A stretch of 64,000 bases of DNA, taken from the NCBI GenBank assembly GCA_025362975.1, contig JANYES010000014.1, positions 1-64,000 of the forward strand, written 5' to 3'. Source of the DNA: Alphaproteobacteria bacterium. GTDB taxonomy: Bacteria > Pseudomonadota > Alphaproteobacteria > Rickettsiales > SXRF01. Positions 1 to 64,000 of the stretch are shown here, piece by piece (positions within the stretch are counted from its first letter, which is position 1; every line of letters starts with the position of its first letter). The position numbers were made by a program, and so were the translations under genes. Below the pieces are notes generated by a model that worked only from the letters and a program-made list of their open reading frames with translations, ran no database searches and was not told where the DNA came from.

Positions 1-108
1 TATGCGATCTTTGAATATATAGAGGTGTTCTATAACAGAATCAGAACCCATTCCGCTAACGATTACCTGTCACCAGTGGAATACGAAACCATGCAAATAT
101 CCGCTTAA
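1..108 (+). mobile_element. IS3-family transposase (OrfB), C-terminal tail
   Basis: The window opens inside an open frame whose last 35 residues include [15 protein letters not shown], then SPVEYE, and end at a TAA (106-108). This is the conserved end of the DDE/integrase catalytic domain of IS3-family transposases, where the final Y-x-E-V-F-Y-N-R-x-R-x-H block surrounds the third catalytic acid. The rest of the element lies outside the window, so whether it is intact cannot be judged. It points inward, and its right terminus should lie just downstream. Confidence 0.8.
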
Positions 109-112
109 CAAT

Positions 113-138
113 GTGTCCGGAAAACTGTTGCCATATTA
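113..138 (+). repeat. Candidate right terminus of the IS3-type element
   Basis: Four bases after the transposase stop lies a GTGTCC-starting stretch that runs to ATTA at about position 138. IS3-family right ends commonly begin with GTGTCC on the inner side and end in a CA-type terminus. The left inverted repeat is outside the window, so the exact border and any target duplication cannot be confirmed. Confidence 0.35.
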
Positions 139-216
139 AAGACGACCTCCTCCTGCTTGGGCAGCGAGACCGGAAGGTCCGTGGCCGGCACATTGTCGTT
201 GTTCATAAGAACTCCG

Positions 217-236
217 GAAGTCGGTAAACCGACTTC
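217..236. repeat. 9-bp perfect inverted repeat (GAAGTCGGT/ACCGACTTC)
   Basis: Two perfectly complementary 9-base arms are separated by two bases. The short spacer favours a protein-binding dyad over an RNA hairpin. It lies in the disturbed stretch between the IS remnant and cobD. No regulator can be assigned. Confidence 0.4.
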
Positions 237-355
237 GATGCGAACAGACCTTGCTTGCGCAAAGTCACATAGTACCCAGCTCTTCCGAAACATTCGGGGA
301 GCTTTGATGGGTAAGGGGTCGCGGCGAGCATACCACGCAGCATTATTACTTTAAA

Positions 356-1309
356 TTAGTATTTTAACCGCGCAAAACAAGCAATCCCGAGTAACAGCAC
401 AGTAAATACATGCGCCAGAATATAAATATAAAGCATGCGCTTAATATCCACCGGCGCCGCCTTGGCCGTACCGACCCCGAACCACCCACCCCCGGTATAG
501 ATTGAAGTCGGCCCCCCGAGTGACAACTTAAGCGCACATCCCGCCCCCAGCACTACTTGCGACTCTGGCATGCGCGTTCCCATGCCGTTAAACGTTTGTT
601 TCACTGCACTGAAAATGCCTTTGACACCGATGAACGGCATGCTCAGCAACCAAAACACCGCCGCCAGCCGGGCTGGCATATAATTGACCGCGAAATGCAA
701 CAGATGCGACGGCCTGCCGAACGCCGTTTCCACACTCAGTGGCTGGCACAGGCTTTCTTCCAGCAAGACGAGCGCCTTGCACAGCATCAACCCCGGCATG
801 CCGAAGAGCACATACCAAAGCGCGGGGGAGAGAATTTTTTCCGAGAAATTCACCGCCAGTATTTCAATGGCGCTGCGGGCCAGCGCGTGTGCGTCCAATA
901 AGGCATAATGCCGCCACGGCGAATCCTTGAGCACAAGCCGCGCCCCCGCCGTATCGCCGTAGCTAAGCGCCGAATGGATGGCGTACGCACGGTCCCAAGT
1001 GGGGCGCACCGGCAGCACGCAGGCGAGAATAATGATGTCGAGGTAATGCAGCGGCGTATGCCGCCACAGATTCAACACACATCCCACACCCAGAGCTGCC
1101 ATCAGCGTGGCCACCAGCAGCAGCATGCCGCGCCATTGCAAGGTGGTGAGCGTCCGCTGCGCCCGGTTAAGCTTGCGCTCGATCATGCGGATGAGACGCG
1201 CCGGCGCGTCACAATAATGGTCGAGCCCGAACCTTCCATAGGGTCCACGAGCGCTGAAAAACACGGCATTGGCCACCAAGGCGGCTAAAACGAAGAGCGC
1301 ACGCTCCAT
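356..1309 (-). CDS. CobD/CbiB-like adenosylcobinamide-phosphate synthase
   Basis: Integral membrane protein of about 317 residues related to CobD/CbiB, which attaches aminopropanol (phosphate) to adenosylcobyric acid late in B12 synthesis. Family landmarks are visible: an N-terminal membrane segment, the block AIEILAVNFSEKILSPALW in place of the usual V-E-S-V-A-E-N-T-S-D-G-V-V-A-P, then the G-x-P-G-x-x-x-x-K-A-x-x-x-L-E block and N-Y-x-P-A-R-L. The ATG at 1309 is preferred over the TTG at 1321 because GGAAG lies six bases before it. No other cob gene is in the window. The central motif is eroded (A-V-N-F-S-E-K for A-E-N-T-S-D-G), so activity is uncertain. A B12-binding protein is encoded at 35736-37484. 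Confidence 0.75.
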   Translation of the reverse strand: MERALFVLAALVANAVFFSARGPYGRFGLDHYCDAPARLIRMIERKLNRAQRTLTTLQWRGMLLLVATLMAALGVGCVLNLWRHTPLHYLDIIILACVLPVRPTWDRAYAIHSALSYGDTAGARLVLKDSPWRHYALLDAHALARSAIEILAVNFSEKILSPALWYVLFGMPGLMLCKALVLLEESLCQPLSVETAFGRPSHLLHFAVNYMPARLAAVFWLLSMPFIGVKGIFSAVKQTFNGMGTRMPESQVVLGAGCALKLSLGGPTSIYTGGGWFGVGTAKAAPVDIKRMLYIYILAHVFTVLLLGIACFARLKY

Positions 1310-1394
1310 AATGCTTCCCAATTCCTCGTTCGGGGGCTAAGTTGCTGCAATCCTATCACACTTTAATATACACCGGAACATATGCCAAAAAGAT

Positions 1395-2249
1395 ATGAAT
1401 GATCTCGCCAGCCTTCCCAGTTTAACGCAGGTCATCGCACGCTTCCAGATCGCCACGAAAAAATCCTTAGGGCAGCATTTCCTGCTCGATAGCGGCGTCA
1501 CCGATTACATCGTACGCTTTGCGGGCCCGCTTGCCGGTGTCAACGTCATCGAAGTGGGTCCCGGCCCGGGCGGGCTAACGCGCTCGCTGCTGAAAGCCGG
1601 TGCGGCACAGGTCTATGCCATTGAAAAAGATGAGCGCTGTCTTGAGGCGCTGCAACAGGTGCAAAGCGTTTCCGACGGCAGGTTGCAGATCGTGATGGAC
1701 GACGCACTCGAAGCGCGCATCCTCGACATCGTGCCGAGCCCGCGAAAAATCGTCGCCAACTTGCCGTATAATGTCGGTACGCTGATGCTGCTGGGCTGGC
1801 TCGAATCCGTGCACTCCGCCCCCGAAAGTTTCCAGTCCATGACGCTTATGTTCCAGAAAGAAGTTGCCGAGCGCATTATCGCCGCCCCCGGCACCAAGGA
1901 TTTCGGGCGCCTGTCAGTGCTGTCGCAGTGGCTGTGCGAATGCCGCTACGACATGGAACTTCCGCCGGAAGCCTTCACCCCGCCGCCTAAAGTCAGCTCC
2001 GCCGTCGTGACCTTGATCCCAAGGGCAAAGCCGCTGGTGGATGTGAAAAAAGAAACGCTGGAACTGGTCGTCGCTAAGGCGTTCAACCAGCGGCGCAAGA
2101 TGCTGCGCGTAGCGCTTAAAGGGCTGGCTGTTGCGCCCGAAACGTTGCTGGAAAAAGCCGGTGTCGATGGCACGATGCGAGCCGAGCAGTTAGACGTCAT
2201 CACGCTGTGCAATCTGGCGCTTATCTACCAGCAGCTTACCGCGAAATAG
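1395..2249 (+). CDS. rsmA: 16S rRNA (A1518/A1519) dimethyltransferase RsmA
   Basis: 284-residue KsgA/RsmA homologue that dimethylates two adjacent adenines in the 3'-terminal hairpin of 16S rRNA during 30S maturation. Visible motifs are KSLGQHFL near residue 22, the SAM-binding VIEVGPGPGGLTR near residue 50, and the catalytic NLPYN near residue 122. Length is normal. It is one of the few plus-strand genes on the left side of the window and is divergent from cobD. Its 3' end overlaps a small minus-strand frame by 14 bases. Confidence 0.96.
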   Translation: MNDLASLPSLTQVIARFQIATKKSLGQHFLLDSGVTDYIVRFAGPLAGVNVIEVGPGPGGLTRSLLKAGAAQVYAIEKDERCLEALQQVQSVSDGRLQIVMDDALEARILDIVPSPRKIVANLPYNVGTLMLLGWLESVHSAPESFQSMTLMFQKEVAERIIAAPGTKDFGRLSVLSQWLCECRYDMELPPEAFTPPPKVSSAVVTLIPRAKPLVDVKKETLELVVAKAFNQRRKMLRVALKGLAVAPETLLEKAGVDGTMRAEQLDVITLCNLALIYQQLTAK

Positions 2250-2403
2250 TTTTGCCTTGGGCGCCGCCCATCATCTGGAGGGTTTTGGTGGTGTCCTGAT
2301 AGCGTTTAGGGTCGATGTTGGATGCGTCGATGCGATTATAATCGATGTGGTCGTTGGTATAATGCATCTGGCTTATGAGTTGCTCGCGCTGGGCGGGGAT
2401 CAT
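2236..2403 (-). CDS. Small hypothetical protein (55 aa)
   Basis: This minus-strand frame of 55 codons begins MIPAQREQLISQM and ends GGAQGKTISR, fills most of the rsmA-gmk gap and overlaps the end of rsmA by 14 bases. An in-frame TAG lies three codons before the ATG, so it is not the tail of a longer gene. Composition is polar and soluble, with no membrane segment. An AAGGG lies upstream but further away than usual. It is on the same strand and directly downstream of gmk, so it could be co-transcribed. Family unknown. Confidence 0.45.
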   Translation of the reverse strand: MIPAQREQLISQMHYTNDHIDYNRIDASNIDPKRYQDTTKTLQMMGGAQGKTISR

Positions 2404-2437
2404 TTTTTCTAGTTTTTTCCCTTACATCTTTGAACGA

Positions 2438-3088
2438 CTACAGGCCCTGGACGAATTTCGGCAGGCCTTGCTGGCGCACGCGTTTTAAACGCTCGGCGCG
2501 CAGGATGCTGTCGATTTTTTCCAGCGTCTGGTCGAGGTCCTGATTGATCAGCACGTAATCGTATTCCTGCCAGTGGCTAATTTCAGCGGAGGCCTTCAGC
2601 ATGCGTTTGGCGATCACCTCTTCCTTATCCTGCGCGCGGGCGCGGAGGCGGCGGCATAATTCTTCCATTGAAGGGGGCAGGATGAAGACGCTGACGACAT
2701 CTTTAGTCAGCGCGAACAGCTGGCGGGTGCCTTGCCAGTCGATGTCGAACAACACGTCGGTGCCTTCGGAGATGTGGTCTTGCACGAATTTGGCGGGGGT
2801 GCCGTAATGATGCTCGAACACGCGGGCGTATTCGAGCAGCTCCCCCTTGTCGACCATGTCGGTGTATTGCTTTTCTTCGAGGAAGAAATAATCCTTGCCG
2901 TCGATTTCGCCGGGGCGGGGTTTGCGGGTGGTGACGGAAATCGACATGACGATGGTTTCATGCGCGCCAGCACTTTTATAACGCTCAAGCAGGCGGCGCG
3001 AAAGCGTGGTTTTGCCTGCGCCCGAGGGGGAGGAGAGCACGAACATCAGCCCGCGGCGTTGCAGCTCAACCTGTTGCTGGAGGGTCAT
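2438..3088 (-). CDS. gmk: Guanylate kinase
   Basis: 216-residue guanylate kinase, which phosphorylates GMP to GDP with ATP in nucleotide recycling. The P-loop SSPSGAGKTTLSRRL is at about residues 18-32, followed by the GMP-binding block SVTTRKPRPGEIDGKDY and the later D-x-D-W-Q-G motif. Length is typical. It starts two bases after the stop of the SCO gene, so the two are probably transcribed together. Confidence 0.97.
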   Translation of the reverse strand: MTLQQQVELQRRGLMFVLSSPSGAGKTTLSRRLLERYKSAGAHETIVMSISVTTRKPRPGEIDGKDYFFLEEKQYTDMVDKGELLEYARVFEHHYGTPAKFVQDHISEGTDVLFDIDWQGTRQLFALTKDVVSVFILPPSMEELCRRLRARAQDKEEVIAKRMLKASAEISHWQEYDYVLINQDLDQTLEKIDSILRAERLKRVRQQGLPKFVQGL

Positions 3089-3090
3089 GG

Positions 3091-3708
3091 CTACCTCAAC
3101 GCCGATTCGATGGCGCGGGAGAGTTCCTGCTCGGGTACGTTGTAGGGGAATACGCGCATAAACTGACCTTCCTTGCTCATCATGTAAATATAACCCGAAT
3201 GGTCGATGGAGTATTCCTTTCCGGCGGGCTGGGTCGCGTCTTCGACGGCGCGGGCGTAATAAACTTTATACGCGTCGGCGACTTGTTTCACCTGCAGCTC
3301 GGTGCCGGTGAGGCCGACGAGGCGGGGGTCGAAATTCTTTAAGTAATCGACAAGCACCTGCGGCGTGTCGCGCTCGGGGTCGATGGAGATGAACAAAGGT
3401 GCTACCTGCGCGCCGTTTGCGCCGAGCAGCTCCATTGTTTTGGACAGGGTAGCAACAGTCACCGGGCAGATATCCGGGCAATGAGTGAAACCGAAAGAGA
3501 CGAGCATGATGCGTCCGTGGAAATCCGACTCGTGGCGGGTTTTGCCGGTCTGGTCGGTGAGGGTGAAGGCGCCGCCGATGGGAGCTTCGTCCTTGGGGGC
3601 GGCTTCGGAAATCTCGTTTTTCTGGCCCGTTCGGTCTTGGATAACCCAAAGTTGGACCGTGGCAACGGCGGCGAGGGCTACAATGGCGCCAATAAGGAGT
3701 TTTTTCAT
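3091..3708 (-). CDS. SCO1/SenC copper chaperone for cytochrome oxidase
   Basis: 205-residue membrane-anchored thioredoxin-fold protein of the SCO family, which delivers copper to the CuA site of cytochrome c oxidase at the outer face of the inner membrane. An N-terminal hydrophobic anchor precedes the copper-binding CPDIC in FTHCPDICPVT, and the conserved distal His is in SIDHSGY. The ATG at 3708 is preferred over the TTG at 3717, although neither has a clear ribosome site. Together with the CBP3-like chaperone it indicates aerobic respiration. Confidence 0.93.
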   Translation of the reverse strand: MKKLLIGAIVALAAVATVQLWVIQDRTGQKNEISEAAPKDEAPIGGAFTLTDQTGKTRHESDFHGRIMLVSFGFTHCPDICPVTVATLSKTMELLGANGAQVAPLFISIDPERDTPQVLVDYLKNFDPRLVGLTGTELQVKQVADAYKVYYARAVEDATQPAGKEYSIDHSGYIYMMSKEGQFMRVFPYNVPEQELSRAIESALR

Positions 3709-3902
3709 ATGATTCAATAGCTAAAAATTAACAGTTGCGGTGCGGAAGATTAATAATCTATGAATAGAGTAGCGTAAAAGCCTTTAAAACAGCATTTTCT
3801 GGTTACTTAGTTGTTGTTTTATTTGACTTTTGTTAACGAAAGAGTTAATATTTTAAGATGCAGTCGACTGATGCATCCGTAGCAAGTAAGTAAAATAAAA
3901 CC

Positions 3903-4661
3903 ATGTTGCCCGTTGTAGCAAGTGTAAATACATTTAATTACCAGACCCCGCTCGTGAACACGACGTTGCCGGGCAATAGCAGTATTGCGCGCGTGCCGCC
4001 GGATAACGTCGCACCATCGGTCTCCAATGTCGAGGTCGATAATAACAATGCCAACGGCAACACCATCGTTTCCAGCACTACGCAGCAGGAGCAGGCAGTC
4101 GCTCAAAGTACAAGCGCAGGGGGGACGGCGGCGTTCGTACTGTCGCAAAGCGGCAGCGTAGCGCAGAACTCAGGGGTGCAGTCGACGTTTGTGGCGCAGC
4201 TGGCGGCGCAGGATGATAACTCACCGGAATTCAAAGGCGTGCTCCAGCAATATGAAAAGCAACTCGCCATCAGCAATGTGAAATACGCGCCCAGTGACGC
4301 GCTGAAACCGCAGCCGGAACCGGCGAGCGTGTTCGGCAAAATCCTTGCCAGCGAGCGTGCAGCACCACAGGAGCAGCAACAGCAGGTGGAAGAACAGGTG
4401 CACACGCAGATCATTCAGCAATCGGTGGCCGTGAGCACGGCCGCGCATGTGGTGGAGCAGGCCCCCGCGATTGCGGTGGCGCAGACGCAAGCCACGCCGC
4501 GCGTCAAGGAGCCGGAAAACAGGCATAGCGGCGCAGCGCACCAAGCGCCCGCCGATGAGTCTTCACTCGTCGATCATTTCTCAAGCTTCGTCAGCACCGC
4601 CTATACCGCAACGGCAGGTCGCGTGGGCAGTTTTAACGGCCCGGCGTTGGAATTAGCGTAA
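3903..4661 (+). CDS. Orphan Gln/Ala/Val-rich hypothetical protein
   Basis: 252-residue protein with no recognised family. The N-terminal third is rich in Asn, Ser and Thr. The centre carries a short charged helix-like stretch (DDNSPEFKGVLQQYEKQL) and then a Gln-rich run (EEQ-type repeats around residues 160-175). The C-terminus is Ala- and Ser-rich. There is no signal peptide or membrane segment, and low complexity suggests disorder. It stands alone on the plus strand in a minus-strand neighbourhood, with a 185-base AT-rich upstream gap that could hold its promoter. Confidence 0.6.
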   Translation: MLPVVASVNTFNYQTPLVNTTLPGNSSIARVPPDNVAPSVSNVEVDNNNANGNTIVSSTTQQEQAVAQSTSAGGTAAFVLSQSGSVAQNSGVQSTFVAQLAAQDDNSPEFKGVLQQYEKQLAISNVKYAPSDALKPQPEPASVFGKILASERAAPQEQQQQVEEQVHTQIIQQSVAVSTAAHVVEQAPAIAVAQTQATPRVKEPENRHSGAAHQAPADESSLVDHFSSFVSTAYTATAGRVGSFNGPALELA

Positions 4662-4692
4662 CTTCTTTTTTACCTTAGACTACTGAACGTAA

Positions 4693-4910
4693 AAAGGTGG
4701 GCGCGCCCATGCAGTGTTGCCTTGCCGTGATGAAAGAGTACGTGAGGTGCGTGCCGGACAAAGGCTCTCGCCCACGGGTTCCCTGGAACAGTTTCCCCGT
4801 GTTTTGTGTCCGACCCCGGCAGGTCGAATTCCCTGCCGTGTCGCCCAGTCTTTCATGCCGCCCGTGGGTACTACAACCGTTGGGCAGTCTGGGTGTCATG
4901 CATGACACGT
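4693..4910. other. Noncoding stretch with multiple inverted repeats, possible structured RNA
   Basis: The 325-base gap between 4662 and 4986 has no convincing gene but several perfect complementary segments. CGGCAGG 4817-4823 pairs with 4832-4838 over an 8-base loop. CCCACGGG 4771-4778 pairs with CCCGTGGG 4861-4868, and ATGAAAGA 4730-4737 with TCTTTCAT 4849-4856; these two cross, so they would form a pseudoknot. A 16-bp palindrome, GTGTCATGCATGACAC, lies at 4893-4908. On the minus strand the GGGCGCGCCC palindrome near 4700 is followed by TTTTT, which resembles a weak terminator. Conserved cores of RNase P, SRP RNA and tmRNA were looked for and not seen. Confidence 0.35.
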
Positions 4911-4986
4911 ACATGGAAACATGGGGATGTGTGGTCGGGAAGGGGAAAGTTATGTCATTCCCGCATAGGCGGACGGGGAGGGGTGG

Positions 4987-5520
4987 CTAGCTGGAAAACT
5001 TTACATCGCCGCTTAGGATAGCTTCCAGCGGCTGCCCTGCAATCGCGCGTTCGTTGCGGTTGGCGTAGGAGGCCAGTGACGCGATCACCTGCGGAGGTAC
5101 GTCGCGCTCGCGGTAAACGTTGCGCTTGAGAGCTTCGGCTAAGGCCGTTTCATCGTGCACGGCTTCTTTATAAGCGCTCATGCGGCCGTAATAGGCTTGC
5201 GCCATTTTCTTGATGCGGATGGAAACGCCGGTGTCGCTAACGCCCATTTCGCGCAAAGAACGATCCATATCGGCGAAGAAGGCTTCCGAGACGAATTTGG
5301 CAAACTCACTCGCCTGCGCGCTGGCACCTTGTTCGCAGCGTGTCAGCACGAGGAAGATATGCAACACGATAATGTCAAAGCGCCCGTCGATGGAATCCTC
5401 CACCTGTAACTCACGGTAGAACACCGGCTGGCGCGATTGCTCGACAAGCTTGACGTAGGTGTCATATGCCTGATGCTTGATGGGGGAGGGCGAGAAGATC
5501 TGCTTGAGGGCTGAAAGCAT
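4987..5520 (-). CDS. Ubiquinol-cytochrome c chaperone family protein (CBP3-like)
   Basis: 177-residue member of the CBP3/UQCC family, which helps make or assemble cytochrome b of the bc1 complex. The block YVKLVEQSRQPVFYRELQVEDSIDGRFDIIVLH near the N-terminus and the segment with FADMDRSLREMGVSD are typical of this alphaproteobacterial and mitochondrial family. No membrane segment is present, as expected. The gene starts four bases after the end of rpoH on the same strand. Confidence 0.88.
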   Translation of the reverse strand: MLSALKQIFSPSPIKHQAYDTYVKLVEQSRQPVFYRELQVEDSIDGRFDIIVLHIFLVLTRCEQGASAQASEFAKFVSEAFFADMDRSLREMGVSDTGVSIRIKKMAQAYYGRMSAYKEAVHDETALAEALKRNVYRERDVPPQVIASLASYANRNERAIAGQPLEAILSGDVKFSS

Positions 5521-5524
5521 AAGT

Positions 5525-6457
5525 TTACGCGGCTTTAGCCGTCATCTCCTGCTGCAGCTTTTCAAACGCGCGCACTTCGATCTGGCGCACGCGCTCACGC
5601 GAGATGCCGTAGAGTTCGCTGAGCGTTTCAAGCGTATCAGGGTCGTCTTGAAGCCGGCGGCGCGAGAGGATGTCGCGTTCGCGTTCGTTCAGATGGCTCA
5701 TCGCCGTTTGCAAGGAATTCTGCTTGGCGCGCATTTCCTGATGATTGCCGAGCACCACTTCCTGATTCTCTTCAGGCGTGACGAGCATGTCGATCTTCTG
5801 GTCTTCGCTATCATGGCTGACGGCGGTGTTGAGATAAACGTCATGACCCGACATGCGGGCGTCCATATCCACCACGTCGCGCTCGTTGACGTCGAGGATG
5901 CGCGCGATCGTGCCCACCTGTTCGTCCGACAAGCCCTTATCGCTTATGGCACCATTGGCGCCAATCTTGGCTTTGAGTTTGCGCAGGTTGAAGAACAGCC
6001 GTTTCTGTGTCGCGCTTGAGCCGATTTTGACCATCGACCAGCTACGCAGGATATATTCCTGAATCGAGGCGCGAATCCACCAGATGGCGTAGGTCGCCAA
6101 ACGGAAACCCTTGTCCGGGTCGAAGCGTTTGACTGCCTGCATCATGCCGATATTGCCTTCGGCGATCAACTCGCCCATCGGCAGGCCGTAGCCGCGATAT
6201 TTGAAGGCGATCTTGGCGACGAGGCGAAGATGGCTGGTGACCAACCGGTGCGCGGCTTCAAGGTCGCCATTTTCGAGCCAGCGGCGCGACAGATCCACCT
6301 CTTCCTTCGGCTGCAACAGCGGGAAGCGGGAAATTTCCTGAAGGTAGCGGCGCAATCCATCTTCCGAGGACGCAACGGCGGGCAGCGCCGTAACGGCACC
6401 CATCGCGACCTTCGGTTCAGAGACTGCGAATTTAGGGCTCTTGGTGTTCTGTTTCAT
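5525..6457 (-). CDS. rpoH: RNA polymerase sigma factor RpoH (sigma-32)
   Basis: 310-residue heat-shock sigma factor. Region 2 contains DLEAAHRLVTSHLRLVAKIA and ATYAIWWIRASIQEYILRSWS; the RpoH box is Q-K-R-L-F-F-N-L-R-K-L-K; region 4.2 ends in SRERVRQIEVRAFEKLQ. These mark it as RpoH and not RpoD. The N-terminus is slightly extended and Ala-rich. A GAGGT ribosome site lies eight bases before the ATG, and a candidate sigma-32 promoter just upstream suggests autoregulation. Confidence 0.96.
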   Translation of the reverse strand: MKQNTKSPKFAVSEPKVAMGAVTALPAVASSEDGLRRYLQEISRFPLLQPKEEVDLSRRWLENGDLEAAHRLVTSHLRLVAKIAFKYRGYGLPMGELIAEGNIGMMQAVKRFDPDKGFRLATYAIWWIRASIQEYILRSWSMVKIGSSATQKRLFFNLRKLKAKIGANGAISDKGLSDEQVGTIARILDVNERDVVDMDARMSGHDVYLNTAVSHDSEDQKIDMLVTPEENQEVVLGNHQEMRAKQNSLQTAMSHLNERERDILSRRRLQDDPDTLETLSELYGISRERVRQIEVRAFEKLQQEMTAKAA

Positions 6458-6478
6458 AGTACCTCACGATTCATAATA

Positions 6479-6503
6479 TAATAGGCGCCTATAAAATTTC
6501 AAG
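6479..6503 (-). promoter_or_regulatory. Candidate sigma-32 promoter of rpoH with palindromic spacer
   Basis: Read on the minus strand, CTTGAAA (6503-6497) is followed after 11 bases by CCTATTA (6485-6479), close to the sigma-32 pattern of CTTGAAA and CCYATNT. Initiation would fall about 15 bases before the rpoH ATG, leaving room for the GAGGT ribosome site. A perfect 12-bp palindrome, ATAGGCGCCTAT (6481-6492), sits in the spacer and -10 element and may be a repressor site. Inferred from sequence only. Confidence 0.45.
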
Positions 6504-6691
6504 TAGGTTCCGAATATCTAATTAATTCAACCAAGTAGATCATTTAGCGATGGTTTTTAAGGGTTTCAGCGGGGCCAAATGCAAAAAATCTTATTAATCC
6601 GGCTATTGGCGCATACGAATTTTTGAAGTTCTGGGGCGATTTGCCCATCACTTTAGTATTCGGTACGCACGGTTTAAAAGTTACACGCGGC

Positions 6692-8083
6692 CTAGATGTG
6701 AATCGCACGTCCCATCACGGCGAGTGCGGCTTCTTTGACGGCTTCCGACAAGGTCGGGTGGGCGTGGCAGGTGCGGGCGATATCTTCGCTCGATGCGCCG
6801 TATTCCATCGCCAGCGCTGCTTCGGCGATCAGCGTGCCTGCGTCGGGGCCGATAATGTGCACGCCAAGGATCTTGTCAGATGCGGCATCGGCGATGATTT
6901 TGACGAAGCCGTCGGTTTCACCCACGGTACGCCCGCGGCTGTTGGCCAGGAAGGGGAATTTTCCGACTTTGTATTCGATGCCCGCGGCTTTGAGCTCTTC
7001 TTCGCCGCGGCCCACCGTGGCCACTTCCGGCCAGGTGTAGATGACGTTGGGGATGCCTTCGTAGAAGACGTGGCCCTTCTGGCCAGCGAGGATTTCGGCG
7101 ACGGCCATGCCTTCGTCTTCGGCTTTGTGCGCCAGCATCGGGCCAGCGATGACGTCGCCGATGGCGTAGATGCCTTTGGCAGTGGTCTGGTAATGGCCGT
7201 CAACGGGTACGCGACCGCGCTCGTCGAGCTTGATGCCGACGGTTTCAACGCCAAGTCCCGCCGTGTACGGACGGCGCCCGATAGAAACGAGCACGATGTC
7301 GGCGGGAATAGTTTCCTTATCGCCGCCTTTAGCGGGCTCGATGGTTAGGTTGACCTGCTTGCCGCGCGTGTCGGCTTCGGTGACTTTCATGCCCAACTTG
7401 AACACGATGCCCTGTTTTTCGAGGATACGCTGGAACTGCTTGGCGAGTTCCGCGTCCATCGCACCGCCAATGCGGTCGAGATATTCAACGACGGTGACTT
7501 TGGCACCGAGGCGACGCCAGACGGAGCCTAATTCGAGGCCGATGACGCCGCCGCCGACGACCACGAGGTTGGCGGGGACTTTATCGAGCGCGAGCGCGCC
7601 AGTGGAGGTGACGATGCGTTTTTCATCCACGGTGACGCCGGGCAGCGGGGTGACTTCCGAGCCGGTGGCGATGAGGATGTTCTTGGTGACGAGCGTGTCT
7701 TTGCCGTTGACGACGATTTCGGTGGCGGATTTGATCGTGCCTTTGCCGATGACGTAGGTGACTTTGTTTTTCTTGAACAAACCTTCCACGCCTTTGGTGA
7801 GATCCACCACGACTTTATCCTTGTTGGCCATCATCGTCGGCAGATCGAGTTCAACCTTCGCCTTGATGCCGTGACCGGCGAAATGCAGGCGGGCATCTTC
7901 GTATTTTTCCGATGAGTTAAGCAGGGCTTTGGAAGGAATGCAGCCGACATTGAGGCACGTGCCGCCGAGGCTGCCGCGCATTTCGACGCATGCGACCTTC
8001 ATGCCGAGCTGGGCGGCGCGGATGGCAGCCACATAACCGCCGGGGCCGCCGCCGATAACGATAAGGTCAAAAGAGTCGCTCAT
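6692..8083 (-). CDS. lpdA: Dihydrolipoamide dehydrogenase (E3)
   Basis: 463-residue FAD-dependent E3 component that reoxidises lipoyl groups of 2-oxoacid dehydrogenases using NAD. The N-terminal FAD motif is GGGPGGYVAA, the redox-active disulfide is in GGTCLNVGCIPSK, the NAD-binding motif is VVVGGGVIGLELG, and the C-terminal base motif is HAHPTLSEA. Its place at the end of the sucAB operon assigns it to the 2-oxoglutarate dehydrogenase complex. Confidence 0.97.
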   Translation of the reverse strand: MSDSFDLIVIGGGPGGYVAAIRAAQLGMKVACVEMRGSLGGTCLNVGCIPSKALLNSSEKYEDARLHFAGHGIKAKVELDLPTMMANKDKVVVDLTKGVEGLFKKNKVTYVIGKGTIKSATEIVVNGKDTLVTKNILIATGSEVTPLPGVTVDEKRIVTSTGALALDKVPANLVVVGGGVIGLELGSVWRRLGAKVTVVEYLDRIGGAMDAELAKQFQRILEKQGIVFKLGMKVTEADTRGKQVNLTIEPAKGGDKETIPADIVLVSIGRRPYTAGLGVETVGIKLDERGRVPVDGHYQTTAKGIYAIGDVIAGPMLAHKAEDEGMAVAEILAGQKGHVFYEGIPNVIYTWPEVATVGRGEEELKAAGIEYKVGKFPFLANSRGRTVGETDGFVKIIADAASDKILGVHIIGPDAGTLIAEAALAMEYGASSEDIARTCHAHPTLSEAVKEAALAVMGRAIHI

Positions 8084-8098
8084 AAATATCCTTGAAAA

Positions 8099-8692
8099 TT
8101 ACGGGTTGGTTGCTGGATAGAAAATCAATACGTCGTTCTGCTTACGCGTCTGCGACAGCGCCAGCGTGATCTGCGGACCGACGGTTTTGCCTTCGAGGGC
8201 GATATGGTAAGCATAGGTATCGTAGTTCTGGATTGCAATCTCAGGGCCGGTTTTGCGGGTGATGTGGATCTTGGGATCCTGGGAGATGTGAGTTGAAAGC
8301 GTATCGAATTCCGCGTGCAGCCTGTCTTTATCCATACCGAGGGAAGTGAGCGAACAGACATGGCGGCGCGAAATCGTAAGGATATAGGTGCCGCCGTTGA
8401 GGGCGTTGACTATTTCCCAGCCGTAGATCCCCGCATCGTCGGCGGTTCTGATCGCACCTAGCTTGGCGGCCGTCATTTCCGTGGCGCTGTGCGTTTTAAT
8501 CATCTTATCCATGTGCTTTTTGATTTTTTTGGGCTGGCCATAGGTGCCGACACACATATTGCCGAAGAACGACATCGTCAGTTTTTCCTGAGTCTGGTTG
8601 CGCAGTTCTTCGACCTGTTCCTTAGGCGTTTTACAACCTAGAAGCAGGAACGGCAGCAGCATTAGGGAAAAACGCAGGTTCATGGTTTTCAC
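8099..8692 (-). CDS. Hypothetical lipoprotein
   Basis: 197-residue protein with a lipoprotein signal: a hydrophobic stretch ends in the lipobox LLLGC, with the lipidated Cys at residue 20. The mature part is soluble, charged and of unknown family. The GTG at 8692 overlaps the preceding acetyltransferase stop as GTGA, which suggests translational coupling; an ATG three codons later (8683) is an alternative. It sits between the acetyltransferase and lpdA in the TCA operon. Confidence 0.75.
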   Translation of the reverse strand: MKTMNLRFSLMLLPFLLLGCKTPKEQVEELRNQTQEKLTMSFFGNMCVGTYGQPKKIKKHMDKMIKTHSATEMTAAKLGAIRTADDAGIYGWEIVNALNGGTYILTISRRHVCSLTSLGMDKDRLHAEFDTLSTHISQDPKIHITRKTGPEIAIQNYDTYAYHIALEGKTVGPQITLALSQTRKQNDVLIFYPATNP

Positions 8693-9156
8693 GCGAAGCT
8701 CAGAGGCATGACGTAGCGCACGAAATCGTCTTTCTTGGCGATCTGGTCGTAGAGCTTGCGGGCGGTGGCGTTTTGCTCCTTGGTGTGCCAGTAGATCTGG
8801 GAAAAACCCTGGTCGGCGCAGTAGGCTTGCAACGCGTCGCAGAGCTTGCGGCCGACGCCTTGGCCGCGGGTGGAACCATCGACATAGAGGTCTTCTAAAT
8901 AGCAGCTATCGTGCGTGCTCCATGTGCGCGGGTGGATGACGAAATGGATGAAGCCGAGCAGGCAGCCGGTATCTTCGTCTTCGGCGAGGATGCAGCCGAT
9001 GGGGCTGTCGCGGTCCAGCAGGCGGGCCCATGTCGACTCGGTGACTTCATCGGAAACGGACACTTCGTAGAACTCGTTATAAGCAAACCACAACGTCAGC
9101 CATTGATCCCGGTCATCGGGTTCGACAGCGCGGATGAGTACGGATTCGGCAAGCAT
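8689..9156 (-). CDS. GNAT-family N-acetyltransferase
   Basis: 155-residue GCN5-related acetyltransferase. The acetyl-CoA-binding motif is visible as the strand LEDLYVDGSTRGQGVGRKL followed by a helix, and the later segment YWHTKEQNATARKLYDQ matches motif B. The substrate cannot be inferred. Its ATG overlaps the sucB stop by one base (TAATG), so it is translationally coupled to sucB. Confidence 0.9.
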   Translation of the reverse strand: MLAESVLIRAVEPDDRDQWLTLWFAYNEFYEVSVSDEVTESTWARLLDRDSPIGCILAEDEDTGCLLGFIHFVIHPRTWSTHDSCYLEDLYVDGSTRGQGVGRKLCDALQAYCADQGFSQIYWHTKEQNATARKLYDQIAKKDDFVRYVMPLSFA

Positions 9157-10370
9157 TATAACCCCAGCAAAAGCCTTCTTGGATCTTCGATGGCTTCCTT
9201 GACGCGCACGAGGAAGCTGACCGATTCCTTGCCGTCAACGATGCGATGGTCGTAGGAAAGCGCCACATACATCATCGGACGGATGACGACTTGACCCTTG
9301 ATTGCCACGGGGCGCTCTTCGGTTTTGTGCATGCCTAAAATACCCGATTGCGGCGGGTTGATGATCGGCGTGCCCATCAGCGAACCGTAGACGCCGCCGT
9401 TGGAGATGGTGAACGTGCCGCCGGTCAGGTCGGACATGGCGAGCGAACCTTCGCGGGCTTTGATGGCGAGGCGGCCGATTTCTTTTTCGATTTCGGCGAG
9501 CGATAGCTGGTCGGCATTGCGAACAACAGGCACGACGAGGCCTTGGTCGGTGCCGACGGCGACACCGATATCGTAGTAGTTTTTGTATACGATTTCATCG
9601 CCGTCGATCTGGGCGTTGACACCGGCGATTTCCTTGAGCGCATTGACGGCGGCTTTGACGAAGAAGCCCATGAAGCCGAGCTTCACACCGTGTTTCTTTT
9701 CAAAGATGTCTTTGTATTCATTGCGAAGCGCAATGACGTTGCCCATGTCGATTTCGTTGAACGTAGTCAAGATCGCGGCGGTGTTCTGCGATTCTTTCAG
9801 GCGCTTGGCGATGACCTGACGGAGTTTCGTCATTTTCACGCGTTCTTCGCGTGGGCCGTCGGAAGCGCGCTGGTTGCCCGAAGCGGCAGGAGCCGAAGTG
9901 GAAGCAGTGAGCACATCGCCCTTGGTGATGCGGCCATCTTTGCCGGTGCCAGCGATGGAGGACGGGTTGATGCCGGTTTCTTCGAGCAGCTTGCGGGCGG
10001 CGGGGCCGTTCTGCGGCGCAGCGGTTGCAGATTTAGCGGCGGCCATTGGGTTCGGAAGCGGTGCTTTCGGCGCGTCGGTTTTAGCGGGTGCGGCGGGAAC
10101 CGCCCCTTTATTGACAGATTGGGCACCGGCGGCGCCGACTTCGATCAGGCCAAGCAGCGTGCCGACTTCGACGGTTTTACCTTCGCCAATTTTGATTTCT
10201 TTAAGTTTACCGGCGGCAGGCGCGTTGACTTCGAGGGTCACCTTGTCGGTTTCCAGCTCAAGCAGCGGCTCGTCCTGTGCGATGGCATCGCCGACTTTTT
10301 TGTACCATTTGGAAATGGTTGCTTCGCTCACCGATTCACCGAGTGACGGTACTGTAATTTCTCCGGCCAT
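9156..10370 (-). CDS. sucB: 2-oxoglutarate dehydrogenase E2, dihydrolipoyl succinyltransferase
   Basis: 404-residue E2 core protein that transfers the succinyl group to CoA. Domains in order are one lipoyl domain (lipoylated Lys in [11 protein letters not shown], near residue 43), an Ala/Pro-rich linker, a peripheral subunit-binding domain around [19 protein letters not shown], and the catalytic domain ending in the active-site block [11 protein letters not shown] single lipoyl domain and length of about 400 fit SucB. It is separated from sucA by two unknown genes and a 181-base gap. Confidence 0.96.
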
Positions 10371-10551
10371 TGATAACTCCTTAGTGTCTTAAATGTAAGT
10401 CATTGCAGTTTTTAGTCTTCTTACCTATGCGTGTAAAGTAAATCTCTAATCAAAGGCGACTTAGCCATTATTAATGCACGGTCCCGCGCGCGAGGCGCGA
10501 ACACGGGTATAATACCCAGATATTTATAAATTTTCTTTAAATATTCGACGC

Positions 10552-11010
10552 TCATTTTTGTTTGCCTGACTGGGTTTGCAAGGTCAGGCCGAGCTCGCCA
10601 GCGGTTTGCAGGAAATCCTCGATGGCCTTGGTCGCTTCCATTTGCGAGGCAATAGAATAGCCCGAACCTTTGCCAAAAAACGGTTTGAGGTGCTCCAGCT
10701 CTTTGAACACGATCTTGAGGTTTTGCTGGATGAGGGTATCTTCGAGGTCAAGCGTATTATTGGCGTTGATCGCGCGCCCTGCGAGATAGGAAAACGCCTC
10801 GTCGGCGGCGTGCAGCGGCTCCATTTGCAGCGCGCCCACAGTGATGGTCAGGCGGATGTCTTTGGAGGGTTTGCCGTCATGGCCGATCATCGGTTCGTCG
10901 TGTGTCTGCTGCGTGAAACGCTCGATCAACAGGCGGCGCACGGTGCGCTCGACCTTCACCATCTTGAGAAGTAGCTCGACGAAATCTTCGGATTTCAGTG
11001 TGGCGCTCAT
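10552..11010 (-). CDS. Hypothetical protein inside the sucAB operon (152 aa)
   Basis: Unrecognised 152-residue soluble protein, helix-rich by eye, with no signal peptide, membrane segment or known motif. Its ATG overlaps the stop of the upstream unknown gene by four bases, so the two are translationally coupled and probably work together. After its stop, a 181-base AT-rich gap that includes a TATAAT-like element (near 10508) precedes sucB, so sucB may have an additional promoter. Confidence 0.7.
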   Translation of the reverse strand: MSATLKSEDFVELLLKMVKVERTVRRLLIERFTQQTHDEPMIGHDGKPSKDIRLTITVGALQMEPLHAADEAFSYLAGRAINANNTLDLEDTLIQQNLKIVFKELEHLKPFFGKGSGYSIASQMEATKAIEDFLQTAGELGLTLQTQSGKQK

Positions 11011-11474
11011 GCGCGTATCCTTTCGGGGGTGGAAAGCTCGAAAATCTCGCGCAAGCTCTTTTGGAACTTATCGATATGCTTAATGGTGATGGTTTTTTTC
11101 TGGGTGTTGAGTGGCGACTGCTCGCCGTGCAGTCCCTTGAGCTGGTGGAGCAGCTCGATCAACCGCGCGCCCATGTCTTTCATTGGCTCGTCGAGGATGA
11201 GGTCGCCTTGCAGCTTGCTGCGCTCGATGACGTATTTCTCGGATGTGTTGATTTTGGCGCTGACATCGAGCAGCAGCGGGGCGACCACGTCGAGCATGTG
11301 CGCCTGCCGGTCAGCGGCGGCGATGCGCGCGTCGAGCGCGGCCATCCGTGTGTCATAACCGCCCTCAGGCGGGGTTTCATCCAGCGTCATCAGGTCGATT
11401 TCGCTGGTGGCGCTTGTCAGGTAATGCCGCGTGAACTCCTGCGCGGCTTTCTGGAACGCGGCCTTCTTACCCAT
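11007..11474 (-). CDS. Hypothetical protein directly after sucA (155 aa)
   Basis: Unrecognised 155-residue soluble protein. It starts two bases after the sucA stop and overlaps the next unknown gene by four bases. Composition is rich in Ala, Leu, Lys and Glu, with likely long helices around residues 38-75 and 125-150, and no signal peptide. The tight spacing places it in the 2-oxoglutarate dehydrogenase transcript; any role in the complex is only positional inference. Confidence 0.7.
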   Translation of the reverse strand: MGKKAAFQKAAQEFTRHYLTSATSEIDLMTLDETPPEGGYDTRMAALDARIAAADRQAHMLDVVAPLLLDVSAKINTSEKYVIERSKLQGDLILDEPMKDMGARLIELLHQLKGLHGEQSPLNTQKKTITIKHIDKFQKSLREIFELSTPERIRA

Positions 11475-11476
11475 AA

Positions 11477-14374
11477 TTAGCCTTTGGCGGTCTTAAGTGC
11501 GGGCTTCGGCGGCAGCAGCGCCATTTCGACCAGCGCCCTCTGTTCCTTTTCGTGGATTTTCAGGTAACCGGCAGCAGGGGAGGCAGCTTCGGGGCGACCG
11601 GCATAACGCAGGCGGTCCGAACGGCCAAGCGACTCGATGCTGTCTTCGATGCGGTTCTGCACGAAGTTCCACGCACCCATGTTCTGCGGCTCTTCCTGAC
11701 ACCAGACAACTTCCGCATTTTTGTAGCGCAAGAGTTCAGCTTTCAGTTCGCGGTCCGGGAACGGGTAATATTGTTCCATGCGCAGGATGACGATGTCGTC
11801 GATCTTGCGCTCGGCGCGGGCTTCGTACAGATCATAGTACACTTTGCCCGATGTGATGACGACGCGGCGGATTTTGTCGTCCTTCTGCAGCTTTTCCCTT
11901 TCCGGGATGATGCGCTGGAAAGAGGTGCCCTGGGCCATGTCGGCAAGCGTCGAGACAGCGAGCTTGTGGCGCAGCAGCGATTTCGGCGTCATGATAATCA
12001 GTGGTTTACGAAACTTGCGCAGCATCTGGCGGCGAAGCACGTGGTAATAGTTGGCGGGCGTGGTGCAGTTGACGACCTGCATGTTGTCTTCGGCGCAGAG
12101 CTGAAGGTAGCGTTCCAAACGTGCCGAGGAATGTTCGGGTCCCTGGCCTTCATAGCCGTGCGGCAATAGCATGACGAGGCCCGACATGCGCAGCCATTTG
12201 ACTTCGCCCGACGAGATGAACTGGTCGATGATGACCTGCGCGCCGTTGGCGAAATCGCCGAACTGGCCTTCCCAGAGGGTGAGGAAATTCGGCTGGCCCA
12301 GCGAATAGCCGTACTCGTAGCCAAGGATGGCGAATTCGGAGAGCGACGAGTCGATGACTTCGTAATTCTTCTGCTCGCCGCCGAGATTGTTGAGGGGCAC
12401 GTAGCGCTGTTCGTTTTCCTGATCGACCAGCACGGAATGGCGCTGCGAGAAGGTGCCGCGGCCGCAATCCTGACCGGAGAGGCGAACGCCGTAACCGTCT
12501 TTCAATAACGTACCGAAGGCTAAAGCCTCGCCGGTGGCCCAGTCGATGCCAGCACCCGTTTCCATCATCTTGCGCTTGGCTTCGAGTTGGCGGATGATTT
12601 TGGTGTTGGCTTTGATCGGCGGTTCTTTGCTAAGCGCCATGCCGACTTCTTTGAGTTTTTTGAGGTCGACACCGGTGTCGGCGGTCGGGTGCTCTTTTTT
12701 AGCGTCGGGCTTTTCAAAGCCCGACCATTGGCCTTCGAGCCAGTCGGCCTTGTTCGGCTGGAAGGATTTCGCCGCTTCGTATTGCTTGTCGAAGAAGGAT
12801 TTGAACTCGGCGAATTTCGCTTTGACGTCGTCGTCGGTCATGAGGCCTTCGGCGACCAGACGGTCCGAATACACTTCCGCCGGGAGCTTGCGCTTGTGGA
12901 TTGCGGTGTACATGAGCGGCTGGGTGAACATCGGCTCGTCGGATTCGTTGTGGCCGTATTTGCGGTAGCAGAAAATGTCGACCACGGCGTCGCGCTTGAA
13001 CATCTGGCGGAATTCGGCCGCCAAGCGGCAGACATAGACCACGGATTCCGGGTCGTCGCCGTTGACGTGGAAGATTGGCGCTTGCACCGATTTGGCAATG
13101 TCGGTGGGGTACGGAGTGAAGCGCGAATACTTGGGCGACGTGGTGAAACCGATCTGGTTGTTGACGATGATGTGCAGCGTGCCGCCCGTGCGGTAGCCGC
13201 GCAGTTCGGACAGTGCAAGAGTTTCGGCCACAAGTCCCTGACCGGCAAACGCCGCGTCGCCGTGCAGCATCACGCCCATGACGGAACCTTTGTCTTCTTC
13301 GTCGCCGCGGATGTCGAGCTTGGCACGGACTTTACCGACGACGACTGGGTCGACGGCTTCCAGATGCGACGGGTTCGACAACAGCGACAGATGCATCTTG
13401 CCCGACGGGGTATCGCGGTCCGAGGAGGTGCCTAGATGGTATTTCACGTCGCCGGAGGAATCGAGCCATTCGGGAAAGTCGAGATTGCCGTGGAAGATAG
13501 AGAGCAACTCGGCGTAGGGCTTGCCCATCGTGGTGGTGAGCACGTTCATACGTCCCCGGTGCGGCATGCCAAAAATGATTTCCTTCACACCTAAGCTGGC
13601 GGAGGTGTTGATGATGGTTTCGAGTGCGGGCAGCATGGCGTCACCACCCTGCACCGAGAAGCGCTTGGTGGACGGATATTTGATTTGCAGGAACTGCTCG
13701 AAGGATTCGACTTCCATCAGCGTGTTCCAGATGCCTTTCTTCTCCTGGGCGGAGAAGACGAGGTTGCCGCGATCCTGCTCAAACTTTTTCTGGATCCACG
13801 CTTTTTGTTCCGGATGTTGGATGTGCATGAATTCCACGCCGATATTGCTGCTGTAGGTCTGCTGCAAAATGGCGACGATGTCGCGCAGCTTGGCTTTGTT
13901 GATGCCAAGGGAACCGTCGAGGAAAATCTCGCGGTCGAGATCGGCGTCGGTGAACCCGTAATGCTTGTAGTCCAGCTCGGGATGGTAGCTGCGGTCTTCG
14001 AGGCCGAGCGGGTCGAGCGTTGCCATGAGATGGCCGCGCACGCGGTAGGCGCGCACCATCATGATGGCGCGGATGGAATCATGGGCGAATTTTTCGATAT
14101 CGGCCTGGTTGACGGTCGCACCTTTGGCGCCCTTGGCGTCTTTAGGTTTGGCGACTTCCGCGCTGGTATCCACCGCGCCGATGACTTTGGATTTGACCTG
14201 CGCCCAGCTCGCGTTGCGTTGTGCGGCGCTCGCGCCACCGTTGGTCACGTCCTTGAAGAAGACTTTCCAGCTGGCGTCGACGCTGTCGGGATTTTGCAGG
14301 AAGCGTTCGTACAGCTCCTCGATGAAGGTGGAGTTGCTGGCGAAAAACGGTGTCGAGTTGTCAAACTGGTTCAT
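11477..14374 (-). CDS. sucA: 2-oxoglutarate dehydrogenase E1
   Basis: 965-residue thiamine-diphosphate-dependent E1 that decarboxylates 2-oxoglutarate and succinylates the E2 lipoyl group. The N-terminal E2-binding segment (FLQNPDSVDASWKVFF) is present, then the small helical domain, the ThDP-binding GDAAFAGQGLVAETL and the transketolase-like C-terminal half with LPHGYEGQGPEHSSARLERYL. Length is normal. Upstream, 89 bases separate it from a gene of unknown function. Confidence 0.97.
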   Translation of the reverse strand: MNQFDNSTPFFASNSTFIEELYERFLQNPDSVDASWKVFFKDVTNGGASAAQRNASWAQVKSKVIGAVDTSAEVAKPKDAKGAKGATVNQADIEKFAHDSIRAIMMVRAYRVRGHLMATLDPLGLEDRSYHPELDYKHYGFTDADLDREIFLDGSLGINKAKLRDIVAILQQTYSSNIGVEFMHIQHPEQKAWIQKKFEQDRGNLVFSAQEKKGIWNTLMEVESFEQFLQIKYPSTKRFSVQGGDAMLPALETIINTSASLGVKEIIFGMPHRGRMNVLTTTMGKPYAELLSIFHGNLDFPEWLDSSGDVKYHLGTSSDRDTPSGKMHLSLLSNPSHLEAVDPVVVGKVRAKLDIRGDEEDKGSVMGVMLHGDAAFAGQGLVAETLALSELRGYRTGGTLHIIVNNQIGFTTSPKYSRFTPYPTDIAKSVQAPIFHVNGDDPESVVYVCRLAAEFRQMFKRDAVVDIFCYRKYGHNESDEPMFTQPLMYTAIHKRKLPAEVYSDRLVAEGLMTDDDVKAKFAEFKSFFDKQYEAAKSFQPNKADWLEGQWSGFEKPDAKKEHPTADTGVDLKKLKEVGMALSKEPPIKANTKIIRQLEAKRKMMETGAGIDWATGEALAFGTLLKDGYGVRLSGQDCGRGTFSQRHSVLVDQENEQRYVPLNNLGGEQKNYEVIDSSLSEFAILGYEYGYSLGQPNFLTLWEGQFGDFANGAQVIIDQFISSGEVKWLRMSGLVMLLPHGYEGQGPEHSSARLERYLQLCAEDNMQVVNCTTPANYYHVLRRQMLRKFRKPLIIMTPKSLLRHKLAVSTLADMAQGTSFQRIIPEREKLQKDDKIRRVVITSGKVYYDLYEARAERKIDDIVILRMEQYYPFPDRELKAELLRYKNAEVVWCQEEPQNMGAWNFVQNRIEDSIESLGRSDRLRYAGRPEAASPAAGYLKIHEKEQRALVEMALLPPKPALKTAKG

Positions 14375-14463
14375 ACATTTATCCTGCTTAATGTCTGTCG
14401 ATTATATTTGTAGCCCGGCTTCGGGTGGAATGTCTCGCGGGTTTAAGGCACGCATCGGTCTGG

Positions 14464-15081
14464 TCATGTGTTGTTCAATCTCGTCGATGAGCCGCTCGTG
14501 GAGGTTACGAAGGAACGCTTCGAAACATCCTTGGTGGCCCTCAGCTGACGCTCGATAATACCAGCTTCTGCAAATTTGCGTAGTAAATCCAGCGTATCTT
14601 CGTCGTGATAATACGTCTTCGTGGCGTTGTCTTTATAAATCAGCTCGTATTTGCCATGATAATCGCTCTTCCAGCCAGCAAGGGAGCCGATCATCTTGAA
14701 TTCGCCCGCGCGCTTGGCTTCCTGCCCGGGCGTAATTTTTTCCTTGGCTTCGGCATATCCGGGCTTGGCCTCAATGCTGGATTTCAGCGGATCTTCAACA
14801 GCATAAAAGGCAGCGCCCCCGAGGGATTCGGAAAAACGCGTCAAACGCACGATCTGCCGTTTTTCAAGGGTGCGCAGCAGACGCTCATTGTCTTTATCTA
14901 GATTTTTAAGCAGGATACCAGGCACGGTGCGGGTCGGCTGCCAGTCGAGCTTGACGGCTTCGCCGATGAAGAAATTGCTGTTTAATGCTGGATACTCATG
15001 CGCGCCCTCGTGAGCGGGAGGATCGATTTCCTTTTCCTCCCGCTCACGCCGGAACTGCTTTTTGAGCCATTCAAAAGCCAT
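14464..15081 (-). CDS. Hypothetical protein between sucD and sucA (205 aa)
   Basis: Unrecognised 205-residue soluble protein. The first ~25 residues are strongly charged (FRREREEKE). The middle contains a Lys/Asp/Glu-rich segment and the C-terminal 20 residues are Ser/Thr-rich and probably disordered. There is no signal peptide. It starts 16 bases after sucD and precedes sucA by 89 bases, so it belongs to the same transcript. Function unknown. Confidence 0.72.
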   Translation of the reverse strand: MAFEWLKKQFRREREEKEIDPPAHEGAHEYPALNSNFFIGEAVKLDWQPTRTVPGILLKNLDKDNERLLRTLEKRQIVRLTRFSESLGGAAFYAVEDPLKSSIEAKPGYAEAKEKITPGQEAKRAGEFKMIGSLAGWKSDYHGKYELIYKDNATKTYYHDEDTLDLLRKFAEAGIIERQLRATKDVSKRSFVTSTSGSSTRLNNT

Positions 15082-15097
15082 ATCTGCCCTGTTGGGG

Positions 15098-15985
15098 TTA
15101 GGCTGCTTTCTTTTTCAATAAATCCGCCATCGTGCGGCCAAGCGCTGCCGGGGAGTCGGAGACGATGATACCGGCAGATTTCATGGCTTCGATCTTGTCT
15201 TCCGCACCGCCTTTGCCGCCCGAGACGATCGCACCGGCATGGCCCATGCGACGGCCAGGAGGGGCTGTGCGGCCAGCGATGAAACCGACGATGGGTTTGC
15301 GCTGCTTGTTGTGGTGTTTGAGGAAATGCGCTGCTTCTTCTTCCGCGTCGCCGCCGATTTCGCCGATCATGACGATGGCTTGGGTTTCGTCGTCATGCAA
15401 GAAGAGGTCGAGCACGTCCACGAAGTTGGTGCCGTTGACCGGGTCGCCGCCGATGCCCACACACGTCGACTGGCCGAGGCCTTCAGCGGAGGTTTGCGCC
15501 ACCGCTTCATAGGTCAGCGTGCCGGAGCGCGAGACGATACCGATTTTGCCTTTTTTATGGATGTGGCCGGGCATGATGCCGATTTTGCATTCGTTCGGGG
15601 TGATGACGCCCGGGCAGTTTGGACCCACGAGCCGGGTTTTGCTGCCGGAGAGCGCGCGTTTGACCTTTACCATGTCAAGCACCGGAATACCTTCGGTGAT
15701 GCAGATGGCGAGTTCGATTTCCGCGTCGATGGCTTCTAAGATCGCATCGGCGGCGAATTTCGGCGGAACGTAAATGACGGACGCGTTGGCGCCGGTTTTA
15801 GCAATCGCCTCGCCGACCGTGTCGAAAACAGGCAGGTCGATATGCGTAGTACCGCCTTTGCCGGGGGTTACGCCGCCGACCATCTTGGTGCCGTAAGCGA
15901 CTGCCTGCTCGGAGTGATACGTGCCTTCGCGGCCCGTAAAACCCTGACAGATAACTTTGGTATTGGCGTTGATGAGAATGGACAT
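15098..15985 (-). CDS. sucD: Succinyl-CoA synthetase alpha subunit
   Basis: 295-residue alpha subunit that carries the phosphohistidine in conversion of succinyl-CoA to succinate with nucleotide phosphorylation. The CoA-binding [15 protein letters not shown] is near the N-terminus, and the active-site His is in [15 protein letters not shown]. Its ATG overlaps the sucC stop by one base. Confidence 0.97.
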
Positions 15986-17157
15986 TAGGCAGCCTTCCTT
16001 TTCACGGCTTTAACAATTTTTTCGGCAGCGTCGGCCAAGTTATCGGCAGCGACGATGGCGAGGCCCGACGACGACAGCATTTTCTTGCCGAGGTCGACAT
16101 TGGTGCCTTCAAGACGAACAACCAGCGGTACGTGGAGATTGACTTCGCGCGCGGCGGTGATGATGCCTTCGGCGATGATGTCGCAGCGCATGATGCCGCC
16201 GAAGATGTTCACGAGGATGCCTTCGACGTTCGGGTCGGAAAGAATCAGCTTGAAAGCTTCGGTGACTTTCTCGCGGTTGGCGCCGCCGCCGACGTCGAGG
16301 AAGTTAGCAGGCGTGCCGCCATAGAGTTTAATGATGTCCATCGTGGCCATCGCCAGACCTGCGCCGTTGACCATGCAGCCGATATTGCCGTCCATTTTTA
16401 CGTAAGACAGGCCGAATTTGCTGGCCTTCTGCTCAAGCGGATCTTCTTCGTCCGGGTCGCGCAGCTCATGGATGTCGGGGTGGCGGAACAGGGCGTTGTC
16501 GTCGAAATCGAACTTCGCGTCGAGGGCAACTAAATCGCCGTCATTGGTGATGACAAGCGGGTTGATTTCGAGCTGCGAAGCGTCGGTGTCGATGATGGCG
16601 CGGTAGAGCGCGTTGATGAAATGGTCGAACTTGCCGTGCAGTTCTTTCGGCAGGTTGAGGCCGAAGGCCAGCTTGCGCGCGTGGAACGGCTGAATGCCAG
16701 CGGCCGGGTCGATCACCGTGCAGATGATTTTTTCCGGGTGGTGCTCGGCAACTTCCTCGATTTCAACGCCGCCTTCTTCGGAGGCGATGAAGGTGACGCG
16801 CGAGGTGCTGCGGTCTATGAGCGCGGAAAGATAAAGTTCTTTTTTAATTCCGGTTCCTTGCTCGACATAGACACGCTTCACCAGCTTGCCTTCGGGGCCA
16901 GTCTGGTGGGTGACGAGCGTCATGCCGATCATCTGTTTGGCCAGCTGTTCGACTTCATCTAACGTCTTGGCCAGTTTCACACCGCCGCCTTTACCGCGAC
17001 CGCCCGCGTGAATCTGGGCTTTGACGACCCAGAGCTTGCCGCCTAAGCCTTGCGCGGCGGAAACCGCCTCAGCCGGGGTGTAAGCAACCTGCCCCTGCGG
17101 GACCGGAACGTGGTAACGGGCTAAAACCTGTTTGGCTTGGTACTCATGGATATTCAT
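15985..17157 (-). CDS. sucC: Succinyl-CoA synthetase beta subunit
   Basis: 390-residue beta subunit with an ATP-grasp N-terminal domain ([19 protein letters not shown]) and the C-terminal CoA-ligase domain containing [14 protein letters not shown]. It pairs with sucD, with which it overlaps by one base. A small unknown gene lies 14 bases upstream on the same strand. Confidence 0.97.
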
Positions 17158-17171
17158 CTGTTTTTTTCCTT

Positions 17172-17486
17172 TTAACTTCTCGTCAATTTCTCAGAAACTT
17201 TGTGATTATAGGCGAGGCGCGATTCCTTCACGTCGAGGAACTCGGTCACGTCAGCCGTCAACTTCAGGAATTCGACGGTGTCCATTGCTTTTTCCAGCAT
17301 GGAATCCGGCAAATCATTGGCGCTTTTAATGCCGCTGCCTTTACGCGTGATGACCGAAAGCTTAAAACCATCGCCGGGATTACCGACCTTGATAATTTCG
17401 TCGGGCAACCACGGATACGTTTTACGCTCCTGCGCTAAAAGCGGCTTCAGCGCGGCTAACATAGTATCCGCTTCGCTTGAGTTCAT
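17172..17486 (-). CDS. Small hypothetical protein upstream of sucC (104 aa)
   Basis: Unrecognised 104-residue soluble protein. A strong ribosome site (TAGGAGA) precedes the ATG, and sucC follows after 14 bases, so it appears to lead the sucC transcript. It contains the motif-like stretch [20 protein letters not shown]. No domain is assigned. Confidence 0.72.
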
Positions 17487-17570
17487 CTTATTCTCCTATA
17501 AGCACATTTTGCCTATGCTACTTTACGTGACCCTAGTTACGATTTTACTAAGATCTGATAACCGTTATGC

Positions 17571-18527
<957 letters not shown>

Positions 18528-18695
18528 TTAAATGGGAAGGGGATGGGAGGGATGTATTGCGCCGAATATAGGAAATAAGCGGCGTAATTAAAAGTGAATT
18601 CCCGAACACGGAACGGGTTTGATGCTATAAATAGTAACATTGTTAATATACAAAAGGTTAGTTTATTTTATGGCTCGGGTATCCATACAATTATT

Positions 18696-18711
18696 GTGAT
18701 AAAAATATCAC
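18696..18711. promoter_or_regulatory. 6-bp dyad GTGATA-N4-TATCAC between mdh and a divergent gene
   Basis: A perfect inverted repeat with an AAAA spacer lies in the 236-base gap shared by mdh (minus) and the 501-residue orphan gene (plus), about 45 bases before the latter. It resembles a dimeric regulator site. The spacing fits neither a classical CRP nor an FNR site exactly, so no regulator is assigned. Confidence 0.3.
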
Positions 18712-18754
18712 CTACTGTAACTCGTTTGTAACGGTTTTAGGCTAGAATACGCGT

Positions 18755-20260
18755 ATGCAAAAGATGCTCGACACGATCAGCCTCCGGGAATTAAGCATGT
18801 TAATGAGCGATCTGCTGCGCTTGTCAGGCGGCGGCAGGCCGCCGCTGGTGCGCGATCAAAACGGCGAGGGGACGATGGGGTTTGACTCGATGGGCATGCA
18901 GGAATTTTTGCCGCCCGATAAGCAGCTCGACCCGCTTTCGAGCCACATCATGTGGTCAGGCTCGTTCATGCCGGCGCAGGCGCGCGTGTTGCGTGTGGAA
19001 AAAGGCTGGGCGAACAGCATCACCACCGGGCTTGCCGTCACCACGGACACGCTGCACCAGCAGCTGATCAATTTCGGTCGCAATTCCAAAGCGCTGATCG
19101 ATATGAAAGAACTCGACGAGGACATGCGCGCGTCCATCAGCTCTATCGCCGTCCCGTTCAGCACCCGCAGCGAAGGCCTGACTAGCGACGGTGTCGCCGA
19201 TTTACTTGCCGCCATGCAATACCGCAAACATATTCCCATCAAGCTGAAACTGCACGAAGGCGTTGACCGCCAGACCATCCAGTTCGAAAATACGCACGGC
19301 ATCGGCCCTAAAGGTAAAAGCCTGCTTAGTGTGCTGATCGGGCTCAACACGTTGTCCAACGGCAACGTGTCGCGCAATACGGTGGTCGATCATAAAGCGG
19401 TGTTCACACCGGAAAAGGAATTGCTGGTTGTGGGCGCCGCACAGGACGCGGTGAACACGTTGCAACAGGTCAAAACCGAACTGGTGCGCCAGCTCACTAA
19501 GCTGAAAGCATCGGGCGACAAGCGTTTTGAAGGCGTCGATGTCGATGAGGTCGTGTCGGCCAATTTCGACCTCAACCGAAAAGCTCTTGCGCGCGTGATT
19601 AAAAAAGAAGCTGGGTTTTTAAAAGTGGCTAGCGTCATCGCCGATCTGGTTCATCCAGCGGTAGAGCCGGTGAAGACCATCGACACGGTGCTGGGCCTGA
19701 TCGACGAACCGCATGTCGAAATTCCCATCGTTGAAAACGCCGATCAGGCGAAACGCCTCGTCATGGCAGCCGCCTATAAAACAACGCAGCATTACGGCGA
19801 AACATGGCAGCCGAGTAAGCAGTGGAAGCAAATCCAGCGCAAATATAACATCGATACGTTGCAACTCGGCAAAGAGCTGGACAGCATCGCCATGCATTCG
19901 CCGGAGAATCCAAAGGCCATTATGCAACACCCGGAAACGGAAAAGCTCATGCGGCTGGTGGAGCTGACCGCCGAGAAATTCAACGATGCGGCGCTCATGC
20001 GCATGATCGAAACCGTGGAGCCGCACCGTCAGGTCCATATCGAAAAACTGGGCGAAACCTTACGCGGCCCCAAAACCATCCTCGGCAAGCTGGGGCTTGA
20101 CCGCCGCCGCGCAAGCGCGCTGGTCGACGCGGTCAAAGCGGGCTTATGTAAAGAAGAAATCGGCGAAGCCGGAGAGCGCGCGGCGGCACGTTATGAAGAG
20201 GGCAAAACCAGCTTCAGCGATCTGCTACGCGAAGAAACCGGCAAACCGCGCAAGCGTTAA
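18755..20260 (+). CDS. Orphan hypothetical protein (501 aa)
   Basis: Unrecognised 501-residue protein with no signal peptide or membrane segment. Possible subdivisions by eye are a glycine-rich N-terminal part (residues 20-60), a mixed alpha/beta middle, a helical segment at about 220-330 containing VVGAAQDAVNTLQQVKTELV, and a charged C-terminus ending GKPRKR. It is on the plus strand, isolated from the TCA operon and rho, with a gap upstream that could carry its own promoter. Codon usage looks like that of its neighbours, so recent transfer is not obvious. Confidence 0.65.
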   Translation: MQKMLDTISLRELSMLMSDLLRLSGGGRPPLVRDQNGEGTMGFDSMGMQEFLPPDKQLDPLSSHIMWSGSFMPAQARVLRVEKGWANSITTGLAVTTDTLHQQLINFGRNSKALIDMKELDEDMRASISSIAVPFSTRSEGLTSDGVADLLAAMQYRKHIPIKLKLHEGVDRQTIQFENTHGIGPKGKSLLSVLIGLNTLSNGNVSRNTVVDHKAVFTPEKELLVVGAAQDAVNTLQQVKTELVRQLTKLKASGDKRFEGVDVDEVVSANFDLNRKALARVIKKEAGFLKVASVIADLVHPAVEPVKTIDTVLGLIDEPHVEIPIVENADQAKRLVMAAAYKTTQHYGETWQPSKQWKQIQRKYNIDTLQLGKELDSIAMHSPENPKAIMQHPETEKLMRLVELTAEKFNDAALMRMIETVEPHRQVHIEKLGETLRGPKTILGKLGLDRRRASALVDAVKAGLCKEEIGEAGERAAARYEEGKTSFSDLLREETGKPRKR

Positions 20261-20383
20261 CGCGCCTGCCCGGCGGCAGCGTCGCATAGCCCGCGCCATC
20301 CGCCGAACCGGAATTGCCGCCGACATTGGAGGTATGCGACGCCACGAAAATCATCGGATCGCTTTTTCCAACAGCTTACCGGG

Positions 20384-20788
20384 CTACTTCCATGAAATGT
20401 TTATGCAGAAATAGCTGCATGCTTGACGACTGCCACTTGTGGGCATGAAAAAGAATACCGTGGCAGTATCGATCAACGTGACTAACGCAGTGGCATAGCG
20501 CATCCGGCGTAGCGATGCGAAAACCGAATACTGTAAAAGCAGCACGCTTGCGATGATGTAGAAATTGGTATGGTGCGGAAAAAGCGTCGAGCCGAGCAGC
20601 GCCTCATTCAGCAAATCCGAACTGAAACGCCCACCCCACCGCATGTAAAAAAATCCGATGGCAGTGAACACACCTTTGGCGGCCTGCGCGGCGCGGCCAA
20701 AATCATCGGCCTGCGGCAAGGACCAATAGCCGAGCGCGACGTAACCGCCAAGCGGCAGCAGGCATAAAACGCTTATGCCTGCGCACAT
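20384..20788 (-). pseudogene. Truncated membrane protein, DUF6056/glycosyltransferase-like remnant
   Basis: The minus-strand frame starts six bases after the rho stop. Residues 1-95 contain two hydrophobic segments and the stretch QADDFGRAAQ then YMRWGGRFSSDLLNE, which resemble the N-terminal region of DUF6056-type polytopic proteins, normally several hundred residues long. The frame ends abruptly after 134 residues with an unrelated-looking Cys/Ser-rich tail. Downstream, 20261-20383 has only short coding-like scraps on the same strand. This looks like gene decay or a deletion scar. Confidence 0.5.
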
Positions 20789-20793
20789 TCGGC

Positions 20794-22182
20794 CTACGAG
20801 TTCATCTTATCGAAGAACTCGTCGTTGCATTTAGTGTCCTGGAGTTTATCCAGAAGGAACTCGATACCGTCCATCGGCCCCATGGGAGCCAGTATTCGGC
20901 GCATGACCCACATTTTGGTGAGCGTGCTCTTATCGACGAGGAGGTCTTCCTTGCGGGTGCCGGACTTGGTAATGTCCATAGCCGGGAAGGTACGCTTGTC
21001 GGCGAGCTTGCGGTCGAGGACCAACTCGGAATTGCCGGTGCCTTTGAATTCTTCAAAGATGACTTCGTCCATGCGACTGCCGGTTTCGATCAGTGCGGTG
21101 GCGATGATGGTCAAAGAACCGCCATGCTCGATGTTACGCGCCGCGCCGAAGAACCGTTTCGGACGCTGGAGTGCGTTGGCGTCCACACCGCCGGTCAGAA
21201 CCTTGCCCGAGGACGGGATGACGGTGTTGTAAGCGCGCGCAAGGCGCGTGATTGAATCGAGCAGGATGACCACGTCTTTTTTATGCTCAACCAGCTTTTT
21301 GGCTTTTTCGATTACCATTTCAGCGAGCTGCACGTGGCGAGTTGCCGGTTCGTCGAAGGTGGACGACACAACTTCACCTTTAACGGTGCGCTGCATGTCG
21401 GTCACTTCTTCCGGGCGTTCGTCAATTAGCAGGACGATCAGGAAGGCTTCAGGATGGTTGATGCTGATGGAATGGGCAATGTTTTGCAAAATAACGGTTT
21501 TACCGGTGCGTGGCGGGGCTACGATCAGGGCGCGCTGGCCAAAACCGATGGGGGCGACGATGTCGGTGACACGCATCGACATATCATTGGCTTGCTGCTT
21601 GGTTTTATTACGTTCGTGACGATCGCGGCCGGATTCGCGGGGATTGACCGGCGGGGCGACTTCGACGATTTCCTTAGCCATCGAGGTGGGGTCGGCGCGC
21701 ACTTGCGATTTTGGAATCGGTTTTGAGCCAAGTTCCACTTCCAGCTTGATTTTACGTTCCGGGTAGAGCGGCACGAGGTTGTCGAAATTGATGCGGTGGC
21801 GCACCATGTCCGGGTCATCGTAATTGATGGTGTTGACTTTGAGCAGGGCGAAATAGCGCTCGCCGTCTTTCGGAGCGCGGATTTCGCCGGCTACGGTATC
21901 ACCGGTGCGAAGCGCGAAGCGCCGCACCTGCGAGGGGGACACGTAAATATCGTCAGGGCCAGCAAGGTAGTTGGCCAGCGGCGAGCGCAGGAAGCCGAAA
22001 CCGTCCTGTAACACTTCAACCACGCCTTCACCGTTAATGGCTTCGCCTTTTTCGGCCTGTTTTTTTAAAATAGCGAAAATCATTTCCTGCTTGAGCATGG
22101 CGCTCGCATTTTCTACGCCGTTTTCTTCAGCGAGTTGCAGGAGTTCATCCGGGGTTTTCAATTTAAGTTCTTGTAATTTCAT
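20794..22182 (-). CDS. rho: Transcription termination factor Rho
   Basis: 462-residue hexameric RNA helicase that terminates transcription. The N-terminal helical domain, the cold-shock-like RNA-binding domain ([22 protein letters not shown]), Walker A in [12 protein letters not shown], the Q-loop [14 protein letters not shown] and Walker B in [16 protein letters not shown] are all visible. Compared with E. coli Rho (419 aa), about 43 extra residues (roughly 155-198) lie in the connector between the RNA-binding and ATPase domains, rich in Pro, Arg and Lys. Confidence 0.97.
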
Positions 22183-22202
22183 AGCTCTATCGCTTTGTGG
22201 GG

Positions 22203-22222
22203 AAAAAAAGGCCTAAAAAGGC
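22203..22222 (-). terminator. Terminator-like hairpin in the rho leader
   Basis: On the minus strand, GCCT-TTTT-AGGC (22222-22211) is followed by C and seven T residues just 21 bases before the rho ATG. The stem is only four base pairs, so termination would be weak, but the position fits an attenuator. Rho is autoregulated by leader attenuation in E. coli; extension to this gene is inference. Confidence 0.3.
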
Positions 22223-22277
22223 AGAGGGGAAATACGACGCGTGAGGAGGGTGATGGGGTGCATCGCTTAACGACTCT

Positions 22278-22306
22278 AAACTAATTGATGCGCCTTGCTC
22301 GGTCAA
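22278..22306 (-). promoter_or_regulatory. Candidate sigma-70 promoter of rho
   Basis: TTGACC (22306-22301) and TAGTTT (22283-22278) are separated by 17 bases on the minus strand. The -35 is one base from consensus; the -10 is weak. It would give a leader of about 90 bases. Confidence 0.35.
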
Positions 22307-22430
22307 GTTCAATATATTACCCACTAATTTTAATTATTTATTAATACATTATCAGCGTTTTTCCTTACGCTTTGAACCTTTGTGAGAAAAGCGCTACTAA
22401 GATTTTTACGAGCTAAAGCAAGCCCAAAAG

Positions 22431-22452
22431 GCCACCCTAACCGGTGGCTTTT
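22431..22452 (-). terminator. Rho-independent terminator after hemJ
   Basis: GCCACC (22431-22436) pairs with GGTGGC (22443-22448); the arms are flanked by A and T runs, so on the minus strand the hairpin is followed by TTTT. It lies seven bases beyond the hemJ stop and separates the hem genes from rho. Confidence 0.65.
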
Positions 22453-22458
22453 CCCGTT

Positions 22459-22899
22459 TTAAAAAGGCTTGAGCACCACCAGCAGGACGATGATGACCAT
22501 GAGCGCCGCAGGTACTTCATTGAATATACGGAAAAATTTCTCGGATTTAACGTTCTGGTCGCGCGCGAAGGCCTTACGGTAACGCGACATCATGGCATGG
22601 CAAATTTGCAAACCAACGACACATGTGAGCTTGGCATGCAACCATCCGTTACCGGGGGAAAGCGCATCCGTGCGCACGATCAGCCAGATACCTAAAATCC
22701 ATGTCACAATCATCGCCGGGTTGATAATGCCGCGCAGCAGCTTGCGCTCCATCACCTTAAACAATTCAGAGGCTTCCGAGCCGGGTTTGACGCGGCTGTG
22801 ATACACGAACAGGCGAGGCAAATACAGCATCCCCGCCATCCACGACATCACCGCGATAATGTGTAAACCCTTTAGCCATAAATATAATTCCGCTTGCAT
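22459..22899 (-). CDS. hemJ: Protoporphyrinogen oxidase HemJ
   Basis: 146-residue integral membrane HemJ, the oxidase that converts protoporphyrinogen IX to protoporphyrin IX in many alphaproteobacteria. Four hydrophobic segments are visible. Conserved residues include the His of LKGLHIIAVMSWMAGMLYLPRLFVYH and the Lys/Arg-rich loop ERKLLRGIINPAM. It overlaps the ferrochelatase gene by one base, joining the last two steps of haem synthesis. Confidence 0.93.
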   Translation of the reverse strand: MQAELYLWLKGLHIIAVMSWMAGMLYLPRLFVYHSRVKPGSEASELFKVMERKLLRGIINPAMIVTWILGIWLIVRTDALSPGNGWLHAKLTCVVGLQICHAMMSRYRKAFARDQNVKSEKFFRIFNEVPAALMVIIVLLVVLKPF

Positions 22900-23936
22900 C
22901 AGTTACCGCACACACAGCTGGCGAAATTCGTCGGGCAGATTTTCGCATTGTTTGAGGATTTGATTTCGCCGTCCTTATCGCATTTCAGGCAAAGCTCGCT
23001 CAGCGCCTCGATGAAAAATGGCTCGCTGTTGAGCGCGGGCACGCGGTAATACCCCGGCACGTTGTTCTTTTCGGCAAGGTGGCGGTAATCGATATCGAGC
23101 TCGACGAGGGTTTCGGAATGCTCCGACACGAACGCCACCGGCACGACCAGCACCGGCACCTTGTCCTTACCCGCTTGAATGATTTCATCTTCCGTGGACG
23201 GGCCGATCCATTCGAGGCGACCGACTTTGCTCTGGTAGCAGGTCACGTAATCCAGCTCGTCGACTGACATCACCTGCGTAATGGCTTCAACCGAACGCTC
23301 CACCTGCCACTGGTACGGGTCGCCCGCGGTTACCATTTTCTCAGGCAGGCCATGCGCGGAGAAAAGCACACGGGGCTTTCCTACCTCGGCAGCTTTCCAA
23401 TACATGTCCTTGATCACCTTCACATGCGCCGCGACGAAAGATTTGTCGTTCGGGTAGCAGCAGATGGCGGTGGTTTTCACATCGAAATTATTTTTAGCGC
23501 ATGCCGCTTTCCAGTCGGTAAACGCCGAACCGGTGGTGGTGGTGGAAAACTGCGGATAGAGCGGCAGCAGAATCACGTTGTCGGGATTGCAGGCTTTAAC
23601 CTTGCGCACCACCATGTCGCTTTTGGGATGCCAGTGGCGCATGCAGACGAATACTTTATACTCGTCTTCGGTGCCGGATTCCTTGAGCTTTTTTTCGAGC
23701 GCTTCGGCCTGATTCATGGTGAATTCCAAAATCGGCGATTTACCACCTATACGCTTGTAAATATTCTGAGCTTTGCTTTTGCGTAAGCTCGAAATAAAAA
23801 ACGCAAGCGCGGTGCGAAAAGGTTGCGGTAGCGTAATAATCGCCGGGTCGTTAAACAGGTTGAACAGGAAAGGACGTACCGCTGCGAGGCTGTCTGGGCC
23901 TCCTAAATTGAACAGGATAACGGCGTGTTTCGTCAT
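22899..23936 (-). CDS. hemH: Ferrochelatase with Cys-rich C-terminus
   Basis: 345-residue ferrochelatase, which inserts Fe(II) into protoporphyrin IX. The N-terminal NLGGPDSLAAVRPFL, the active-site His region LFSAHGLPEKMV and the distal VPVAFVSEHSETLVELD are present. The last 35 residues contain five Cys (…LCLKC…ICPTNFASCVC), consistent with the [2Fe-2S] cluster known in Caulobacter and eukaryotic ferrochelatases. It sits nine bases after hemE and is coupled to hemJ. Confidence 0.96.
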   Translation of the reverse strand: MTKHAVILFNLGGPDSLAAVRPFLFNLFNDPAIITLPQPFRTALAFFISSLRKSKAQNIYKRIGGKSPILEFTMNQAEALEKKLKESGTEDEYKVFVCMRHWHPKSDMVVRKVKACNPDNVILLPLYPQFSTTTTGSAFTDWKAACAKNNFDVKTTAICCYPNDKSFVAAHVKVIKDMYWKAAEVGKPRVLFSAHGLPEKMVTAGDPYQWQVERSVEAITQVMSVDELDYVTCYQSKVGRLEWIGPSTEDEIIQAGKDKVPVLVVPVAFVSEHSETLVELDIDYRHLAEKNNVPGYYRVPALNSEPFFIEALSELCLKCDKDGEIKSSNNAKICPTNFASCVCGN

Positions 23937-23944
23937 GATCTCGT

Positions 23945-24991
23945 TTAATGCTCGTGTTTAAGGTAGTCGCACAGACTCACCACGTGGTCGATCGGAGTAT
24001 GCGGCAAAATACCATGCCCGAGATTAAAGATAAAACGGTTATTCGCAAAAGATTTCTGGCCCAGTGTGGCGATAATTTTTTTCGCCTGCGCCATCATCGC
24101 GTCTTTGTCTTCGGCTAGCAAGATAGGATCGAGATTTCCCTGCACGACGCAAATCCGAGACAGATGCTCTGCCGCCCATGCCAGCTCCACCGACGAATCG
24201 ATGCTGATAGCGTCGACTTTTGTTTCTAGCGCGTATTTTTTATATTTAGTTCCGGCCATGCGCGGGAAACCGATGATGGGTAATTCCGGATGCGCTTGTT
24301 TGAGCGCGGCAACAATCTGCTTCGTCGGCTCGATGACGTAATCGGAAAATTCCTGTTCGCTCAAGACACCCGACCATGAATCGAAAAGCTGGATGACTTC
24401 GGCGCCGGCTTTCACCTGCGCGAGCGTATGGGTGATAACCGACACGGTGAGGAGTTTAAGCAAGCGGCTGAAAAATACTTTGTCCTTTTGCGCGAGTGTA
24501 CGCACCGATTGGAAATCTTTACTTGATTGCCCCTGAACCATGTAGCACGCAAGCGTCCACGGCGACCCTGCAAAGCCGATAAGCGTCGTCTCGATGGGTA
24601 AGCCTGCACGGGTAAGCTTCAACGCTTCGTAGACCGGTTCAAGCTTCGCAGGATTGTATACCAAGCTGTCCAGCTCCTGCTGCGTTTGAACGGGTACGAG
24701 GACGGGGCCTTTTTTTTCTTCAAAACGCACGTTCATGCCGAGTGCGTCTGGAATGACTAAAATATCCGAAAAAATAATCGACGCATCGAAACCGAAACGA
24801 CGTATCGGTTGCAAGGTCACTTCCGATGCTTTGGAAGGCGTGTAGCACATATCGAGAAAATTTTTCGTGTGGCTGCGCACTTCGCGGTATTCGGGCAAAT
24901 ACCTGCCTGCCTGGCGCATGAACCAGAACGGTGCCCGCGATATTTTTTCTTGCCTGAATGCGCTTAAGAGAAGCTTAGAATTTTTTTCCAT
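23945..24991 (-). CDS. hemE: Uroporphyrinogen decarboxylase
   Basis: 348-residue enzyme converting uroporphyrinogen III to coproporphyrinogen III. The N-terminal PFWFMRQAGRYLPEYR and GFAGSPWTLACYMVQG are diagnostic. First gene of the hemE-hemH-hemJ operon, transcribed away from the probable replication origin. hemE borders oriC in Caulobacter and Rickettsia. Confidence 0.97.
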   Translation of the reverse strand: MEKNSKLLLSAFRQEKISRAPFWFMRQAGRYLPEYREVRSHTKNFLDMCYTPSKASEVTLQPIRRFGFDASIIFSDILVIPDALGMNVRFEEKKGPVLVPVQTQQELDSLVYNPAKLEPVYEALKLTRAGLPIETTLIGFAGSPWTLACYMVQGQSSKDFQSVRTLAQKDKVFFSRLLKLLTVSVITHTLAQVKAGAEVIQLFDSWSGVLSEQEFSDYVIEPTKQIVAALKQAHPELPIIGFPRMAGTKYKKYALETKVDAISIDSSVELAWAAEHLSRICVVQGNLDPILLAEDKDAMMAQAKKIIATLGQKSFANNRFIFNLGHGILPHTPIDHVVSLCDYLKHEH

Positions 24992-25361
24992 ACTAATAAT
25001 ATAAAATATATATTTCTTAAAGGTGGTAGTAGTAGGGTTCGAAGTAATGAGGACAACTTTCCCTCCACCGGGTTATCCCCGCTGCCTTGGTTTAGCGGGT
25101 TTATTGTGGATAAAAAAGCAATAACTTGTCCAAAACCGTAAAAATAGATGCAAATAGCGCCAATCGGGTGCTATGAAACATGGGTATAAGTCGCTTCTTA
25201 GGAAAGTTATAACGCCCTGAGGATAGGCAAACTTACATGGGGATAATTGTTCGCCGGACCCCCGCATGGAATGGGATAATTTTTATCCATTTTTTATGCG
25301 GCGTTTCGTACAGGATTTATCCACAGCAAGATGCACAGATAGGCCAAGTTAGGAATAATTC
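24992..25361. other. Probable chromosomal replication origin (oriC)
   Basis: This 370-base interval between divergent hemE and ppsR holds no credible gene. It carries two perfect DnaA boxes: TTATCCACA at 25317-25325 (+) and its complement TGTGGATAA at 25105-25113. Weaker boxes are TTATCCCCG 25073-25081, TGGGGATAA 25238-25246, ATGGGATAA 25271-25279 and TTATCCATT 25283-25291; the last two nearly form a hairpin. An almost pure A/T stretch at about 24991-25020 could be the unwinding element. Gene strand bias flips here and the flanking genes match origin-proximal order in Caulobacter and Rickettsia. No paired TTAA-N7-TTAA (CtrA) site was found. Confidence 0.82.
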
Positions 25362-26207
25362 ATGAAAAAATTCAACCTCCACCTCGTCTCCGATTCCACC
25401 GGCGAAACGGTTTCTTCCGTCGCGCGCGCGGCACTCGTGCAGTTTGATGATTTGGAACCCGAAGAATTTAACTGGACGCTCGTGCGCACAAAGATGCAGA
25501 TGGAACGCATCATCGCCGCCATCGTCGCCAATCCCGGCCCGGTCTTATATACATTAGTTGATAACGGTTTGCGCGATATGCTGAAGCTCGAATGCGTGAA
25601 GCGCAACCTGCCGTGCATCTCGGTGCTCGGCACAGTGCTGAGCGAGTTGTCGACGTATCTTGGAACCGAGACGCACGCGTCGCCGGGCAAGCAGCACGAA
25701 CTCAATGATGAATATTTCCTGCGCGTCGAAGCGATCAACTACACCCTCGCCCATGACGACGGGCAGATGCACTGGGATCTGGAAGAGGCCGACATCGTGC
25801 TCGTCGGCGTGTCGCGCACGTCGAAATCGCCAACCTGTGTATACCTCGCTTATAAAGGATATAAGACGGCGAATATTCCTTTTGTGCACGGGGTGATGCT
25901 GCCGCCCAGCCTTGAGACATTGAAAAAACCGTTGGTGGTGGGGCTGACCATCAGCCCCGAACGCTTGCAGCAGATTCGCCGCACACGCCTGCAATCGCTC
26001 AACCAGCAAAACGACACCAATTATGTCGATATGGAATACATGCAGGCCGAGATCGCCGAATCGCGCAAGCTGTACAATAAGCATAGATGGCCGGTGATCG
26101 ACGTGACCAAGCGCTCGGTGGAAGAAACGGCGGCGACCATCATGCAGTATTTCAAAAAACATCAAGAAAAAATGGGAGCGGGCCCAGCTCGAAATGACAA
26201 TGCGTAA
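25362..26207 (+). CDS. ppsR: PEP synthase/PPDK regulatory kinase-phosphorylase (DUF299)
   Basis: 281-residue bifunctional regulator that phosphorylates (using ADP) and dephosphorylates a Thr of PEP synthase or pyruvate phosphate dikinase. The N-terminal HLVSDSTGETVSSVARA and the P-loop-like GVSRTSKSPT (residues 149-158) are characteristic, with HDDG at 131-134. AGGAAT lies before the ATG. It is the first gene right of the origin and overlaps aroE by 14 bases. The maf gene often found between ppsR and aroE is absent here. Confidence 0.95.
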   Translation: MKKFNLHLVSDSTGETVSSVARAALVQFDDLEPEEFNWTLVRTKMQMERIIAAIVANPGPVLYTLVDNGLRDMLKLECVKRNLPCISVLGTVLSELSTYLGTETHASPGKQHELNDEYFLRVEAINYTLAHDDGQMHWDLEEADIVLVGVSRTSKSPTCVYLAYKGYKTANIPFVHGVMLPPSLETLKKPLVVGLTISPERLQQIRRTRLQSLNQQNDTNYVDMEYMQAEIAESRKLYNKHRWPVIDVTKRSVEETAATIMQYFKKHQEKMGAGPARNDNA

Positions 26208-27015
26208 AGCTGGCGTCATGGGCTGGCCCGTTGCCCATAGCCTGTCGCCGAAGCTGCATGGCTACTGGTTGAAGAAATATGGAATCGAGGGTGAGTATCT
26301 TGCGCTGGAAGTAAATCCTGAGGAATTTGCCGGGAAGCTTGCTGCTTTGCAGGCAAATGGGTTTGCCGGGGTGAATCTGACGCTGCCGCACAAGGAGCTG
26401 GTGATGTCGATGCTGGCGGATATGGATAGTGATGCACAGGAAGCGGGCATGGCCAATACGATTGTGATTCGCTCCGATGGCAGTTTCTACGGCATGAATA
26501 CCGACAGCTACGGGTTTATCGAAAATATCCGCGGCTCGATTCCACAAAAAAATAAAGCGGTGGTGTTAGGTGCCGGCGGCGCTGCGCGCGCGGCGTGTTA
26601 TGCGCTGGCAAAAGAAGGATTTAAGCACATCGTGGTGGTAAACCGCTCGCTGGAACGGGCGCAAAACGTCGCGGCCGCCTTCGGCGGCACAGCCGTCGCG
26701 TGGGAAGATCGCGCGCGCACGCTCGAAGGGGCCGATGTGCTGGCCAATGCCACGAGCTTGGGCATGACAGGCAAACAAACGCTTGAGATTGATCTCGCGT
26801 GGCTGCCGGTTTCGGCACTGGTGACGGACCTTGTCTATGCGCCGCTGGTGACCCCACTTTTAAAAGATGCGCGAGACCGCGGGAACAGAATTGTCGACGG
26901 GCTGGGCATGTTACTGCATCAGGCGGTGCCGGGGTTCGAGGCATGGTTCGGCGTGCGGCCCGTAGTGGATAGCGGCTTGCGCCACGCAGTGCTGGGGGGG
27001 GGAATGATATGCTGA
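26194..27015 (+). CDS. aroE: Shikimate dehydrogenase
   Basis: 273-residue NADP-dependent enzyme reducing 3-dehydroshikimate in the aromatic pathway. The catalytic Lys is in NLTLPHK (Lys67) and the paired Asp in NTDSYGF (Asp104); the cofactor motif is VLGAGGAARA. The start overlaps the end of ppsR, and its last codons overlap coaE by seven bases. Confidence 0.96.
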   Translation: MTMRKAGVMGWPVAHSLSPKLHGYWLKKYGIEGEYLALEVNPEEFAGKLAALQANGFAGVNLTLPHKELVMSMLADMDSDAQEAGMANTIVIRSDGSFYGMNTDSYGFIENIRGSIPQKNKAVVLGAGGAARAACYALAKEGFKHIVVVNRSLERAQNVAAAFGGTAVAWEDRARTLEGADVLANATSLGMTGKQTLEIDLAWLPVSALVTDLVYAPLVTPLLKDARDRGNRIVDGLGMLLHQAVPGFEAWFGVRPVVDSGLRHAVLGGGMIC

Positions 27016-27596
27016 TCATCGGGCTGACGGGCAGTATCGGCATGGGCAAGAGCATGGTGGCGGCGCAGCTTGCGCGGCTCGGCGCGAAAGTATGCAATGC
27101 TGATGATATCGTGCATAAGCTACTGGCCAAAGACGGGCGCGCGGTGAAGCTGGTGGAGAAGGCGTTTAAGAATGTCGTGGTGGGCGGCGCGGTAAACCGT
27201 AAGGCGCTCGGCGATATCGTTTTTAAAGATAAGGCGCAGCTCAAAGTACTAGAGAAAATCATGCATCCGCTTGTGGTGGGCGCTGAAAATGAATTCGTGC
27301 GCCGCCAGCAATTGCTTGGCGCGGACCTCGTGGTGATGGATATCCCGTTATTGTTTGAAACCGGCGCGGAAGAACGGTGCGACGTCACGCTGGTCGTCAC
27401 CGCACCGCATGTTATTCAGCGCCAGCGGGTGATGCGCCGGGCGAACATGACGCCCGAAAAATTCCACGAAATTCTCAAGGCCCAAATGCCCGACAGCGAA
27501 AAACGCGCCCGCGCCGATTTCATTATCGAAACAGGGCTGGGCAAGGCGACGAGCTTCATGGCGTGTAAAACTCTTGTGATGACATTATTTTCATGA
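27009..27596 (+). CDS. coaE: Dephospho-CoA kinase
   Basis: 195-residue kinase for the last step of CoA synthesis. The P-loop is IIGLTGSIGMGKSMV at the N-terminus and the CoA-binding region VVMDIPLLFETG follows near residue 115. Overlaps aroE upstream and a secreted-protein gene downstream by four bases. Confidence 0.96.
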   Translation: MLIIGLTGSIGMGKSMVAAQLARLGAKVCNADDIVHKLLAKDGRAVKLVEKAFKNVVVGGAVNRKALGDIVFKDKAQLKVLEKIMHPLVVGAENEFVRRQQLLGADLVVMDIPLLFETGAEERCDVTLVVTAPHVIQRQRVMRRANMTPEKFHEILKAQMPDSEKRARADFIIETGLGKATSFMACKTLVMTLFS

Positions 27597-28039
27597 AGCG
27601 GCTTGCGATAGTGCTAACCCTGTTGAGCGCTCCTGCCTATGCCGGTGCCGGTAATGATCTGGGCGCCTGTCGGCTTGCAGATGTGTTGACCCAACCGCTA
27701 GCACTCAGCGACGCGGAAAAGGATGCTTATGCAAGCGATCGATATACGGTGGTGCTTGCCCAGGCACCGGTGCGCCTGCTGCGTTTTTCCCATAACGGCA
27801 TTGTGATAGACTATAGTGGTAAAAGAAGCGCGCCGACGCTGTGGAATTTGACATTCCCGGCCGACGCCTTGCCTGCGCCGATGCGCAAACCGGCTTACTA
27901 TGCTAGACTATTCAACCTGAAGAAATTGCCCAAAGGCGACATGCTGACAGTGGGTTGCGACGGTTGGCAGATCATCCTGCGTTATCATGGCAGCCATATC
28001 GAAAAGATTGACTTACACATTCATTCAGGTGTTGATTAA
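27593..28039 (+). CDS. Secreted hypothetical protein (148 aa)
   Basis: Small protein with an N-terminal signal peptide (MKRLAIVLTLLSAPAYA, likely cut after AYA). Two Cys in the mature part could form a disulfide. Family unknown. It overlaps coaE by four bases and lies 16 bases before dnaQ, so it is co-transcribed in the ppsR-aroE-coaE-dnaQ run, a position without an obvious counterpart in better-known relatives. Confidence 0.7.
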   Translation: MKRLAIVLTLLSAPAYAGAGNDLGACRLADVLTQPLALSDAEKDAYASDRYTVVLAQAPVRLLRFSHNGIVIDYSGKRSAPTLWNLTFPADALPAPMRKPAYYARLFNLKKLPKGDMLTVGCDGWQIILRYHGSHIEKIDLHIHSGVD

Positions 28040-28055
28040 CGTTTAAGGAGCACGC

Positions 28056-28742
28056 ATGAAACGCGAAATCGTCCTCGATACCGAAACCACCGGGCTTGAC
28101 CCCGCCACTGGCCACCGCATTGTGGAAATCGGTTGCATTGAAGTGATCGGCGGCATCCGCTCGGGCGCGCATTTCCATGCATATCTCAATCCCGAGCGCG
28201 ACATGCCCGAAGAGGCGTACCGCGTGCACGGGCTGTCGTCAGATTTCCTGAAAAGCAAGCCGGTGTTCTCCGAAAAAGTCGACGAATTCATGGAGTTTAT
28301 CGCCGATTCCACACTGGTGATTCATAACGCCGGGTTCGACATGCGCTTTATTAACCATGAGCTGGACCGCTTAGGTTTTCCTGTGCTGCCGATGAGCCGG
28401 GCGATCGACACCGTGCTGATGGCGCGCAAAAAATTTCCGGGCTCGCCGGCAAGCCTCGACGCGCTGTGCCGCCGTTTTGAAATCGACCTGACAGCGCGCA
28501 CCAAGCACGGCGCGTTGCTCGACGCCGAGTTGCTGGCGGACGTGTATTTAGAATTGCTGGGCGGCCGTCAGGTGGCCCTCACACTCGAAGCTGAAAAAAC
28601 GGCCGCCGCTCACGCAGCGGAAGCGATTATCGTGCTCGAACTGCGCGAACCGCGCCACTTCCATCCAAGCGTCGAAGAGCTTGAGGCACATGCGGCAATG
28701 GTGGCCAAACTCAAAAAGCCGATCTGGGAAGAATATAATTAA
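28056..28742 (+). CDS. dnaQ: DNA polymerase III epsilon subunit (proofreading exonuclease)
   Basis: 228-residue 3'-5' exonuclease of the DEDDh group. ExoI is [11 protein letters not shown] (Asp8, Glu10), ExoII lies in [11 protein letters not shown], and ExoIII is [16 protein letters not shown]. The C-terminal part linking to the polymerase subunit is present. An AAGGAG ribosome site precedes the ATG. Confidence 0.96.
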
Positions 28743-29129
28743 TTACAGGCCCGCGCAGACGCGCTGCGGGTCGTGCAGGATGCGATAACCGCCGGTTAAC
28801 ACTTCCGCCGTGCCGTCATCCAGCGGCAGGTCGAGCCATGACGAATGGGCGAAACCGAACTCCACTTCCAGCCCGCTCACATAAAACACCCTTGCGGACA
28901 TCAGCTGGCCCCAGTCTTCGATATGAGTAGAACGAATCGCACCGAATCGGCGCGCCCATGACACATCGTCGACATAATCCTGCGGCATATCGCACAGCAG
29001 GACAAAATCGATATCTGACTCGGCTGTCGCCTGATCGCGCGCATGGGAACCGACGAGCAGCGCGCATTTAATTTTGGATTCATCAGGCAACCATGTGCCT
29101 AATTCCGCAAGGAATGAGGCGAGGGACAT
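28743..29129 (-). CDS. Small nucleotidyltransferase (MNT/Pol-beta fold)
   Basis: 128-residue minimal nucleotidyltransferase with the signature LLVGSHARDQATAESDIDFVLL, that is G-S-x9-D-x-D. Length fits stand-alone MNT-type proteins. The ATG at 29129 follows the secA stop after one base; longer frames reach back inside secA and are not needed. No HEPN partner is adjacent, so a toxin-antitoxin role is unsupported. It converges on dnaQ, their stops abutting. Confidence 0.8.
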   Translation of the reverse strand: MSLASFLAELGTWLPDESKIKCALLVGSHARDQATAESDIDFVLLCDMPQDYVDDVSWARRFGAIRSTHIEDWGQLMSARVFYVSGLEVEFGFAHSSWLDLPLDDGTAEVLTGGYRILHDPQRVCAGL

Positions 29130-29130
29130 G

Positions 29131-31800
29131 TTAACCGATGGCACCGTGGCAATGCTTGAATTTTTTGCCGGAACCGCACGGGCAAGGGTCATTGCGGCCG
29201 ACGCGCTGCTGGGCGAACGGCGCATTGGCCATTTCTTCGGCGAGCTGCGGGTTCTCAGCCGGATCCTGACGGCTTTCGAACATTTTTCGCGGAGGCGGCG
29301 GGGTCATGCCCGGAGGGGCTTCGACGTGGATTTCCAGATGCGACAGGCGCGACACGACGTGTTCGCGCAGCAACGACAGGAGCTGTTCAAACAGGGTGAA
29401 GGCTTCCTGCTTGTACTCGTTCAGCGGATCGCGCTGACCGTAGCCGCGCAAATGGATACCCTGACGTAAATGGTCAAGCGAAAGCAAATGGTCTTTCCAC
29501 AGCTGGTCTAAGGTTTGCAGCAGGATGCGCTTTTCGGCCATGCGCATGAGCGGCGCGCCGTAGCGCTGCACTTTGGCGTCGAGATGGGCGGCGATGGCGG
29601 CGTTGACGCGCTTAAGCAGCTCTTCGTCGGCAATGCCTTCTTCCTTCGCCCAGTCATGGGCGGGCAGGTGCAGGCCGTAAATGCGGAAGAGTTCTTTTTC
29701 CAGTTCTTCGGTCTTCCATGCGTTGGCGTAGGATTTGGCTGGCACGTAGAGAGCGACGAGGTCGTGGTTGATTTCTTCAATCATCGCGGCGATGGTTTCG
29801 GAGACGTCGGTTGCCTCCATCAGCTCGATGCGCTGTTCGTAGATGACCTTGCGCTGGTCGTTCATCACGTCGTCGTATTTGAGCAGGTTTTTGCGGATTT
29901 CGTAATTGCGCTGCTCGACTTTCTGCTGGGCGCGTTCGATGGCGCGCGACATCCACGGATGGAAAATCGCTTCGTCTTCTTTCATGCCGAGTTTTTGCAA
30001 CAGCCCGTCGATGCGTTCCGAGCCGAAAATGCGCATGAGGTCGTCTTCGAGCGACAGGAAGAATTTTGACGCGCCCGGATCGCCCTGACGGCCCGAACGG
30101 CCGCGCAGCTGGTTGTCGATGCGGCGCGATTCGTGACGCTCGGTGCCGAGCACGTAGAGACCGCCGTTGTTAAGCACGGTGTCTTTGGAGGCAGCAGTTT
30201 CACTGCGGATTTTTTCCATTGCGACGGTTTTGGCAACGCCTTCTTCAAGTGAGGTCACTTCGTGTTCAATGCGAAGCTCCGGGTTGCCCCCGAGCATGAT
30301 GTCGGTGCCGCGCCCGGCCATGTTGGTGGCGATGGTGACGCCGCCGACGCGCCCGGCCTGCGCGATGATGTAAGCTTCCTGTTCATGGTAGCGGGCGTTG
30401 AGTACCTGATGCGGAATTTTTTCTTTGGTGAGCAGCTTCGAGAGGTATTCCGATTGCTCGATGGACACCGTGCCCACGAGGACCGGCTGGCCTTTTTTAT
30501 TCGCTTCGATGATTTCGCGGATAACGGCACGGTATTTTTCCTGCGCGGTGCGGTAGATTTCGTCGTGATGGTCGATGCGCTTGACGTTGACGTTGGTTGG
30601 AATGTCCACGACTTCGAGCTTGTAGATGTCGCGGAATTCGCCCGCTTCGGTCATCGCGGTGCCGGTCATGCCCGATAGTTTCGGGTACATGCGGAAATAA
30701 TTCTGGAAGGTGATCGACGCGAGCGTCTGGTTTTCGTTCTGGATCTTGGCGCCTTCTTTGGCTTCAAGGGCCTGATGCAGGCCTTCGGAATAGCGGCGTC
30801 CTTCCATCATGCGGCCAGTGAATTCGTCGATGATGATGACTTTGTTGTCTTTAACGATGTAATCGACATCCTTGGTGAACAGGATGTGGGCGCGAAGCGC
30901 CTGATTGATGTGGTGCACGAGCGAGACGTTGTCGATGTCGTAGAGCGACGTGCCAGCGGTGAGCATACCGGCGGCGATCATGAGTTCTTCGACGTGCTGC
31001 ACGCCAGCTTCGGTGAGTGTGACCGAACGGGCTTTTTCGTCCTTGTCGTAATCGGCTGGGATGATACTTTTCATCAGGTCGTTGGCCTGATTGTAGAGTT
31101 CCGAATTATCTTCCGTCGGGCCCGAGATGATGAGCGGGGTGCGCGCTTCGTCGATTAAAATCGAGTCGACTTCGTCGACGATGGCGTAGTGGAACGGGCG
31201 GTGCACCATCGCTTCGCGCACGAATTTCATATTGTCGCGCAAATAGTCGAAGCCGAGTTCGTTGTTGGTGGCGTAGGTGATGTCGCAGGCATAGGCCGCC
31301 TGGCGCTCTTCTTCGTCGAGACCGTTGGTGATGCAGCCGACGGTGAGGCCGAGGAATTCATGGAGCTTGCCCATCCACAGCGAATCGCGGGAGGCGAGAT
31401 AGTCGTTTACGGTGACGACATGCACGCCTTTGCCGGGCAGGGCGTTTAAGTAAGCCGCGAGCGTACATACGAGGGTTTTGCCTTCGCCGGTGCGCATTTC
31501 GGCGATCATGCCTTTATGCAATACCATGCCGCCGACGAGCTGCACGTCGAAATGGCGCATGCTGAGTGCGCGCTTACCTGCTTCGCGCACGGTGGCGAAT
31601 GCTTCGACCATCAAATTATCGACGGTTTCGCCGCCGTTGAGGCGCTCGCGGAACCATGTGGTGCGGCCGCGGAGTTCTTCGTCGGAGAGGCGTTCGAGTT
31701 GCGGTTCGAGCGCGTTGATGGCTTGGACCTTGGCTTGCAGCGTGCGGATGAAGCGGTCGTTGGCGGAACCGAACAGTTTTTTAGCGATCGAACCTAACAT
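29131..31800 (-). CDS. secA: Preprotein translocase ATPase SecA
   Basis: 889-residue motor of the Sec translocon. NBD1 has [12 protein letters not shown] (Walker A) and a later [24 protein letters not shown]2 has [13 protein letters not shown] and [18 protein letters not shown]. The C-terminal zinc-binding tail [14 protein letters not shown] for SecB is intact. Length is usual. It lies against the prevailing strand of this arm. Confidence 0.98.
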
Positions 31801-31960
31801 GGTGCTTAACGTTTCTCTGGCCTAAGTTTCTTTTGAGTTGAAGAGAGATAGGGCTTTATTTCCGCCAAGTCAACGGCGCCGCTTGCTAAGACTTCATGCT
31901 TGTGCCATAAAGCGCTATCCCACCCACCGACTTTTTTACTTCATAAACAAGGATAAAACC

Positions 31961-32896
31961 ATGAAAAACACCGCGAATAAATCCGCTTTGCGCGCGCTTG
32001 TGCTTGCCGCATGCACCACTTTCCTGACCGCGCTGCCGGTGGCATCCTACGCTGCTGAAACAGCCCCGGCAGAAAAAGCCGCCGAGCCAGCCAAAGACTA
32101 CACGATCATCAAGATCGGCAACGACGATATCAAGAATTCCGAAGTGCTCGACAGCTGGAAGAACCTCTTCCCGGGCGGTTCCGCACCGGATTTCAACAGC
32201 TTCGATGAAAACATCCGCCAGAACGTGCTGCGCGGTCTCGTCTCCGAACGCCTGATCTATAACGAAGCGGTGAAGGCTGGTTACGACAAAGACCCGGAAG
32301 TGAAAAAACGCATTGCGTCACTTGAAAAACAGGTGGTCATGCAGGGTTTTATGGAAAATAAAGCCAAGAGCCTGATCTCCGAAGACGAACTCAAAGCCGC
32401 TTACGCGGAAAAAGTCGCTGCCGCCAAAGGCACGGAAGAAGTCAAAGCCCGCCACATCTTAGTTCCGACGGAAGAAGAAGCGAAAAAAATCTACGACCAG
32501 ATCAAAAAAGGCGGTGATTTCGACAAGCTCGCCAAGGAAAAATCGGCCGATAAAGGCTCAGGCGCCAACGGTGGCGAACTGGGTTGGTTCACCAAAGATA
32601 AAATGGTTCCTGAATTCGCAGAAGCGGCGTACAAGCTGAAAAAAGGCGATGTGTCCGAACCAGTTAAATCCGAATTCGGCTGGCACGTCATCAAGGTCGA
32701 AGACCGGCGCCCGGTGCAGATTGCAAGCTATGACGACATGAAGGAAGCACTCAAAGGCGAACTGGCCAACAAAGCCGTCCAGAAATACGTCGAAGGCCTG
32801 CTGAAAAAATCCGACATCAAATACTACAGCGTTGACGGCAAAGAAAAACCGTTTTCCACCTCGCTCACCCCGGTGAAAAAAGACGAAAAGAAATAA
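31961..32896 (+). CDS. Periplasmic parvulin-type peptidyl-prolyl isomerase
   Basis: 311-residue PpiC/SurA-like folding helper. The ATG at 31961 is chosen because AAGGA lies before it and the signal peptide (ALVLAACTTFLTALPVASYA) follows at once; the frame extends 41 codons further up without support. A SurA-N-like helical segment precedes one parvulin domain (residues ~165-265: KARHILVPTEEEAKKI … NGGELGWF … GWHVIKVEDRRP). A terminator follows. Confidence 0.92.
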   Translation: MKNTANKSALRALVLAACTTFLTALPVASYAAETAPAEKAAEPAKDYTIIKIGNDDIKNSEVLDSWKNLFPGGSAPDFNSFDENIRQNVLRGLVSERLIYNEAVKAGYDKDPEVKKRIASLEKQVVMQGFMENKAKSLISEDELKAAYAEKVAAAKGTEEVKARHILVPTEEEAKKIYDQIKKGGDFDKLAKEKSADKGSGANGGELGWFTKDKMVPEFAEAAYKLKKGDVSEPVKSEFGWHVIKVEDRRPVQIASYDDMKEALKGELANKAVQKYVEGLLKKSDIKYYSVDGKEKPFSTSLTPVKKDEKK

Positions 32897-32915
32897 GCAT
32901 TAACACGTAAAAACC

Positions 32916-32950
32916 AAAACGGTGGGGGGAGTGCCTTCCACCGTTTTGCG
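32916..32950 (+). terminator. Rho-independent terminator after the parvulin gene
   Basis: AAAACGGTGG (32916-32925) pairs with CCACCGTTTT (32938-32947), a perfect 10-bp stem ending in a T run, 20 bases after the stop. It isolates the parvulin gene from argJ. Confidence 0.8.
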
Positions 32951-32965
32951 TTTCAGGAGTTTCGA

Positions 32966-34180
32966 ATGATCGTATCCCCTTTGGCACCGGCCAGCTACCC
33001 GGAATTAAAACCTATCGCAGGGGTGCGCCTTGCCACCGGCGAGGCGGGCATCCGCTATAAGAATCGCACTGATCTGCTGTTGGTGGAGCTTTGCGAAGGC
33101 ACCACCGTCGCGGGCGTGTTTACCCGTTCACTGACCGCTTCCGCGCCCGTGCTGGCGTGTCGCGAAGCGCTGAAAGGTGGTGGCGCACGGGCGCTGGTCG
33201 TTAATTCCGGCAACTCGAACGCTTTTACCGGCAGCGTCGGCGTGGCTTCGGTTGAGCGGATCATGGCGATGGCGGCAAAGGAAATCGGCTGCAAAACAGG
33301 CGAAGTATTCACGGCATCCACGGGTGTGATCGGCGAGCGCCTGCCCGACGATAAAATTACCGCGTCGCTGGGCGATTTGAAGGACAAGCTTTCCGACACC
33401 TCGTGGGAAGCAGCGGCTAAGGCCATCATGACCACCGACACCTACCCGAAAATGGCGACGCGGTCCCTCACGCTTGGCGGCAAAACCGTCACCATCAACG
33501 GCATCGCCAAAGGCTCGGGTATGATCGCCCCCGACATGGCCACCATGCTCGGCTTCGTCTTTACCGACGCGGCGATTGGCGCCAGCGCGCTGCAATCCAT
33601 GCTCGCGCAAGCCAACGAAACCACCTTCAATTCGATAACCGTCGACGGCGATACCTCGACCAGCGACACGCTGATTTTATTCGCGACCGGCCAAGCCGGT
33701 AATCCCACCCTCGCGGCACCCGACGCGGCCTTCAAAAAGGCCCTGCACGAAGTGCTGCACGAGCTGGCGCTGCATATGGTCAAGGACGGCGAGGGCGCGG
33801 AAAAACTCGTGACTATCAACATCAGCGGCGCCGATTCCACCAAGGCGGCACATCGCATCGGTATGAGCATCGCTAATTCGCCGTTGGTCAAAACTGCGCT
33901 CGCGGCGGGCGACGCCAACTGGGGCCGCATCGTGATGGCCGTCGGCAAGGCGGGCGAAAAAGCCGACCGCGACAAGCTCACCATTAAAATCGGCGGCGTG
34001 GTCGTTGCTAAAAACGGCGAAGCCGATCCCGATTACAAGGAAGCCCAGATCGATGCGCACATGAAAGCCCGCGATATCAAAATCGACGTCGATGTCGGCG
34101 TTGGCAATGCGTTCGCCACCGTCTACACCTGCGATTTGACGCACCGCTATATCGACATTAACGGAAGCTACCGCTCATGA
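32966..34180 (+). CDS. argJ: Bifunctional glutamate N-acetyltransferase / amino-acid acetyltransferase
   Basis: 404-residue ArgJ, which makes N-acetylglutamate and recycles the acetyl group from N-acetylornithine. The autocleavage and nucleophile site is the conserved Thr in MIAPDMATMLGF; the oxyanion region GVFTRS and the C-terminal NWGRIVMAVGKAG are present. An AGGAG ribosome site precedes the ATG. It overlaps mutT by four bases. Confidence 0.96.
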   Translation: MIVSPLAPASYPELKPIAGVRLATGEAGIRYKNRTDLLLVELCEGTTVAGVFTRSLTASAPVLACREALKGGGARALVVNSGNSNAFTGSVGVASVERIMAMAAKEIGCKTGEVFTASTGVIGERLPDDKITASLGDLKDKLSDTSWEAAAKAIMTTDTYPKMATRSLTLGGKTVTINGIAKGSGMIAPDMATMLGFVFTDAAIGASALQSMLAQANETTFNSITVDGDTSTSDTLILFATGQAGNPTLAAPDAAFKKALHEVLHELALHMVKDGEGAEKLVTINISGADSTKAAHRIGMSIANSPLVKTALAAGDANWGRIVMAVGKAGEKADRDKLTIKIGGVVVAKNGEADPDYKEAQIDAHMKARDIKIDVDVGVGNAFATVYTCDLTHRYIDINGSYRS

Positions 34181-34584
34181 GCATCTTGCTGGTCGTCGCC
34201 ATCTGCCTCGTCAACGAGCGCAATGAAATTCTGCTGGCGCAGCGCCCGCCTGGCAAGCGGCTGGCGGGCAAATGGGAGTTTCCCGGCGGCAAGGTGGAGC
34301 CGGGCGAAACGCCGGAAGCCGCGATGGTGCGCGAAATCCATGAGGAGCTGGGCATTGCAATCGAACAAAAAGACCTTGAGCCGTTCTGGTTCTTATCGCA
34401 CGATTATGTGGCCGAATTCGGCTTCCATTTGCTGATGCCGTTCTACCTGTGCCGCAAGTGGGCGGGCGCTCCGCAAGCGCTCGAACACAGTGCCATTGCG
34501 TGGAAGCACCCGAAAAACATGCAGGAATTACCGATGATCGAAGCCGATGCCGATCTGATCCAGCGCCTCAAAGCTGCCCTCTAG
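34177..34584 (+). CDS. mutT: MutT-type Nudix hydrolase (8-oxo-dGTP diphosphatase)
   Basis: 135-residue Nudix protein. The full Nudix box (G-x5-E-x7-R-E-U-x-E-E-x-G-U) is seen in GKVEPGETPEAAM then VREIHEELGI. Length and sequence fit MutT, which removes oxidised guanine nucleotides. Start overlaps argJ by four bases, a pairing common in alphaproteobacteria. Confidence 0.93.
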   Translation: MSILLVVAICLVNERNEILLAQRPPGKRLAGKWEFPGGKVEPGETPEAAMVREIHEELGIAIEQKDLEPFWFLSHDYVAEFGFHLLMPFYLCRKWAGAPQALEHSAIAWKHPKNMQELPMIEADADLIQRLKAAL

Positions 34585-34645
34585 GGTTGCATATCCGGTT
34601 TAATAGGTTATAGAAAATATAGCGTAACCGTTACCGAAGGACTCA

Positions 34646-35377
34646 ATGGCCGACAAAATCTGCGTATCGGGGGGATTCGATCCATTGCATCAGGGGCATC
34701 TTGAGATGCTGCGCGAGGCGAGCGCCTACGGCGATCTCGTCGTCATCCTCAATTCCGACGAATGGCTGCTGCGCAAAAAAGGCTTCGTATTCTTAAGCTG
34801 GAAAACTCGCGCCGCGATTATCGGCGATTTACGGTATGTTACCGCTGTCGAACCGGTCAACGACCATGACGATTCCGTGTGCGAAGCCCTGCACCGCATC
34901 CGCCCGCGCTTCTTCGCTAACGGCGGCGATCGCAAGCCAGGCAACACCCCCGAAGTCAAAACTTGTAAAACGCATAGCATTGAAATGCTATGGAATTCCG
35001 GCGGCGAAAAAATCGATAGCTCATCGGATATTGCCCGTAAAAGCTGGGTCAACCGCCCGTGGGGCGGGTTTGTCACCCTCGACGAGGGCAAGGGTTATAA
35101 AGTTAAGAAAGTCAAAGTGGAACCGGGCAAGGCCATCTCGCTGCAATACCATAGCCACCGCAGCGAATACTGGTACATGACCGGGGCGGGCGGGATGGTG
35201 GAGCTGGACGGCGACGTGTTTGCCGTTGCCAAAGGCGGCCCGCCGGTGGTAGTAGGACAGGGCGTGGTGCACCAGCTGGCCAATATCGGGCAGGAACCGC
35301 TGGTGGTCATCGAAGTTCAGTCAGGTGAATACCTTGATGAAGACGACATAATTCGAGTCAAGGAAAGCAGCCTATGA
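34646..35377 (+). CDS. Cytidylyltransferase-like / cupin (type II mannose-6-P isomerase-like) fusion
   Basis: 243-residue two-domain protein. Residues 1-128 form a nucleotidyltransferase of the RfaE-C/TagD type with HQGH (15-18) as the H-x-G-H active site. Residues ~134-243 match the cupin of type II mannose-6-phosphate isomerases (NRPWGGF, YKVKKVKVEPGKAISLQ, then HSHRSEYW at 169-176, giving the metal-binding His and Glu). This suggests a sugar-phosphate or nucleotide-sugar role for the envelope, but the substrate is unknown. It overlaps the rhodanese gene by four bases. Confidence 0.85.
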   Translation: MADKICVSGGFDPLHQGHLEMLREASAYGDLVVILNSDEWLLRKKGFVFLSWKTRAAIIGDLRYVTAVEPVNDHDDSVCEALHRIRPRFFANGGDRKPGNTPEVKTCKTHSIEMLWNSGGEKIDSSSDIARKSWVNRPWGGFVTLDEGKGYKVKKVKVEPGKAISLQYHSHRSEYWYMTGAGGMVELDGDVFAVAKGGPPVVVGQGVVHQLANIGQEPLVVIEVQSGEYLDEDDIIRVKESSL

Positions 35378-35739
35378 AGCACGCGCCTGAATTTTTGAAA
35401 CTGGTAGAAAGCGTCATGCCCAACGTCAAGGAAGTTACCATCGACGGTGTGCGCGCCATGCAGAATGACGCGGCCGTGTTTACGCTTGTCGACGTGCGCG
35501 AGGACAATGAATGGGACGCAGGTCATATTCCCGGCGCCACCCATATCGGGCGTGGCGTCATCGAGCGCGATATCGAGCGCATCGTGCCGAATAAAGAGGC
35601 TGCGCTGGTATTGTATTGCGGTGGCGGATACCGCTCGGCGCTGGCCGCTGAAAACCTTCAGAAGATGGGCTATACCAATGTGCTGTCGATGGCCGGTGGC
35701 TTCAGTGGCTGGAAAAGCAAGGGCCTGCCCACGACATGA
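35374..35739 (+). CDS. Rhodanese-domain sulfurtransferase
   Basis: 121-residue single rhodanese domain with active-site Cys in YCGGGYRS (C-x4-R loop), after the family motifs VDVREDNEWDAGHIPGA and before GGFSGW. Cytoplasmic. It overlaps both neighbours by four bases, so the three genes are tightly coupled. Its link to the B12 protein downstream is unknown. Confidence 0.93.
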   Translation: MKHAPEFLKLVESVMPNVKEVTIDGVRAMQNDAAVFTLVDVREDNEWDAGHIPGATHIGRGVIERDIERIVPNKEAALVLYCGGGYRSALAAENLQKMGYTNVLSMAGGFSGWKSKGLPTT

Positions 35740-37484
35740 GCGACGAGCCGCATATTCCTAGAAAACCGGCGGGCACTCCCGACGACCCGTACGATCCGCT
35801 ACAGTATTTCATCTCGCTGTTCGATGGGCGCAAGGCATCCGAATCGGCGAAGAAACAACGCGCCGATACCATCGAAGGCGTGCTCAAGGAACGCATCGTC
35901 GACGGCGATAAAAAAGGCCTGGAAGACGATCTCGACACCGCGATGAAAACGCATCCGCCGCTGTTTATCATCAATGATATTTTGCTGGCGGGCATGAAAG
36001 TGGTGGGCGAGTTGTTCGGCGCGGGCAAGATGCAATTGCCTTTCGTGCTGCAATCCGCCGAGACGATGAAAAAAGCGGTATCACATCTCGAACGGTTCAT
36101 GGAAAAAATCGACGGCCAGCAAAAGGGCACCATTGTGCTGGCGACTGTTAAAGGCGACGTGCATGATATCGGCAAGAACTTAGTCGATATTATCCTGACC
36201 AATAACGGCTATAAGGTGATCAATCTGGGCATCAAGCAGCCGATTGCCAACATCATCACCGCCATCAATGAAAACAAACCCGATGCGGTGGGCCTGTCCG
36301 GGCTGTTGGTAAAATCTACCGTGGTCATGCGCGAAAACCTGCAAGAACTGACCCAGCTTGGCTTTAACCTGCCGGTGTTGCTCGGCGGAGCTGCGCTTAC
36401 GCGCGCGTATGTGGAAGAAGACTGCGTCGAAGCCTACGGCTCGGGGCGTGTGGCCTACGCGCAGGACGCATTCGACGGGCTGGATCTCATGAACAAACTT
36501 GCTGACGGCAAGTTCGACGAGCATCTGGAAGAAGCTAAAAAGCGCAAGCACAACCGCCCGAGCAACGCTAAAGCCAAGCAGCGCTGGTCGCAGAATGAAG
36601 TGGCCGCGCAGGATTTGATCGGCAAGGAACTGCGCCCGATGGAAGTCGAAGCGCTGAAGATCAAACGGCAGGAGCTGGCCAGCCAGGTGAGCGTGCCGAC
36701 GCCGCCTTTCTGGGGCTCGAAGATCATCGACAACGTGCCGATGCGCGCATTGATTCCGTATCTCAACGAGCAGATGCTGTACACCTTTCACTGGGGCTTT
36801 AAAAAGGCCGGCAAGACGCTCGAAGAGTATTGGAAATGGGTCGAGACGGATGTGAAGCCGATCTTGAAACGCCTGCTCGACGAGTGCGAAGCGGAAAATA
36901 TTCTGGAACCCAAAGCGGCTTACGGCTATTTCAAATGTGCCGCGCACAATAATGACATCGTTATCTTCGACGAAGCGGGCATCAAGGAAATCGGGCGCTA
37001 CGCGCTGCCACGGCAGGACAAGGACGGCGGCATTTGCGTGGCCGATTTCTTCCGTGATATCGACTCCGGCGAACGCGACGTTCTGGCCATGCAAGTGGTA
37101 ACCGCTGGGCAGAAAGTCGCGGATGTGGCACGCGACTGGTTCGCTAATAACCGCTATCAGGATTACCTGTATCTGCACGGGCTTGGCGTCGAAATCGCCG
37201 AAAGCCTTGCCGAGTTTATCCACAAGCGCATCCGCACCGAACTCGGGTTCGGCATCGAAGACGACCGCGATATCAAGAAGCTGCTCAAGCAAGGCTATCG
37301 CGGTTCGCGCTACAGTTTCGGCTACCCTGCCTTACCGCGCCTCGAAGACCAGAAATTGTTGCTAGAATTGTTAGGCGCGCAAAGGATCGGCATCGAACTA
37401 TCAGAAGAATTCCAGCTCCATCCCGAGCAATCGACCAGCGCCATTGTCGTGCACCATCCGCAGGCGAAATACTTCAATATTTAA
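35736..37484 (+). CDS. MetH-like protein with only B12-binding and reactivation modules
   Basis: 582-residue protein matching the C-terminal half of cobalamin-dependent methionine synthase. Residues ~40-125 are the four-helix cap, ~128-260 the B12-binding domain with the cobalt-ligand His in VKGDVHDIGKN, and ~300-582 the AdoMet-binding reactivation domain (ADFFRDI, YLYLHGLGVEIAESLAEF, GYRGSRYSFGYPA). The homocysteine and folate domains that form the N-terminal half of full MetH (~1200 aa) are absent, and the ATG overlaps the rhodanese stop, so this is not a frameshift here. The missing modules may be encoded elsewhere, or it serves another methyl transfer. Confidence 0.88.
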   Translation: MSDEPHIPRKPAGTPDDPYDPLQYFISLFDGRKASESAKKQRADTIEGVLKERIVDGDKKGLEDDLDTAMKTHPPLFIINDILLAGMKVVGELFGAGKMQLPFVLQSAETMKKAVSHLERFMEKIDGQQKGTIVLATVKGDVHDIGKNLVDIILTNNGYKVINLGIKQPIANIITAINENKPDAVGLSGLLVKSTVVMRENLQELTQLGFNLPVLLGGAALTRAYVEEDCVEAYGSGRVAYAQDAFDGLDLMNKLADGKFDEHLEEAKKRKHNRPSNAKAKQRWSQNEVAAQDLIGKELRPMEVEALKIKRQELASQVSVPTPPFWGSKIIDNVPMRALIPYLNEQMLYTFHWGFKKAGKTLEEYWKWVETDVKPILKRLLDECEAENILEPKAAYGYFKCAAHNNDIVIFDEAGIKEIGRYALPRQDKDGGICVADFFRDIDSGERDVLAMQVVTAGQKVADVARDWFANNRYQDYLYLHGLGVEIAESLAEFIHKRIRTELGFGIEDDRDIKKLLKQGYRGSRYSFGYPALPRLEDQKLLLELLGAQRIGIELSEEFQLHPEQSTSAIVVHHPQAKYFNI

Positions 37485-37664
37485 ACGCGCCGCGCTTCGT
37501 GCGGGAATAAGGATTGCCTACGTTTTTAGCGGCAAAAGCGTCGATGATGGCCAGCAAGGCTTTAGGCAGTTCTCTGCGCGTAATAGTGAGCGAGTAAATT
37601 TTGCTTCGCGTTGAGCGAGACGGGGTAGACGATGGTGATGCGGAGATTGGTTAACTTAGAATGG
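37485..37664 (-). other. Noncoding gap with possible coding remnant and a 20-bp repeat
   Basis: Between the MetH-like gene and comF, the minus strand has an open frame of about 55 codons without an ATG, ending RRELPKALLAIIDAF… and GAFKY. It may be the tail of a lost gene. The 20 bases at 37480-37499 (TTTAAACGCGCCGCGCTTCG) recur at 37795-37814 inside comF, in direct orientation, which suggests a local duplication or a small repeat family. Confidence 0.3.
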
Positions 37665-38399
37665 CTAATCCGCTTTTCGAGCTAAAGTCAGAACGTTAAC
37701 TTGCGCGGCGCCTGCTTTGAGCAGCGCCTTAGCGCATTCGCCGATGGTGGCGTGAGTGGTCATGACGTCGTCGATGAGAAGCACGCGCTTGTTTTTTAAA
37801 CGCGCCGCGCTTCGCGCAGGCACAAGGAACGCCCCACGGACGTTTTCCTTTCGCTGCCGACGGGTGAGGCCCGGCTGGGGTTTGGTGCGGCGCGTGCGCT
37901 TAACCGCGTCGGGAATGACGGGCAGGGCGCAATGTTTTTGCATGCTATACGCCATCGACGCCGACTGGTTATAACGCCTGCCGACAAAACGCCAGTAATG
38001 TAGCGGCACCGGCACGATCACGTCACTTTCTTGCGCCAATTCTTTGCCGAATCGCGCCAGCCATGCGCCGTAGATGGCGCTCAAATGAATCTGGTCGGCG
38101 TATTTAAGCTTGGTAACGAGCGCCCGGCTGGCATCGTCATAGCGAAACACCGAGCGTGCTTTGGCAAAAGCAGGCGGGGCCTGCATGCATCCGGCGCACA
38201 GCGCGCCCTTACCGAGGCTGTAATCGAACGGATGGCCGCAGCATTCGCAGTACGGGTCGGCGATGAAGCCCACCTTGCCCCAGCACTCCGGGCACAACGT
38301 GCCGTGGGTGGCCACCGTGAGCAGGCAGACGAGGCATTGCGGCGGGAACAACAGGTTGAGCAGCGGCGCGAGCATGGCGAATAAGGGTTTGGGTTTCAT
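37665..38399 (-). CDS. comF: ComF-family phosphoribosyltransferase-like protein
   Basis: 244-residue ComF homologue linked to DNA uptake and processing. The N-terminal zinc-finger-like region has Cys pairs (CLVC, CPEC, CECCG, CAGC), and the C-terminal phosphoribosyltransferase fold has the PRPP loop VLLIDDVMTTHAT. The segment PVPLHYWRFVGRRYNQ is diagnostic. comEC lies nearby on the other strand, which supports competence. Confidence 0.93.
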   Translation of the reverse strand: MKPKPLFAMLAPLLNLLFPPQCLVCLLTVATHGTLCPECWGKVGFIADPYCECCGHPFDYSLGKGALCAGCMQAPPAFAKARSVFRYDDASRALVTKLKYADQIHLSAIYGAWLARFGKELAQESDVIVPVPLHYWRFVGRRYNQSASMAYSMQKHCALPVIPDAVKRTRRTKPQPGLTRRQRKENVRGAFLVPARSAARLKNKRVLLIDDVMTTHATIGECAKALLKAGAAQVNVLTLARKAD

Positions 38400-38443
38400 G
38401 AAACCTATAGTATAAAGGCAGCCGATAACAATGATTTAGTCGC

Positions 38444-39253
38444 ATGTCGCACCCCGCACTTATTTTTGACCGCAACCGTTTAAGGCAACACCGCGACCGC
38501 GCGAGCGCGACCATTTCGCATAGCGATTTTTTGTTCCGTGAATGCGCTCGTCTGCTCGCCGACCGGCTGCCCGACATAAACCGCACCTTTCCCCGCGTGC
38601 TCGACCTCGGCGCTCATCACGGTTATCTGCATGAATACATCAGCCACATGAACGGCATCGAATGGATGGTGCAGGCCGACCTATCGGCACGCATGATCAC
38701 TCACGCCAAGGGCGCCCGCGTGGTCTGCGACGAGGAGTTTCTGCCGTTTGCCGACGCCAGTTTCGACCTCGTCACGAGCGTATTTTCCCTGCACTGGATC
38801 AATGACTTACCCGGCACGCTGATTCAAATCAACCGCATGCTCAAGCCCGGCGGGCTGATGATGGTGATGCTGCCCGGCGGCAAGACGCTGATGGAGCTGC
38901 GCCAGTCCTTCGAACATGCGGAACTCGCGATCACCGGCGGATTGTCCCCGCGCGTATCCCCCTTCGTCGACACGCGTGACGGCGCGGGGCTGCTGCAACG
39001 CGCGGGCTTTACTTCGCCAGTGGCCGATAGCGACACGCTGAACATACATTACGATAACCCGCTCAAGCTGGTCGAGGATCTGCGCGCGAGTGGTGAGACC
39101 AATACCCTGCTCGCAAGCGCCAAAGGCTGCATGCGCCGCTCCATTTTCGACGCGGCGATGGATTACTATCAGGAGCATTTCGCGCAAGCCAACGGCAAGG
39201 TGACCGCCTCCTGCGAAGTGGTGACTCTTACCGGCTGGAAAAAAGATGCCTGA
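38444..39253 (+). CDS. SAM-dependent methyltransferase fold protein, NDUFAF5-like
   Basis: 269-residue class I methyltransferase-fold protein. Motif I is VLDLGAHHGYLHEY, later motifs are LPFADASFDLVTSVFSLHWINDLPG and MLKPGGLMM. The N-terminal FDRNRLRQHRDRA is typical of the NDUFAF5/BioC-like alphaproteobacterial and mitochondrial group, whose human member hydroxylates an Arg of respiratory complex I. The exact reaction here is inference. It overlaps comEC by eight bases. Confidence 0.88.
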   Translation: MSHPALIFDRNRLRQHRDRASATISHSDFLFRECARLLADRLPDINRTFPRVLDLGAHHGYLHEYISHMNGIEWMVQADLSARMITHAKGARVVCDEEFLPFADASFDLVTSVFSLHWINDLPGTLIQINRMLKPGGLMMVMLPGGKTLMELRQSFEHAELAITGGLSPRVSPFVDTRDGAGLLQRAGFTSPVADSDTLNIHYDNPLKLVEDLRASGETNTLLASAKGCMRRSIFDAAMDYYQEHFAQANGKVTASCEVVTLTGWKKDA

Positions 39254-41309
39254 CACCCCCATCCGCCACGGTTCGCGCATGCGCTGGTTCCTGTGGTCGC
39301 CGGCGGCGTTGATGGTGGGGATTGGGATATTCTTCTCGCTGCCGAACGAACCGCCTATCCTGTACGGGCCATTAGCGCTCGGCGCGATGGTGCTGTTGGT
39401 GATGGTGCTGCGCCGCTATAGCTGGCGGGCGCGGCTGATCCCGCTGGTGTTGATCGGCGCGGGGTTCGTCGCAGCGCAGTGGCGCGAGGAAACGGTGGCG
39501 ACACCGCTGCTATTGGGGGAAATCCACAACCGCATCGTCGAAGGCACCATCGACGAAATCGAGCCGGTGGAAAAACGCGAAAAACTCGTGCTGTCGCATC
39601 TGGTCATCGACGGCGTGCCACTGGAGCATACGCCTTTGCGCATCCGCGTCAGTTTCCGCCATGCTAACGATACGATCAGCGTTGGCGACCGTGTGCGCTT
39701 CATTGCCAACCTTTACCCCTTGCCCACCCCCATCATGCCCGGTAGTTACGATTTCGCCCGGCATTTCTATTTCCGCAGCATCGGCGGCAACGGGTTTTCC
39801 ATCAGCGCCGCGCAAGTAGTGCAACCGGCGCAGGAATCCGGCTGGCGCACTCAGCTCAACCAGTTCCGCCACATGATCGGCACCACCATGCGTGACGGCA
39901 TGCCCGGCGCCGTCGGCACCGTGGCGGCCGCCATGACGGTCGGAGAAACCGGCCCAATTCCTAACGACGTGAAAGCCGTCTTACGCGATTCAGGCCTCGC
40001 GCATATGCTGGCGATTGCAGGCTTGCACCTGGGTATCGTCACCGGCATCGTATTTTACAACGTGCGCCTGTTGTTAACACTCATCAAACCGCTCGCTCTG
40101 CGCGCGCCGGTCAAGAAAATCGCCGCGTTTTTTGCATTGCTCAGCGGGCTGGTGTATCTGGCGCTCGCGGGCGGGCCGATTCCGGCGCAACGCGCCTTTA
40201 TCATGGTGGTATTCCTGTTCACCGGCATCATGCTGGACCGTAAAGCAGTGACGCTTCGAACCTTGGCGCTTGCCGCCATGTTGATCTTGCTGTTCTTCCC
40301 CGAATCGATGTTCGGCCCGAGCTTCCAGATGTCGTTTGCGGCCACGCTCGCCATCATCGCGCTATACGAGCATTACGGCTGGAAATTCCATAACTCGCAG
40401 TCGCGCCTGCGCGCGGCGTGGGCGCATCTGATGGGGATTGTCGTCACCTCGCTGGTGGCCACGCTTTCCACCGCGCCCTTCGTGCTCTACCACTTCAATC
40501 GCTTCGCGATTTTCGGGCTGCTTTCCAACATGGTAGTGGTGCCGCTGGCGACGTTTGTGATTATGCCCGGCATGGTGCTTGCGCTGCTGCTGATGCCGTT
40601 CGGCCTTCAATGGATTGGCTACATTCCGCTGGCCTACGGCACGGATATCATGATTCGCATGGCGCAGTGGGTGGTGGAGTTGCCGTATGCCTCCGTGCAT
40701 CTGCCCTCGCCGACCGATGCGGGGATTATCCTTTGCGCATTCGGGCTGATGTTTTTATGCGTGGTGCAGGGGCGGTTGCGCTTTGCAGGTATCGGCGCGC
40801 TGGCGCTGGGCTTTGCCACTATCGCCCTGCACGTGCCGGTGGACATGCTGGTCAGCTCCGACGCGCATCAGGTGATGCTGCGCCTCGATAACGGCCATTA
40901 CACGGGGCTGAAAGGCACGGGGCGTTCATTCAATATGCAGAACTGGCTGCGCTCGGAGGGCGAGGATACGCTCGTGCCGCTCAAAGACACCGGCATCGAT
41001 TGCGATGCTGGCTATTGCATCACCAAACAGCGCAGCCATACCGTGGTCATGGTTAAAAAACCGGATGACGATAGCATCGTACGCGCCGCCTGCGCGCAGA
41101 AATCCGACATCGTCGTCGCATGGCATTACCTAAGCGCCCAAGACTGCCCGGGGGCAAGCATCCGCATCGGCCGTGCAGAACTGGAAAACTACGGCCCTCA
41201 CGGCGTGTGGTACGGCAAGGACGGCATCCGCGTCGAACGCACGCGCACCGGTACCGGCATGCGCATCTGGCAATTGCCGATCAAGGAAGATAGCGATATG
41301 GAAGAATAG
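39246..41309 (+). CDS. comEC: ComEC/Rec2 DNA-uptake channel protein
   Basis: 687-residue polytopic membrane protein of the ComEC family. An N-terminal DUF4131-type region with two membrane segments is followed by the competence domain (residues ~220-500: HMLAIAGLHLGIV, SGLVYLALAGGPIPAQRAFIM). The C-terminal ~170 residues lack a clear HxHxDH lactamase motif, so the nuclease-like domain found in longer ComECs seems missing. Its 3' end overlaps the P-ATPase gene tail by 29 bases. Confidence 0.92.
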   Translation: MPDTPIRHGSRMRWFLWSPAALMVGIGIFFSLPNEPPILYGPLALGAMVLLVMVLRRYSWRARLIPLVLIGAGFVAAQWREETVATPLLLGEIHNRIVEGTIDEIEPVEKREKLVLSHLVIDGVPLEHTPLRIRVSFRHANDTISVGDRVRFIANLYPLPTPIMPGSYDFARHFYFRSIGGNGFSISAAQVVQPAQESGWRTQLNQFRHMIGTTMRDGMPGAVGTVAAAMTVGETGPIPNDVKAVLRDSGLAHMLAIAGLHLGIVTGIVFYNVRLLLTLIKPLALRAPVKKIAAFFALLSGLVYLALAGGPIPAQRAFIMVVFLFTGIMLDRKAVTLRTLALAAMLILLFFPESMFGPSFQMSFAATLAIIALYEHYGWKFHNSQSRLRAAWAHLMGIVVTSLVATLSTAPFVLYHFNRFAIFGLLSNMVVVPLATFVIMPGMVLALLLMPFGLQWIGYIPLAYGTDIMIRMAQWVVELPYASVHLPSPTDAGIILCAFGLMFLCVVQGRLRFAGIGALALGFATIALHVPVDMLVSSDAHQVMLRLDNGHYTGLKGTGRSFNMQNWLRSEGEDTLVPLKDTGIDCDAGYCITKQRSHTVVMVKKPDDDSIVRAACAQKSDIVVAWHYLSAQDCPGASIRIGRAELENYGPHGVWYGKDGIRVERTRTGTGMRIWQLPIKEDSDMEE

Positions 41310-43482
41310 GGTAGCGCAGCGTGCTATTATATAATTCAGTATTTCTAAGCCTGAGCGCATTGCCGATCACCGAAACTGAACTCAGCGCCATCGCGAAACT
41401 GGCAAATACAGGACTCAGGACGAGGCCGAAAACCGGATATAAAACCCCTGCCGCCAGCGGTACGCCGAGCAGGTTATAGATAAACGCAAAGCCCAGATTC
41501 TGGCGGATATTGCGCATGGTCGCTTTGCTTAAACGGTGCGCGCGCACCACGCCGCGCAGATCGCCGGAAAGCAGCGTGATGTCCGCGCTTTCAAGCGCAA
41601 TGTCTGCGCCGGTGCCCATCGCGATGCCGACATCGGCCTGCGACAATGCCAGCGCATCGTTGACGCCGTCCCCGGCCATCGCCACCTTGTGGCCTTTAGC
41701 CTGCAATTCGCGGATGATTTCTGCCTTGCGCCCGGGCAGGATTTCCGGCTCGACGCGGTCAATGCCGAGTTTGCGGCCCACGGCTACCGCCGTGGATTTA
41801 CTGTCGCCGGTCAGCATGATGATGGTAAAGCCCGCTTCCTTAAGCTGTTTGATCGCCTCGGGCGTGGTAGCCTTGATGGGATCGGCAACCGTGATGATGC
41901 CAGCCGCCTTGTTGTCCACTGAAATGAAAAACACGATCTGGCCCTGCGAGCGATACGGCTCCGCCTTGGTTTTGAGCACCGGCACGCCGAGCGATTCCAT
42001 GAGGGCGGCGTTGCCAAGCCCAACCGAGCGCCCGTCCATAATCCCTGTAACACCCTTGCCGGGGTGCGATTTGAATGCATGCAATTGCAGAAACCCGATG
42101 CCGCGGTCCTCGGCTTCCTTGATCACCGCCGAGGCGATGGGATGTTCGCTGGCGCGCTCTAAACTTGCCGCCGCGCGCAACAGATTCGTTTCGGTGTAGC
42201 CGTCCTGCGGCATCACTGCGATCAGCTTCGGTTTGCCTTCGGTGAGCGTGCCGGTTTTATCGACGACCAGCGTATCGCAAATGCCAAGTCTTTCCAGCGC
42301 CGCCGCTTCGCGCACTAAAATCCCGCCGCGCGCACCGCGCCCGGTCGCCACCATCACCGACATCGGAGTGGCCAGCCCAAGTGCACAGGGGGAAGCAATC
42401 ATCAGCACCGCTGCGGCGCTGGAGAGCGCATGCAGTAATTTCGGCTCAGGGCCGACCATCGCCCATGCCAGCCCCGTCAGCACCGCAACCGCAATCACCA
42501 CCGGCACGAAATACGTCGACACCGTATCGGCCAGACGCTGCACAGGTGCGCGCGTGCGCTGTGCTTTGGCGACGGCCTGTGCAATCTGCCCCAGCATCGT
42601 CGCGTCTCCGACGCGGTCGCAACGCATGATGAAACTGCCGTCGAGATTATGCGTGCCCGCCGTTACCTCGTCGCCCGGTTTTTTAGCAACGGGCAGCGAT
42701 TCTCTGGTCAGCAGCGACTGGTCGAGGCTGCTTTCACCCTCCAGCATCACACCGTCCACCGGAATCGCTTCGCCAGGATGGATGCGCACATGGTCGCCCG
42801 GCTTCAAATCCACCACCTGAACTTTTTCCTCAGCCCCACCCGCATGAACCAAATGCGCCGTCTTCGGCGCGAGATTCAGCAGCTTGCGCATGGCTTCACC
42901 CGTCGCCGCGCGCGAGCGCAGCTCCAGTACTTGCCCTAGCAGCGCAAAGACGATAATCATCGCCGCCGTTTCAAAATAAAAATCGCCTTCGGCGATCGGG
43001 TTGATGAACATCATGACGCTATACCCGTACGCCACGCCCGCACCGAGCGCGATCAGCGTGAACATGTTGAGCGAGCGGTGGTAAATCGATGCCAGTCCGC
43101 GCATGAAGAACGGCCAGCCGCCCCACAGCACCACGAGCGTGGCCAGCACGCATTGCCCCCATTTGCCGCCTTCGGACATGAATGCCGCATGCATCTGCGG
43201 GTCAGCCATCATCATCACCAGCAGCGGCATCGCAAACAGTGATGAAAGCACCAGCCGGTGCTTCATGTTCGTCAGTTCCGGGTCCTCACGGGAATGTTTG
43301 CTTGCCGCCACGGGTTCCAGCGCCATGCCGCATAGCGGGCAGCTGCCGGGGCCATCGTGTTGAATTTGCGGGTGCATCGGGCAGGTAAAGGTGCCGTGTG
43401 CGTGCTCATGCGAGACAGTTACGTCCTGTGAGTGATGCGCGCAGCATGCATGCTCGTGAGGTTGTTGAGCGGTCTGTTCCAC
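41281..43482 (-). CDS. Copper/heavy-metal P1B-type ATPase with altered motifs
   Basis: 733-residue metal-exporting P-type ATPase. The N-terminus is His/Cys-rich, then a heavy-metal-binding domain TCPMHPQIQHDGPGSCPLCGM (residues 33-53), about eight membrane segments, the phosphorylation site DKTGT (Asp408), MLTGDSKST and GDGVNDA. Two departures stand out: the transmembrane metal motif is Ser-Pro-Cys (364-366) where close relatives have Cys-Pro-Cys, and the actuator motif is Thr-Arg-Glu (259-261) where Thr-Gly-Glu is nearly universal. Start is GTG. Copper specificity and activity are therefore uncertain. Confidence 0.9.
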   Translation of the reverse strand: MEQTAQQPHEHACCAHHSQDVTVSHEHAHGTFTCPMHPQIQHDGPGSCPLCGMALEPVAASKHSREDPELTNMKHRLVLSSLFAMPLLVMMMADPQMHAAFMSEGGKWGQCVLATLVVLWGGWPFFMRGLASIYHRSLNMFTLIALGAGVAYGYSVMMFINPIAEGDFYFETAAMIIVFALLGQVLELRSRAATGEAMRKLLNLAPKTAHLVHAGGAEEKVQVVDLKPGDHVRIHPGEAIPVDGVMLEGESSLDQSLLTRESLPVAKKPGDEVTAGTHNLDGSFIMRCDRVGDATMLGQIAQAVAKAQRTRAPVQRLADTVSTYFVPVVIAVAVLTGLAWAMVGPEPKLLHALSSAAAVLMIASPCALGLATPMSVMVATGRGARGGILVREAAALERLGICDTLVVDKTGTLTEGKPKLIAVMPQDGYTETNLLRAAASLERASEHPIASAVIKEAEDRGIGFLQLHAFKSHPGKGVTGIMDGRSVGLGNAALMESLGVPVLKTKAEPYRSQGQIVFFISVDNKAAGIITVADPIKATTPEAIKQLKEAGFTIIMLTGDSKSTAVAVGRKLGIDRVEPEILPGRKAEIIRELQAKGHKVAMAGDGVNDALALSQADVGIAMGTGADIALESADITLLSGDLRGVVRAHRLSKATMRNIRQNLGFAFIYNLLGVPLAAGVLYPVFGLVLSPVFASFAMALSSVSVIGNALRLRNTELYNSTLRYPILPYRYLP

Positions 43483-43579
43483 GTGGCCTGTTTATTCGTT
43501 GGATTCGAATGATAAAGCTTTTATATCAAGGCTTGGCCCTTTATAACAGCTTCTTATCGTCCGCAATTATAAAATTTTT

Positions 43580-43927
43580 ATGCAAGACCCAAAAAACTGG
43601 AATACAGACTGGATTAAAGCCGGAGGCCTCCTCGGCTTCGCCATCCTGACCGCACGCATGTCGCGCACGCCGCTGGCGACGATTATTTCGGCGATGCCGT
43701 TTCTCATCAAAGCCCTGCGGCAGGCGGAAAAAAAGCAGGCCCAGACCAGCAGCGGCACCATGACGCGCGAAGAAGCCGCGCTGATTTTAGGCGTGTCCGA
43801 CAACGCCCCCGAAAAAGACGTGCAGGACGCCCATCGCCGCCTGATTACCAAATACCATCCCGACGCCGGCGGCAGCGACTACCTCGCCGCCAAAATCAAC
43901 CAGGCGCGCGATATTTTATTACCGTGA
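43580..43927 (+). CDS. Membrane-anchored J-domain protein (Pam18/TIM14-like)
   Basis: 115-residue protein with a short N-terminal hydrophobic region and a C-terminal J-domain. The HPD motif is in KYHPDAGGSDYLAAKINQARD. The layout resembles alphaproteobacterial Pam18/TIM14 relatives, which recruit DnaK to the membrane. It precedes murJ by six bases. Confidence 0.88.
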   Translation: MQDPKNWNTDWIKAGGLLGFAILTARMSRTPLATIISAMPFLIKALRQAEKKQAQTSSGTMTREEAALILGVSDNAPEKDVQDAHRRLITKYHPDAGGSDYLAAKINQARDILLP

Positions 43928-43933
43928 GCTGCA

Positions 43934-45484
43934 ATGTCCCTCGTTAAATCCACCGCCACCATCGGAATGTACACGCTGATCAGCCGCGTGCTCGGCTTCA
44001 TCCGCGACGTCACCATCGCCTCGAGCTTGGGCGCCAGCTACATGTCCGATGCGTTTTTCGTCGCTTTCAAACTTCCCAATTATCTGCGCCGCCTGTTTGC
44101 CGAAGGGGCTTTCAACGCCGCCTTCGTGCCACAATTCGCGGGCATGCTCGCCGTCGACGGGCCGGACAAAGCCAGGCAATTTGCCAGCGAAGCCATGTCA
44201 TTCCTCGTAGTGATTTTACTGATTGTCACGGCGCTGTTTATGATTTTCATGCCCGAGCTAATGACCGTTCTCGCGCCCGGGTTTTACAAGGACCCGCAGA
44301 AATTCGTGCTCACCGTCACGCTTACGCGCATCACCATGCCATATATTATTTTTATTTCGCTGGTGTCGCTGTTCGGCGGCATTTTAAACAGCAGCGATAA
44401 ATTCGCCGCCGTCGCCGCCACGCCCGTGATCATGAATCTGTGCCTGATCATCATCCCGTTCTTCATCGACCGCTATACGCCGACGGGCGCGCATTCGCTG
44501 GCCATTTCGGTGATGTCGTCGGGCGTGGCGCAGTGGTTGTGGCTGGCGTGGTTCTGCAAAAAACGCGGCATGCTGCCGAAGCTCGTAAAGCCAAAGCTTA
44601 CCCCGGACGTCAAAAAACTTTTCAAGCTCATCGCGCCCGTCGCACTCGGCGCGGGCGTGGCGCAGATCAATTTATTCATCGACACTATCATCGCGTCCTA
44701 CTTCAATTCGGGCGTGTCGTATCTGTACTACGCCGACCGCATTAACGAGCTGCCGCTAGCTGTCATCGGTATCGCCGTGGGCACGGCGCTGCTGCCGGTT
44801 CTGTCGCGTCAGATTCGCGAAGGCAAGCACGACGAAGCGGTGAGCACCCAGAACCGCGCCATCGAGCTGGCGCTGTTTTTAAGCCTCCCGGCCTGCGTGG
44901 CGCTGATGGTCATCGCCGAACCGGTCATCACCGTTATGTTCCAGCGCCGGGCCTTCGGCATCGTTGAAACGCTTGCCACTTACCGCGCGCTGATGGCGTT
45001 TGCCATCGGGCTGCCCGCGTTCATTCTGGCCAAGGTGCTGTCGCCGGGATTTTACGCCAATCAGGACACGAAAACTCCGTTCAAAATTGCCATGGTCTGC
45101 ATCGTGGTCAACCTGTTCTTCAACCTGACGCTGATGGGGCCGCTTAAACATGTCGGCATGGCGCTTGCCACTTCCATCGCCGGTTGGGTCAACGTCATTA
45201 TGATGGCGGTTGTCCTGCATAAGCGTCACTGGCTGGTGATCGAAACCAAGCTGCTGATGGAAATCGGGCGCATCCTCACCGCAAGCGGCGTAATGGCGTT
45301 TGTGCTGTACGCGCTGCGCGGTTATAGCGATACCTATCTTACGCAAGGCGAGGTGCTGCGCACCTCCATTCTCATCCTCGTCTCAGTGATTGGCGGGGCG
45401 AGCTATTTCGGCGTCAACATTGCCTGCAACACCATGCTTATGCGCGATGCGCTGGTACGCCGCATCCGTGCCCGGTTTCCATAA
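43934..45484 (+). CDS. murJ: Lipid II flippase MurJ
   Basis: 516-residue polytopic protein of the MviN/MurJ family, flipping lipid II across the inner membrane. Typical segments are SRVLGFIRDVTIASSLG near the N-terminus and RLFAEGAFNAAFVPQF; about 14 hydrophobic segments follow. Probably co-transcribed with the J-protein gene. Contains most of the Arg residues expected in the central cavity. Confidence 0.96.
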   Translation: MSLVKSTATIGMYTLISRVLGFIRDVTIASSLGASYMSDAFFVAFKLPNYLRRLFAEGAFNAAFVPQFAGMLAVDGPDKARQFASEAMSFLVVILLIVTALFMIFMPELMTVLAPGFYKDPQKFVLTVTLTRITMPYIIFISLVSLFGGILNSSDKFAAVAATPVIMNLCLIIIPFFIDRYTPTGAHSLAISVMSSGVAQWLWLAWFCKKRGMLPKLVKPKLTPDVKKLFKLIAPVALGAGVAQINLFIDTIIASYFNSGVSYLYYADRINELPLAVIGIAVGTALLPVLSRQIREGKHDEAVSTQNRAIELALFLSLPACVALMVIAEPVITVMFQRRAFGIVETLATYRALMAFAIGLPAFILAKVLSPGFYANQDTKTPFKIAMVCIVVNLFFNLTLMGPLKHVGMALATSIAGWVNVIMMAVVLHKRHWLVIETKLLMEIGRILTASGVMAFVLYALRGYSDTYLTQGEVLRTSILILVSVIGGASYFGVNIACNTMLMRDALVRRIRARFP

Positions 45485-45763
45485 ATCAGCCTTCCTCCGC
45501 CCTTAGTGTTCGAATGGCATACAAAGTTTGGTGTGTGCTGCATTTGCCCCTTCCGGGTTTCGGCCGCACTGGTTAATATAAACTAACCACCTGGAAACAA
45601 AGACTAATAAAAGCAGATGTCAAAAATGTGTAGAAATGTCAAGAAATCGCCTTGTTTTTGCGCCTAAATCACCGGCAATTATCTTGCAACTATTTGTAAT
45701 TAAATATTTCTAACTGGCGCGTTGCCCGCAACAAGCGGTGCAAAACAGCGCCTTGCGATACGA
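45485..45763. other. AT-rich intergenic region, no gene seen
   Basis: This 279-base convergent gap lacks a credible frame. It has a weak inverted repeat, TGGTTA (45570-45575) with TAACCA (45584-45589), and A/T-rich runs. No T-tailed terminator hairpin was recognised. Confidence 0.4.
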
Positions 45764-46333
45764 TTATTGACCGATATAGCGAATCACTGGGCGATCCTGC
45801 ACCGGGATGGTCACGTTGGTATTCACAGGTGGGGTATTGACTGCTGGCGTCGTCGCCGCAACCACCGGAGCCGCCGTTGGCGCCACAACAGGTGCCTGAG
45901 GCACAGGCTGTTGCCCTTGCGGCGTCGCACCCGGCTTAATGCCGCTGCCATTCTGGCGCGCTTGTTCTTCACGCACAAGCTGTTCTGTGGCGAATTGTGC
46001 CGGCGTCATGCGCTCAAGCTCCGAGAGGCGCTGTAGCAAGCGCGCACGCAGCAAATCTTTCGTAGCCCCGGCGCGCGGGTCGGTGTTCCGGAAAGCTTCG
46101 AACTGCTCGGGCGTCATCCGTTCAACCTGCTGGATGCGCGCTTTGATGCGGGCGCGTTCGGTTTCAATCGATTCGACGGGACGCTGGGGCTTCGGGCGCT
46201 GGCCTAGCAGATGATTTCTGATCGTCGGCACCGGCGTCTCTTCCGATTTCACGTAGGAAACGAAGATGAGGGCAAATAGCGGCAGACAAAACGCCGAGAG
46301 GATTATAATCTGACGCTTGTTGAGCGTATTCAT
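45764..46333 (-). CDS. Membrane-anchored Pro/Gln-rich hypothetical protein
   Basis: 189-residue protein: one N-terminal membrane segment (IIILSAFCLPLFALIFVSYV), a charged helical middle with two similar blocks (QVERMTPEQFEAF and ELERMTPAQFATE), and a long Pro/Ala/Gln/Thr-rich tail. It is likely an inner-membrane protein with a periplasmic disordered tail. The ATG at 46333 is preferred; the frame extends back to a TTG at 46372. It is divergent from the broken cutA gene with only 25 bases between starts. Confidence 0.65.
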   Translation of the reverse strand: MNTLNKRQIIILSAFCLPLFALIFVSYVKSEETPVPTIRNHLLGQRPKPQRPVESIETERARIKARIQQVERMTPEQFEAFRNTDPRAGATKDLLRARLLQRLSELERMTPAQFATEQLVREEQARQNGSGIKPGATPQGQQPVPQAPVVAPTAAPVVAATTPAVNTPPVNTNVTIPVQDRPVIRYIGQ

Positions 46334-46358
46334 AATGGTGCGATGACGGGCTAAATTG

Positions 46359-46685
46359 ATGACACAGAACAATATATACGTGGTTTATAGCACATTCCCC
46401 AGCGCAGATGAAGCCTTTTCTGCCGCCACCGTGCTGGTGGAAAAACGCCTGATTGCGTGCGCTAACGTGTTGAATGAATGCATGTCCGTCTATCGCTGGC
46501 AGGGTGGGTTGCAGCGCGAAAAAGAAGCCGTGTTCATAGCCAAAACCACCGGTGCGCGGCTCAAAGACGCCATCGCGCTACTTGCCGAACTCCACCCCTA
46601 CTAGCTTCCTGCCATCACCAGCTATGCCGTTAGCGACGGGTTCGAGCCCTTCTTGCAATGGATTGCCGACGAAACTAGCGCGTAA
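46359..46685 (+). pseudogene. cutA: cutA interrupted by an in-frame amber codon
   Basis: The frame encodes a CutA1 divalent-ion tolerance protein: VYSTFPSADEAFSAA, LIACANVLNECMSVYRWQG and EKEAVFIAKTT are typical. At 46602-46604 a TAG follows LAELHPY, where the family continues H-P-Y-E. Reading on in the same frame gives LPAITSYAVSDGFEPFLQW then a TAA at 46685, the expected C-terminus, for a normal total of ~107 codons. A single GAG-to-TAG change would explain it. TAG is a normal stop in this genome (rsmA ends with it). Confidence 0.85.
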
Positions 46686-47907
46686 ACACCGCCACGATTT
46701 CCAGGTGCGGGCTCCACACGAACTGGTCGATGCCGCGCACAGAAGCGAGCGCAAAATCGCGCTCCTTTAATATCAGCGCATCGCGCGCAAACGTCGCCGG
46801 GTTGCACGACACCATCACCACGGTATTTACCGACGAATTGGCCAGTTCCTGCGTCTGTGCTTTCGCCCCCAGTCGCGGCGGATTAATCACTGCCGCATCG
46901 AACGACGATAACTCACGCGCGCCCAGGGGATCGCGGAATAAATCGCGCGCTTTGCTGGTCAGCGACGGCGCGCCGACGGCTTTCACGCACTCGATCATAC
47001 CTGCGTCCAGCTCCACCGCATGCGCTTTGCCGCGCTGCGCCAATGGAAAACTATAGCTGCCGATACCGCAGAATAAATCCACCACGTTCGCAGCCCCGTG
47101 CGTCGCCTCAAGTGCTACACGCGTTAGCTCCATCTGCCCTTCGCGCGTCGCCTGTAAAAACGATTCCACCGGCAACGGCACGTCATACCCGCCCAGATGC
47201 ATCTCCACCGGGCCGCTTTGCACCATCAGCAACGACTTGCTTTCTGGAGTGCGCACGCTGATGCGCGTAATGCCGAGCGATTTAGCCATTTTGTCCAGCG
47301 GTGGCAGCGCATGCAGATCGAACTGCTTGAAGGTCAGCACCATATCTACGCCGCGATCGGCCTTCGTCAGCGCCACGGAAAACAGATACGGCGAAAACGG
47401 CTGGTTCGAAAGCGCGTGGTTCAGCGGCGTGATCAGTGCCTGCAACTCCGGCACCAGCAGCAAGCATACATCTACCGCGGTGGGCGCATGGCTGCGCAAA
47501 TCATGAAACGCGAGCGCTACCGCATCGCCGTCATGCTTGGCCTTGAACTCGACGCGCCTGCGCGACGCGGGCGCAATAAACATTACCTCGGCGGCGGGAC
47601 GTGCAAAGCCCGCGCGCTCCAGCGCCGAATGCAGCATGCGCAATTTGAATTCGCGGTAAAAGCCTTCGTCGAAATGCTGGAGCGTGCAGCCGCCGCAGCG
47701 GTCGTAATAAAAACACGGCGCGGTGCGCCGACTCGGCCCCGGCTCGATTACCGTATTGATGACGCCTTGCAAACCGTTGCGGTTTTCATGCACGATGGTG
47801 ATGTCGAGCGTGTCGCCCGGACAGGCTTTGGCGATGAATACCGGCTTGCCGTCATACGAGGCAATGCCGTCTCCGAGTCCTCCGAGCGCATCGACCTTGA
47901 TCTGCAT
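46675..47907 (-). CDS. TrmA/RlmD-type RNA (uracil-5-)-methyltransferase
   Basis: 410-residue class I methyltransferase for m5U in rRNA or tRNA. A degenerate TRAM domain starts the protein; Fe-S cysteines are Cys65, Cys71, Cys74 (CFYYDRCGGC) and Cys148; the SAM motif is VVDLFCGIGSYSFPLA; the catalytic Cys is Cys368 in VSCNPATFARD. Alphaproteobacterial homologues are usually annotated as 23S rRNA methyltransferases; the target is not settled by sequence. Overlaps the upstream phosphoesterase gene by one base and the cutA end by 11. Confidence 0.92.
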   Translation of the reverse strand: MQIKVDALGGLGDGIASYDGKPVFIAKACPGDTLDITIVHENRNGLQGVINTVIEPGPSRRTAPCFYYDRCGGCTLQHFDEGFYREFKLRMLHSALERAGFARPAAEVMFIAPASRRRVEFKAKHDGDAVALAFHDLRSHAPTAVDVCLLLVPELQALITPLNHALSNQPFSPYLFSVALTKADRGVDMVLTFKQFDLHALPPLDKMAKSLGITRISVRTPESKSLLMVQSGPVEMHLGGYDVPLPVESFLQATREGQMELTRVALEATHGAANVVDLFCGIGSYSFPLAQRGKAHAVELDAGMIECVKAVGAPSLTSKARDLFRDPLGARELSSFDAAVINPPRLGAKAQTQELANSSVNTVVMVSCNPATFARDALILKERDFALASVRGIDQFVWSPHLEIVAVFTR

Positions 47908-49223
47908 CAGTTAAGCACCAGCGCGTTGAGCATATTGTTGGCTTTGGCATCGCGCGCTGCCAGCGCTTTCAAATCATAACGCCACTCGATGAATTTTAAA
48001 ATCGACGTGGAATCATACACCGTGTGATCGACAAAACCCTTCTTCGCCATCGGCGACACCACCAGCGTCGGTACGCGCGTGCCCGGCCCCCAACGGTCGA
48101 TTTTCGGCGGGGCGACATGGTCCCAGAAGCCCCCGTTTTCGTCGAATGTGATAATCACCACGCTCGACGCCCACGCCTTGCTGGCTTCGATCGCCTTCAG
48201 TAGCGCCACAATATGTGCGTCGCCGGTATTGATCTGCGCATAGCCCGGATGCAAGTTGAACTCGCCGCCGGGCTTGTAAAACACTACTGCTGGCAGCGTA
48301 TCGCGCTCGATATCCGCCATTAAATCGCTTTCATCTTTTAAGTGGTCTTTGCGCCCCTGCGTGCCTTCATCGTAGGCTTTGAAATACGTAAACGGCTGGT
48401 GATGAAACTGGAAATCCTTGGCTGCGTGGCCCGCCTCCGCATCGCTCCACCCACCCGCGTACCACGCCCAGCTGATGTTCTTTTCCGAGAGCCGGTCGCC
48501 GATCGTCGGCAGCGTGACCGGCGGCAGCAGCTTGCTGGCGTCGTGAATCTGCGGCGGATGCGGGTTTTGCGACGAAAATACGGTGTTCACCGCGTAACCG
48601 TCCTGGCTGTATTGCTCGCTTTTTTGCCCTGACATCGCCTCGTTTTGCGGCGTGCACGCGCATATCAGCCACATGTGATTCAAATACGATCCGCCGAACG
48701 CCGCATGGAAAAAATGATCGTCCAGCGTATATTTTTTGGCGTAGTCCCATAGGCCGAACTGACTGCCGTCGTAATACCCCATCACCAGCCCGCCGACGGA
48801 GGATATAGAAGCAAATTTATCCATTTTTCCGCCGTCGATCTGCTCCTGTTCCTGCGCAAAGCGATGCGTCGGGTCAGGGATTTCATCATGCTTACCGACA
48901 TAATCGTCAATCGCAAACGGCGCGTTGGGCAGCGCTTCGGGGAAGCGCTTATCGTCCACCGGCGCCGGCGGCGACAGGGGGGTATGGGTAAAATCGCGCA
49001 CCGGCGGCAGCGCATCGTAGGGCTTGCCGTCGGCGTCCACCTGCAACGGCGATTTTTTTGCCTGTGCCAGTCCCTCAGCGCCCGGGAAATTGCCGAACAC
49101 GTTGTCGAAACTATGATTTTCCAGCGAGATCACAATGATATGCCCGATCTGGTCTTTATTCTCTGCGGCAAGGGCAGGGGCGGCGAACATGGATGCAGCG
49201 CACATGGCAAAGAGACGTTTCAT
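47907..49223 (-). CDS. Secreted phosphoesterase (AcpA/phospholipase C family)
   Basis: 438-residue protein with a signal peptide (MKRLFAMCAASMFAAPALA) and a phosphoesterase-family domain of the alkaline-phosphatase fold. The metal-site block IVISLENHSFDNVFG and the later VVIITFDENGGFWDHVAPP are diagnostic. Members act as acid phosphatases or phospholipases C; the substrate is unknown. The ATG at 49223 is chosen because the signal peptide follows it; a GTG 30 codons further up is unsupported. Coupled to the RNA methyltransferase downstream. Confidence 0.88.
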   Translation of the reverse strand: MKRLFAMCAASMFAAPALAAENKDQIGHIIVISLENHSFDNVFGNFPGAEGLAQAKKSPLQVDADGKPYDALPPVRDFTHTPLSPPAPVDDKRFPEALPNAPFAIDDYVGKHDEIPDPTHRFAQEQEQIDGGKMDKFASISSVGGLVMGYYDGSQFGLWDYAKKYTLDDHFFHAAFGGSYLNHMWLICACTPQNEAMSGQKSEQYSQDGYAVNTVFSSQNPHPPQIHDASKLLPPVTLPTIGDRLSEKNISWAWYAGGWSDAEAGHAAKDFQFHHQPFTYFKAYDEGTQGRKDHLKDESDLMADIERDTLPAVVFYKPGGEFNLHPGYAQINTGDAHIVALLKAIEASKAWASSVVIITFDENGGFWDHVAPPKIDRWGPGTRVPTLVVSPMAKKGFVDHTVYDSTSILKFIEWRYDLKALAARDAKANNMLNALVLN

Positions 49224-49300
49224 CGGCGTAACACTCACTGATATTGACATGGAGGCCCAAATACTAGCAGATTGAAACCTTGTTAAACAGGGCTTAATCC

Positions 49301-49972
49301 ATGCGCTTCGCACTCGGTATACTTGCGATTATCGGTTTGATTCTATTGCTGAAAACGCAATTCCCTTACGCTATCGCCACGGAAGCGCAAAAAATGCAGC
49401 TTTTGTTCTCTTCGCTGCTGTTGCTGCTCATCGCCACCGGCTCGGGCATGCTCAAGCGCATGACCGCCACGCAAGTGGCGCGCGACGCGATGATCTGGGT
49501 CGCCATCATCCTGTGTCTTGTGTTGGGCTATAGTTTTCGTGGCGATCTGTCCCATAGCCGCCTGTTCGGCGCGCTCGTGCCCTCGCGCATTCAGCAAACC
49601 GCCGATGGCGGTTTAAGCGTGCAGGCCGGGGCGGACGGGCATTTCCACATGGAAGCCGCCATTAACGGCACTGTCATCAATTTCCTCGTCGATACCGGTG
49701 CATCCGACATCGTGCTGTCGCAGCAAGATGCGGAAGCAGCGGGTTACGAACTTGAAACGCTCAACTATTCCCGCGAATATTCTACCGCCAACGGCATCGT
49801 GCACGGCGCACCCGTGCGCATCGGCCAGCTCGATGTCGGGCCGTATACGCTTAAAGACGTGCCCGCCTCGATCAATTCCGGGCCGATGGATACTTCTCTG
49901 CTCGGCATGGCATTCCTGAAACAATTCAGGCAATACCATGTCAGCGACGACATCCTGACACTTTACCCCTAA
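49301..49972 (+). CDS. Retropepsin-like aspartic protease, membrane-anchored
   Basis: 223-residue protein of the bacterial clan AA family. Two or three hydrophobic segments in the first ~85 residues anchor it; the periplasmic part has the catalytic DTGAS in VINFLVDTGASDIVLS, and a single active-site Asp implies a homodimer. The later LLGMAFLKQF matches the family. It lies 10 bases before kbl. Confidence 0.9.
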   Translation: MRFALGILAIIGLILLLKTQFPYAIATEAQKMQLLFSSLLLLLIATGSGMLKRMTATQVARDAMIWVAIILCLVLGYSFRGDLSHSRLFGALVPSRIQQTADGGLSVQAGADGHFHMEAAINGTVINFLVDTGASDIVLSQQDAEAAGYELETLNYSREYSTANGIVHGAPVRIGQLDVGPYTLKDVPASINSGPMDTSLLGMAFLKQFRQYHVSDDILTLYP

Positions 49973-49982
49973 TGGAGCTTTC

Positions 49983-51164
49983 ATGACCCTCGATACCAGC
50001 CTGCAACAAGAGCTTAGCGCAATGGAAAAAGCCGGTACGCGCAAAACCTTCCGCCATATCGCAGGACCGATGGACACGCAAGTGTCGATGGAAGAGACGG
50101 GCAAAGCCCTTGTTCTGTCTTCCAACAATTATTTAGGCCTCGCCAACCACCCCGAAGTAATCGAAGCGGGCCGTGCGGCGCTGCTGAAATACGGCGCAGG
50201 CACCGCATCGGTGCGCTTCATCTGCGGCACGTTTTCCATCCATGACGAAATCGAAGCGGCGCTTGCTAAGTTGTCGCACACCGAAGCCGCACTCACCTAT
50301 GTTTCCTGCTGGACTGCCAACACCGGTCTCATGCCCTCCATCGCGGGTGCTGAAGACGTGCTCATCAGCGATGCGCTGAACCATGCCTCGCTCATCGACG
50401 GCTGCCGTATGGCTAAAGCCAAGCGCATGGTCTACAAGCATTCCGATCTCGTCGATCTCGAAGCGAAATTAAAAGAGGCGCAAGGCGCCCGTCGCCTGTT
50501 CATCGTCACCGACGGTGTTTTCAGCATGGAAGGCGATATCGCCAAACTGCCGCAGATTGTTACGCTTTCGAAACAATACAGCGCCTCGATCATCCTCGAC
50601 GATTCGCATGGCACCGGCGTGATGGGCACTAACGGGCGCGGCACTGCCGAGCATTACGGAATCGAAGGCCAGATCGACATTATCACCGGCACGCTGGGCA
50701 AAGCGCTCGGCGGTGCAGCGGGTGGCTATGTCGCGGGTTCTAAAACCCTGATCGATTATTTGTCGCAAGTCTCCCGCCCGCAGCTTTTCTCGAACGCCTT
50801 GCCCGCCACCATCGCGGCCAGCGCCATGAAAGCTATCGAGATCTTAAATCGCGAACCACAGCGCGTCGCCCGCCTGCACGCCATGACCAAAACCATGCGC
50901 GACGGCCTGATCGCGCGCGGGTTCAAGCCGCTGAAGGGCGATTCCGCCATCGTGCCGATCATCGTCGGCGATACGGCCTTTGCCATCCGCATGAGTCAAA
51001 AATTGCTAAAAGCCGGCATTTTTATCACCGGTTTTGGCTATCCGGTCGTACGCGAAGGCGAAGCACGCCTGCGCATCCAGATGTGCGCAAGCTTAACCGA
51101 CGAGCAGATTGCGTTTGCCATCGACACGTTTGAGAAAGTCGGCAAAGAGCTAGGTGTTATTTAA
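49983..51164 (+). CDS. kbl: Glycine C-acetyltransferase (2-amino-3-ketobutyrate CoA ligase)
   Basis: 393-residue PLP enzyme of the alpha-oxoamine synthase family. Blocks AGTASVRFICGTFSIHDE, LISDALNHASLIDGCRM and the PLP-Lys motif TGTLGKALGGAAGGYV fit Kbl better than BioF or HemA. Kbl cleaves 2-amino-3-oxobutyrate to glycine and acetyl-CoA in threonine breakdown. Its usual partner tdh is not in this window. GGAG lies nine bases before the ATG. Confidence 0.9.
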   Translation: MTLDTSLQQELSAMEKAGTRKTFRHIAGPMDTQVSMEETGKALVLSSNNYLGLANHPEVIEAGRAALLKYGAGTASVRFICGTFSIHDEIEAALAKLSHTEAALTYVSCWTANTGLMPSIAGAEDVLISDALNHASLIDGCRMAKAKRMVYKHSDLVDLEAKLKEAQGARRLFIVTDGVFSMEGDIAKLPQIVTLSKQYSASIILDDSHGTGVMGTNGRGTAEHYGIEGQIDIITGTLGKALGGAAGGYVAGSKTLIDYLSQVSRPQLFSNALPATIAASAMKAIEILNREPQRVARLHAMTKTMRDGLIARGFKPLKGDSAIVPIIVGDTAFAIRMSQKLLKAGIFITGFGYPVVREGEARLRIQMCASLTDEQIAFAIDTFEKVGKELGVI

Positions 51165-51177
51165 GATCAGGCTGTCA

Positions 51178-51195
51178 CCCCGTCGCATGACGGGG
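51178..51195. repeat. REP-like hairpin CCCCGTC-GCAT-GACGGGG
   Basis: A perfect 7-bp stem with a GCAT loop lies just after kbl and is not followed by a T run. The sequence resembles dispersed palindromic repeats of the GTCAC/ATTCCCGC type; a related piece, GTCATTCCCGCATAGGCGG, lies near 4953. Genome-wide copy number is unknown. Confidence 0.4.
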
Positions 51196-51245
51196 TCTGA
51201 ACCCGGATACCGTCATGGGACAGTATGACAATTCTCAAAAAAATA

Positions 51246-51280
51246 AAAAACCCCGCCATCCATATGACGGGGTTTTTTTA
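51246..51280. terminator. Bidirectional terminator between kbl and the H1-like gene
   Basis: AAAAAACCCCG…CAT (51245-51259) pairs with ATG…CGGGGTTTTTT (51264-51278) with one mismatch. A and T runs on both sides make it usable by kbl (+) and by the histone-like gene (-). Confidence 0.85.
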
Positions 51281-51300
51281 GAATAGAAAGCGCTTAAAAA

Positions 51301-51477
51301 TTAAGCGGCATTCTTGGATTCCTGAATCTCTTTGCGGGCTTCGTCAGCCAGCTTCTTAAGGTCCATGAGGGCTTTGCGGGCGCGAGTGCCAGCGGATTTG
51401 TTGCCGCTTTCGAATTTTTCATTTTCCTGAACGAAAGCTTCAACAGCTGCTTGAATTTTCTGTACGGTTGCGGTCAT
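51301..51477 (-). CDS. Histone H1-like DNA-binding protein (58 aa)
   Basis: A 58-codon minus-strand gene with a strong AGGAGA ribosome site before the ATG. The protein, from MTATVQKIQAAVEAF to ESKNAA, is helical and basic in its second half, with the core GNKSAGTRARKALMDLKKLA close to the conserved GNKAAGTRxRKx2xxLxKL of bacterial H1-like (Hc1-type) proteins. The Lys-rich tail of Hc1 is missing. It has its own terminator and an AT-rich upstream gap. Probable role in nucleoid binding, by family inference. Confidence 0.82.
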   Translation of the reverse strand: MTATVQKIQAAVEAFVQENEKFESGNKSAGTRARKALMDLKKLADEARKEIQESKNAA

Positions 51478-51637
51478 GGGGTTCTCCTAGAGTTGGTTAG
51501 TAAAAAGTAATGAATGCGTCGCTACAAACATGAAGAAGCTTTTGGCGTAAATTTTCCACAAGGAACAGAGTTTTTTTTGCATCAAGCGCAAATTTTTTTC
51601 TTGCAGCCTATGCGATACAACCGCTTATTCGCGCTTC

Positions 51638-53485
51638 TTACTCGCCGTGGGCGCGCATTTCTTCCAGTTCGAGCCAGCGCTGTTCCGACGATTCCAATTC
51701 CACCTGCGCGCGGCCGATGCGTTTGCTCGCCGAGTCGAAACGATCAGGACTTTTCGTATATAAATCCGCATCCGACAATAGAAGTTTCAGCTCTTCGATT
51801 TCTTTTTCCAGCGCGGTGATTTTCGCCGGGAGCTTTTCCAGCTCATGTACAAATTTAAACGACATTTTCGCCGGCGATTTTGCGCGCGGCGGCTCCGCCG
51901 CCATTTTAAACGCAGGCTTAGCAGCCTGCTTAAGGGCAGGTTTTTTCGCATTATGGTAATCGGTATACCCGCCCATATGGGTCTCGACGAGCGAGTCGCC
52001 TTCAAACGCCAGCACTTCCGTCACCGTGCGGTCGAGGAAGTCACGGTCATGGCTTACCACCAGCAACGTGCCTTGGTATTCGGCTAGCATTTCCTGCAAC
52101 ATATCGAGCGTGTCCATATCCAGATCGTTAGTCGGCTCGTCGAGAATCAACACGTTACCGGGATTGGTCAGCAGCTTCGCCAGCATCAATCGGTTCTGCT
52201 GCCCGCCTGAAAGCGTACTCACCCGGTCGCGCGCGATGCGCGGATCAAACAGGAAGTCTTTGAGGTAGCCGCACACGTGCTGCGGGCGCGGCTTGTCGCC
52301 GCTGCCGAGGAACACGTAATCCCCGCCGCTCGGGCACAGCGTGTCCCACAGTGTCTTGTTGGGATTAAGCTGGACGCGGTTCTGGTCGAAATAGGCGATC
52401 TCAATGGTTTTGCCGCGCCGGATATTTCCGCTATCGGGCGTCAGTTCGCCGATAAGAAGTTTAATAAACGTTGATTTTCCCGAACCGTTCTTGCCAAGGA
52501 TGCCGATGCGATCGCCGCGCAGAATACGTAGATTGAAATCCTCAAAAATCGGCACTTTTTTGCCGTCACGTTCAAACGATTTGCTGACCTGCTTGAACTC
52601 GACAATCACCTTTGACGCCTGTGCAGGCGAAAGCTGTTCGATATCGATAGTGCGCAAGCGCTCCGCATGCGCGGCTTTGTCCGAGCGCAGCTTATCGCGT
52701 AGGCGGTACAGCTCGTTCAAACGCCGAATATTGCGTTTGCGTCGTCCGGTGACGCCGCCTTGCGTCCAGTCGACTTCGGCGGCGAGTTTTTTATGCATGT
52801 TCTGCAATTCGCGCGCTTCCTGTTCGATAATGGCTTCCGACCATTCGTCGAACGCGGCGTACCCGCCGGGGCAGATTTTGATGCGGCCGTGATCGATCCA
52901 AAACACTTTGCGCGAGATCGCTTTTAAAAACGCGCGGTCGTGGCTCACGCACACCAGCGCGCCGCGATAACCGTTTAAATATTTTTCCAGCCATTCGATC
53001 GCCGCTAAATCCAGATGGTTGGTCGGCTCGTCGAGCAGTAAAATATCCGGTTCCGCGACCAGCGAACGCGCCAGTGCCGAACGGCGCAACTGCCCGCCGG
53101 AAAGCGTGCCCATTGTCGCGTTGGGATTTAAATCGAGCGGTTCGATGACGATATCGGCGAGGTGGTGGCGCTCCAGCGTGCGGTCTTCTTCCTTCAGCCC
53201 GGAGAGCACAAAATCCTTCACGATTTCATCCGGGTTGAAGGCGATGTTCTGCGCAAGATAGCCAATGGTCAGCCCCGGCATTGTAAAGCGCGTGCCGCCG
53301 TCGAGCTCCAGTTCGCCGGTGATGAGTTTCATCAGCGTCGTTTTGCCCGCACCGTTTTTGCCGATGAGACAGATCTTGTCGCCCTCGGTGATGTGCATGC
53401 GCAACTCTTCAAACAATGGCTTGCCGCCAAAGGTGAGCGCTGCGTCTTCCAAACTGATAAGGACCCGTTCTGCCATAGGGGGCAT
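51638..53485 (-). CDS. ABC-F family ATPase (Uup-like)
   Basis: 615-residue protein with two ABC ATPase domains, no membrane segment, and a C-terminal coiled coil. Walker A motifs are GKNGAGKTTL and GKNGSGKSTF; signature motifs are LSGGQLRRSALAR and LSGGQQNRLMLAK; an ABC-F linker separates them. The C-terminal coiled coil (KLPAKITALEKEIEELKLLL) fits Uup, a ribosome-associated factor. A second ATG at 53476 is an equally good start. Confidence 0.93.
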   Translation of the reverse strand: MPPMAERVLISLEDAALTFGGKPLFEELRMHITEGDKICLIGKNGAGKTTLMKLITGELELDGGTRFTMPGLTIGYLAQNIAFNPDEIVKDFVLSGLKEEDRTLERHHLADIVIEPLDLNPNATMGTLSGGQLRRSALARSLVAEPDILLLDEPTNHLDLAAIEWLEKYLNGYRGALVCVSHDRAFLKAISRKVFWIDHGRIKICPGGYAAFDEWSEAIIEQEARELQNMHKKLAAEVDWTQGGVTGRRKRNIRRLNELYRLRDKLRSDKAAHAERLRTIDIEQLSPAQASKVIVEFKQVSKSFERDGKKVPIFEDFNLRILRGDRIGILGKNGSGKSTFIKLLIGELTPDSGNIRRGKTIEIAYFDQNRVQLNPNKTLWDTLCPSGGDYVFLGSGDKPRPQHVCGYLKDFLFDPRIARDRVSTLSGGQQNRLMLAKLLTNPGNVLILDEPTNDLDMDTLDMLQEMLAEYQGTLLVVSHDRDFLDRTVTEVLAFEGDSLVETHMGGYTDYHNAKKPALKQAAKPAFKMAAEPPRAKSPAKMSFKFVHELEKLPAKITALEKEIEELKLLLSDADLYTKSPDRFDSASKRIGRAQVELESSEQRWLELEEMRAHGE

Positions 53486-53526
53486 TAATGCTTGATGGGC
53501 TAGCTTTTACAAGGGATAATGTGCAC

Positions 53527-54804
53527 ATGGAGACCGAATCGAATCCCACCTATTTAACCATGCCGCACTGGCCTAAGCTGTTGTTAGATAACAGGCTGGG
53601 CACGCCGCTAGAGCGCACGCAGGTCCTGTTGCAGCGTCTCGGCAACCCCGAAAAACGTTTGCCCCCTGTCGTTCACGTCGCCGGAACTAACGGCAAAGGC
53701 TCCACCATCGCTTTTTTACGCGCCATGTTGGAAGCGGCCGGATACAAGGTCCACGCCTATACCTCGCCGCATCTGCATCGCTTCAACGAGCGCATCGTGC
53801 TCGCCGGACGCGAGATCGACGACACGGCGCTTTACACCGTGATCGAAGCGGCGCGCCTTGCCGCCGGTGAAACCTCATTTAGCTTTTTCGAAGGCACCAC
53901 GGCAGCGGCACTGCTCGCCTTTTCGCAAACCCCCGCCGATATCGTGTTATTGGAAACAGGCGCTGGCGGACGTTTCGATCCCACCAATGTGATCGAGCGT
54001 CCCGCCATGACCATCATCACCACCATCTCGCATGACCACACCGCCATTCTCGGCGACACTTTAAGCGAAATCGCATGGCACAAGGCGGGCATCATGCGCC
54101 CAAATGTTCCGTGCGTGGTCAGCTTTGAACCGCCCGAAGTCCATCAGGTGCTGGAAGACGAAGCTAATGGCGCGCTCGTCTGCGTGTACGGCCAACACTG
54201 GGCCGTGCAGAAAACCACGCAGGGCATGCGCTACGTGAACGCGGACGGTTCGGTCGACCTGCCAGCGCCCGTGCTGCTCGGGCCGCACCAATACGTGAAT
54301 GCTGGCAACGCCATTACGGCGGCCACGCTGCTGGAAGATTTCGACATTGACGAAGACGCCATTGTCGCAGGGCTGCGAAACGCGAAATGGCCCGCGCGTC
54401 TCGAACACATTACCCAGGGCCAATGCGCGAAAATGCTGTCGCGCGGCTACGAACTCTGGGTCGACGGTGGGCACAATATGGCCGCGGGCCATATGCTGTC
54501 GGCTTTTATCGAAGACGCATGGCAGGACAAGCCTACTTACATCGTGTTCGGCACGACGCAGGGTAAGGATGTGCATAGTTTGCTGTCACCGCTCGTCGGC
54601 AAGGTGCAGGGAATTTTTGCAACGCCCGTCATCTCCGAACCGAAATCTTACGCCGCCGAAGCCATCGCCAAAACGATGGAGCCGTACCATGTCATCACAT
54701 GCGCAAGCGTCGAGGACGCTATTGAAAAAATCATCGCGGAGGGCGGCTCGCCCTCGCGCATTCTCGTTTTCGGCTCGTTATACCTGCGGGTGCTGGTCGC
54801 CTGA
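53527..54804 (+). CDS. folC: Bifunctional folylpolyglutamate synthase / dihydrofolate synthase
   Basis: 425-residue Mur-ligase-like enzyme adding Glu to folates. The P-loop is VAGTNGKGSTIAF, the later block TSPHLHRFNERI and SHDHTAILGDT are typical. The ATG at 53527 has AAGGGA upstream; another ATG at 53488, preceded by GGGGG, would add 13 residues. Head-to-head with the ABC-F gene with very little space, so its promoter must lie in or near that gene's start. Confidence 0.94.
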   Translation: METESNPTYLTMPHWPKLLLDNRLGTPLERTQVLLQRLGNPEKRLPPVVHVAGTNGKGSTIAFLRAMLEAAGYKVHAYTSPHLHRFNERIVLAGREIDDTALYTVIEAARLAAGETSFSFFEGTTAAALLAFSQTPADIVLLETGAGGRFDPTNVIERPAMTIITTISHDHTAILGDTLSEIAWHKAGIMRPNVPCVVSFEPPEVHQVLEDEANGALVCVYGQHWAVQKTTQGMRYVNADGSVDLPAPVLLGPHQYVNAGNAITAATLLEDFDIDEDAIVAGLRNAKWPARLEHITQGQCAKMLSRGYELWVDGGHNMAAGHMLSAFIEDAWQDKPTYIVFGTTQGKDVHSLLSPLVGKVQGIFATPVISEPKSYAAEAIAKTMEPYHVITCASVEDAIEKIIAEGGSPSRILVFGSLYLRVLVA

Positions 54805-57297
54805 TTATTCGTTGCGCAGGATGCTGGCGGCGCGCACGCGGAAAATGCGCGTATGGATGACAAACCCCGTGCCGCAAATAAACGTGAGTGCAAGGCACAC
54901 AGTCTGCGCAATCGCGCCCGGTATTACATGGAATTCAATCCAGTCGAGGCGCCGCAGGATCAGCCATGCACCACCCGAGCCGAGGACACTTGCAATTATT
55001 GCCGTGAGTGTTGCCAGCAATAACCACTCGGCCAGAAACATGCGCACGATATCCGCCTTCCGCGCGCCCAGAACTTTCAGCACCACCGTATCGTAAATCC
55101 GCTGCTGCAACGTCGCCGCCAGCGAACTGGCCAGCACCATGATGCCCGACACCAGCGTCACACCTGCGCAGACGCGAAGCGCCACGGCAATATGCCCGAT
55201 GAGTTCTTTGATCTGGGCGATGGAATCGCGCAGGCGAATGGAAGAAATATTCGGGTAGTCTTTGGCGATGTTGCGGATGAGCTGGGTTTCTTCACCGAGC
55301 GAATCCACATGCACAGTCGCAATAAAATTCGCCGGGAATTCTTCAAGGGCGCCGGGTGACAGGATCAGCGCAAAATTGATCTGGAAACTTAAATAATTAA
55401 TATCGCGCAGGCTTGAAATTTCGGCGTCAACATCCTTGCCGAGGATATTGATCGTCAGGCTGTCGCCAAGTTTCAGCCCCATGTTTTTAGCGAGCTTCCG
55501 GTCGAGCGACACCAGCGGTTTGCCGTGGTAATCCTTGCTCCACCATGTACCTTCGACGAGGCGGGAATTGGCGGGCGGAGTGGCCGCATAAGTAAAACCG
55601 CGGTCACTTTCAATCGCCCATTTGGCATCGGAGCTGATGTTGATTTTTTCAACAGGAACGCCGTTGAGCTTAGCGATGCGCCCGCGAATCATCGGCGTGG
55701 CGCTGATGTCGGAAGCATGTTTATCAGTGCTTAAGTAATCAAGAAACGCGTCTTTCTGCGCCGGCTGGATATCGATTAAAAATAACGACGGCGCTAGCGC
55801 CGGCATGGTTTCATCGACCTCTTTTTGAAAATTACCCTCCACCTGCAGCAGCGCGATCAACACCGTAAGCCCGATGCCTGTGCTGAGCATGATCGACAGC
55901 GTATGTGCGCCGGGACGATAGAGATTGGCAATCGCAAGGCGCATCCACGGCGTTTTCGGGTGGATATGGCGCGCCACGGCGCGAATCCCAGTCGTGGCCA
56001 CCGCAAACAACGCAAAGCTCACCAGCGCCGATCCGATAAAGCCGATGGCAATTTTCTTGTCGCTGGAGTTCAGCACCAGCGTAGCAATCAGCGCTAGCGC
56101 AAAACCTGTGTTGATGAGCCATTTACTGAGCGGCACACGCACGCGCCCGAGCTGCGCGCCGCGAAACAGCGTAGCGGGTTTGACTTCCACGCCGCGGCTG
56201 AGCGCAGCGATGGAAAAGGTGGCGACCGTCAATAAACCAAACGTAAATGCCAGTAGGAACGAACCCACATCGAAGGTGATGTGAGTATCGAGCACCGGCA
56301 GGAAATCCGCGAGCATCGGCAGCGCGACGATCGATAGCACCAGACCGAGTGCAGCACCCGCAAACGAACCGGTCAACGTCATCGCCAGCAAAATGAAGCT
56401 ATAGACGGTGAGCACCTGATTGCGTGCGGCGCCGATGGTTTTTAAAATCGCGATGGTTTCGGACTGACGTTTTAAATAGGTTTCCGTGGCGTTCATAATC
56501 CCGATGCCTCCGATGAGCAGCGACGACAATCCTGCCAGCGTCATGAATAATTGCAGCCGCTCGACAAAATCCTGCACGCCGCGATTGTTTTCGTTGGAGG
56601 TTTTGACCGTCCATGCGGCTTTGGGGAAGAGTTTTGCAAGCTCGGTTTTAAACGCGGCGAGCTGCGCCGGGTCGTTGAGCAACACGTGGTAATGGTAGCG
56701 CACGAGCGAGGAGGGGACGAGGAAGTCGCCTTTTTCCAGTGCATCGATGCTGGTCATAACGCGCGGTCCCAGACTCAGCGGGTTGGCGATGCTGTCGGGT
56801 TCTTTGGTGAGTGTATCGGCGAGCGTAAAGTTCACGATGCCGAGCATCACCGTATCACCGGGCTTAGTGTTTAAGCGCTCAAGCAGCGAGGATTCCGCGA
56901 TCATACGCCCGCCCGCGAGTGCCTCAGCTAGCGACTCACTATGGCCGAGTTCGGCGCGTCCCAGCAGCGGATAATTCTCATCGACGCCTTTGATTTCCAC
57001 CAGCGACAGATTGCCGTTATACGCTGCCATCGCTCGCAATGTGGCGCTTAAAGAAACGCGCCCATAGCGGTGCAGGAAATCCAATTGTTGCTTGCTGGCG
57101 CGCTGGTTGACCAGCGATAGCTGCACGTCGCCATCGAGCAGGGTTTTGGCTTCGTTGCGAATGCCTTTTTCGATATGGCGCGAAACATTGCCGACGGCGG
57201 CGATCACTGCCACGCCGATAATCAAACAGCCTAAGAACAGGCGGAAATCGCGAAGTCCTCCGCGCAGTTCGCGCTTTGCGAGCTTAAGCGGCAGCAT
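54805..57297 (-). CDS. ybbP: ABC transporter permease, YbbP/FtsX-like
   Basis: About 830 residues with ten predicted membrane segments in the arrangement of the YbbP/MacB-FtsX superfamily: one N-terminal segment, a large periplasmic domain, three segments, three more, another domain and a final three. It partners the ATPase gene upstream, which it overlaps. Such systems with a neighbouring TesA are thought to act on envelope lipids or lipoproteins; the substrate is unknown. An ATG at 57324 would add nine residues. Its end abuts folC. Confidence 0.9.
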   Translation of the reverse strand: MLPLKLAKRELRGGLRDFRLFLGCLIIGVAVIAAVGNVSRHIEKGIRNEAKTLLDGDVQLSLVNQRASKQQLDFLHRYGRVSLSATLRAMAAYNGNLSLVEIKGVDENYPLLGRAELGHSESLAEALAGGRMIAESSLLERLNTKPGDTVMLGIVNFTLADTLTKEPDSIANPLSLGPRVMTSIDALEKGDFLVPSSLVRYHYHVLLNDPAQLAAFKTELAKLFPKAAWTVKTSNENNRGVQDFVERLQLFMTLAGLSSLLIGGIGIMNATETYLKRQSETIAILKTIGAARNQVLTVYSFILLAMTLTGSFAGAALGLVLSIVALPMLADFLPVLDTHITFDVGSFLLAFTFGLLTVATFSIAALSRGVEVKPATLFRGAQLGRVRVPLSKWLINTGFALALIATLVLNSSDKKIAIGFIGSALVSFALFAVATTGIRAVARHIHPKTPWMRLAIANLYRPGAHTLSIMLSTGIGLTVLIALLQVEGNFQKEVDETMPALAPSLFLIDIQPAQKDAFLDYLSTDKHASDISATPMIRGRIAKLNGVPVEKINISSDAKWAIESDRGFTYAATPPANSRLVEGTWWSKDYHGKPLVSLDRKLAKNMGLKLGDSLTINILGKDVDAEISSLRDINYLSFQINFALILSPGALEEFPANFIATVHVDSLGEETQLIRNIAKDYPNISSIRLRDSIAQIKELIGHIAVALRVCAGVTLVSGIMVLASSLAATLQQRIYDTVVLKVLGARKADIVRMFLAEWLLLATLTAIIASVLGSGGAWLILRRLDWIEFHVIPGAIAQTVCLALTFICGTGFVIHTRIFRVRAASILRNE

Positions 57298-57976
57298 GGC
57301 TTGGGCTACTCGCAATTTTGCCATCGCTGATGGTCACGATGCGGTCGCACTGCGCGGCAAGCGTTTTGTCATGGGTGATCAGCAGCAGCGTAGTGCCGTA
57401 ACGCTTCTGCATGTCGAGCATGAGGCTTACGATCTGCTGGCCGGTTTCCTGGTCGAGATTGCCGGTCGGTTCATCGGCGAGCAAGATTTTCGGCTGCATC
57501 GCAGCAGCGCGCGCAAGCGCTACGCGCTGCTGCTCGCCGCCGGAAAGCTGCGACGGGAAATGATCGATGCGATGCGCGAGGCCGACCGCCACCAGCGCGT
57601 CCTTTGCCTGCGCGAACGCATCGGCGCGGCGCGCGAATTCCATCGGCACGGCGACGTTTTCCAGCGCCGTCATGGTGGGAATCAGGTGGAAATTCTGGAA
57701 CACGATGCCGATGGTGTCGCGCCGGAATGCGGCCAAAGCGTCCTCCGACAGCGAAGTAATGTCCCGCCCATCGATGCTGACGCTCCCGCCGCTTGCCTGT
57801 TCCAGCCCTGCCATCACCATCAGCAGCGACGTTTTGCCTGAGCCGGACTGGCCTACGAGGCTCACTTTCTCACCGCGATTTACAATCAGGCTAATGTCCT
57901 CTAAAATCGAAACCAATCCATGCGGTCCGGTAAGGCCGAGGCTGACATGGTCAAGGGTAATCATAGGATCGTTCAT
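57284..57976 (-). CDS. ybbA: ABC transporter ATP-binding protein, YbbA-like
   Basis: 230-residue ABC ATPase of the LolD/MacB group. Walker [15 protein letters not shown], signature [14 protein letters not shown], Walker [13 protein letters not shown] and the switch His in LITHD are visible. The ATG at 57976 is used; ATG at 57964 is possible. The longer frame reaching 58129 would run through the divergent tesA-like gene. Its start codon shares two bases with the divergent hydrolase start (CATG). Confidence 0.93.
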
Positions 57977-58589
57977 GACGCGTTTGCTGGCATTTTTGCT
58001 GTTAAACTGGATGTTAGTATCGCAAGTTATGGCGAATGACACAATAGTTATAGCGGCGTTCGGCGATAGCCTGACCTCAGGTTTCGGCGTCGCCCCGAAG
58101 GATTCGTTCCCCGCCCAGCTAGAGCGCACTCTTCGCGCGCGCGGCTACAAAGTTATTGTCTATAATGACGGCATCAACGGCGATACCACCGACCGTGGGG
58201 TTTTTCGCTATCAGCATGTCATTGAACAAAAACCGCAGCTTGTTATTATCGAACTCGGCGCCAACGACTATCTGAAAGCCGTCGAGCCCGCCCGCATTTC
58301 CAAAAATTTAGAGACCATCATGAGCGCCTTTTCGCAGGCCAATATTCCGATGGTGCTTGCAGGGATGAAAGCCTCCGAAGATGTCGGCTACGATTATGCC
58401 ACCGCCTACGACCAGCTTTTCGTCAACCTCGCTTCGCGCTACCATGCCGAGCTATACCCGTTCTTCCTCGAAGGCGTTTATAACCACGGCGATCTGATGC
58501 AGCCGGACGGGTTGCACCCGAACGCAAGGGGCGTATCCGTGATTGTAAAAAATATCCTGCCGCATATTGAATCCAGTATCCAGCGCTAA
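57975..58589 (+). CDS. TesA-like GDSL/SGNH esterase, copy 1
   Basis: 204-residue periplasmic SGNH hydrolase. A signal peptide ([20 protein letters not shown]) is followed by all four blocks: GDSLTSG with the nucleophile Ser, the Gly and Asn blocks (ELGANDYLKA), and the Asp/His block DGLHPN. Similar to TesA, an acyl-CoA thioesterase and lysophospholipase. AGGA six bases before the ATG supports this start. tesA next to ybbA-ybbP is conserved in E. coli, in the same divergent layout. Confidence 0.93.
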   Translation: MTRLLAFLLLNWMLVSQVMANDTIVIAAFGDSLTSGFGVAPKDSFPAQLERTLRARGYKVIVYNDGINGDTTDRGVFRYQHVIEQKPQLVIIELGANDYLKAVEPARISKNLETIMSAFSQANIPMVLAGMKASEDVGYDYATAYDQLFVNLASRYHAELYPFFLEGVYNHGDLMQPDGLHPNARGVSVIVKNILPHIESSIQR

Positions 58590-58632
58590 GCCGCTGCATT
58601 AAAATACGTTTAAAATGAAGGAAAGTATTGCC

Positions 58633-59250
58633 ATGCTGAAACTTTGCGTATCGCTGTTGCTGTCATGCCTTTTTGCCGCACCCGCAAGCGCACAGGAAAT
58701 GCCCACGGTCGTTGCTGCATTCGGCGACAGCCTGTTCTCGGGCTATGGCATCCAGATGCAGGATTCTTTCCCCTCGCAACTTGAAACTACCCTGAAAACC
58801 GCCGGTTACAACGTAAGCGTACTCAATGATGGCATCAGCGGCGAAACCACAGGTGACGGTCTGGCGCGCATCAACGCGCTGCTGGCGCAGAAGCCCAGCA
58901 TGGTGGTCATCGATTTCGGCGGCAACGATTTGCGCAAAGGCGTGTCCCCCGTCGAATCGCGCAAGAACCTGCAAGCCATCATGCAGCGCCTGCACGATGC
59001 GCATATCTCGATGGTGTTGCTCGGCCTGAAAGCGCCCATCACGATGGGTGTGGATTACGCCAGCGCTTTTAACAGCATGTATAGCGATCTCGCCTCGCAG
59101 TACGGCGTGCGCCTGTATCCGTTCATCCTCGAAGGCGTGTACGGGCATCCCGAGTTGATGCTGGAAGACGGCATCCACCCGAACAAGGACGGCGTCGCCA
59201 TCATGGTCAGCGGTGTCGCACCGTACGTGGCGGATTTATTACATAAATAA
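58633..59250 (+). CDS. TesA-like GDSL/SGNH esterase, copy 2
   Basis: 205-residue paralogue of the preceding gene, 43 bases downstream. It has its own signal peptide (MLKLCVSLLLSCLFAAPASA), GDSLFSG, DFGGNDLRKG and DGIHPN, so it should be active. GAAGGAAAG upstream supports the ATG at 58633 over 58615. The copies are clearly diverged, so the duplication is not recent. Its last 12 bases overlap the convergent HD-GYP gene. Confidence 0.93.
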   Translation: MLKLCVSLLLSCLFAAPASAQEMPTVVAAFGDSLFSGYGIQMQDSFPSQLETTLKTAGYNVSVLNDGISGETTGDGLARINALLAQKPSMVVIDFGGNDLRKGVSPVESRKNLQAIMQRLHDAHISMVLLGLKAPITMGVDYASAFNSMYSDLASQYGVRLYPFILEGVYGHPELMLEDGIHPNKDGVAIMVSGVAPYVADLLHK

Positions 59251-61713
59251 CGGCAGCGGCGTAATCGCCAGCAGCGCTGCTTCGTCGACATCGTCGATAT
59301 GCTCGGGTTGTAAATACCGCTCGGCGTAGCGCATGTAGACTTTCGACGTCACGAAGAAATCGACGAGGTCGGGGTCGAGGTGGTTGTGCTTTTTCATCTG
59401 CCCGATAATCTGCATGGCTTCCGATAATTTTTTCGCCTCCTTGTACGGGCGATCCGACGCGGTGAGCGCTTCGAAAACGTCAGCGACCGCCATCATGCGC
59501 GCCGGGATTGACATCGTGCCCGCGAGCACGCCTTTGGGATAGCCTTTACCGTCCATGCGCTCGTGATGCCCGCCGGCATATTCCGGCACGCGCCGCAAAT
59601 GTTTAGGGAAGGGCAGGGATTCGAGCATAGCGCAGGTGTGCACCATGTGGTCATTCATGATGCTGCGTTCTTCGGCCGTCAGCGTGCCTTTGCGCGTCAT
59701 TAAATTGTAATGCTCGTTTTCGGTGAGCGCGTAAACGGCGATTTCCTTCAGGCGCAGCAAATCCGCGTCCGACATGAACTCGCCACCGACATTGGCATTG
59801 GCGAGGAATTCGAAATCGAGGTCGAGACGCGTGGTTTCCACCTCGTATTCCGCTTCGAGTGCGGCGCGGTTGGCGGCGGGTTCAAGCGCTTTTTCCAGCA
59901 TGGAGGCGCGCGCCGTCGCCTTAAACAGCTCAAAGCGTGTGCGCACCAACTCAATGCGGTCGAAGATGGTTTCCAGCTTGGTGGATTTATCCATGATATG
60001 CACAGGCGTCGTCACCTTGCCGCAATCGTGTATCCAGCCCGCGATTTTCAACTCGTATTTTTCTTCTGAACTGAGGTGGAAATCCTTGAATACGCCGTCA
60101 GTGGCGTCGCACGCCGCATCGGCGAGCATGTTGGTGAGCAGCGGCACGCGTTCGCAGTGCGCGCCCGTGTAGGGCGATTTCGCGTCGATCGCCTGCGCGA
60201 TCATCTGGATGAAGGATTCCAGCAGGTTTTTCTGTGCTGAAATCAGGCTTTTATTTTCCAGCGCCACCGCCGCCTGCGACGCTAAAGACTGCATGAGCGT
60301 CTGGCGCTGCGTGGAAAATGGGATGATCTTGCCCGAGATGTCGCGCGCGTTGACCAGTTGTAAACAACCCAGCACGTCGCCGGTGTGGCTGACCATCGGC
60401 ACGGCGAGCACCGAATGCGTTTCATACCCGTGCTGCCGGTCGAACGCTTTGGCGCCTTCGAAATCGAAGCCGCTGGCGTTATACACGTCGGGAATATTGA
60501 CCGTCTGGCGGCTGAGCACCGCGAACGCAGCGAGGGCTTTGTCGTTGGGCTGGTTGGTCTGCGGGTCATAGAGATTCATCGGCGGAATCGGCGCGGGCGT
60601 GCCGGTGGTGCCGCCGTAGGAAATATTGAGCGTGTCGTTGCGCACGATGGAAAATTCCAGCTGGCTCTGGTCGTTGAGGTAATACAGCGTCCCACCATCG
60701 GCGCCGCTGAGCTCCTTGGCTTCCACGAGGATGATTTCGAGCACGCGGTCAAGGTCGGTAGCACTCGAAAGCGCTAAGCCAACCGAGGTCAAACGTTCGA
60801 TGATGTTCAGCGCATCCTCCCCGCTATCGGGCATTGACGGCGGAATGACCAGCGGCTTGGGCGTATGCAAATCGATCTCCAGCCCGTCTTGTGCCATCAC
60901 CGAGCCGGGGCGCATCTGCTCCAGCGCGCTCGCGCGGATATCGAGTTCGGCGTCGTTGGCTTCTGGGTCGTGGTGGAAAATCATCAGCGTGCCCACATTG
61001 GCTTCATTGGCGAGGCGCACCGCCTGCTGCCATGTCGAATGCCCCCAGCCGCGATGGCGTTCGTAGGTAGCGTCGGTGAAGGTCGAATCGTAAATCAGGC
61101 AATCGGTGCCGCGCACAAACTCGGCGAGCTTCGGATCGATCTCACCGGGCACGTGCTCGTAATCGGTGATGTAGCACATCGACTTGCCGCCGAAGGTAAT
61201 GCGATAGCCGGTGGCGCGGTCGGGATGCGATAGCTCTATTGTGGTGATTTCAATGCCAGCGGCATTCCATCCTTCGGTGGCGATGGGGTCGCCCGCCATA
61301 AAATCGATGAAATCCACGTCGGCGGCGAACTGGTCGACGGTTAGTGGGAACAGCGGCGGGCTCATCAGCTGCGAAATCACTGCGCGCAAATGGTAATCTG
61401 GGAGCAAATGCCCCGACCAGATGCGAATCTGCCCTCCTTTAAGATAGCAAGGCGTGAAGAAAGGAAGGCCGAGCACATGATCGATATGCGTATGGCTGAG
61501 CAGGATGTCGATAGGGTAATTCGATTGGTCCTGCTGCATGAGCCGGTCGCCGAGATGCTTCAGACCGCTGCCCGCGTCGAGCACGATACGCGAACTCCCG
61601 CAGCGCACTTCCACGCATGATGTATTACCGCCATAACGCGCATGCGAACGTCCCGACACCGGAATCGTCCCGCGCCCGCCCCAGACATGCAATGAAAAAC
61701 GAGGATTATCCAT
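59239..61713 (-). CDS. MBL-fold / GAF / HD-GYP signalling protein
   Basis: 824-residue multidomain protein. In the 829-codon numbering from the GTG at 61728: residues 10-290 are a metallo-beta-lactamase fold of the cyclic-nucleotide-phosphodiesterase-like type (GGRGTIPVSGR, HTHIDH at 79-84, later HHDP at 251-254); ~305-490 are a GAF domain; ~495-800 are an HD-GYP domain with HD (566-567) and HHERMDGKGYP (720-730). Roughly 100 residues lie between HD and the segment TLTAEERSIM that normally follows closely. It could hydrolyse c-di-GMP and another nucleotide. ATG 61713 follows the upstream stop by one base. Confidence 0.9.
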   Translation of the reverse strand: MDNPRFSLHVWGGRGTIPVSGRSHARYGGNTSCVEVRCGSSRIVLDAGSGLKHLGDRLMQQDQSNYPIDILLSHTHIDHVLGLPFFTPCYLKGGQIRIWSGHLLPDYHLRAVISQLMSPPLFPLTVDQFAADVDFIDFMAGDPIATEGWNAAGIEITTIELSHPDRATGYRITFGGKSMCYITDYEHVPGEIDPKLAEFVRGTDCLIYDSTFTDATYERHRGWGHSTWQQAVRLANEANVGTLMIFHHDPEANDAELDIRASALEQMRPGSVMAQDGLEIDLHTPKPLVIPPSMPDSGEDALNIIERLTSVGLALSSATDLDRVLEIILVEAKELSGADGGTLYYLNDQSQLEFSIVRNDTLNISYGGTTGTPAPIPPMNLYDPQTNQPNDKALAAFAVLSRQTVNIPDVYNASGFDFEGAKAFDRQHGYETHSVLAVPMVSHTGDVLGCLQLVNARDISGKIIPFSTQRQTLMQSLASQAAVALENKSLISAQKNLLESFIQMIAQAIDAKSPYTGAHCERVPLLTNMLADAACDATDGVFKDFHLSSEEKYELKIAGWIHDCGKVTTPVHIMDKSTKLETIFDRIELVRTRFELFKATARASMLEKALEPAANRAALEAEYEVETTRLDLDFEFLANANVGGEFMSDADLLRLKEIAVYALTENEHYNLMTRKGTLTAEERSIMNDHMVHTCAMLESLPFPKHLRRVPEYAGGHHERMDGKGYPKGVLAGTMSIPARMMAVADVFEALTASDRPYKEAKKLSEAMQIIGQMKKHNHLDPDLVDFFVTSKVYMRYAERYLQPEHIDDVDEAALLAITPLPLFM

Positions 61714-61714
61714 A

Positions 61715-62875
61715 TCAACTGCCTGCACTTTGTTGTTTCATCTGCTTAGCGGCCAGCGCATAACCGCCATCTGCGCCGTCGACCAGATGCACGTGGTTGC
61801 CAGCCGCGGAGAACACGAGGCAGGTCATCAGCGCCTGCGGCGATTCATGCATGCCGTAGACGATCTGCCCGGCCTCGTGGCGTTTTTGCAATATCACCCG
61901 CAGCGTATCGTGTTGTTCTTGCGTACTGTCGAGCACCATGCGTAATGTTTCGTCGAATTTGCGCGAATCACTGTTGGAGATGAGTTCTTGCTTGTATTGC
62001 TTGCCGTCGAACCCCAGCAGCTTGCGCCCAGTGGCGAAGCTGATCGCGCCGATCAGGTTCTGCGTCATGATTTCCAGTAGGTAGGTGAGCTTGCTGTACC
62101 ACGCGTGCCCCGCGCGCAGGCAGACTTCGCGGTACAGCATTTTCGGTGAAAAACTCAAGCGCAGCGTCAGCGCGTTCGACGGGCAGGATTTCGCATGTTC
62201 GGGATAAATCGCTTCAATCGCTTTCAGGCACTCAGCGTAAGTTTCCCACGCATGTTCCTCATACGCCGGGGTGACTTTCACAAGCAGGCTCACGATTTTG
62301 CCGTTACGATTCTGGATCGGTTCCCAGCGGCATTCCAGCCCCTGCAAATCCGGCTCGCCTTGGTGCTTTCCGGCGAGCTGCACGTTGGCGTGGCCTTTTT
62401 TAAGCCAGCGCTCGGCAAGGCTCAGCGCGTTGCCTTGGAACATCGCCTGCGATACGCCGACGCCAAGGAAGAATTTACCGACCTGCAACGAAGCGCCCTC
62501 ATCGTATAGCGCCTGTACGCCAATCACCCCGGCGCGCAACGTAAGATCGAATGCCGAATGCACTTTCGATTGCACGGCGGCGAGCGCTTCCAGCGTTTTT
62601 TCGACATGTCCTGCGGGAATCAACATTGTGGCGCCATCGCCGCCGAAGGTGTAAGGGATTGCCATTTTACCGGTGATATTAAGCACAGACATAATTGCCG
62701 CCGCGCCCGACAGGTTGATTTCCTTGTACTTGCCGCTATCGATGGCGGAGGTCGAATTTTCAATATCGGTGACGACGACAAACCAGTCGCCCGGCGCAGG
62801 CTGGTAATGGCCGGGCTTCGACAATTCGGCGAACTGGGTAAAACCTTTCAGGTTTTCGTAAAAACTATCGGTCAC
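61715..62875 (-). CDS. DUF3095 protein, nucleotide-cyclase-like
   Basis: 386-residue protein of the DUF3095 family, related to class III adenylate/guanylate cyclases. The cyclase-like N-terminal half has VVVTDIENSTSAIDSGKYKE, with Asp37 in the first metal-binding position, and FGGDGATMLIP with Asp80 in the second. The C-terminal half is family-specific. Cyclase activity has not been established for the family here. Start is GTG with AGGTC upstream, within a hairpin. Coupled directly to the MBL-GAF-HD-GYP gene. Confidence 0.88.
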   Translation of the reverse strand: MTDSFYENLKGFTQFAELSKPGHYQPAPGDWFVVVTDIENSTSAIDSGKYKEINLSGAAAIMSVLNITGKMAIPYTFGGDGATMLIPAGHVEKTLEALAAVQSKVHSAFDLTLRAGVIGVQALYDEGASLQVGKFFLGVGVSQAMFQGNALSLAERWLKKGHANVQLAGKHQGEPDLQGLECRWEPIQNRNGKIVSLLVKVTPAYEEHAWETYAECLKAIEAIYPEHAKSCPSNALTLRLSFSPKMLYREVCLRAGHAWYSKLTYLLEIMTQNLIGAISFATGRKLLGFDGKQYKQELISNSDSRKFDETLRMVLDSTQEQHDTLRVILQKRHEAGQIVYGMHESPQALMTCLVFSAAGNHVHLVDGADGGYALAAKQMKQQSAGS

Positions 62876-62882
62876 ACAAAGA

Positions 62883-62947
62883 CCTGCTTAACGGCTTGTT
62901 TCAGGGACTTATTGTGCCCAAAAAGCCTTTTGAAACGGTTAAGCAGG
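62883..62947 (-). promoter_or_regulatory. Leader hairpin covering the ribosome site of the DUF3095 gene
   Basis: Read on the minus strand, CCTGCTTAAC (62947-62938) pairs perfectly with GTTAAGCAGG (62892-62883), and inside it GTTTCA pairs with TGAAAC (62936-62931 with 62903-62898). The 3' arm ends in AGG, the likely ribosome site, seven bases before the GTG start. Folding would hide it, so this may control translation. No known riboswitch class is recognised; a terminator of msrA is a weaker alternative since no T run follows. Confidence 0.5.
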
Positions 62948-62966
62948 CCTTTCGATTTGATTAATC

Positions 62967-63539
62967 TTAATTGCCCCAGAGCTCTTTCAGGCGCGATACG
63001 CGGCCGCTGCCGTATTTATAGACGTTGTAGTGCAGCGGGTTTTTCTTGGCGTAATCCTGATGGTAACCCTCGGCGGGGTAGAACTCGCTAGCTTTTGTAA
63101 TTTCTGTGTAAATAGGCTTTTTGAGCTTGCCGGCGATCTTCACTTTCGAAGCTTCGGCCTTGGTTTTCTGCTCGTCGGAGCTGTAGAAAATGCCGGTGCG
63201 GTACTGGGTGCCGCGGTCGTTGAATTGGCCGCCCTGGTCGGTCGGGTCAACATTGCCCCAATAGATTGTGAGTAGCTTATCATACGTGACGATGGCCGGG
63301 TCATAGGTCACGAGGATGGCCTCGGCATGGTTGGTGGTGCCGCTCGATACCTGTTCGTAGGTGGGGTTGGCCAGCGTGCCGCCGGTAAAGCCGGAGGTGA
63401 CGGACTGCACGCCCTTAGTGTCGGAAAATTCCGACTGCATGCACCAGAAACATCCGCCTGCGAAAATCGCGCGTTCAGTAGCGGCGTTCGCCTGCATCGG
63501 CGCCAGCAGTAAAGCAATCGCAAGTATTAAGCGTTTCAT
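62967..63539 (-). CDS. msrA: Periplasmic peptide-methionine (S)-S-oxide reductase
   Basis: 190-residue MsrA with a signal peptide (MKRLILAIALLLAPMQANA). The catalytic Cys is in FAGGCFWCMQSEF; the conserved GTQYRTGIFY and EGYHQDY are present. The signal peptide places it in the periplasm, where it would repair oxidised Met, for example under copper or oxidant stress. AAGGAG lies before the ATG. It follows a DUF2063 gene after an 18-base gap. Confidence 0.95.
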   Translation of the reverse strand: MKRLILAIALLLAPMQANAATERAIFAGGCFWCMQSEFSDTKGVQSVTSGFTGGTLANPTYEQVSSGTTNHAEAILVTYDPAIVTYDKLLTIYWGNVDPTDQGGQFNDRGTQYRTGIFYSSDEQKTKAEASKVKIAGKLKKPIYTEITKASEFYPAEGYHQDYAKKNPLHYNVYKYGSGRVSRLKELWGN

Positions 63540-63557
63540 CGTCGTGCTCCTTGGAGA

Positions 63558-64000
63558 TCAGGGTTGCTTAAAAAATCCGTTTTGCGTCCAGCGGCCGAAC
63601 CACACCTGAACGCCAGCGGCGATGTCGGGTAGCAATTCCGGTTCGGCTTCGGCGACATGTTCAAGCGCCGCGCCCACCGCAAGGCCATTATTAAGCTGCT
63701 CCATCACCAGAAACTCCGCGCGGGTGAGATGGTGGCGCTTCACTTCGTTTTCATGCCGCAGCACCATCATATACGCGTCTGAAGCCGCAGGGCGTTCTGG
63801 CATTTCGTCTTTGCGTTGCGAAATAAGGTAGCCATCCACCGGATAACCCGCCGCAAGCAGCCGCGACGCGGTGCGAAGTTCCAGCGTCATATCGCCGAAC
63901 GCCTCCGGCGTCACGTTCATCAGCATCTGAGGCGAGAGTGCCTCGCTTTCTTCCAGCAGGAAGGTTTCGGCGATGGCGCATTCGAGCGCGGCGAGGTCGG
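63558..64000 (-). CDS. DUF2063 (BufC-like) protein, partial
   Basis: The minus-strand frame is open at the right window edge and ends at 63558; its start is outside. The visible ~147 residues begin DLAALECAIAETF, contain ELRTASRLLAAGYPVDGY and end with a helical segment including RAEFLVMEQLNNGL. This pattern fits DUF2063, the partner of MNIO (DUF692) enzymes that make bufferin-type copper-binding RiPPs. Neighbouring precursor and DUF692 genes would lie beyond position 64000. Confidence 0.7.
   Translation of the reverse strand, partial: DLAALECAIAETFLLEESEALSPQMLMNVTPEAFGDMTLELRTASRLLAAGYPVDGYLISQRKDEMPERPAASDAYMMVLRHENEVKRHHLTRAEFLVMEQLNNGLAVGAALEHVAEAEPELLPDIAAGVQVWFGRWTQNGFFKQP

Follow-up and report, generated by a model that had tools for sequence, protein, structure and literature searches.

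The question raised by this locus is whether the intergenic gap between hemE and ppsR works as the chromosomal origin of replication (oriC) of its host. The window, i.e. the whole stretch of 64 kb that was analysed, is part of contig C14 (81 kb) of genome G000, an assembly of 3.26 Mb in 28 contigs with 98% completeness. According to the gene set and the nearest relatives, the host belongs to the order Rickettsiales. The initial annotation had proposed a probable origin at this place. The proposal is supported by skew minima that fall at the orthologous gap of G023 and G111, the conserved synteny, the architecture of the DnaA boxes and an unwinding motif, the elements, their conservation and these minima being direct observations. 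On this basis, the probability that positions 24992-25361 are the working oriC in this genome was estimated to be about 0.88.

The hemE/ppsR gap and its DnaA boxes

The gap is 370 bp long and lies between divergent genes (Table 1). As had been stated in the initial annotation, it contains no gene. The switch in gene-strand bias claimed for this position was found to be real but local; it was clear on the left side of the gap, whereas on the right side + and - genes were mixed beyond secA. Contig C14 was collinear with G111, a genome of the same genus, across ~70 kb around the gap. The genome sample of the order also includes single-contig genomes with a record starting at ppsR.

Table 1. Coordinates of the features in and beside the hemE/ppsR gap (window positions).
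Feature	Position	Strand	Basis and remarks
hemE (uroporphyrinogen decarboxylase), left origin border	23945-24991	-	NCBIfam TIGR01464, 392 bits
A/T-rich stretch, likely DNA unwinding element	24992-25021		28/30 A/T; relatives also A/T-rich at this place
DnaA-trio GTGGTAGTAGTAG, three TAG (3'-GAT-5' in the direction away from the boxes)	25023-25035	+	unique, no second exact copy in G000; conserved
Weak DnaA box TTGTCCTCA with 2 mismatches, spaced 12 bp from the trio	25048-25056	-	sequence; comparable sites in relatives
DnaA-box-like TTATCCCCG, 2 mismatches	25073-25081	+	sequence, TTATCC core
Perfect DnaA box TTATCCACA	25105-25113	-	sequence; perfect-box count in genome
DnaA box TTATCCCCA with 1 mismatch, forming the left half of the inverted pair conserved at 79-80 bp	25238-25246	-	sequence; spacing kept in family
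DnaA-box-like TTATCCCAT, 3 mismatches	25271-25279	-	TTATCC core
DnaA-box-like TTATCCATT, 2 mismatches	25283-25291	+	TTATCC core
Perfect DnaA box TTATCCACA, forming the right half of the same inverted pair	25317-25325	+	sequence; spacing in family
ppsR (PEP synthase/PPDK regulator, DUF299/COG1806), right origin border	25362-26207	+	NCBIfam NF003742, 339 bits

The two perfect boxes in opposite orientation and the four near matches reported before were confirmed. Together they provide six TTATCC cores from 25073 to 25325, two in the perfect boxes and four in imperfect ones. The adjacent A/T run, having 2 G/C in 30 positions, was found as described. The number of perfect boxes in the whole genome (3.26 Mb) was determined to be 29, therefore, by our own arithmetic, pairs within 213 bp should number ~0.06 by chance. 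Two such pairs were actually present, the one of the hemE/ppsR gap and another at C20:26865/26971, which was rejected because of its location inside coding sequence. Within the 1.96 Mb of G000 that were scanned (60% of the genome), 260-bp windows with six TTATCC cores were detected only in the gap and at C24:519. The latter was rejected because its cores all belong to one strand and come from Pro-Asp-Asn codons repeated within a large ORF. On C24, L138 1-1010 is predicted to encode a large protein in which long tandem repeats, proline-rich or of the LPDN / MYDS type, were observed. In the mismatch-weighted ranking, the gap was the top box cluster of the scanned 60% and the sole intergenic cluster of its kind. 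Across the whole 64 kb window, the number of boxes with one mismatch was 10 compared with 7.75 expected, i.e. there was no enrichment; the box signal is the clustering and not the overall number of boxes in the window.

The orthologous gaps from 20 other genomes of the order were used for comparison. The divergent hemE/ppsR layout was the same in most family members, and the gap lengths across relatives were mostly 260-400 bp. An inverted pair of boxes (up to one mismatch each) upstream of ppsR with a spacing of 79 or 80 bp was present in 9 of the 13 gaps of family f1, G000 included. When the whole gap was aligned with MAFFT, the result was poor except at the trio and the boxes. The gap of G023 (L014) was 1040 bp long, ~700 bp beyond its relatives, with all boxes on the hemE side, as if DNA had been inserted between them and ppsR.

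In family f5 and G103, ppsR has moved away from hemE and the perfect boxes are still located just upstream of hemE. The perfect boxes of G046 were found at C27:38182 and 38425 beside hemE (37051-38040), and those of G103 are represented by a box at C44:1539, together with a trio at 1832, beside hemE (1870-2889). As the boxes remained at hemE after the departure of ppsR, the origin stays with hemE. In family f5 (L024, L025, L030, L032, L036, L039), ppsR follows a ParB-like gene and does not face hemE.

GC skew in the relatives and in this genome

In G023, a genome of the same family, the cumulative GC-skew minimum of C5 (380 kb) was located 166 bp from the ppsR start, and that of G111:C13 (320 kb unmasked) lay within hemE, ~65 bp from its 5' end. 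In both genomes, the fourfold-site skew changed its sign at the gap on + and - genes separately. A usual origin-side marker is provided by parS-like sites. Three of these were detected in G111 on the same contig, 164 kb from the gap, and the parS-like sites of G000 were on C13, a contig collinear with the matching part of G111.

In the GC skew, the check suggested in the initial annotation, the minimum was thus seen at the orthologous gap of G023 and G111; in contrast, the skew of the fragmented genome G000 itself had no minimum at the gap on C14, and V-shaped points were present on other contigs. On C14, the skew was positive on both sides of the gap and reached its maximum at 38.4 kb. The values per 20 kb after the correction for coding-strand bias (-0.134) were +0.16, +0.06, -0.12 and -0.17. 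The fourfold-site skew of the other contigs changed sign several times, its blocks ranging from +0.3 to +0.6 and from -0.3 to -0.5. This patchwork was seen on C4, C15, C16, C20 and C24, in contrast to the smooth V of G111. V-shaped skew points were determined on C4, C15 and C20, for example near 83 kb of C4 and near 371 kb of C15, and no origin-like motif set was found at such points where scanned (1.96 Mb). The patchwork may be caused by rearrangements, several initiation zones or bin problems. In our reading, the preference for C in the codons of expressed genes accounts for a part of the C14 skew, but not for the large blocks elsewhere. A reversed skew, with the leading strand being C-rich genome-wide in G000, was rejected because C13 has the expected sign. 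The patchy skew without a minimum at the gap is the main reservation on the origin call in G000; the two mismatches of the weak trio-proximal box and the missing IHF consensus also count against it. The skew minimum elsewhere, named in the initial annotation as evidence against the origin, keeps some weight for this genome.

It is improbable, in our estimate, that the chromosome of G000 no longer starts, or no longer starts only, at hemE/ppsR, the origin having been relocated or initiation taking place in several zones. If true, this would explain the patchy skew with its sign changes, compared with the single V at the gap in the sister species. Just as small a chance is given to the gap being a relic of the ancestral origin with the origin job moved to another locus in this species. 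The own skew without a minimum at the gap and the sign changes on C4 and C15 agree with such a relic, but the boxes, the trio and their spacing were intact and similar to those of the sister genomes, and the scan of 1.96 Mb gave no motif set equal to that of the gap. The dnaA neighbourhood was also rejected as an origin: dnaA is located on C26 behind rpsT, with no box cluster in the stretch scanned.

The DnaA-trio block and the proposed opening of the origin

The trio block was overlooked in the initial annotation and is, as judged by the sequence comparison, the most conserved element of the gap. Its three TAG occupy positions 25027-25035 and are read, in the direction away from the boxes, 3'-5' as GAT-GAT-GAT. 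The spacer between the trio and the weak box TTGTCCTCA is 12 bp, and the A/T-rich stretch lies beyond the trios. According to the published rule for the BUS, at least three NAN trios, the best of them GAT, are read 3'-5' away from a DnaA box that has up to two mismatches and is located 0-16 bp from the trios, the spacing peak being at 10-13 bp (PMC8287927). The three GAT trios and the two-mismatch box at 12 bp were both within this rule. The trio and the weak box are accordingly described here as a BUS-like unwinding module, putative as to strand opening.

The sequence GGTAGTAGTA within two mismatches was detected in the trio orientation in 18 of the 21 gaps, compared with 3 on average and 7 at most in the shuffles (n=100); on the opposite strand it was detected in 2 of the 21. 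With a trio-plus-box matrix trained without G000, the gap ranked first in 1.96 Mb, scoring 27.9 bits vs 23.7 bits for the next site. The trio-proximal site of the relatives was CGGGGATTA or TGTGGATAA-like near the same place, often CGGGGATTA. Trio-like matches 1.8 kb from ppsR in G006 and G017 were considered to be chance, because they are located beyond hemE. In most gaps, the trio block was 14-54 bp upstream of the hemE start. Just right of the trio, an inverted repeat (e.g. GGGGAT-N8-ATCCCC) was determined with summed stems of 86 vs 72.1 ± 3.3 in the shuffles, none of 200 reaching this value. A dyad of DnaA half-sites of the GGGGAT-N8-ATCCCC type was kept after the trio in L011, L013, L018, L027, L029 and L035. 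The same half-site dyad was degenerate at window positions 25048-25070.

The short distance to hemE in nearly all relatives, the trio block remaining at hemE in G103 and the conserved inverted repeat following the block would also fit a regulatory element of the hemE leader RNA in the CTACTACTACCAC/hairpin block, with the boxes regulating the transcription of hemE and ppsR and not replication. This explanation is rated somewhat below the relic and is quite unlikely; the skew minima at the gap in the relatives and the lack of an Rfam match stand against it. In L029, furthermore, the trio block was 125 bp from hemE and still directly beside two tandem DnaA boxes, and this position speaks for an element of the origin rather than of the hemE leader. 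Although single boxes with one mismatch are common (746 in the genome), it is hardly credible that DnaA-like words have clustered by chance in an A/T-rich spacer, as the gap was the top intergenic cluster of the part scanned and the position, orientation and spacing were kept across genera.

For the working origin, the order of binding, melting and helicase loading is most likely analogous to that found in the BUS experiments in other bacteria (PMC6669920, PMC8287927). DnaA would first occupy the strong boxes 25105-, 25317+ and 25238-, and the assembly would then grow to the left as far as the weak box (25048-25056). Starting at this box, DnaA would extend along the single strand bearing the TAG trios, resulting in the melting of the A/T-rich stretch on the hemE side, where the helicase would be loaded. 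The replication forks would then depart in both directions.

Control sites and comparison with known origins

The CtrA sites (TTAA-N7-TTAA) and the IHF consensus (WATCAN5WTR) were searched for as defined in PMC1914354. CtrA sites were found neither in the gap nor in most of the family gaps, which agrees with the lack of recognisable paired CtrA sites stated in the initial annotation. The IHF consensus, which is usual but not defining for hemE/COG1806-type origins, was absent from the gap, and so were GANTC sites. Direct control by CtrA or IHF at canonical sites in the gap is not supported by its sequence. Since CtrA sites have already been described as scarce in several Rickettsiales origins (PMC1914354), the absence of canonical sites is no surprise. 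The description of the gap as closer to a simple DnaA-driven origin was reasonable; the genome nonetheless encodes a CtrA ortholog at C15:167556-168227 (414 bits vs the NCBIfam cut-off of 350), so CtrA may have a part in the cell cycle even though the gap lacks canonical sites. A ctrA-bearing lineage without canonical CtrA origin sites bears on the gain or loss of CtrA replication control.

With the origin call, the start of replication and hence the replichores are fixed for a Rickettsiales family that is represented here by metagenome-assembled genomes. The hemE-type origin was also seen to carry a conserved DnaA-trio unwinding motif in several families of the order. In kind, the oriC is an ordinary, DnaA-driven origin of the alphaproteobacterial hemE/COG1806 type with a BUS-like module added, i.e. 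a known kind of system.

The origin of Caulobacter crescentus, Cori, is flanked by the same genes, hemE and COG1806. The gap resembles Cori in these flanking genes, in the DnaA boxes and in the CtrA encoded by the host. In contrast, the CtrA/DnaA overlap of the Caulobacter kind is absent here because there are no TTAA-N7-TTAA sites in the gap, and an assignment to the Caulobacter-type CtrA-controlled origins would not fit its sequence. The flanking genes of the Caulobacter origin serve as the model in PMC1914354, where hemE/COG1806 is accepted as the border of the Rickettsia origin, in accordance with the earlier remark that origins beside hemE are known in this genus. The predicted Rickettsia origin at hemE/COG1806 (RP001) is similar to the gap in its divergent borders, A/T-rich intergenic gap, DnaA boxes and taxonomic order, whereas it has two to several CtrA sites (PMC1914354) and the gap has neither a canonical CtrA site nor the IHF consensus. 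In comparison with the BUS of Bacillus subtilis and Helicobacter pylori, the trio-proximal box of the present putative module is weak, with 2 mismatches, and the relatives often have CGGGGATTA instead; the at least three GAT trios, the box 12 bp off and the A/T-rich stretch beyond are alike.
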